From a virus: a stretch of 21,857 nt of DNA. The notes under the pieces were generated by a model. It searched no databases. It saw only the letters and a program-made list of their open reading frames with translations, and had not been told where the DNA came from. Of this stretch, positions 1-21,857 are shown one piece after another. The translations under genes were made by a program, and so were the position numbers. The stretch covers positions 1-21,857 of the IMG/VR virus record IMGVR_UViG_3300020429_000015; one strand, written 5' to 3'. Position 1 is the stretch's first letter, and each line of letters opens with the position of its first letter.

Positions 1-113
1 TCAGTCCAAGTCGAAGAATCTGGTACAGTCTCAAAGTATGTATTAGCCTCTGTCAAAGTGACATAGCTATTTGCAGTAGCACTTGATAATGTTGCTGTTA
101 TAGTAGCTGCCAC
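1..113 (-). CDS. Neck/head-tail connector-like protein (DnaT-like family), N-terminal part only
   Basis: The gene runs off the left edge; 37 codons are visible from a GTG start at 113. The visible product contains A-N-S-Y-V-T-L-T-E-A-N-T-Y-F, the N-terminal signature of the small phage proteins annotated as 'putative DnaT-like ssDNA-binding protein'. These usually lie just after the major capsid gene and act as head-completion or connector proteins. Position fits: it follows the capsid gene on the same strand, after an intrinsic terminator, so it probably has its own promoter; TACAAT on the minus strand at about 137-142 is a weak -10 candidate. No Shine-Dalgarno sequence precedes the GTG, so the start is uncertain. 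The function is inferred from family and position. Confidence 0.6.
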   Translation of the reverse strand, partial: MAATITATLSSATANSYVTLTEANTYFETVPDSSTWT

Positions 114-148
114 GATTAATAATTAATTTTAGTTTTATTGTAGCGTAA

Positions 149-180
149 AGAAAAAACCCCACCAATATTTGATGAGGTTT
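149..180 (-). terminator. Intrinsic terminator after the capsid gene
   Basis: On the minus strand a 10-bp stem (arms 171-180 and 154-163, two G-U pairs) with a 7-base loop is followed by a run of six T. The same sequence read on the plus strand has two mismatches, so the signal is oriented for minus-strand transcription. It separates the capsid gene from the connector gene. Confidence 0.75.
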
Positions 181-204
181 CGTCCAAGCAACTTAATAAT
201 AATA

Positions 205-1284
205 TTAATAAGTTGATGTATCAAGAGGAGAGTTAACTGTTAACTGTACTAATGGGATTAGATCCACATCGTATGTAGCTGACCAGTTACCTGCTGTTGC
301 TAAGTTTGCATTTGTTGGGTTGTCAGAAGCACTACTCCAAGCAGTACCCATAACGTGATATGCAGTGTGATAATCAACAGAAAGAACATCCTGCTTAGAA
401 AGCACGTTTCTTTCAGCTTCAATTCTTAATGCCTGTTGCTGTCCTTCAAGAATTGTTCCTGCTGTTGTTAAGTAACAGAAGAACTCTGTCTGATGACCAG
501 AAGAACTAGATGGAGCAACTGTGTTAACAGCAGAATCAACAACAACTGTGCAACCAGCAAATTCGCCAACTGCTCTGTCACTGATACCAACTCCACCACC
601 ACCCCACTGGATACCTGTTCCAGTAGATAATGCAGAAGTTGAGAATGTTAACATACCAACCTGATATAGGTAGTAAGCAACTGATGGATGAACAATAAGG
701 ATATCTAAATCCTCACCTCTTTCTCCAAGAAGATTTCTTGCTCTTGCAATAGTAGAAGCTGTTAAAAAGTTAGCTTCAGTTGCACTGGCACCAGCTTTTG
801 CTACATCAAGTGCATTAGCAGATAGAGCAGTACCAAACAAACCAGCTAAATGTGAGAACAATCTAGCGTTGTTTAGTTTGTTGATAGCATCAGCAAGTTG
901 GTTTCTGATGTGACCCATAGGATCTTCACCAGCAGCCAAAATTGCAATATCATCAACAGCATAAGCAAATGCTCTATGACAGATAGTTGCAACCTGTGTA
1001 CCTGTACCAATCTTCTGTGGTGTTAAATAACCAGCACCACTAGTTCCCCAGTTTGCCGCACCAGTAAGAATTTCTTCTGTTGGAGCGATTGGGTTAAACT
1101 CTGGAACCTGGATTCTTGTACCACCTTCGCTTGCATCTAATAATGCATTACGAGAGATAGCACCAGATTGTAAAAATGCACTACGCTCTTTTATAGCTTC
1201 GGAAACGTATGTGCTGAGATTATTTCTCTTTACGATGTCCGCAAGAAGGACACCGCCCGAATAATTCTGAAACGGAGCAGCCAT
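205..1284 (-). CDS. Major capsid protein (HK97-like fold)
   Basis: The 359-residue product is the probable shell protein of the head. What is seen: length typical of HK97-fold capsid proteins; a helical, charged N-terminal section (about residues 10-50); a central part with long helices and an alanine-rich segment (about 100-160); a glycine-rich loop (about 225-235); and a C-terminal beta-rich region with V-L-S-V-D-Y-H-T-A-Y-H. It follows the scaffold gene immediately, the canonical order in tailed phages. The ATG at 1284 is preceded by AAGGT about nine bases upstream. There is no obvious N-terminal delta domain; the separate scaffold gene would serve that role. The assignment is by sequence feel plus position; no catalytic motif is expected. 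Confidence 0.88.
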   Translation of the reverse strand: MAAPFQNYSGGVLLADIVKRNNLSTYVSEAIKERSAFLQSGAISRNALLDASEGGTRIQVPEFNPIAPTEEILTGAANWGTSGAGYLTPQKIGTGTQVATICHRAFAYAVDDIAILAAGEDPMGHIRNQLADAINKLNNARLFSHLAGLFGTALSANALDVAKAGASATEANFLTASTIARARNLLGERGEDLDILIVHPSVAYYLYQVGMLTFSTSALSTGTGIQWGGGGVGISDRAVGEFAGCTVVVDSAVNTVAPSSSSGHQTEFFCYLTTAGTILEGQQQALRIEAERNVLSKQDVLSVDYHTAYHVMGTAWSSASDNPTNANLATAGNWSATYDVDLIPLVQLTVNSPLDTSTY

Positions 1285-1313
1285 TCAGATTTACCTTAAA
1301 TACTTTTGCGATA

Positions 1314-1350
1314 CCCTAATCACAGATTAAGGAAGCCGTTTCACGGAAAC
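1314..1350 (-). other. Two small hairpins between scaffold and capsid genes
   Basis: The 69-base gap before the capsid gene holds an 8-bp stem with a 3-base loop (1314-1332, one G-U pair on the minus strand) and a 5-bp stem with a 3-base loop (1338-1350). Neither is followed by a T run on the minus strand, so they are not classic terminators. They could be RNA-processing or stability elements in the leader of the most highly expressed virion gene; that is inference. Confidence 0.4.
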
Positions 1351-1353
1351 AAA

Positions 1354-2079
1354 CTATTTTTGTTGAGCCTCTCTCTTCAGCACGGCTGCGAGATCTGGGT
1401 CTTCATTCTCCATTATAATCTGTTGCGTCAAATTGCCAGTCTTCCAAGGATTAACCGTACCACCTGACACATTTGATACAGGACTAGGCTTTGCACCCAT
1501 GCCAGCAGCACTACTAGCCTTGAAATGATGTTCATAGCCACTGCCAGGATTCTTAAGACTTGAAAGATACAAGTTTAAATCCTGTTCAACTCCACCATTC
1601 AAAACAACAACTTTACCTTCTGAATTTTTCTTTAGTTGGTTTTGTAATAAAGAAAGCATTTGTTCTGCATTTATAGCACCTTGATTACTTATGGCTGCTA
1701 AAGCAGTTGTTCTTGTTGACGCTACTTCATTAGAGTTTTTCATATCCTCTAATTGTTGAGACAAAGAAGTAATCTGTTGTTCTTTTTCTTGGGCAGTTTT
1801 ATTTGCTTCTTCCCAAAGAGTTTTCCATTGCCCTTGATCTTCTAGCTCTTGCTTTCGTTGTTGATCTTTTTGTTTATAAACCTCATCAAGTTTTCCCTTA
1901 ATTCCTTTAAACTTCTCTTCGCTTTCCTCTATTTGTTTTCTTAAACTAGAAATCTGACTTTCATATTCTGCTTTTATAGTGTCAAGATTTGGTGTTTGTG
2001 GTTGTGAAGGAGTGTCAGCCACGGGCTGTTCAGTACTGGTCACGGACTCAGACTGAATTACTTTTTCTTCGATTGCCAT
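1354..2079 (-). CDS. Capsid scaffold protein
   Basis: The 241-residue product probably guides capsid assembly and is then removed. It has a proline/threonine/glutamine-rich N-terminus (about 1-35), a long strongly charged coiled-coil segment (about 35-110) rich in K, E and Q, a helical middle, and a short C-terminal tail ending in basic and acidic residues (N-P-W-K-T-G-N-L-T-Q near 212-221). This is the layout of phage scaffold proteins of the GP20-like type. It sits between the portal gene and the capsid gene, the usual position. No Shine-Dalgarno sequence is visible before the ATG, but the 53-codon gene just upstream ends four bases earlier (2083), so coupled translation is likely. Confidence 0.8.
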   Translation of the reverse strand: MAIEEKVIQSESVTSTEQPVADTPSQPQTPNLDTIKAEYESQISSLRKQIEESEEKFKGIKGKLDEVYKQKDQQRKQELEDQGQWKTLWEEANKTAQEKEQQITSLSQQLEDMKNSNEVASTRTTALAAISNQGAINAEQMLSLLQNQLKKNSEGKVVVLNGGVEQDLNLYLSSLKNPGSGYEHHFKASSAAGMGAKPSPVSNVSGGTVNPWKTGNLTQQIIMENEDPDLAAVLKREAQQK

Positions 2080-2082
2080 AAA

Positions 2083-2244
2083 TTATGCTTTTGTTGTAGT
2101 AGTAGTTGTAGTAGTAGTTTTTTTCGCAGTAGATTTTTTCTTCTCTACTTTTGCAGGAGGAGTTGATTTTACCGCAGGGATTTCTGCTAATTCCCATTTG
2201 TATGTTCCATCAGGTTGCTGAACATAATCAATGTGTTTAGACAT
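2083..2244 (-). CDS. Small protein with a nine-threonine run
   Basis: A 53-residue product beginning M-S-K-H-I-D-Y-V-Q-Q-P-D-G-T-Y-K-W-E and ending in a K/T-rich tail with nine consecutive threonines. An in-frame ATG three codons further up (2253) is an alternative start; neither has a clear Shine-Dalgarno sequence. The N-terminal half looks like a compact domain (Q-x-D-G-T-Y-K-W-E), while the C-terminal half is low complexity. It fits exactly between portal and scaffold with no wasted space, which supports it as a gene. Function unknown; a minor head component is possible. Confidence 0.6.
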   Translation of the reverse strand: MSKHIDYVQQPDGTYKWELAEIPAVKSTPPAKVEKKKSTAKKTTTTTTTTTKA

Positions 2245-2277
2245 ACATTTCATGTATTTGTATTTAATTCTAACAAA

Positions 2278-3720
2278 TTATTCAGATTTGGCCTCGTTAG
2301 CCGTTGGTAGCACTTCACCCTGCACCAAAATGTCTCTAAATTCATCTCTATCTATAACCTGCTGATCGAACAAGGAAGTTAATGCTGTAATATCCTGCCC
2401 AATCAACCTTTCAATATCAAAGTCTCTACTTATCTTTACTTCTGGTGGCTCGATCCCTACATAATCAGCAGATAAATTAAATGCTTTCTGCAACTTCTGT
2501 TCCAATTCCATAGATACCATTGCAAGCATAGAATTAGTATCTACACGATCCAAACGTCTTGCATCAGCAGATTCAGCTACAAACTTTTGTTGACTCAATG
2601 TACTGATACCTAAAGTAGCCATTTGCATCTGTAATTCTTTAATCTCAGCAGATTGAGCATCAAAAGCACTACTTGCTGGTTCTACATAATAAACTTTATT
2701 ACCAGGCTGAGTTGCCATTGCATAATTAACAGATATAGCTAAATCTTTTGTTTGATCATCATATCCTTCCATTACAAGCATTGGTTGAGATGCAACATGC
2801 AAACTATGAATTAAATCTGCCTGTCTTTGAAAATGTGCAAGATTCAGATATGCAATATCAAGTAATGGTGGTTTACTTGTCATGTTATCAACCTTGCCTG
2901 AGTAAACAGTGACCAAAGGTATCTCGCCCAAAGAAAATTGGCCTGACTCGGACAGTTCAAAATCTTTTTCACCTGCTGGACTAGACATATTCCCAGAATA
3001 AGCACCGTCATTCTCTTCGTACATATCTTCGACTGTTTCTTTCTTTCTGAAAACACGATACCTCCCAGGTTCTATAACTCTCATCTGATCGTATATCTTT
3101 TCACCAAAATCGCCATCAGGTAATACAGCTTTTTCTGCAATCCTTACCTGTATAAGATTTCCATAATTAGACTCTCTATCTAATCTCCAGCCATAAACAT
3201 TTGTAGGATCTATCTCAATCCAATATGGTCTACGATTTTGCTGACGTTCTTCTGCAAGACTAACCGCACCAGAGGGTGCTGGATAATCAACAAGGATATG
3301 ACTTTGGCCATAAGTTAATGAACACATCAATACTCTTCTTGCGTATTCATCTAAATCTGATTTACAACCATCAACATCCATCTTGAACATTTCAGTCCAA
3401 TAAGGATCACCAGTTAATGTTATTGGTTTACGAAGAACTAAACCTGTTGCTGCTCTTATTAATCTCTGCGTAAAAGGACTGAACACCGATCTGTTAACTC
3501 TCGCAAGATAAGCGTCATAATCCTCTCTTGGCTCTAACGGTAGAAATGCTTCACTATTATCACGAAGATATTCTGTTCCTTCAGTAACAGCTTTCATTAT
3601 TTCCCAACCCTTAACCATGTCCAATACAGCACGGTTACGAGTGAAAGGACTATCTGTACCACCTAGGTAACTCGTGGAGGTGATACTTGTTCTAAACATT
3701 CCAGGTAAAGAGTAAGTCAT
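2278..3720 (-). CDS. Portal protein (DUF4055-like)
   Basis: The 480-residue product is the probable portal, the dodecameric ring through which DNA enters and leaves the head. The length, the N-terminal 'R-N-R-A-V-L-D-M-V-K-G-W' stretch, the Y-L-P/E-x-Y-L-A-R-V-N-R-S-x-F segment near residues 65-85, the S-L-T-Y-G-Q-S-H-I-L-V-D-Y motif near 134-146, and the long helical C-terminal half (about 290-400) are typical of DUF4055 phage portals. A strong ribosome-binding site (GGAGGT, six bases before the ATG) lies inside the end of the preceding gene. It follows the small basic-protein genes and precedes the 53-codon gene and scaffold, which fits a head module. Confidence 0.88.
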   Translation of the reverse strand: MTYSLPGMFRTSITSTSYLGGTDSPFTRNRAVLDMVKGWEIMKAVTEGTEYLRDNSEAFLPLEPREDYDAYLARVNRSVFSPFTQRLIRAATGLVLRKPITLTGDPYWTEMFKMDVDGCKSDLDEYARRVLMCSLTYGQSHILVDYPAPSGAVSLAEERQQNRRPYWIEIDPTNVYGWRLDRESNYGNLIQVRIAEKAVLPDGDFGEKIYDQMRVIEPGRYRVFRKKETVEDMYEENDGAYSGNMSSPAGEKDFELSESGQFSLGEIPLVTVYSGKVDNMTSKPPLLDIAYLNLAHFQRQADLIHSLHVASQPMLVMEGYDDQTKDLAISVNYAMATQPGNKVYYVEPASSAFDAQSAEIKELQMQMATLGISTLSQQKFVAESADARRLDRVDTNSMLAMVSMELEQKLQKAFNLSADYVGIEPPEVKISRDFDIERLIGQDITALTSLFDQQVIDRDEFRDILVQGEVLPTANEAKSE

Positions 3721-3721
3721 G

Positions 3722-3991
3722 TCAGCACCTCCATCTCCTTAATGCTAATGCTTTTCTAGTAGGTCTGCCTTTACTGTCTTTTAACGGACCTTTAACTCCT
3801 TTCATTCTTGCACAAAAACTCTTTCTTCTTGCCTTTTCTTTTGGTGTTAAATTCTTTTTCTTAGTTACTGGTGCTTTTAAATTACTTCCTGTGGCTCTAT
3901 TATATTTTGCTCGTCCTTTAGCAGTCAGCCCTCCCTTCTTGGACTTTTCGCCTCTTCCTACTGATAAACTGACTCCTTTTTTGCGTGGCAT
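3722..3991 (-). CDS. Small basic protein, DUF6321-like
   Basis: The 89-residue product is extremely rich in lysine and arginine. It contains K-K-G-G-L-T-A-K-G-R-A-K-Y-N-R-A-T-G-S-N-L-K-A-P-V (split here by hyphens; about residues 18-42) and R-R-K-S-F-C-A-R-M (about 55-63), which I recognise as the DUF6321 pattern found in many aquatic viruses. Function is not established; the charge suggests nucleic-acid binding, possibly inside the virion. It overlaps the previous stop by one base (TAATG) and ends one base before the portal ATG, so it is translated in the head operon. Confidence 0.8.
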   Translation of the reverse strand: MPRKKGVSLSVGRGEKSKKGGLTAKGRAKYNRATGSNLKAPVTKKKNLTPKEKARRKSFCARMKGVKGPLKDSKGRPTRKALALRRWRC

Positions 3992-4140
3992 TACTTTCCT
4001 ACTTTAGCTTGTGCCTTTTTATGGGCTTGAGTAAAAGTATCTCCTGCTCTCATACGTCTTTTCATGAACTCCATGTGTTTATCACTATGATGCTCTGAAT
4101 GTTCCTTAAGTTTATTTTTTTGACGGGTGGTAAGTTTCAT
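3991..4140 (-). CDS. Very small basic protein (49 aa)
   Basis: A 49-residue lysine- and histidine-rich product starting M-K-L-T-T-R-Q-K-N-K-L-K and containing F-T-Q-A-H-K-K-A-Q-A near the C-terminus. This N-terminal K-L-T-x-x-Q-x-K-x-L-x-x-H-x-x-H-H-S-x-x-H pattern recurs in phage small-protein families. It overlaps the preceding gene by four bases (ATGA) and the next by one base (TAATG), which argues strongly for a translated gene despite its size. Function unknown. Confidence 0.7.
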   Translation of the reverse strand: MKLTTRQKNKLKEHSEHHSDKHMEFMKRRMRAGDTFTQAHKKAQAKVGK

Positions 4141-4262
4141 TTCTTTTTCCTCTTTTTCTTTTTGGCATTTAATTTTTTAAGATCAGCAGCCGTAATCTTA
4201 TCTCTTGGTGGAGCAACCGCAGCTAATTTACGCTGTTTCTTTGAGTAGGATTTCAAAGGCAT
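4137..4262 (-). CDS. Very small lysine-rich protein (41 aa)
   Basis: A 41-residue product with an N-terminal K-S-Y-S-K-K-Q-R-K-L-A, a central A-P-P-R-D-K-I-T-A-A-D-L-K-K-L and a C-terminal run of ten lysine/arginine residues. It starts in a TAATG overlap with the tail-tube-like gene and ends in an ATGA overlap with the next gene. It is too short for automatic callers but fills the gap exactly. Function unknown; P-P-R-D-K-I-T-x-x-D-L-x-x-L is a pattern I associate with small phage proteins, without certainty. Confidence 0.65.
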   Translation of the reverse strand: MPLKSYSKKQRKLAAVAPPRDKITAADLKKLNAKKKKRKKK

Positions 4263-4678
4263 TATGCAGCGTTGGTTATATCACCAGATGTGATAAAACT
4301 TATTGAAACAGTTGAAAGGTCACCAACAGTTGAAGATAAACTTGAACCTGTAACAATTCCATTAAAACTTACTTTTTTAGCACCAGTTGTATCTAAAAAT
4401 AATTCAAATTGTGCATCTGCTGAATCTTCTGTTGTTAATACATCTGCAAGAAGATTAGCTGTTTCGTCTCCACTAGCTGCTGTATATAGAAATTCAACAG
4501 TACCAGAACCAGAAATTAAACCACCAACAAATTCTCTTGATGTCTTTCCATGAGCCGTTACATCTAATGTGTCTTTTGTTGTATCAAGTGTCCAAGCTGT
4601 TGTCGAAGTGATTGCTGCGACTGATCCTGCTCCATTTATAAATTTAACAGAACCTTCTTCGCCACGAAAAAATGCCAT
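4262..4678 (-). CDS. Tail-tube-like structural protein
   Basis: The 138-residue product is beta-rich and low in lysine, unlike its neighbours. It opens with M-A-F-F-R-G-E-E-G-S-V-K-F and continues W-T-L-D-T-T-K-D-T-L-D-V-T-A-H-G, then a G-L-I-S-G-S-G-T-V-E-F segment and a T-V-G-D-L-S-T-V-S-I-S-F ending. This resembles short major tail-tube proteins of siphoviruses of the TP901-1 kind, in which 'T-x-x-x-x-T-x-x-G' and 'G-x-x-S-G-x-G-x-V' strands recur. Finding it between terminase and portal is unusual, since tail-tube genes normally follow the capsid gene. A head-decoration role is the main alternative. It has no clear Shine-Dalgarno sequence. Confidence 0.65.
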   Translation of the reverse strand: MAFFRGEEGSVKFINGAGSVAAITSTTAWTLDTTKDTLDVTAHGKTSREFVGGLISGSGTVEFLYTAASGDETANLLADVLTTEDSADAQFELFLDTTGAKKVSFNGIVTGSSLSSTVGDLSTVSISFITSGDITNAA

Positions 4679-4710
4679 TGTTCTAAGAAAAAAGAGTATT
4701 TAAAAGTATT

Positions 4711-4851
4711 TTAACTTGTTGTTGAGTTTTTTACACTATCCTCTGCTTGTTTTCTCATATATTGTTCACATCTGGGATCCCAAAGGGCAGGATTTCGCTT
4801 GCCTTTAACCTTTTCAATAATGTCAAGCATCTCATCGGTAATTTCAGTCAT
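4711..4851 (-). CDS. Small protein of 46 aa, unknown
   Basis: The ATG at 4851 has a strong Shine-Dalgarno sequence (AAGGAG, about six bases away) and overlaps the stop of the preceding gene in an ATGA. The product begins M-T-E-I-T-D-E-M-L-D-I-I-E-K-V-K-G and contains N-P-A-L-W-D-P-R-C-E-Q-Y-M-R-K-Q. It is mixed-charge and probably helical. Unlike the neighbouring proteins it is not lysine-dominated. The strong ribosome-binding site makes it one of the better supported small genes here. Function unknown. Confidence 0.72.
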   Translation of the reverse strand: MTEITDEMLDIIEKVKGKRNPALWDPRCEQYMRKQAEDSVKNSTTS

Positions 4852-5141
4852 TTTTTACTCCTTTTAGTAGTTTTCTTTTTCCTATGTTGATAGCTTATCT
4901 TCTTTTTACCTGTTTTTTCACGTTTAAACCTCTCTTTCTCACTTTTCGTCATCTCCCCTACAGTCTTAGGTGTCTTACTTGATACACGTTTACTGGGGCG
5001 ACAGGCAGGATAGCCTCTTTTTTCCCCTTTTTGACGACCACAAGGTTTTCCAGTCTTAACATCAACCCAATTTTCCTTAAACCAACGTGTTAAACCACCT
5101 TTAGCTCTTGGATTTGGTTTACTTTTTCTTCTTTGTGGCAC
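4848..5141 (-). CDS. Basic protein, DUF5872-like
   Basis: The 97-residue product starts at a GTG (5141). It carries G-G-L-T-R-W-F-K-E-N-W-V-D-V (about 15-28), then T-G-K-P-C-G-R (30-36) and G-Y-P-A-C-R-P (43-49), then an S-S-K-T-P-K-T-V-G-E-M segment and a very basic tail. This is the DUF5872 pattern, a small cysteine-containing basic family found in phages and large DNA viruses. The two cysteines with flanking basic residues could bind a metal, but only two are present. Function is not established; nucleic-acid binding is likely from its charge. It overlaps the preceding 57-codon gene by 23 bases. Confidence 0.78.
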   Translation of the reverse strand: MPQRRKSKPNPRAKGGLTRWFKENWVDVKTGKPCGRQKGEKRGYPACRPSKRVSSKTPKTVGEMTKSEKERFKREKTGKKKISYQHRKKKTTKRSKK

Positions 5142-5292
5142 TTTTCTTCTTTCCTACTCTATAAGTTCCGCCACGCTTCTTATATTCTCGGACTAACCAA
5201 GCATTTGCGTAGGCAGAAGGGTAAACAGCAAACTTACGTTTGGCTTCAGCTTTTACTCTAGCGTAAAGTGCTTTATTTACAGGTACATTCAC
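5119..5292 (-). CDS. Small basic protein (57 aa) of a virus-associated family
   Basis: The product, from a GTG start at 5292, contains N-K-A-L-Y-A-R-V-K-A-E-A-K-R-K-F (about 6-21), P-S-A-Y-A-N-A-W-L-V-R-E-Y-K-K-R-G-G-T-Y (25-44) and a lysine tail. This compact 'alpha-helix, P-S-A-Y-x-x-x-W-x-V-x-E-Y-K-K-R-G-G-x-Y' block is recognisable from small proteins of phages and large algal viruses. No function is known to me. It has no ideal ribosome-binding site at the GTG and overlaps the 27-codon ORF upstream in another frame, with an A8 run between them; a frameshift or a one-base sequence error could join the two (see findings). Confidence 0.7.
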   Translation of the reverse strand: MNVPVNKALYARVKAEAKRKFAVYPSAYANAWLVREYKKRGGTYRVGKKKSATKKKK

Positions 5293-5356
5293 TTCTCTTC
5301 TTGCCTCCCTTTTTCTTCTTTTTTTTCTTTTTTGTAGTTGACATTCCGTAGGCCAT
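5273..5356 (-). CDS. Possible 27-aa poly-lysine leader ORF
   Basis: A 28-codon ORF starting at ATG 5356 (inner ATG at 5344) encodes M-A-Y-G-M-S-T-T followed by eight lysines and G-G-K-K-R. It overlaps the next ORF by 20 bases in a different frame. It may be an independent tiny gene, or the true N-terminus of the 57-residue protein if the A8 run contains a sequencing error or is read with a frameshift. M-A-Y-G-M is a plausible real N-terminus, and the ORF fills the space after the terminase gene. Confidence 0.4.
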   Translation of the reverse strand: MAYGMSTTKKKKKKKKGGKKRSECTCK

Positions 5357-5372
5357 AAGCAAAAAGGGTATC

Positions 5373-6629
5373 TTAGTATATTCTAAACGAAGTTTGACCC
5401 AGTGTCTCTGGCTTTGCTAAATTAAACTGCTGTAAACAAAGATAACCGAAAGCATCAAACGCATGATCCACACCTAAATTCTTATTAGGCATACCTGTAT
5501 TTGGGGCATAAGTTAACGTCCTAAGTGCTTTTATTAATTCTTTACATCGTGGGTGGATAAATGTTCTCCTCTCACCATTCGCATCATACAAAGCTGTGTT
5601 CACCGCAGTAATCTTATCTCTAATCTTCCAGGGTGATTTTGGACTCATAACTGTAAATCCATTCCTTCTTAAGATCGTATGGTCAGTTACACCTACACCA
5701 CTAGTTTTTCTCGCACTCCCCGTTGGGTCAGGACATGCAATTACTCTACGATCCACACCATATCTTCTTACAACTTCTTCCGCAAAATCCCAAGTTGTTG
5801 CTCCACCTGTCAACATGATCTCATCAAAGACATAAAGACAGTCATTGTGCTTTACAGCACAGATTCCTGCCATCGGATCTACGTTAAAATCCAGTCCAAT
5901 TAACAAGGGCATTAAATGTAAATCAACAGATTCAGTCGAAATGTTTTCATCATCAAAACTTACAGCTACTAATCCTGTTAAATTTTCAAAACTAGCCTCA
6001 AATTCCTGCCTAAATGTTCTTGCATCTAATTGGCTCCTCGCAGCTTCAACTTCTTCTTCCGCAACATTACCCCCCTGGATCGTAGTAAAACTCCATCTCT
6101 GCCAATCATCTCTATCTGTTTCCCCGCAAAAACACCACATATCATAAAACCAACTCGCAGTTCCATCAGGTGTACTAATAAATAAAGCCCAACCCTGCTT
6201 ATCGGCCAAGGCAGGTCTTATGACTTCTGCCCATACATCTTGATCCATAAATGCAGCTTCGTCTAAAACAACACCCGATAAACTTCTACCTCTTAAAGCC
6301 ATCGCATTTTCCGTTCCTTTCAACTCAATCGTTGATCCATTTATCAATTCGATTCTCAAATCTGTCTCATTTTTAGATTGTACCCAAATCTTAGGCACTA
6401 ATCTCTTTAATTCTTTCCATGCAATATCCTTCGCCATGCGATATGTCGGTGCACAATAAAAATATGTCTCACCTGGTCGATTTATTGCTCCACGAAGTAG
6501 TTCTATGCAGGAAAGGTAGGATTTTCCAAACCTTCGACCAGCTACAAGTACTCGAAATCTTTTATTGCTGTTAAAAACTTCGCCCTGGGCATATCTTAAA
6601 CTGATTTCTGGTGCGGTTTTTACAGCCAT
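5373..6629 (-). CDS. terL: Terminase large subunit
   Basis: The 418-residue product is the ATP-driven packaging motor and nuclease that cuts and pumps phage DNA into the prohead. ATPase part: Walker A G-R-R-F-G-K-S at 31-37, Walker B V-V-L-D-E at 120-124, coupling motif F-I-S-T-P at 150-154. Nuclease part (RNase H-like): acidic residues D247 in I-G-L-D-F-N-V, D301 in C-P-D-P-T-G, and D388 in G-V-D-H-A-F-D-A-F. All key residues are present and the length is normal, so it should be active. It is the first gene of the minus-strand head operon. The product begins M-A-V-K-T-A-P; no strong Shine-Dalgarno sequence precedes the ATG. Confidence 0.95.
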   Translation of the reverse strand: MAVKTAPEISLRYAQGEVFNSNKRFRVLVAGRRFGKSYLSCIELLRGAINRPGETYFYCAPTYRMAKDIAWKELKRLVPKIWVQSKNETDLRIELINGSTIELKGTENAMALRGRSLSGVVLDEAAFMDQDVWAEVIRPALADKQGWALFISTPDGTASWFYDMWCFCGETDRDDWQRWSFTTIQGGNVAEEEVEAARSQLDARTFRQEFEASFENLTGLVAVSFDDENISTESVDLHLMPLLIGLDFNVDPMAGICAVKHNDCLYVFDEIMLTGGATTWDFAEEVVRRYGVDRRVIACPDPTGSARKTSGVGVTDHTILRRNGFTVMSPKSPWKIRDKITAVNTALYDANGERRTFIHPRCKELIKALRTLTYAPNTGMPNKNLGVDHAFDAFGYLCLQQFNLAKPETLGQTSFRIY

Positions 6630-6681
6630 ATACTAAAAAATAACAAATTTTTCAATTAATACCCCTTATTTATAGCCTAAA

Positions 6682-6711
6682 TTGACTTTTCTAGGTTATC
6701 ATTCAATTAAT
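6682..6711 (+). promoter_or_regulatory. Possible promoter for the small terminase gene
   Basis: TTGACT at 6682-6687 is close to the -35 consensus and is followed after 18 bases by ATTAAT (6706-6711, four of six matches to -10). The transcript would begin near 6718, just before the GTG at 6733. The same TTG could be read as a start codon, so the promoter reading is one of two alternatives. Confidence 0.3.
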
Positions 6712-6732
6712 CACTTTATTCTGATTGAGTCC

Positions 6733-7185
6733 GTGGCTGAATCATGCTTATCTGGTTTCGTTCCAGAAGATTTTAAACAAGAAGCACAAGTAAAAAAGAA
6801 AAGGCGTTCTAAATTTGCTTGCAATACTCAAGAACATATTCAACTTAGAAGTCAAAGATTGTATTCTCGTCAGCTAGATGGGAAGACAACAAGGCAACTT
6901 GTTCTCGAACATGCAAAGATAGAAGGTATTTCAGAAACTTCCGCTTGGAGCGATTGGGGCAGGGTTAAGGTTTGGAACAACGAGGACTGGGAAAAAGATA
7001 GAGAAAATATGCTTCCTAGACTTCAAGCTATGAGAGTTAGACTATTTAATAAGGCAATATCTAAAGGACAATTACAAACAGCAGCGCAAATACTTGATTC
7101 ATTAGGCAAGGTTATTGGAGAGTCTGTAGAGACAGTCAATATTCAAGCACCTGAACTATCCATCAAAGTAGAACAAAAGCAGTAG
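6733..7185 (+). CDS. Probable terminase small subunit
   Basis: The reading frame is open from a TTG at 6682; I prefer the GTG at 6733 because the TTG overlaps a -35-like sequence, but neither start is certain and there is no upstream ATG. After a basic N-terminal segment the protein has a likely helix-turn-helix (around D-G-K-T-T-R-Q-L-V-L-E-H-A-K-I-E-G-I-S to W-S-D-W), then a helical region with L-F-N-K-A-I-S-K-G-Q-L-Q-T-A-A-Q-I-L. That last stretch ('A-x-x-x-G-x-L-x-T-A-x-x-I-L-x-x-L-x-K') is characteristic of the C-terminal part of phage small terminases, which recognise viral DNA and recruit the large subunit. It is divergent from terL instead of upstream in the same operon. Confidence 0.55.
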   Translation: MAESCLSGFVPEDFKQEAQVKKKRRSKFACNTQEHIQLRSQRLYSRQLDGKTTRQLVLEHAKIEGISETSAWSDWGRVKVWNNEDWEKDRENMLPRLQAMRVRLFNKAISKGQLQTAAQILDSLGKVIGESVETVNIQAPELSIKVEQKQ

Positions 7186-7370
7186 TAACTCTGTATTAGT
7201 AACGAAGATTACGAGAATATATTTAAGTACCTCGACATAGTATATAGCACGTAACATTTGCTACACTACCCCCTAGCATATGTGCTATGATGATGTCATA
7301 ATTAATTATTTAATATGTCACTTATAACATCAGTATATGTATCATCTTTGCTGCAGTCTTGATGTCATGT
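7186..7370. other. AT-rich intergenic segment with short repeats
   Basis: No gene is visible. The segment contains two direct copies of GATGTCAT (7292-7299 and 7361-7368), the near-palindrome TAGCA-TATG-TGCTA around 7274-7287, and ATAGCAC / GTGCTAT arms flanking it. These lie just upstream of a strong promoter-like sequence, so they are candidates for regulator-binding sites. Nothing more can be supported. Confidence 0.4.
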
Positions 7371-7379
7371 TGCTATAAT
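7371..7379 (+). promoter_or_regulatory. Extended -10 promoter for the structured RNA
   Basis: TGCTATAAT is a perfect extended -10 element (TGn plus consensus TATAAT at 7374-7379). No good -35 stands at 17 bases, which is normal for this promoter class. Transcription would begin at about 7386, a few bases before the first stem of the predicted RNA at 7393. Confidence 0.6.
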
Positions 7380-7385
7380 TAATAT

Positions 7386-7677
7386 ATACATAGTTAAGCA
7401 GGAGTTGCGAGATACTGCAACCACCTCACGACTTCAGGACTAGCCAGTATCCTAGAAAACTAGATCACCTGAAGAAGAAGTCAAATAGGTTCGACTAAGA
7501 TTTTGACTTCATGCCTGTCTTAACAAAATTTTCCTTTACCTCTAGGCTGATCCACTCGCGACCCTGATGCCCCTAAGCCCTCTCTTAGTTACTATCTAGC
7601 TCCGAGACTCTGAAGCAGCAGCAGATAGCGTCCATAGATCAGCCTACAGGTAAAAGGAATACCTTTTACTTATTGTT
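7386..7677 (+). ncRNA. Candidate structured non-coding RNA, about 290 nt
   Basis: Two domains of strong complementarity are visible. Domain 1: an outer stem (7393-7402 with 7514-7524, 10 bp, one bulge) encloses three hairpins, namely 7404-7408/7417-7421 (5 bp), 7432-7438/7468-7474 (7 bp, with an inner CTAG-AAAA-CTAG hairpin) and 7477-7485/7502-7510 (9 bp). Domain 2: a long stem pairs 7543-7552 with 7637-7646 (10 bp) and 7533-7541 with 7648-7657 (9 bp, one bulge), enclosing small hairpins at 7573-7588 and 7592-7627. An extended -10 promoter lies just upstream and a terminator-like hairpin at the end. No ORF of note is present and I match no known RNA family. Folding was done by eye. Confidence 0.55.
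7650..7677 (+). terminator. Intrinsic-terminator-like hairpin at the end of the RNA
   Basis: A perfect 8-bp stem (7650-7657 with 7662-7669) with a 4-base AATA loop is followed by TTATTGTT. The stem is GC-poor, so it may be weak. Its 5' arm is the same sequence that pairs with 7533-7541 in the long stem, so the two structures exclude each other, as in an attenuator. Confidence 0.5.
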
Positions 7678-7686
7678 CACTTATCC
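7676..7686 (+). promoter_or_regulatory. Leader motif TTCACTTATCC, copy 1
   Basis: First of four copies of TTCA(C/T)TTATCC found shortly before plus-strand start codons. It lies 13 bases before the ATG at 7700, directly after a terminator-like hairpin, and there is no Shine-Dalgarno sequence. Confidence 0.55.
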
Positions 7687-7699
7687 AAAATTTTTTGAC

Positions 7700-7993
7700 A
7701 TGACTTACGCGGTTATGACCTACAAGGGAGCTTTTGACGGCTGGCAAGATGCAAGCGATAACAACATACGCAAGCATCAAAAGGACGCTCTGGACTATTG
7801 CGAATTACTTTCAAAAGTAAGACCGCAGTACATCCACAAGGTACAAGTATTATCCGAGCCTAGCTTGCCTTTATTTTCATCTTTGAGAATTGGCGAGCCA
7901 AAAAACGAAGTTTACACACTTCCAAAAGGTCAATACTTGACAGTAAGAAAAAGAAATCTTTTTCAACGTATCGTTAGGAGATTGTTTTTCTAA
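7700..7993 (+). CDS. Hypothetical protein, 97 aa
   Basis: I place the start at ATG 7700 because an upstream TTG in frame would overlap the leader motif. The product begins M-T-Y-A-V-M-T-Y-K-G-A-F-D-G-W and ends in a basic, hydrophobic tail (R-K-R-N-L-F-Q-R-I-V-R-R-L-F-F) that could be amphipathic and touch a membrane or nucleic acid. The rest is soluble and mixed charge. I recognise no family. It is the first gene of a short operon, linked to the next by TAATG. Confidence 0.65.
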   Translation: MTYAVMTYKGAFDGWQDASDNNIRKHQKDALDYCELLSKVRPQYIHKVQVLSEPSLPLFSSLRIGEPKNEVYTLPKGQYLTVRKRNLFQRIVRRLFF

Positions 7994-8118
7994 TGTCTGA
8001 AACAGAATTTGACATTTACTTTGCAGGAATAGATTGGGGGGAGACTTTCAATCTATTTCCAGAAGTAAAAATTACTTACGACCCAGAATTTCAGGAGCTA
8101 ACAAAAAATGAGAATTAA
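7993..8118 (+). CDS. Small acidic protein, 41 aa
   Basis: Starts in a TAATG overlap with the preceding gene and overlaps the next gene by 11 bases. The product (M-S-E-T-E-F-D-I-Y-F-A-G-I-D-W-G at the N-terminus) is acidic with aromatic residues and no recognisable motif. Its tight placement between two coupled genes is the main support. Function unknown. Confidence 0.6.
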   Translation: MSETEFDIYFAGIDWGETFNLFPEVKITYDPEFQELTKNEN

Positions 8119-8242
8119 ACTACAAATTATTTCTTATTGCGTTTTAATTTCTTGTATTTGTTTTACAGGTGTTGAGATTTTCAACACCTTAAACACAATA
8201 CAGTCAAATTATTTATCAACTTACTCGGAGCTTTTAGATTAA
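8108..8242 (+). CDS. Small membrane or lipoprotein-like protein, 44 aa
   Basis: The product starts M-R-I-K-L-Q-I-I-S-Y-C-V, followed by one hydrophobic segment (about 6-20) ending L-I-S-C, which matches a lipoprotein box with the cysteine at residue 15. The remaining 29 residues are polar. It could be a tiny lipoprotein exposed in the periplasm or a single-pass inner-membrane peptide. It overlaps the upstream gene and joins the next by TAATG. Function unknown. Confidence 0.55.
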   Translation: MRIKLQIISYCVLISCICFTGVEIFNTLNTIQSNYLSTYSELLD

Positions 8243-8547
8243 TGGATTATCCAAGAGATACAGGCAACCTAAAAGAAGCTACTTCTTACAATGGTTGGAC
8301 TAATTATGAAACTTGGAATGTGGCTTTATGGTTGGATAATGATTATTTTAATTATTCAATTTTAAGAATGCCATCAGTAAAAACTTATCAAGATTTTTTA
8401 GATAGACTACAAAGTCCTAATCGTATTTTTAATAATTTAGATGCGGACTATGATTATAGAAATTTTACTGGTGACAATGTTTCTTGGAACGATCCAAAAA
8501 TAAACATTGAAGAAATCAATGAAAAAATTATGGAGCTTAAATCATGA
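8242..8547 (+). CDS. DUF7249-type small phage protein
   Basis: The 101-residue product contains N-G-W-T-N-Y-E-T-W-N-V-A-L-W-L-D-N-D (about residues 17-34), a signature seen in many unrelated phages and plasmids; I associate it with DUF7249, not fully certain of the number. The rest is acidic and aromatic-rich. No biochemical function is known to me. It is translated from an ATG that overlaps the previous stop by one base and is coupled to the next gene by ATGA. Confidence 0.7.
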   Translation: MDYPRDTGNLKEATSYNGWTNYETWNVALWLDNDYFNYSILRMPSVKTYQDFLDRLQSPNRIFNNLDADYDYRNFTGDNVSWNDPKINIEEINEKIMELKS

Positions 8548-8699
8548 GCCACTTACTAAAACATTATATCGAACACAAGAAGCTTATACCAATGCTTCTT
8601 GATTTCGGTTGGATTGTCAGGAATGACACATGGACAGACTGCCCTTTAGAAACTCAAGAAATTTTTAAAGAGTGGCACAAGTCAGCCTATGGGGAATAA
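8544..8699 (+). CDS. Hypothetical protein, 51 aa
   Basis: Begins in an ATGA overlap with the preceding gene and ends inside the 5' arm of an intrinsic terminator, so it is the last gene of its operon. The product (M-S-H-L-L-K-H-Y-I-E-H-K-K-L) is helical and contains D-F-G-W-I-V-R-N-D-T-W-T-D-C-P. No family recognised. Confidence 0.6.
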   Translation: MSHLLKHYIEHKKLIPMLLDFGWIVRNDTWTDCPLETQEIFKEWHKSAYGE

Positions 8700-8714
8700 A
8701 TTTCCCCATTTTTT
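8691..8714 (+). terminator. Intrinsic terminator overlapping a stop codon
   Basis: GGGGAA (8691-8696) pairs with TTCCCC (8702-8707) around a 5-base loop, followed by A and six T. The 5' arm encodes the last two codons of the upstream gene and the stop codon begins the loop. Confidence 0.75.
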
Positions 8715-8724
8715 CTAAGAAAAA

Positions 8725-8735
8725 TTCATTTATCC
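8725..8735 (+). promoter_or_regulatory. Leader motif TTCATTTATCC, copy 2
   Basis: Ten bases before the ATG of the ArdC-like gene, just after an intrinsic terminator. One base differs from the other three copies (T for C). Confidence 0.5.
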
Positions 8736-8745
8736 TAAACAAATC

Positions 8746-9654
8746 ATGCCAGTAATGAAAGCAAAAAAAGCTCAAATTAAACCTGAAGAGCTAATCGTGA
8801 ATGAATTAATTGAAGCGATTGAATCAGGAAAAGGTAAAAATTTATGGCGTAAAGAATGGTCAGTTAAAGGCGGTTTTAGAAACGTCTTAACTGGGCATGA
8901 ATATCAGGGTTCAAACCCTGCTTTATTATGTTTACAAAGTTCTATTAGAAGATGGCATCTACCTCTATTTATAGGGGCAGGTCAGGCACGTTCCATAAAT
9001 TGTTTACCAAAAAAAGGTTCAAAATCTGCTCGAATTTTACAACCACTTTTGAGAGAATTTGAAACTAAAGAACTTGATGAGAATGGAGACGTTAAAAAAG
9101 GTCAGTATATGAGCTATAAATGCGTTCCAGTATTCAATGTTCAGGACATTCGTGGTTTAGATGATGAAGCATCAAAAAAATTAGAAAAACTAATTGATGA
9201 TGCAGTTCTAACTTCAAAGCCTAGAGAATTAGATGTCAGGGTTAAAGAAGCTCATGATCGTTTATTCCAGTGGGAAAAGCAAATCAACACTCTTGTAAAA
9301 GGTGGAGATAGAGCTTATTACAGAGAATCAAGTGATGAAATTGTAATTCCAAAAAGATACAATTTTAAAAATGACGAATCTTATCTAGCTACATTTGCTC
9401 ATGAAGCGATCCATTCAACAAAGCATAAATCAAGATTAAATAGAAACAATCTTTCTTATGCGAACGAAGAATTAGTTGCTGAGTTAGGTGCATATATCGT
9501 ATGCAACCGACTTCAGATATCTAATTTAGATACAATGAACCATGCCGCTTATTTAGAAAGCTGGTGTCCAATGCTTAGAAAAGATCCAAAGATCTTATTT
9601 AAGTCATTAGCTAACGCTAGTAAAGCTGCTGATCTTGTAATTGGTGAGCAATAA
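8746..9654 (+). CDS. ArdC-like antirestriction protein with zincin domain
   Basis: The 302-residue product has an N-terminal ArdC/TraC-type ssDNA-binding domain (about 10-135; N-V-L-T-G-H-E-Y-Q-G-S-N, W-x-x-x-x-G-Q-A-R pattern variant) and a C-terminal zinc-dependent peptidase-like domain with H-E-A-I-H (219-223) and a downstream E-E-L-V-A-E-L-G-A-Y (241-250) supplying the third metal ligand. Proteins of this family protect incoming DNA from host restriction; the metal site is intact here. The gene has its own terminator, whose loop contains the stop codon, so it forms a stand-alone unit. Leader motif TTCATTTATCC precedes it and no Shine-Dalgarno sequence is seen. Confidence 0.85.
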   Translation: MPVMKAKKAQIKPEELIVNELIEAIESGKGKNLWRKEWSVKGGFRNVLTGHEYQGSNPALLCLQSSIRRWHLPLFIGAGQARSINCLPKKGSKSARILQPLLREFETKELDENGDVKKGQYMSYKCVPVFNVQDIRGLDDEASKKLEKLIDDAVLTSKPRELDVRVKEAHDRLFQWEKQINTLVKGGDRAYYRESSDEIVIPKRYNFKNDESYLATFAHEAIHSTKHKSRLNRNNLSYANEELVAELGAYIVCNRLQISNLDTMNHAAYLESWCPMLRKDPKILFKSLANASKAADLVIGEQ

Positions 9655-9670
9655 GCTCACCTTTTCTTTT
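9643..9670 (+). terminator. Intrinsic terminator of the ArdC-like gene
   Basis: Perfect 7-bp stem GGTGAGC / GCTCACC with a 5-base loop containing the TAA stop, followed by TTTTCTTTT. Confidence 0.85.
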
Positions 9671-9703
9671 ATTTATCAAAATTATGTATTTAGTAAAAGT
9701 ATT

Positions 9704-9838
9704 ATGACTGAAAAAGAATTAATTAAAGAGTATGTAGATGACCACTACAAACATTTTGATCACTATCCTATTAATGTAGAAGTTAATGGAAAACTTTATA
9801 ACTTTAAAACTTATTGGGAGATTTTAGATCATGACTAA
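9704..9838 (+). CDS. Hypothetical protein, 44 aa
   Basis: I choose ATG 9704, since earlier in-frame starts would lie inside the preceding terminator. The product starts M-T-E-K-E-L-I-K-E-Y-V-D-D and ends Y-W-E-I-L-D-H-D; it looks like a small alpha/beta fold with V-E-V-N-G-K-L-Y-N-F. It overlaps the next gene by eight bases. ATTTATC at 9671-9677 upstream is a possible degenerate form of the leader motif. Function unknown. Confidence 0.55.
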   Translation: MTEKELIKEYVDDHYKHFDHYPINVEVNGKLYNFKTYWEILDHD

Positions 9839-10133
9839 CAAAAAAATAACCGATCCTGAAATAATTAAAGCGGGTGAGGATTTAAATAGAATGTCTAATT
9901 TATCAAATAGAGTCATATCAAATGATGAGGACTTGTTTGAAGAATTAGGAACGATCCAAAGAACCCTTTGCGATATATCAATGTTAAAGGCTGACTTCTT
10001 GAAAAGATATGAGGATATTATCGAAGAGCAGTATAATCTTGAAACTAAACTAGCAGTGATGCAAAATGAGATGCTTCATTCGTTTGAATTAGTTAAAAGA
10101 TATTATAAGACAAAGAAAAAGGGCTTTAAATAG
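9831..10133 (+). CDS. Hypothetical coiled-coil protein, 100 aa
   Basis: The protein is almost entirely helical with heptad-like spacing (about 10-90: L-N-R-M-S-N-L-S-N-R-V, L-E-T-K-L-A-V-M-Q-N-E-M-L) and a basic C-terminus. It starts within the end of the preceding gene and its stop codon lies in a bidirectional terminator. No family recognised. Confidence 0.6.
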   Translation: MTNKKITDPEIIKAGEDLNRMSNLSNRVISNDEDLFEELGTIQRTLCDISMLKADFLKRYEDIIEEQYNLETKLAVMQNEMLHSFELVKRYYKTKKKGFK

Positions 10134-10146
10134 CCCTATTTTTTTT
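10115..10146. terminator. Bidirectional intrinsic terminator
   Basis: AGGGCT (10120-10125) pairs with AGCCCT (10132-10137) around a 6-base loop. Eight T follow on the plus strand, and a TTTTTCTTT stretch follows on the minus strand. It serves the converging plus gene (stop in the loop/arm) and the minus gene ending at 10145. Confidence 0.8.
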
Positions 10147-10357
10147 AAAAAGGTTCTTCAGTATCAGTCAAATCACAATTAGTAAAATCTAAACTTAATT
10201 TACATCTAGTCAGAATTAAAGTTTCATATAACTTTTTATCTGAAGAAAGAGCTTTAGTAATAAGATTATCCCATTCTTCAGAGGATAATTCATTCAACTT
10301 GTAGGGATTATAACCTAACCTTTCGATTGAGATTATATGATTCTTAATTAGACTCAT
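10145..10357 (-). CDS. Hypothetical protein, 70 aa, antisense to the local operon
   Basis: A 70-residue product with L-S-S-E-E-W-D-N-L-I-T-K-A-L-S-S-D (about 24-40) and an acidic C-terminus. It is the only minus-strand gene in the 7.7-12.8 kb block. A shared terminator at its 3' end and a divergent promoter region at its 5' end support it. A -35-like TTGTCA on the minus strand overlaps the TTGACA of the plus promoter. Function unknown. Confidence 0.5.
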   Translation of the reverse strand: MSLIKNHIISIERLGYNPYKLNELSSEEWDNLITKALSSDKKLYETLILTRCKLSLDFTNCDLTDTEEPF

Positions 10358-10397
10358 AATAGACTTATTGTAACACTATTAATATATCATACTTTGA

Positions 10398-10424
10398 TTG
10401 ACAATAGCGTCATATATACACTAA
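10398..10424 (+). promoter_or_regulatory. Promoter for the MGLDMYL gene operon
   Basis: A perfect -35 TTGACA at 10398-10403 is followed after about 16 bases by ACTAAT (four of six -10 matches, including TAAT). The complementary strand of the same -35 reads TTGTCA, so divergent transcription from overlapping elements is possible. Confidence 0.45.
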
Positions 10425-10437
10425 TATACATATTAAG

Positions 10438-10448
10438 TTCACTTATCC
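10438..10448 (+). promoter_or_regulatory. Leader motif TTCACTTATCC, copy 3
   Basis: Eight bases before ATG 10457. Here a separate promoter lies upstream, which suggests the motif acts in the 5' untranslated leader and is not itself the promoter. Confidence 0.55.
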
Positions 10449-10456
10449 TAAAACTC

Positions 10457-11008
10457 ATGGGCTTAGACATGTATTTAGAAGGTTCTTTTTCTACAAGAGC
10501 CTACACCCAACCAACAGACCAAGACTACGCTGACATGCGAGAAGGTAAAAAGGTTACTGTTGAAAGATCATCAGCATTGGAAGATGCTTTGGACGCTATT
10601 GGTTTTCAAGACGCTCCAATAGAACATCAGTATAATCATTTAACTTATGTTTTTCCTATCATTACATGGAGAAAAGCTAATGCAATTCATAAGTTTTTTG
10701 TAGACGAAGTACAAGACGGAGATGACAACTGCGAGCGTCATTGGGTGTCTTTAGAAAACTTAAAAGAACTTCTTACTAGAATTAATGAAATTCTTAAAAT
10801 AGAAGATAAAGAAGAAAGAATAACAAAAGCAAGTAAAATTTTACCTACTGATAATATCGGTTGTTTCTTTGGAACTGCTGAATATGATAATTGGTACTTT
10901 CAAGATTTAGAACGTACCAAAAATACTCTTGAAAAACTCTTTGAATACGAAAAGCAAGCAGAAGATGGGAAACACTTCGATAACTTCTACTATCAATCAT
11001 CATGGTAA
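10457..11008 (+). CDS. 'MGLDMYL' family phage protein
   Basis: The 183-residue product starts M-G-L-D-M-Y-L-E-G-S, an N-terminus shared by a large group of phage proteins of unknown function. I take this ATG and not the earlier in-frame codons because it matches the family start and follows the leader motif. Other features: H-Q-Y-N-H-L-T-Y-V-F-P-I-I-T-W-R-K-A-N (about 55-73), which matches the family's 'W-R-K-x-N-x-I-H-x-W-F-V' region, and a C-terminal Y-D-N-W-Y-F-Q-D-L-E-R-T segment. It heads an operon of eight or nine tightly packed small genes. Confidence 0.75.
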   Translation: MGLDMYLEGSFSTRAYTQPTDQDYADMREGKKVTVERSSALEDALDAIGFQDAPIEHQYNHLTYVFPIITWRKANAIHKFFVDEVQDGDDNCERHWVSLENLKELLTRINEILKIEDKEERITKASKILPTDNIGCFFGTAEYDNWYFQDLERTKNTLEKLFEYEKQAEDGKHFDNFYYQSSW

Positions 11009-11241
11009 AAATTATGAACAAAAGTCAAATTGAAATCGCTGTTGATTTTCTTAAAGAACGTGGTTGGGAGTTTCGACCAGCCCAAAAAATAGAAGGTGTT
11101 TTTAAACCTATAGGAAAATATGATGCAAAAAACCCTGCTCAAAAAAACTTTAGTACTTATGACAATAAAACTTTAAAAATGTATGCTTGCATCATTTCTA
11201 AAGCAGAGTCTCAAGGTAAAACTTGGAGGTACATCTCATAA
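11002..11241 (+). CDS. Hypothetical protein, 79 aa (or 75)
   Basis: Starts at ATG 11002 overlapping the preceding stop, or at ATG 11014. The product has D-F-L-K-E-R-G-W-E-F-R-P-A-Q-K-I-E-G-V-F-K-P (about 14-35), a short domain with F-K-P-x-G-K-Y, and a basic helical end. Soluble; no family recognised. It joins the next gene by TAATG. Confidence 0.6.
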   Translation: MVKIMNKSQIEIAVDFLKERGWEFRPAQKIEGVFKPIGKYDAKNPAQKNFSTYDNKTLKMYACIISKAESQGKTWRYIS

Positions 11242-11366
11242 TGTCACATCCAGTAAATGATGAAATTCTTGAAAGACTTTACGAAGAAGTTAAAGAAGAA
11301 TTTCCTAATGCTTTAGAACCTTTTGTTATCGCAGAAGTACAAAAACGATTCGAGGAGATGAGTTAA
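11241..11366 (+). CDS. Small acidic protein, 41 aa
   Basis: TAATG overlaps at both ends support translation. The product (M-S-H-P-V-N-D-E-I-L-E-R-L-Y-E-E-V) is helical and acidic, ending F-E-E-M-S. A GAGGAG sequence at its end is the ribosome-binding site for the next gene. Function unknown. Confidence 0.6.
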   Translation: MSHPVNDEILERLYEEVKEEFPNALEPFVIAEVQKRFEEMS

Positions 11367-11701
11367 TGAACATAACAGAATCAAGGGACGAAGCGTTTGA
11401 GGCCATAGCAGAGATGCTACGTTCCAATGTTAAGAAAACAAAGATAGCTAGTAAGTTGGCTGCTGATTATTGCGTAAGTGATAAGACAGTTTACAAGTGG
11501 ATTACCAGAGTGGAAGAAATGTACGATATTACACCAATCGAGTCAATTCTTCAGCAGCAGAAGGTAGAGCTAAAAACCGAGATATATCAAGATCTCATTA
11601 AAGACTACCATGCTGCTAAAGATAATGATGACCAAGAGTTAAGGAGAAAAATTGGACATATTTTAAATAATACTTACCTTAAAAAAATTAATTTCAACTG
11701 A
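11366..11701 (+). CDS. Helix-turn-helix DNA-binding protein
   Basis: The 111-residue product has an N-terminal helix-turn-helix (about 20-50: K-T-K-I-A-S-K-L-A-A-D-Y-C-V-S-D-K-T-V-Y-K-W, the second helix being V-S-D-K-T-V-Y-K-W-I-T), followed by a helical region with I-L-Q-Q-Q-K-V-E-L-K-T-E. The layout resembles small-terminase N-terminal domains or simple regulators; with a better small-terminase candidate next to terL, a regulator is more likely. GAGGAG nine bases before the ATG is a good ribosome-binding site. A 12-bp palindrome follows the gene and could be its target. Confidence 0.65.
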   Translation: MNITESRDEAFEAIAEMLRSNVKKTKIASKLAADYCVSDKTVYKWITRVEEMYDITPIESILQQQKVELKTEIYQDLIKDYHAAKDNDDQELRRKIGHILNNTYLKKINFN

Positions 11702-11705
11702 GAAT

Positions 11706-11717
11706 TTCGCTAGCGAA
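11706..11717. promoter_or_regulatory. Palindrome TTCGCTAGCGAA before a start codon
   Basis: A perfect 12-bp palindrome, ending two bases before ATG 11720, where a ribosome-binding site would be. It could be an operator for the adjacent helix-turn-helix protein or a hairpin controlling translation. Its G+C content stands out from the surroundings. Confidence 0.45.
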
Positions 11718-11719
11718 TT

Positions 11720-12016
11720 ATGATTGACAACCCATTACCAGATCAAGTTATGCAGGAGAAAGAAACGCTCCAAAATGCACAAGACTTTGAATTTTATTGC
11801 AACCACCATTCAAAAGAAATCGCTACTCACTACAAAGTTCATCCTGATTTACATGAAGACTTTGCAGAGTGGTTTCAAGATTATATGTCCCAAAATCCTG
11901 ATCTATTCGATCATACTTGTATCATGCTTGATGATAGTTACATTAAGGATTGGTGGGAGTGTAATGGAGAATACTTTGATGACTTCGATACACCTTATAT
12001 GGAGATTACAAAATGA
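11720..12016 (+). CDS. Hypothetical acidic protein, 98 aa
   Basis: The product is strongly acidic and rich in D, E, H, Y and W (for example H-E-D-F-A-E-W-F-Q-D-Y and Y-I-K-D-W-W-E-C-N-G). Acidic small phage proteins may mimic DNA, but that is speculation. It overlaps the next gene by ATGA. A longer ORF in another frame across the same bases is a shadow. Confidence 0.6.
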   Translation: MIDNPLPDQVMQEKETLQNAQDFEFYCNHHSKEIATHYKVHPDLHEDFAEWFQDYMSQNPDLFDHTCIMLDDSYIKDWWECNGEYFDDFDTPYMEITK

Positions 12017-12282
12017 AATTAGAACAGATCTATCAAACACTAAAAGATTTTGCAAAAAAAGAAGAAGATCTGCAATGCAAGTGGCCTTGTGATTCTGATT
12101 ACAACGTCCCAACTTGGGATAAAATTTATGATGCTTTAGACATCCTTGATTCAATTATTAATTATGAACCTAGTGATGCTGAATTAGAATCATACAATAA
12201 TTCTTACTCTGAACCACTTCACGTAAGAAATCAAAAAATGTTAGAGATGAAAAGTGAGTCTCATGGAAGGAGGTTTGTATGA
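12013..12282 (+). CDS. Hypothetical protein, 89 aa
   Basis: Starts in an ATGA overlap. The product has two helical stretches (K-L-E-Q-I-Y-Q-T-L-K-D-F and W-D-K-I-Y-D-A-L-D-I-L-D-S-I-I) separated by a C-K-W-P-C segment, and a basic end. A GGAAGGAGG ribosome-binding site for the following gene is embedded in its last codons. No family recognised. Confidence 0.6.
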   Translation: MKLEQIYQTLKDFAKKEEDLQCKWPCDSDYNVPTWDKIYDALDILDSIINYEPSDAELESYNNSYSEPLHVRNQKMLEMKSESHGRRFV

Positions 12283-12425
12283 CTAAATATATTGTTAAAG
12301 AACATTCAATTTTATACAAAGAAGTTGAAGCTGACTCACCAGAAGAAGCAGAAGAAATCGCTATGGGTGAACCTGTTAATCAGGCTGAAGAATATATAGA
12401 AGTAGAGGAGGGGGAATTAATCTAA
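12279..12425 (+). CDS. Small acidic protein, 48 aa
   Basis: Has the strongest ribosome-binding site in this operon (GGAAGGAGG, about six bases from the ATG). The product begins M-T-K-Y-I-V-K-E-H-S-I-L-Y-K-E-V-E-A-D-S-P-E-E-A-E-E-I-A, a beta-strand then helix pattern ('V-x-A-x-S-x-E-E-A-x-x-x-A') known from many tiny phage proteins. It is very acidic at the end. Coupled to the next gene by TAATG. Function unknown. Confidence 0.68.
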   Translation: MTKYIVKEHSILYKEVEADSPEEAEEIAMGEPVNQAEEYIEVEEGELI

Positions 12426-12631
12426 TGCCTAAAGGAAGATATTACGAATACCAAATAAAAAGGGCATCTATTGATGATGCCTTTCTTTCTAACGATATTG
12501 ATTCGTTCCAGTATAAAAAACTTTCCTTAGAACTAGATCTTCAATACGAAGATGTTGTTAAACAAAAAATTTTTAAAGATAAATTAAATAACTATATACA
12601 CGATGAGGGTTTGAATAATGGAGCATTTTGA
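12425..12631 (+). CDS. Hypothetical protein, 68 aa
   Basis: Starts in a TAATG overlap. Begins M-P-K-G-R-Y-Y-E-Y-Q-I-K-R-A-S-I-D-D and is helical throughout, with mixed charge. It ends overlapping the next gene by 14 bases. No family recognised. Confidence 0.55.
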   Translation: MPKGRYYEYQIKRASIDDAFLSNDIDSFQYKKLSLELDLQYEDVVKQKIFKDKLNNYIHDEGLNNGAF

Positions 12632-12848
12632 ATACAAAGGTTATCAAATCACAAAAGCTTACATTCGTTCCACACCTTATTTTTGGATTGATAAAAATTT
12701 TGAACCATTAGATGTTAGTGGTATTGATATTTACAAAGAATGTAAAGAAGATAAACGACCAATGCAAAGAACTAAATATAGGTTAAGAGTAGGAGATTTT
12801 GATACTTTGGAAGAAGCAAAAAAAGCTATTGATAAAGGTTTTGAATAA
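12618..12848 (+). CDS. Hypothetical protein, 76 aa
   Basis: Begins M-E-H-F-E-Y-K-G-Y-Q-I-T-K-A and ends D-F-D-T-L-E-E-A-K-K-A-I-D-K. This resembles the small beta-beta-alpha phage proteins with 'Y-K-G-Y-x-I' at the start and 'T-L-x-E-A-K-x-x-I-D' at the end. No function is known. It is the last recognisable gene of the plus-strand operon; a 9-codon ORF (12848-12877) follows and is probably not meaningful. Confidence 0.62.
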   Translation: MEHFEYKGYQITKAYIRSTPYFWIDKNFEPLDVSGIDIYKECKEDKRPMQRTKYRLRVGDFDTLEEAKKAIDKGFE

Positions 12849-12880
12849 TGGAACAAATATTTAGCAAAGCTTCCTAAAGA

Positions 12881-13795
12881 TTAAACCGCTACTAACTGAT
12901 CTTGTCGCACCATCTCTTGAAACTCTGCTACCTTTTCTTTAAATAATGCACCACAACCTATCAACTCCATAGCTGTTACCCAACGGAGTTGTAATCCATT
13001 TTTTCTTATTATACATACTAATCCTCTTTTTGCTCTCACTCCAGTTTTTTCATATAACCCTTCGTTATACGCTCCGATCTGCAATAAATGATCCTGTAAA
13101 TATTTTTCTGGTTTATCTATATCTTTTCCATAAGTTTTAAAATCTACTATCGTCAGTTCTGAATGGCCGTCAGGGTTTTCTGTATCTATTAAAGCGTCAC
13201 ATTGTCCTGCATATCCTGATGAATGGTTAATATTAAATTCACTAAGATGAATGGCTTTTATATCCTCTAAAAAGGGTTGTATATTTCTGGTGTACTCACT
13301 ACATGCCCATTGTTCCTCGACTTTATTTTTTCCATGAATGGCGTTTTGTAATGCCCATGTTGTAATTGCTTGACTAGGCCGTGCCAAACCATCTTCGTAA
13401 GTTTTCCAACCATTCCTTTTGTTCGCTGAATTTATTGCCAGTATAGACGCTCTTTTTAATATTTTCTCGCAATATGAATGAACCGCAGTTCCAATACTAC
13501 ATGCTAAATCTCTTTGCTCTATAGATCCTGGGCGTTTTGCCCATTTCATTAAAGCCTTCTTTTGTTCTAATGGTGCAGTATGTCTAAGTATTGATGTTAC
13601 TGAATGGTATTCTTTCTCTTCTTCATCTCGATAAACCCTATGCGTTCCAGAATCATCTCTTGTTAAAGATGAATGGCGTAAACCAGCTAATAAATTTTGC
13701 CTATCAGTATCTTTAGATAAGGCCAAAACCATTTGTTTGTAAGGATTTTGTTTAACTTTAACTGGCTTACGCTTTGTTTGCAAGAGAATACTCAC
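12881..13795 (-). CDS. PD-(D/E)XK nuclease, RecB/Cas4-like exonuclease
   Basis: The 304-residue product should be a DNA exonuclease used in phage recombination or replication. Catalytic pattern in order: H106 in G-T-A-V-H-S-Y, D200 in G-Q-C-D-A-L-I-D, D218-x-K220 in I-V-D-F-K-T, and Q239-x-x-x-Y243 in L-L-Q-I-G-A-Y, the arrangement of RecB-family nucleases. I see no Cas4-type four-cysteine iron-sulphur set. The start is a GTG at 13795 in a four-base overlap with the preceding gene. Six copies of the heptamer TGAATGG (plus-strand reading) fall within the gene. It lies with the ssDNA-binding and primase genes in the replication block. Confidence 0.82.
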   Translation of the reverse strand: MSILLQTKRKPVKVKQNPYKQMVLALSKDTDRQNLLAGLRHSSLTRDDSGTHRVYRDEEEKEYHSVTSILRHTAPLEQKKALMKWAKRPGSIEQRDLACSIGTAVHSYCEKILKRASILAINSANKRNGWKTYEDGLARPSQAITTWALQNAIHGKNKVEEQWACSEYTRNIQPFLEDIKAIHLSEFNINHSSGYAGQCDALIDTENPDGHSELTIVDFKTYGKDIDKPEKYLQDHLLQIGAYNEGLYEKTGVRAKRGLVCIIRKNGLQLRWVTAMELIGCGALFKEKVAEFQEMVRQDQLVAV

Positions 13796-14094
13796 TCTTC
13801 GTAAAAGAAATCTGGGTATAGTTTAATCGAAGATACAACTACTTCCCATAACCAAGTTTTAGGATAGACGTTTACTAAAGTTTTTTTATAGACATTTTCA
13901 TCTACAAAATAACTAACTCTTTCTTTATCTTTTAAAGGCTTTTGTTTATAAATGTGTCTAAAAAGATTTGAGATGAATTTACCAAATTTATTTAATTTAT
14001 TTTCTGGTAAAGGAGTAAATAATCTCTCCAAAACTTCTCTAACTGAATAATATTGTTCAGCTTCACCCTTGTAAGGGTTAAATGTAATCTCCAT
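13792..14094 (-). CDS. Hypothetical protein, 100 aa
   Basis: I prefer ATG 14094 (M-E-I-T-F-N-P-Y-K-G-E) over the upstream ATG at 14121, because the first nine codons from 14121 look like leader sequence. The product has Y-S-V-R-E-V-L-E-R-L-F-T-P-L-P (about 16-30), a basic middle and an aromatic-rich end. It is coupled to the nuclease gene by a GTGA overlap, so it may assist it. No family recognised. Confidence 0.6.
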   Translation of the reverse strand: MEITFNPYKGEAEQYYSVREVLERLFTPLPENKLNKFGKFISNLFRHIYKQKPLKDKERVSYFVDENVYKKTLVNVYPKTWLWEVVVSSIKLYPDFFYEE

Positions 14095-14121
14095 AAAAGA
14101 AAGTTTAAATAAAAAACACAA

Positions 14122-14207
14122 TCTGGTCGGACTGCAATCTTATTTTACTGCATAAAAAAAGACCAAGCAACGACTACTTGATCTTTTTTGTAAGGTGTCC
14201 GACCAGA
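14122..14207. repeat. 11-bp perfect inverted repeat flanking a terminator hairpin
   Basis: TCTGGTCGGAC (14122-14132) and GTCCGACCAGA (14197-14207) are exact complements, 64 bases apart. They enclose the terminator at 14154-14189. The G+C-rich arms stand out in an AT-rich region. They may be an operator pair, an antiterminator element or a site for a recombination or replication protein. Confidence 0.6.
14154..14189 (-). terminator. Intrinsic terminator downstream of the ribbon-helix-helix gene
   Basis: On the minus strand GATCAAG (14183-14177) pairs with CTTGGTC (14167-14161, one G-U) around a 9-base loop, followed by seven T. On the plus strand the same site has a C-A mismatch, so the minus orientation is favoured. 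Confidence 0.75.
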
Positions 14208-14445
14208 GACTTCCTTTGTTTTTATTATGACGAAAAACAAATTATATGTAAATACCTCATAAGGGCTACTTATACGAACCTTGTACTTACATTTAATAAA
14301 CTTTGACTATTCTGATAGAAACTACTGTTTTGACGCTATTTAAGTTGTAATAAGAGGTATTACATTAAATATATTTAAGGGGTTAAATTAAGTGTTAAAT
14401 ATGTTAAACAATGTCTGACAAATAATTTACATTTAGTAATATATA
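14208..14445. promoter_or_regulatory. Non-coding segment with operator-like repeats
   Basis: No gene is visible in these 240 bases. A palindrome TGTAATA-AGAGG-TATTACA lies at 14346-14364, and a third TATTACA occurs at 14701-14707 on the other side of the regulator gene. Three direct GTTAAA(T/C) units follow at 14382, 14394 and 14403. The palindrome is a candidate binding site for the ribbon-helix-helix protein; that is inference. Confidence 0.4.
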
Positions 14446-14673
14446 TCACCCTTTTATTAAACGAATTTCTGGTGCTTCTTCCATCTTTTTAGCTTCTTCT
14501 AATGTCTTATCAATTACAGGTGCAAACATGTCATCTATAGCCCTTCTTATTATTGAAGAAATAGAAACCCCAGGTCGAGTATATTTTTTTAATAAAGCAT
14601 ACTGGGATTTTGTTATTTGAATGGAAATTCTATGTAATGAATGGTCTTCTGATAAAAGTTCAGGTAAAGGCAT
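14446..14673 (-). CDS. Ribbon-helix-helix type regulator
   Basis: The 75-residue product has the R-I-S-I-Q-I-T strand (about 15-21), a first helix K-S-Q-Y-A-L-L-K-K-Y and a second helix I-S-S-I-I-R-R-A-I-D-D-M-F (about 38-50), matching a CopG/Arc-like ribbon-helix-helix fold, plus an acidic helical tail. Such proteins dimerise and bind short palindromes through the strand. It is flanked by its own terminator and by TGTAATA repeats, consistent with a small self-contained regulator gene. The Shine-Dalgarno sequence is not obvious. Confidence 0.65.
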   Translation of the reverse strand: MPLPELLSEDHSLHRISIQITKSQYALLKKYTRPGVSISSIIRRAIDDMFAPVIDKTLEEAKKMEEAPEIRLIKG

Positions 14674-14741
14674 TAGCTTGAATGTAAGTTATAACATCAT
14701 TATTACACAATGTATACACTTTTACAACAATATCTTCACAT

Positions 14742-14774
14742 AAAAAAAACTGCCAGAGTGGAGTCTGACAGTTT
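14742..14774 (-). terminator. Intrinsic terminator after the ssDNA-binding-like gene
   Basis: On the minus strand an 11-bp stem (14774-14764 with 14757-14747, one G-U) with a 6-base loop is followed by a long T run. Confidence 0.85.
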
Positions 14775-14799
14775 ATGGCTAGAAACTTAATCTTCCTTA

Positions 14800-15402
14800 T
14801 TATCCCCCAAAAGGGTCTTCATAGGTAAGTAATTTCTTCAAATCAAAACCTTTTGATTTAACTTTTTCCCAAGCTGCCTCAACAGCATCTTGATCCTCTT
14901 CGTCTTGTGGTTCTATTTGAACATCATAATTCCAACGACCTCCTTCTCTATCTAATGAAAGAGAAAGATCCCATGCCATTAGGTTTTTGTACTTCCTGTT
15001 CAAAGATAATTTTCTTATTTTGCTTAAGATTTGATACTGATCGGCTTCTAAAATACGAACCATGCTGTTCTTATAGTCGTAAATAGGCCAAACATAAGTT
15101 TCTTTAGCTTCTGCTGGTTCTGTACTTTGAAACTTTGTTCCTCTTGTGTACGAACCTCCCATTTCTGCAAGGATTTCTTCTTCACTTGGTTTGTCAACAA
15201 ACCTAAATGATTTACCTTTCTCTCCATGAACAGATTCACCATAAATCTTCCAAAAAATTAGGGGATCTTCTTCCAGTAATGCGAAAGAAACTGGCTCTTT
15301 TGGATCGACTTTTGATGGGTTTAAGTATGAAGAAACAAGTGGACGATCCCCCTGCTCTTCTGCTTTTTTGACTTTTTCTTCAAAAGTGGCTGAAAATTTC
15401 AT
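14800..15402 (-). CDS. Probable single-stranded DNA-binding protein
   Basis: The 200-residue product resembles phage OB-fold ssDNA-binding proteins: a central Y-V-W-P-I-Y-D-Y-K-N-S-M-V-R-I-L-E-A (about 103-120) followed by Q-Y-Q-I-L-S-K-I and W-D-L-S-L-S-L-D-R-E-G (about 144-154), which is the pattern 'hydrophobic strand, turn, helix, then strand' in gp32/gp2.5-like proteins. The tail is acidic and ends E-D-P-F-G-G, like the protein-recruiting tips of SSB proteins. It sits divergently beside the primase-helicase gene and has its own terminator. No enzyme motif is seen. The assignment rests on pattern and position, without a search. Confidence 0.6.
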   Translation of the reverse strand: MKFSATFEEKVKKAEEQGDRPLVSSYLNPSKVDPKEPVSFALLEEDPLIFWKIYGESVHGEKGKSFRFVDKPSEEEILAEMGGSYTRGTKFQSTEPAEAKETYVWPIYDYKNSMVRILEADQYQILSKIRKLSLNRKYKNLMAWDLSLSLDREGGRWNYDVQIEPQDEEDQDAVEAAWEKVKSKGFDLKKLLTYEDPFGG

Positions 15403-15460
15403 AAACTTGAAATTGTTAAATAGCGTTTGTAATCAATGGGCAAAATATATTTGCACAATC

Positions 15461-15572
15461 TCATTCTAATAGCTTGACCCTGATTTGTAAATGGCTTAAA
15501 CTAAGAAAACCTCCGAAATCTGTTCAGATACAAAACAGAAGTTCAGAGGTTTCACTTATCCTATTAGAATGA
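15461..15572. repeat. Nested inverted repeats between ssDNA-binding and primase genes
   Basis: Outer arms TCATTCTAATAG (15461-15472) and CTATTAGAATGA (15561-15572) are perfect 12-bp complements. Inside them lies an imperfect hairpin, 15507-15524 with 15534-15552 (7+3+6 bp, 9-base loop). Read on the minus strand the hairpin is followed by TTTTC, so it could also stop or attenuate transcription. The divergent position between replication genes makes this a candidate origin or a shared control region. Confidence 0.55.
15551..15561 (+). promoter_or_regulatory. Leader motif TTCACTTATCC, copy 4
   Basis: Fourteen bases before the ATG of the primase-helicase gene, directly after the 3' arm of a hairpin, and overlapping the outer inverted-repeat arm by one base. 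Confidence 0.5.
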
Positions 15573-15575
15573 TAC

Positions 15576-17708
15576 ATGACTATTATTAATTTCGTCAAGA
15601 CTCTTCCTGAAAATTTAGTTTACGCTCCGATATATAAAAAAGATTCTTTCATGAAATCAGGCCGAAAGGCTACTGGCAAGAACCCTTTAGAAGAATCATG
15701 GGAAAGAGATTTTGATAGACATGATGTTGAATTAGCAATAGAAAAGAATCCTGACCTTCAGGCTATTGGTATATATACAGGAATAAGAGGTAAAGGCATT
15801 GTAATTCTTGATATTGATAAAGACCATTCGATACTAAGAAAGAAATGGGCTAAGACGCTTGTAGGTGCTCCTAAGATCACTTCTACTAAGAAAGATGCAG
15901 CAAAGTATATATTTACCGTTCCAGAGGCTTTATGGGGCGAAGTGAAGGGGCATGGGCTTCGTAAGGAAGAAGGTGGTAATTATGAAATTCTTTGGGGAAG
16001 AAGGCAAGGTGTTATATATGGTGCTTACCCTGGTGGACATAGTTCTGAAGAAGGTGTTTATACCTTAACTGGAAGTCTTTCTAATATTCCTGTTGCTCCT
16101 GCTTGGTTAATAGCAGAGATGAAAGCTCCTCCAAAACCTGTTCAGAACAAAAAAGATTTAGATTTCAGTGATAGGACAGAGGACGAAATAGCTCAGATAA
16201 TACATGAATGTCTTTCTGTTATATCTCATCAAGGGCTTGGCAGTAGAGAACATTGGATAAGAGTTGGAATGGCTATTCATTCTGCATTGCCTAACGATCT
16301 TGGGTTGTCTTTATGGTCATTCTGGTCATCTCATGATCCTGACTTTGCTGCTGAATGGGAAGATGCTGGTGATTACGATACTCCCTGTACTGCTTCTTGG
16401 TATTCATTTAAAGGCGGTGGTATTGGTTTAGGTACTTTGATCTGGCTCGCAGACAGAGAAGATCCTGAGAGGCATAGGTTCTCTGCTGAGAATAAAAAGA
16501 TTGTCAAACAGGCAGAAGAAAAACAGGTTCAGGAAATCAGGGCTTCTACTCTTGATTTTGATGAAGTCATAAAACGTGCCAAAAAAATACTCGATCTTGA
16601 TAACCCTGCTGAGATGAATTACAAATTAAATACTTTGGCTTTGAAGTCTGGTTATAGAGATCAATCTTCTTTAGAAAAACTTATTGTCGATCAGATTCAA
16701 TATGAAAGTCAAAAAGGTATTCTGGATTTAGCAGATCTTTATGCTTTAGATATTCAAAGAGAGTACTTGATTCCTGATATTCTTCCTACTCCTTCAGTTG
16801 TTTTGATCTACGGTGCAGGTGGTGATGGTAAATCCATGAGTGCTTGGACTATGGCAAGACACATCGCTACTGGTTCTCCTTTCTTAGTTAGAGGTAGTGA
16901 AGTACCTGTAGAACAGGGAACAGTTCTTTTGCTTAATGGAGATCAACCTCTTACTCAACTCAAAGAACAATTAGAAGAAGTCAATATTCCTTTAGACAGT
17001 AAGGTTAAAATCCAAACTGATTGGCAACTTCAGAGATACGCTCAGTTCATTAAGTTAATGGATCAATACGAACCAAAATTAGTTGTTATCGACTCACTTA
17101 TTGGTTGTAGTGGTGGTAGGGCTTTTGACGAAAACAAATCAGATTTTGCTCAACCTCTTTACTGGCTTACAAGAAATAATGGTGTTCTTTTTCCTAAAAC
17201 AACTATTTTGATTATTCATCACGCTAATAAAAATGGTGGTTTTAGAGGTACTTCTGCTATCAGAGATGCTGTTGATGAAACTTGGAAACTATCTAAGCCT
17301 ACTCAGGAACAGGCTAATAAGGTTGGACGTTCCAGTAGATTTATTACTATCGAAAAATCTAGGTCTGGAAGAATGGGGACTCAAATGATTATGAAGATGA
17401 AAGAGGATCTTACTTTTTCTATTGAAGACTTTACCCCTGAAGTTTCTAACGATCCTTCTTCTCCTACTACCGTTCAAGATAGAGTTCTTCAAAAGTTACG
17501 TTTAATTCACCCAGAAACTTATACCATCAATCAAATGATTCACGATCCAATGGTTGATGGTAAAGATGCTGCTATAAGAAAATCGTTCCAGAGATTATTA
17601 AAGAGAGGATTAATAGAAGTAGTAGAAGATGGAGAGTCTAATAAATCTTATAAAGCTATCCTCGCGCGGGGAGAGGGTGCATATCTTGTCCCATTGGAAG
17701 AATCGTAG
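15576..17708 (+). CDS. Primase-polymerase / RepA-like helicase fusion
   Basis: The 710-residue protein should prime and unwind DNA at the phage origin. Domains in order: an archaeo-eukaryotic-type primase-polymerase (about 1-180) with the metal-binding pair D79-x-D81 in V-I-L-D-I-D and a G-x-Y-P-G-G-H-S-S segment near 149-157; a PriCT-like helical domain (about 205-295) with H-W-I-R-V-G-M-A and W-S-F-W-S; a RecA/RepA-type ATPase with Walker A G-A-G-G-D-G-K-S (413-420), Walker B L-V-V-I-D-S (502-507) and H548-H549 before A-N-K; and a C-terminal winged helix (about 630-695). All motifs are intact. It is preceded by the leader motif and followed by the TGGGACAA array, the first copy of which lies inside its last codons. 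Confidence 0.9.
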   Translation: MTIINFVKTLPENLVYAPIYKKDSFMKSGRKATGKNPLEESWERDFDRHDVELAIEKNPDLQAIGIYTGIRGKGIVILDIDKDHSILRKKWAKTLVGAPKITSTKKDAAKYIFTVPEALWGEVKGHGLRKEEGGNYEILWGRRQGVIYGAYPGGHSSEEGVYTLTGSLSNIPVAPAWLIAEMKAPPKPVQNKKDLDFSDRTEDEIAQIIHECLSVISHQGLGSREHWIRVGMAIHSALPNDLGLSLWSFWSSHDPDFAAEWEDAGDYDTPCTASWYSFKGGGIGLGTLIWLADREDPERHRFSAENKKIVKQAEEKQVQEIRASTLDFDEVIKRAKKILDLDNPAEMNYKLNTLALKSGYRDQSSLEKLIVDQIQYESQKGILDLADLYALDIQREYLIPDILPTPSVVLIYGAGGDGKSMSAWTMARHIATGSPFLVRGSEVPVEQGTVLLLNGDQPLTQLKEQLEEVNIPLDSKVKIQTDWQLQRYAQFIKLMDQYEPKLVVIDSLIGCSGGRAFDENKSDFAQPLYWLTRNNGVLFPKTTILIIHHANKNGGFRGTSAIRDAVDETWKLSKPTQEQANKVGRSSRFITIEKSRSGRMGTQMIMKMKEDLTFSIEDFTPEVSNDPSSPTTVQDRVLQKLRLIHPETYTINQMIHDPMVDGKDAAIRKSFQRLLKRGLIEVVEDGESNKSYKAILARGEGAYLVPLEES

Positions 17709-17866
17709 TTGTGGAGCGTGATTTCAGTGGGACAACACTATGGGACAACTAAGATTGTCCCACGACTGTCCCACACTTTTAGGACTATGGGACAATTATG
17801 CTTGTCCCACTACCTTGTCCCATACCAAATCAATGTTGTGGAACGGGATTACAAGAAATGGGACAA
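17686..17866. repeat. Iteron-like array of nine TGGGACAA octamers
   Basis: TGGGACAA starts at 17728, 17741, 17788 and 17859; its complement TTGTCCCA at 17686, 17755, 17802 and 17815, with one variant CTGTCCCA at 17766. Two pairs form identical palindromes TGGGACAA-N6-TTGTCCCA (17741-17762 and 17788-17809). A 16-base direct repeat with two mismatches, starting GTTGTGGA, lies at 17708-17723 and 17835-17850. Together with the adjacent primase-helicase this looks like a replication origin or a cluster of operators. An ORF across it is repeat-derived and not supported. Confidence 0.75.
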
Positions 17867-17923
17867 TTTAAGGCACTCTCCCCAGGGGAAATCTACTAAT
17901 TAACATCATTAAACTATCATTCT

Positions 17924-18028
17924 ATGAAGACTCAAGAGAAGATTAAAGCTGCACAGCAAAGGATAAAAGAATTAAAAATTTTAATAGAATTATGGACTAA
18001 TAAAAAAGTTAATACAAAGATATTATGA
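17924..18028 (+). CDS. Possible 34-aa helical protein
   Basis: Product M-K-T-Q-E-K-I-K-A-A-Q-Q-R-I-K-E-L-K-I-L-I-E-L-W, amphipathic and basic. Tiny proteins with 'R-I-K-E-L-x-I-L-I-x-x-W' occur in phages. The rest of 17867-18055 contains only AT-rich sequence. No Shine-Dalgarno sequence is seen; support is moderate. Confidence 0.4.
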   Translation: MKTQEKIKAAQQRIKELKILIELWTNKKVNTKIL

Positions 18029-18055
18029 TAATATATTTTTAGAGATTAAGTATCA

Positions 18056-18343
18056 TTGGAACGTGGAAACAAATCAAGAGGTAATAAGAAGTATTACCAT
18101 GTATTAATAGATATAAATAGAGGTAAATTATTTGATAAGTACATTAGAGAAAGCTTAAAAACTAAGCCTACATCTTGGATTCGAGATATTATTTATAATT
18201 TTTTACAAGAAAACATAGACCAAGAAGTGTATAATGAAGCTTTGAAAAAAGATCAAGAAAATTGGAATCAAGTTATTCAGAATCGTCTACAAGGAAGAGC
18301 TTTATCAAAAATGCTAAAGACAATCAGGAAGAACCCAGAGTAG
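18056..18343 (+). CDS. Small basic protein, possibly ribbon-helix-helix
   Basis: The frame has no ATG upstream of the conserved-looking part; TTG 18056 follows an in-frame stop nine bases earlier and is the likely start. The product has Y-Y-H-V-L-I-D-I-N (about 13-21), K-L-F-D-K-Y-I-R-E-S-L-K-T (24-36) and S-W-I-R-D-I-I-Y-N-F-L (39-49), which fits a strand-helix-helix DNA-binding fold, then a long basic helix. A regulator is likely, and its location beside the TGGGACAA array is suggestive. The family is not certain. Confidence 0.5.
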   Translation: MERGNKSRGNKKYYHVLIDINRGKLFDKYIRESLKTKPTSWIRDIIYNFLQENIDQEVYNEALKKDQENWNQVIQNRLQGRALSKMLKTIRKNPE

Positions 18344-18426
18344 TTTTTGATGGGACGTATCATTATAAAATAATAGACGGAAAACGTCATTGGATTACAC
18401 AACCTCCTGCTACCTACGAAAGATGA
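18262..18426 (+). CDS. ORF without ATG, coupled to the next gene
   Basis: In the -1 frame relative to the preceding gene, codons are open from 18238 to the TGA at 18424-18426. The part after the preceding stop reads V-V-F-D-G-T-Y-H-Y-K-I-I-D-G-K-R-H-W-I-T and ends P-A-T-Y-E-R, which looks like real protein. Its stop overlaps the next ATG as ATGA, as for true gene pairs here. The only start candidate is TTG 18262 inside the previous gene; a -1 frameshift product is the alternative, although no canonical slippery heptamer was found. Confidence 0.35.
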   Translation: MESSYSESSTRKSFIKNAKDNQEEPRVVFDGTYHYKIIDGKRHWITQPPATYER

Positions 18427-18713
18427 AAAGAAAAGATACTCCTTCTTATAACAAGCTAGCTTGCCTTCAAGAAATCAGAAGAAAAGGACTACTTAAATTA
18501 TTACTTGATGTTGAACTTCGTGGTGTAGAACACAGGGTTCATATCACCAGTGATTCAAGAGCAGACCTTACAGTTAATGATGGGGATTGGATCAATGATC
18601 ATATAAGGACTGCTATTGTTAAGCATAACTATGAAATCAATAAGATCCCTAAACTACAGGTGAAAGATTTCACCATGAAAGAAATTAAAGAATACGAAGA
18701 CTCACTTGAATGA
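18423..18713 (+). CDS. Hypothetical protein, 96 aa
   Basis: ATG 18423 is chosen over an upstream TTG because of the ATGA overlap. The product begins M-K-R-K-D-T-P-S-Y-N-K and contains L-L-D-V-E-L-R-G-V-E-H-R-V-H-I-T (about 28-43) and N-D-G-D-W-I-N-D-H-I-R-T-A-I-V-K-H (about 51-67). It looks like a small alpha/beta protein. Its end overlaps the next start by ATGA. No family recognised. Confidence 0.6.
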   Translation: MKRKDTPSYNKLACLQEIRRKGLLKLLLDVELRGVEHRVHITSDSRADLTVNDGDWINDHIRTAIVKHNYEINKIPKLQVKDFTMKEIKEYEDSLE

Positions 18714-18931
18714 AAACACCGATAGGACAAAAGTTTCAACTTAATCAGGTTGTAAAAAGAAACGCTTCGACTGGTTATTCAGCCAGTAAATATGCACAGT
18801 TCACTGGCAAGATTACAGAAGCTTTAACAAGAAAAAATAAATTAGGAGTTCCTCAGTATTATTACAAAGTTTTCTGGGAAGATGGAAGATCATCTGAGCA
18901 TGCCCAACATAGCCTTAAGCCTTTTCCATAA
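18710..18931 (+). CDS. Small SH3-like protein, 73 aa
   Basis: The product starts M-K-T-P-I-G-Q-K-F-Q-L-N-Q-V-V-K-R and ends Y-Y-Y-K-V-F-W-E-D-G-R-S-S-E-H-A-Q-H-S-L-K-P. The pattern 'strand, x-V, strand, K-V-x-W-x-D-G-x-x-S-x-x-x-x-x-x-x-L' is that of small SH3-like barrel proteins found in phages. Function unknown. Its last 42 bases overlap a convergent gene on the minus strand. Confidence 0.6.
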   Translation: MKTPIGQKFQLNQVVKRNASTGYSASKYAQFTGKITEALTRKNKLGVPQYYYKVFWEDGRSSEHAQHSLKPFP

Positions 18932-19186
18932 AGGTTTCTTCATACTTTTCATTTCTTTCTTCATTTCATGAAGTGCAAGCAAAGCTTCAAGCTCTGCAAG
19001 ACGACCCAACATACCTGTAAGAAATACGTCCTGACGCATCTGATGACGTATTAGATTTGTGCAGTATCTTTGTAATTCTTCGGTATTTTTATTATTCATT
19101 ATTTCTCTACAACGCATCTCAACTGACAATTCCAGTTCTGGTGTAGGTTTTTCAAAATCTATATTGAATAGTTTGTCAGTGTCCAT
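18890..19186 (-). CDS. Small helical coiled-coil protein, weakly NblA-like
   Basis: A 98-residue product with an acidic N-terminus (M-D-T-D-K-L-F-N-I-D-F), then helix one E-L-S-V-E-M-R-C-R-E-I-M, helix two N-T-E-E-L-Q-R-Y-C-T-N-L-I-R-H-Q-M-R-Q-D, a coiled-coil segment G-R-L-A-E-L-E-A-L-L-A and a basic tail. AAGGAA lies just before the ATG. The helix pair recalls NblA, the phycobilisome-degradation adaptor carried by some cyanophages, but generic phage coiled-coil proteins with 'R-x-A-E-L-E' tails are equally plausible. It converges on and overlaps the plus-strand gene. Confidence 0.55.
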   Translation of the reverse strand: MDTDKLFNIDFEKPTPELELSVEMRCREIMNNKNTEELQRYCTNLIRHQMRQDVFLTGMLGRLAELEALLALHEMKKEMKSMKKPLWKRLKAMLGMLR

Positions 19187-19234
19187 TTCCTTATGTCATC
19201 CTTTCCAAACATAACAATATTTGCTAGATTTGCC

Positions 19235-19285
19235 ATAACTAGCCTGTAGCTTCAACGCTATCTCCTCACACAAAGGGCTAGTTAT
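19235..19285 (+). promoter_or_regulatory. 10-bp inverted repeat in the leader of the possible holin gene
   Basis: ATAACTAGCC (19235-19244) and GGCTAGTTAT (19276-19285) are exact complements with a 31-base loop, ending five bases before ATG 19291. The loop contains TAGC/GCTA as a small inner hairpin and the single-stranded stretch CTCCTCACAC (19262-19271). A weak Shine-Dalgarno sequence, AAAGGG, partly lies in the stem, so the fold could control translation. Confidence 0.5.
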
Positions 19286-19290
19286 TTAAC

Positions 19291-19695
19291 ATGGAAGAAC
19301 AAAAAAAGAAAAACCCCATACAAAAAATAAAAGAGACTATTGAAGATAAGGAAGAACAATTAGCTTTTATATCAGTAGTAGTCCGTTTAGTTGTAGTGGG
19401 TTGGAGTGGTTTTATAGTTTCTTTGAACTACATTACTATTCCTGGCTATAGCAATGAACCAAAAGATATCACTTTCCCTGCTTCGTTACTTACGGGGGCC
19501 CTAGCCAGCTTTGGTTTGGAGGGTGCTAAAAAACGTGGTGATGGTACATACAAACCTGATGAAAAACCTCTTAACAAAAAAGAAGTAGAAGAGTTACTAG
19601 CATCACAGTCTGGTGGTTATCAAACCGTTAGAATTGAAACACCGATTAAAATTATTGGTGCAGAAATTGTAGATCCCGATTCTCCTAAAAAATGA
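19291..19695 (+). CDS. Small membrane protein, possible holin
   Basis: The 134-residue product has a charged N-terminus (about 1-22), a hydrophobic segment L-A-F-I-S-V-V-V-R-L-V-V-V-G-W-S (about 24-46), a second weaker one T-F-P-A-S-L-L-T-G-A-L-A-S-F (about 61-75) and a soluble C-terminal half with an acidic end. The size, two membrane segments and charged termini fit a holin. Placement before three exported proteins, away from any recognised endolysin, neither confirms nor excludes this. It is joined to the next gene by ATGA and preceded by a leader hairpin. Confidence 0.5.
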   Translation: MEEQKKKNPIQKIKETIEDKEEQLAFISVVVRLVVVGWSGFIVSLNYITIPGYSNEPKDITFPASLLTGALASFGLEGAKKRGDGTYKPDEKPLNKKEVEELLASQSGGYQTVRIETPIKIIGAEIVDPDSPKK

Positions 19696-20213
19696 AAAAA
19701 TTTTTACCTTTGATTTTACTGGCATTTCCAACTGCTAGTTTTGCAGACATCACTCACAGTATTCAGAGTGTAGCTTCAGTCTCAACAGTCGCAGCTTCAG
19801 CTACATCAGAAAGGATTGCAGCTTCAATCAGTGTAGCTGGAAGCAATGTACAGCCAAAGGCAAACGATACGGCTAATTTGATAGGTTCCCTAGATCTAGC
19901 TGATGCTGGTATTACTAACGGTGTTCCAACTGTTGATTACGATACTAGTTTTACAGTGGTAAATGCTGGCGATGCTTTTTCAGTGAGTGAAACCTATTTA
20001 CAAGCGGATAGTACGAGCACTACTGCAAGTACGGTTCAAAATGGGATCGCTCAGTTGCCTCTTTTAGGGTCGTATACGGTTGTGTCTGGTGGAGATCCTG
20101 GTTCTGTTGCTATCACGCTAGATAGTGGACAAGGTTTAACTGTAAATCTATCTGATATGGGTGCTGGTACAACTGCAACGCTCCAATCAACAATCACTCT
20201 TGGCTTGGATTAA
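19692..20213 (+). CDS. Exported protein with signal peptide, 173 aa
   Basis: The N-terminus M-K-K-F-L-P-L-I-L-L-A-F-P-T-A-S-F-A is a classic signal peptide with cleavage expected after S-F-A (residue 18). The mature part is rich in S, T, A, V, G and D with almost no lysine or arginine, suggesting beta structure outside the cytoplasm. No enzyme motif is seen. A phage gene for an exported protein may act in the envelope during infection, but nothing shows which. ATGA and TAATG overlaps link it to its neighbours. Confidence 0.7.
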   Translation: MKKFLPLILLAFPTASFADITHSIQSVASVSTVAASATSERIAASISVAGSNVQPKANDTANLIGSLDLADAGITNGVPTVDYDTSFTVVNAGDAFSVSETYLQADSTSTTASTVQNGIAQLPLLGSYTVVSGGDPGSVAITLDSGQGLTVNLSDMGAGTTATLQSTITLGLD

Positions 20214-20638
20214 TGAGATGGCTGTTGCTTTTGTTTATAGCTTTTCATAGTTCGTATGCACAGGCTACCACTCCTAGGTTCAGTGCGAATCAGATGCAAT
20301 CTACAAGCAAAAGTGTTTCTACTATTAATGAAACTATTGTCACTGAAAACTACAGGACAGGTTATAGCTACAGTGTTTCTGGAACGAATATCCGTGTTAA
20401 GGAAGGCACTGTCATATCACCTGATGCCACATATACTACAAGTCAGAACACAGGAAAAGTTAGCTTTCAATGGGTGACACCAGATCTACCTACCAAACCT
20501 CAATGGGAGATGATTCCAGGCTCTTCAGACTTTTCAATAATGGAAAACTTTCTTGCTCCAGGGCTAGACGCAGTATCAATCATCACAAGAAATCAAACTA
20601 TAGAAACTGTGCAAGACTCTGTAACGCTATTTCAGTAG
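20213..20638 (+). CDS. Exported protein with signal peptide, 141 aa
   Basis: N-terminus M-R-W-L-L-L-L-F-I-A-F-H-S-S-Y-A-Q-A is a signal peptide, cleavage likely after S-Y-A (residue 16). The mature domain is polar and S/T-rich, with G-Y-S-Y-S-V-S-G-T-N-I (about 50-60), a pattern shared in spirit with the preceding protein (I-S-V-A-G-S-N-V), so the two may be distant relatives. It starts in TAATG with the previous gene. The following gene begins inside it in another frame. Confidence 0.68.
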   Translation: MRWLLLLFIAFHSSYAQATTPRFSANQMQSTSKSVSTINETIVTENYRTGYSYSVSGTNIRVKEGTVISPDATYTTSQNTGKVSFQWVTPDLPTKPQWEMIPGSSDFSIMENFLAPGLDAVSIITRNQTIETVQDSVTLFQ

Positions 20639-21246
20639 CTTTATTATGTTCTAGCCCCGTATATGCAAACACCACCATTTCATCGCCCAGTTCTAGTAGT
20701 CAAGGCACAGTTATAAACAATGGCTATCAAACGATAAATGGAAACTTCCCAACTCATAGATTTTCAAACGGAATACAATGTCAGTTACCAACATTGGCTT
20801 TCACTCCTTTTGTTACTAAGGGAGAAGGGTATAACACTCCAAGAATTACTACATCACGAACCAATATATATGACACTGCAACGGACAGCGATACAGGCCA
20901 GTTGCTTAATCCAGGGAGTATTCTATATGTCGCAGAACAGGAAAGAATAGATCAGACAAACCATAACCTCTCATACGGAGCAACTCTTAGCATCCAAGTT
21001 CCATTGGGAAAGAGATACAACGATGAGTGCTTAAGGGCTGCTAAAGCGAATAGAAAGACACAGGAGTTTATGTTAGAGGCCAAGCGTCTAGAGGTTAATC
21101 TTAATCGTGCCAAAGTCTGTGCAACTATGCTTAAAGAAGGTATTAAGTTTGTAGGAGATGATGCTATATCTTGTAGAAATATTGTTCTTACCACGATTCC
21201 AGACCAGATATTACCTCACACACACGAAATAAAGACAAAAAAATAA
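20503..21246 (+). CDS. Exported protein with a C-terminal helical region; start uncertain
   Basis: The frame is open from ATG 20470, with a second ATG at 20503; both lie inside the previous gene and neither has a Shine-Dalgarno sequence. After about 40 basic residues comes a hydrophobic stretch A-I-S-V-A-L-L-C-S-S-P-V-Y-A that ends like a signal peptide. The mature part has an S/T-rich section, G-A-T-L-S-I-Q-V-P-L-G (about 160-175 from 20503) and a helical, cysteine-containing end (E-C-L-R-A-A-K-A-N-R-K-T ... V-C-A-T-M-L-K-E-G-I). Similar 'I-P-L-x-x-x-x-x-x-C-x-x-A' ends occur in phage proteins of unknown role. Only the part after about 20600 is well supported. Confidence 0.6.
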   Translation: MGDDSRLFRLFNNGKLSCSRARRSINHHKKSNYRNCARLCNAISVALLCSSPVYANTTISSPSSSSQGTVINNGYQTINGNFPTHRFSNGIQCQLPTLAFTPFVTKGEGYNTPRITTSRTNIYDTATDSDTGQLLNPGSILYVAEQERIDQTNHNLSYGATLSIQVPLGKRYNDECLRAAKANRKTQEFMLEAKRLEVNLNRAKVCATMLKEGIKFVGDDAISCRNIVLTTIPDQILPHTHEIKTKK

Positions 21247-21451
21247 GCATCGGTTCTGGGCTACACGTCCACCTTTATTTCAATCAGTGGGGGCTTTCAG
21301 ATTGCAATGCTTATTTTAAAGCATCGGTCTTGGGCTACACGTCCACCCTTTCAAGTGGGGGCTGGCAAGAATGTAATGCTTATTAATAATCATCAGCCCT
21401 GGACTCGCTACCCATACAACGGCATGGAGGTTTACAGGTAAGTGATGATTA
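21240..21451 (+). repeat. Three tandem hairpin elements of about 65 nt
   Basis: Element 1 (21240-21317): 11-bp outer stem AAAATAAGCAT / ATGCTTATTTT. Element 2 (21319-21381): AAGCAT / ATGCTT. Element 3 (21387-21451): TAATCATC / GATGATTA. Elements 1 and 2 share a 17-base block (21257-21273, 21331-21347) and GTGGGGGCT (21287-21295, 21355-21363); CCAC/GTGG can pair inside, with loops of 14-16 and 8-10 bases. Element 3 keeps the layout (CCAT/ATGG inside) but has changed sequence. The first stem overlaps the stop codon of the upstream gene. I match no known RNA family. Confidence 0.65.
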
Positions 21452-21646
21452 AAAAGTAACTGACGCTCTGACAGTGAGGAGGTGGAACTTAACCCACTCT
21501 TTATCAGGTCTGGTTGCTTAAAAGCAATCAAACGATCCAAACTTGCAGAGGTTTATTAAAAACATGTCGTGTGTATTAGCACACTTTCTAGTAAGGGAGG
21601 ATTGCTTATATATTATTTTAGCATCATTACTAAGCAAGTCAATTCA
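21452..21646. other. Non-coding stretch with further short hairpins
   Basis: No supported gene. Short pairings are visible: TTGCTT/AAGCAA at about 21508-21522, GTGTG/CACAC at about 21567-21581 and TTGCTTA/TAAGCAA across 21602-21637. They may continue the structured region before it. An ORF on the minus strand here and one reading through the repeats are not supported. Confidence 0.35.
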
Positions 21647-21682
21647 TAAAAAAACCACCTAATAACCCAGAAAAAGGTGGTT
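21646..21682 (-). terminator. Intrinsic terminator of the right-edge minus gene
   Basis: AACCACCT (21653-21660) and AGGTGGTT (21675-21682) form an 8-bp stem with a 14-base loop. On the minus strand it is followed by seven T. It lies 57 bases after the stop codon at 21739. Confidence 0.8.
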
Positions 21683-21738
21683 GATTTGATTTATTTTTGA
21701 ATCAAACTTAGCTTAACTAAAAATATTTTATGGGCAAG

Positions 21739-21857
21739 TCAACGAACCTTGTTTTTCTTGCCCTTGAATAGATTAGCAACACGTTTTATAACTTGCTTGG
21801 TTAATGGCTTTACAACCGCAAGAAGGAGAGGAACAGTTGCAGCCACACCTGCAATAA
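21739..21857 (-). CDS. C-terminal part of a small membrane protein
   Basis: The gene enters from the right edge; 38 codons and the stop are visible. The visible product has a hydrophobic segment I-A-G-V-A-A-T-V-P-L-L-L-A-V-V followed by a basic tail (K-P-L-T-K-Q-V-I-K-R-V and F-K-G-K-K-N-K-V-R). One membrane span with a positive cytoplasmic end fits a holin or other small inner-membrane phage protein. The start is outside the window, so the size is unknown. Confidence 0.6.
   Translation of the reverse strand, partial: IAGVAATVPLLLAVVKPLTKQVIKRVANLFKGKKNKVR

Follow-up and report, generated by a model that had tools for sequence, protein, structure and literature searches.

Several replicons couple a primase and a helicase to origin recognition. 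In phage/satellite P4, one polypeptide (alpha) combines a primase, a ring helicase and a C-terminal winged helix that binds repeats at the origin (PMC4234260). In pRN1, ORF904 combines a prim-pol, an SF3 helicase and a winged helix, and requires 166 bp just downstream of the gene and an intact 3' stem-loop without iterons or detected specific binding (PMC4234260); the Bordetella phage BIP-1/BPP-1 type shares a PriCT_2 domain with the protein described here. In the IncQ plasmid RSF1010, iteron binding, helicase and primase functions work together but reside in three separate proteins (RepC, RepA and RepB'). Finally, in PLE, the DNA-binding domain of RepA_N covaries with origin type through domain swapping (PMC8263062).

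We investigated a cluster of short repeats at the end of a primase-helicase gene in a marine phage. The window, that is, the whole stretch analysed, is a 21,857-base virus record (IMGVR_UViG_3300020429_000015). The encoded 710-residue protein resembles P4 alpha in carrying primase, ring helicase and predicted C-terminal winged-helix domains in one chain, but has a prim-pol-like rather than a Toprim primase. Its helicase domain is structurally closest to RSF1010 RepA, although here a single ORF replaces three genes. Unlike at pRN1, the element 3' of the gene is a repeat array apparently read as duplex DNA. In contrast to PLE, changes in motif are accompanied by single-residue changes in one recognition helix. 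CyRepA1-family cyanobacterial plasmid Rep proteins show only weak similarity in the primase region (25% over aa 35-279), and no such array was found around the end of the Rep gene in the Synechococcus elongatus plasmid examined. Comparative evidence strongly supports the original prediction that the array is an origin bound by the winged-helix end of the 710-residue protein, although both binding and origin activity are inferred rather than measured.

A mirror-symmetric repeat array at the 3' end of the primase-helicase gene

Eight exact copies of TGGGACAA, four on each strand, and one copy of TGGGACAG lie at 17686-17866, with no exact copy elsewhere in the record. About 0.7 exact octamers are expected in the whole window, and no shuffle placed more than 2 in 181 bp. 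This confirms the repeats described in the original prediction, with two corrections. The two palindromes (17741-17762 and 17788-17809; 47 b apart), described there as identical, have identical arms but different six-base spacers (CTAAGA and TTATGC). The reported 16-base direct repeat is not exact; the longest exact repeat is 12 b (ACTATGGGACAA), inside a 30-nt repeat that is 87% identical. Importantly, the array is also a nested inverted repeat, which had been missed: around 17775.5, site 1 mirrors site 8, 2 mirrors 7, 3 mirrors 6 and 4 mirrors 5. The features of the locus are as follows.

15576-17708, + strand: 710-aa primase-helicase, the proposed initiator, with a prim-pol-like N-terminus, PriCT_2 (aa 209-292), a RepA-type AAA_25 helicase (about aa 389-555) and a predicted C-terminal winged helix (about aa 633-694)
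17565-17603, + strand: codons of the predicted winged-helix recognition helix (aa 664-676), with the Arg668 codon at 17577-17579
17660-17680, + strand: G+C-rich left outer arm, CCTCGCGCGGGGAGAGGGTGC
17686-17693, - strand: site 1, TGGGACAA, inside the primase ORF
17711-17722, + strand: second element, GTGGAGCGTGAT, 17 b upstream of site 2
17728-17735, + strand: site 2, TGGGACAA
17741-17748, + strand: site 3, TGGGACAA
17755-17762, - strand: site 4, TGGGACAA
17766-17773, - strand: extra site 4b, TGGGACAG, from an 11-bp duplication absent from a 99% identical relative (L001)
17788-17795, + strand: site 5, TGGGACAA
17802-17809, - strand: site 6, TGGGACAA
17815-17822, - strand: site 7, TGGGACAA
17838-17849, + strand: second element, GTGGAACGGGAT, 21 b upstream of site 8
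17859-17866, + strand: site 8, TGGGACAA
17872-17883, + strand: G+C-rich right outer arm, GGCACTCTCCCC
17890-18055, no strand assigned: AT-rich spacer (22% GC), weakly supported as a possible unwinding region

Pfam searches identified PriCT_2 and AAA_25 in the 710-residue protein; among 39 relatives, PriCT_2 was found in 39 and Prim-Pol (PF09250) in 18. A profile search of solved structures by sequence gave no helicase-level hit and no significant winged-helix hit, and folds were compared instead. An AlphaFold model (mean pLDDT 79) searched with Foldseek gave RSF1010 RepA helicase structures as best hits (1nlf, E 2.8e-10; 1olo; 1g8y). Residues 633-694 were modelled as three helices and two strands, the strands following helix 664-676. 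Fur, MarR and ArsR-type winged-helix proteins were among the hits of a separate model of this domain, although no hit fell below E 0.001 and this is therefore fold-level evidence.

Conservation of the array and the residue that tracks its motif

Using the protein and derived profiles, we scanned IMG/VR and, once, genome contigs, obtaining 299 sequences including the window. While no sequenced isolate phage in the collection searched has a relative covering 80% of this protein, hundreds of viral contigs in IMG/VR encode relatives. We read 166 distinct regions 3' of the winged helix, of which 162 (primase-helicases about 50-99% identical) contain at least five good sites, 3 are weak and 1 has a changed motif. 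Decayed arrays with few intact sites were seen beside an intact primase-helicase in four relatives (L039, L166, L196 and L138). The order of sites is -++-+--+ in 156 of the 162 arrays and differs only at sites 3 and 6 in the other six; in one clade (L126, L128 and L129), both sites are flipped, keeping the mirror symmetry. Successive gaps are nearly fixed: 41-45, 11-15, mostly 15-16 (or about 27), variable, 15-16 (or 27), 13-14 and 43-44. In 63 representative lineages, the primase stop codon falls after site 1 in 7, including the window, after sites 3 to 5 in 27 and beyond site 8 in 29, so DNA, not protein, is conserved. In two contigs of about 40 kb with direct terminal repeats, 6 of 6 and 6 of 8 copies of the motif are in the array.

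The variable central gap steps by helical turns (about 11, 21, 32, 43 and 53), as expected for protein on duplex DNA. Observed values lie near 9-11, 20-24, 31-34, 42-45 and 52-55, then 76-77, 87-90 and 98. With one value per cluster, the best period is 10.7 bases (Rayleigh R 0.80, p about 5e-5 against uniform gaps), and R is 0.75 on the gaps of representatives. The lineages are not fully independent and gaps of 76 b and more fit less well. The period of 3 expected from reading frame is absent.

We next examined which protein residue follows the motif. The motif changes between lineages in all sites together (TGGGACA, GTGGACA, CTGGACA or GGGGACA), while positions 3-7, GGACA, are nearly invariant. 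The residue at window position 668, in the predicted recognition helix, follows the first two bases: TG occurs with Arg (77) and Lys (1), GG with Lys (27), CT with His (15) and Gln (16), and GT with Gln (17), Gly (3), Thr (1) and Arg (2). This association was first seen by eye and only then tested by an unbiased column scan, so the strength of the residue choice rests on its rank, first of 684 alignment columns (0.69 against 0.57 for the next, two-base label). Counting changes branch by branch on a tree built without the C-terminal end, residue 668 again ranks first of 528 columns (r 0.365; columns of similar variability average 0, sd 0.09). Independent contrasts are few but one-sided, with 4 agreeing and 0 opposing for G versus T at base 2, and 3 agreeing and 0 opposing for TG versus GG; the sign tests are small (5 and 3 pairs) and not significant alone. 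The rule holds in 59 of 63 representatives and is broken in four. Pairing Arg or Lys with G, and Gln or His otherwise, would be chemically sensible.

Relatives at about 42% identity keep arrays with other motifs, replaced in all sites and ending in ACA: TTTTGACA (relative L203), CTGTTGACA (L217) and weaker GGTTTATACA arrays (L206, L208 and others); L194 has ATGCGACA. L203 and L217 clearly exceed shuffled controls and the GGTTTATACA group does so narrowly, while three of the most distant relatives (L205, L214 and L220) gave no array above the control. No array was seen beside the more distant AAA_25 helicases examined (S-CBS4, Manatee Spring phage, and Anabaena and Synechococcus plasmids). A search of viral contigs for the exact palindrome found 16 stretches, three of them close kin of the window; the others, which were not examined, may well be chance in so large a collection.

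A proposed self-recognising origin and its alternatives

On the basis of these observations, we propose that the array is the phage's replication origin and that the adjacent 710-residue protein is its initiator, a reading to which we assign a probability of roughly 0.8. In this inferred scheme, the C-terminal winged helix binds each NNGGACA site as duplex DNA, with Arg668 reading the G at the second position of TGGGACA. Copies would fill two half-arrays of four sites facing each other, aligned on one face of the helix. The RepA-type ring helicase domains, brought in head to head, would then open the DNA and the prim-pol domain would prime, so that replication can leave in both directions. The conserved position, order, spacing and motif, the residue-base covariation and the domain make-up support this scheme, whereas binding, unwinding, priming and direction are inferred only, and head-to-head loading of two rings is an inference from symmetry. 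GC skew was uninformative, as it follows gene direction, and no AT-rich dip beside the array was consistent across clusters. As in iteron-type origins, multiple copies of one short motif lie next to the putative initiator gene, but they are mirror-symmetric rather than in direct orientation. pRN1 is the closest experimental precedent, and P4 alpha the precedent for a winged helix of a primase-helicase binding origin repeats; as the present system differs from each in helicase class, primase class or origin form, we did not assign it to any of these systems. In our judgement, origin-initiator pairs rarely show a residue-to-base code at single-residue resolution. Such a code should allow orthogonal replicons to be built and origins to be found in metagenomic phages from sequence alone, and offers a check on the stem-loop model proposed for prim-pol replicons such as pRN1 and BIP-1.

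More tentatively, the system may be a self-loading bacterial-virus counterpart of the SV40 T-antigen/papillomavirus E1 scheme built on an SF4 (RepA/DnaB-like) ring. Each four-site half-array would assemble one hexamer of a prim-pol/helicase/winged-helix chain, head to head and phased by helical turns, without a separate loader, and origin specificity would switch between phage lineages through one recognition-helix residue. This remains possible but is less likely than not.

Among the alternatives, the one that survives best, although unlikely, is that the initiator binds the array but that the array controls copy number or the gene's own expression, like an incompatibility or P4 crr-type element. 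The covariation indicates who reads the array, not what follows, and in the window the array precedes a rightward gene (18056). However, it is the only cluster of the motif in the near-complete contigs, so no separate origin array of the same motif exists there, and it sits at the 3' end of the gene, with the genes after it differing between lineages.

A structured single-stranded element (a DNA or RNA stem-loop), as proposed for the pRN1 origin, appears less likely still. The strand folds much better than shuffles (DNA z -5.3, RNA z -7.3), as any nested inverted repeat must, and pRN1 itself needs an intact 3' stem-loop. However, bases flanking mirror or hairpin partners are no more complementary than those of other site pairs, sites 3 and 6 flip together in the L126 clade, the gaps step by helical turns and the motif tracks a winged-helix residue. 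We therefore prefer a protein complex on one face of the duplex. An Rfam search found nothing above a family's gathering score.

The original prediction named a regulator-bound operator array, perhaps for the product of 18056-18343, as its main alternative. From its sequence this product is a predicted ribbon-helix-helix protein, although no curated family named it so. Homologues are kept downstream in nearly all clusters, and proteins of this type may often bind short repeat arrays, leaving an operator or centromere conceivable. However, they lie at a varying distance (0.3-5.2 kb) and track the motif poorly, the best column scoring 0.44 against 0.92 for residue 668 on the same 99 loci; this alternative is therefore disfavoured. 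Finally, selection for a protein tail of the primase, suggested by the 29 of 63 lineages in which the whole array is translated and ends in a conserved AW..W tail, is contradicted by the window clade, in which sites 2-8 are non-coding yet equally conserved.

Additional conserved elements and neighbouring genes

A second DNA element, CTGGARCGKGAT, always on the + strand, is superimposed on the symmetric array. A match of at least 9/12 lies 17-18 b upstream of site 2 in 45 of 63 lineages and 21-22 b upstream of site 8 in 25 of 63, and the element persists in non-coding lineages. Outer inverted arms of the CTCGCG type occur on both sides in 50 of 63 representative lineages by a lenient pattern. 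Arms of the CTCGCGCG type are conserved at the DNA level at 17660-17680 in the window and on both flanks in L139, L038 and others; a right CGCGAG-like arm is present in most other lineages, while in the window clade it is replaced by GGCACTCTCCCC.

Next to the primase, a 200-aa protein of unknown function (14800-15402) is conserved in all 17 clusters and is a candidate replication partner. A second small ribbon-helix-helix gene (14446-14673; RHH_3, below the Pfam cut-off) was found in only some relatives. The window also encodes an ArdC-like anti-restriction protein with a zincin-like metallopeptidase domain (8746-9654). Notably, downstream of the array in L123, L135 and L138 are large ORFs of about 610-645 aa that look by eye like a family A DNA polymerase with an exonuclease domain.
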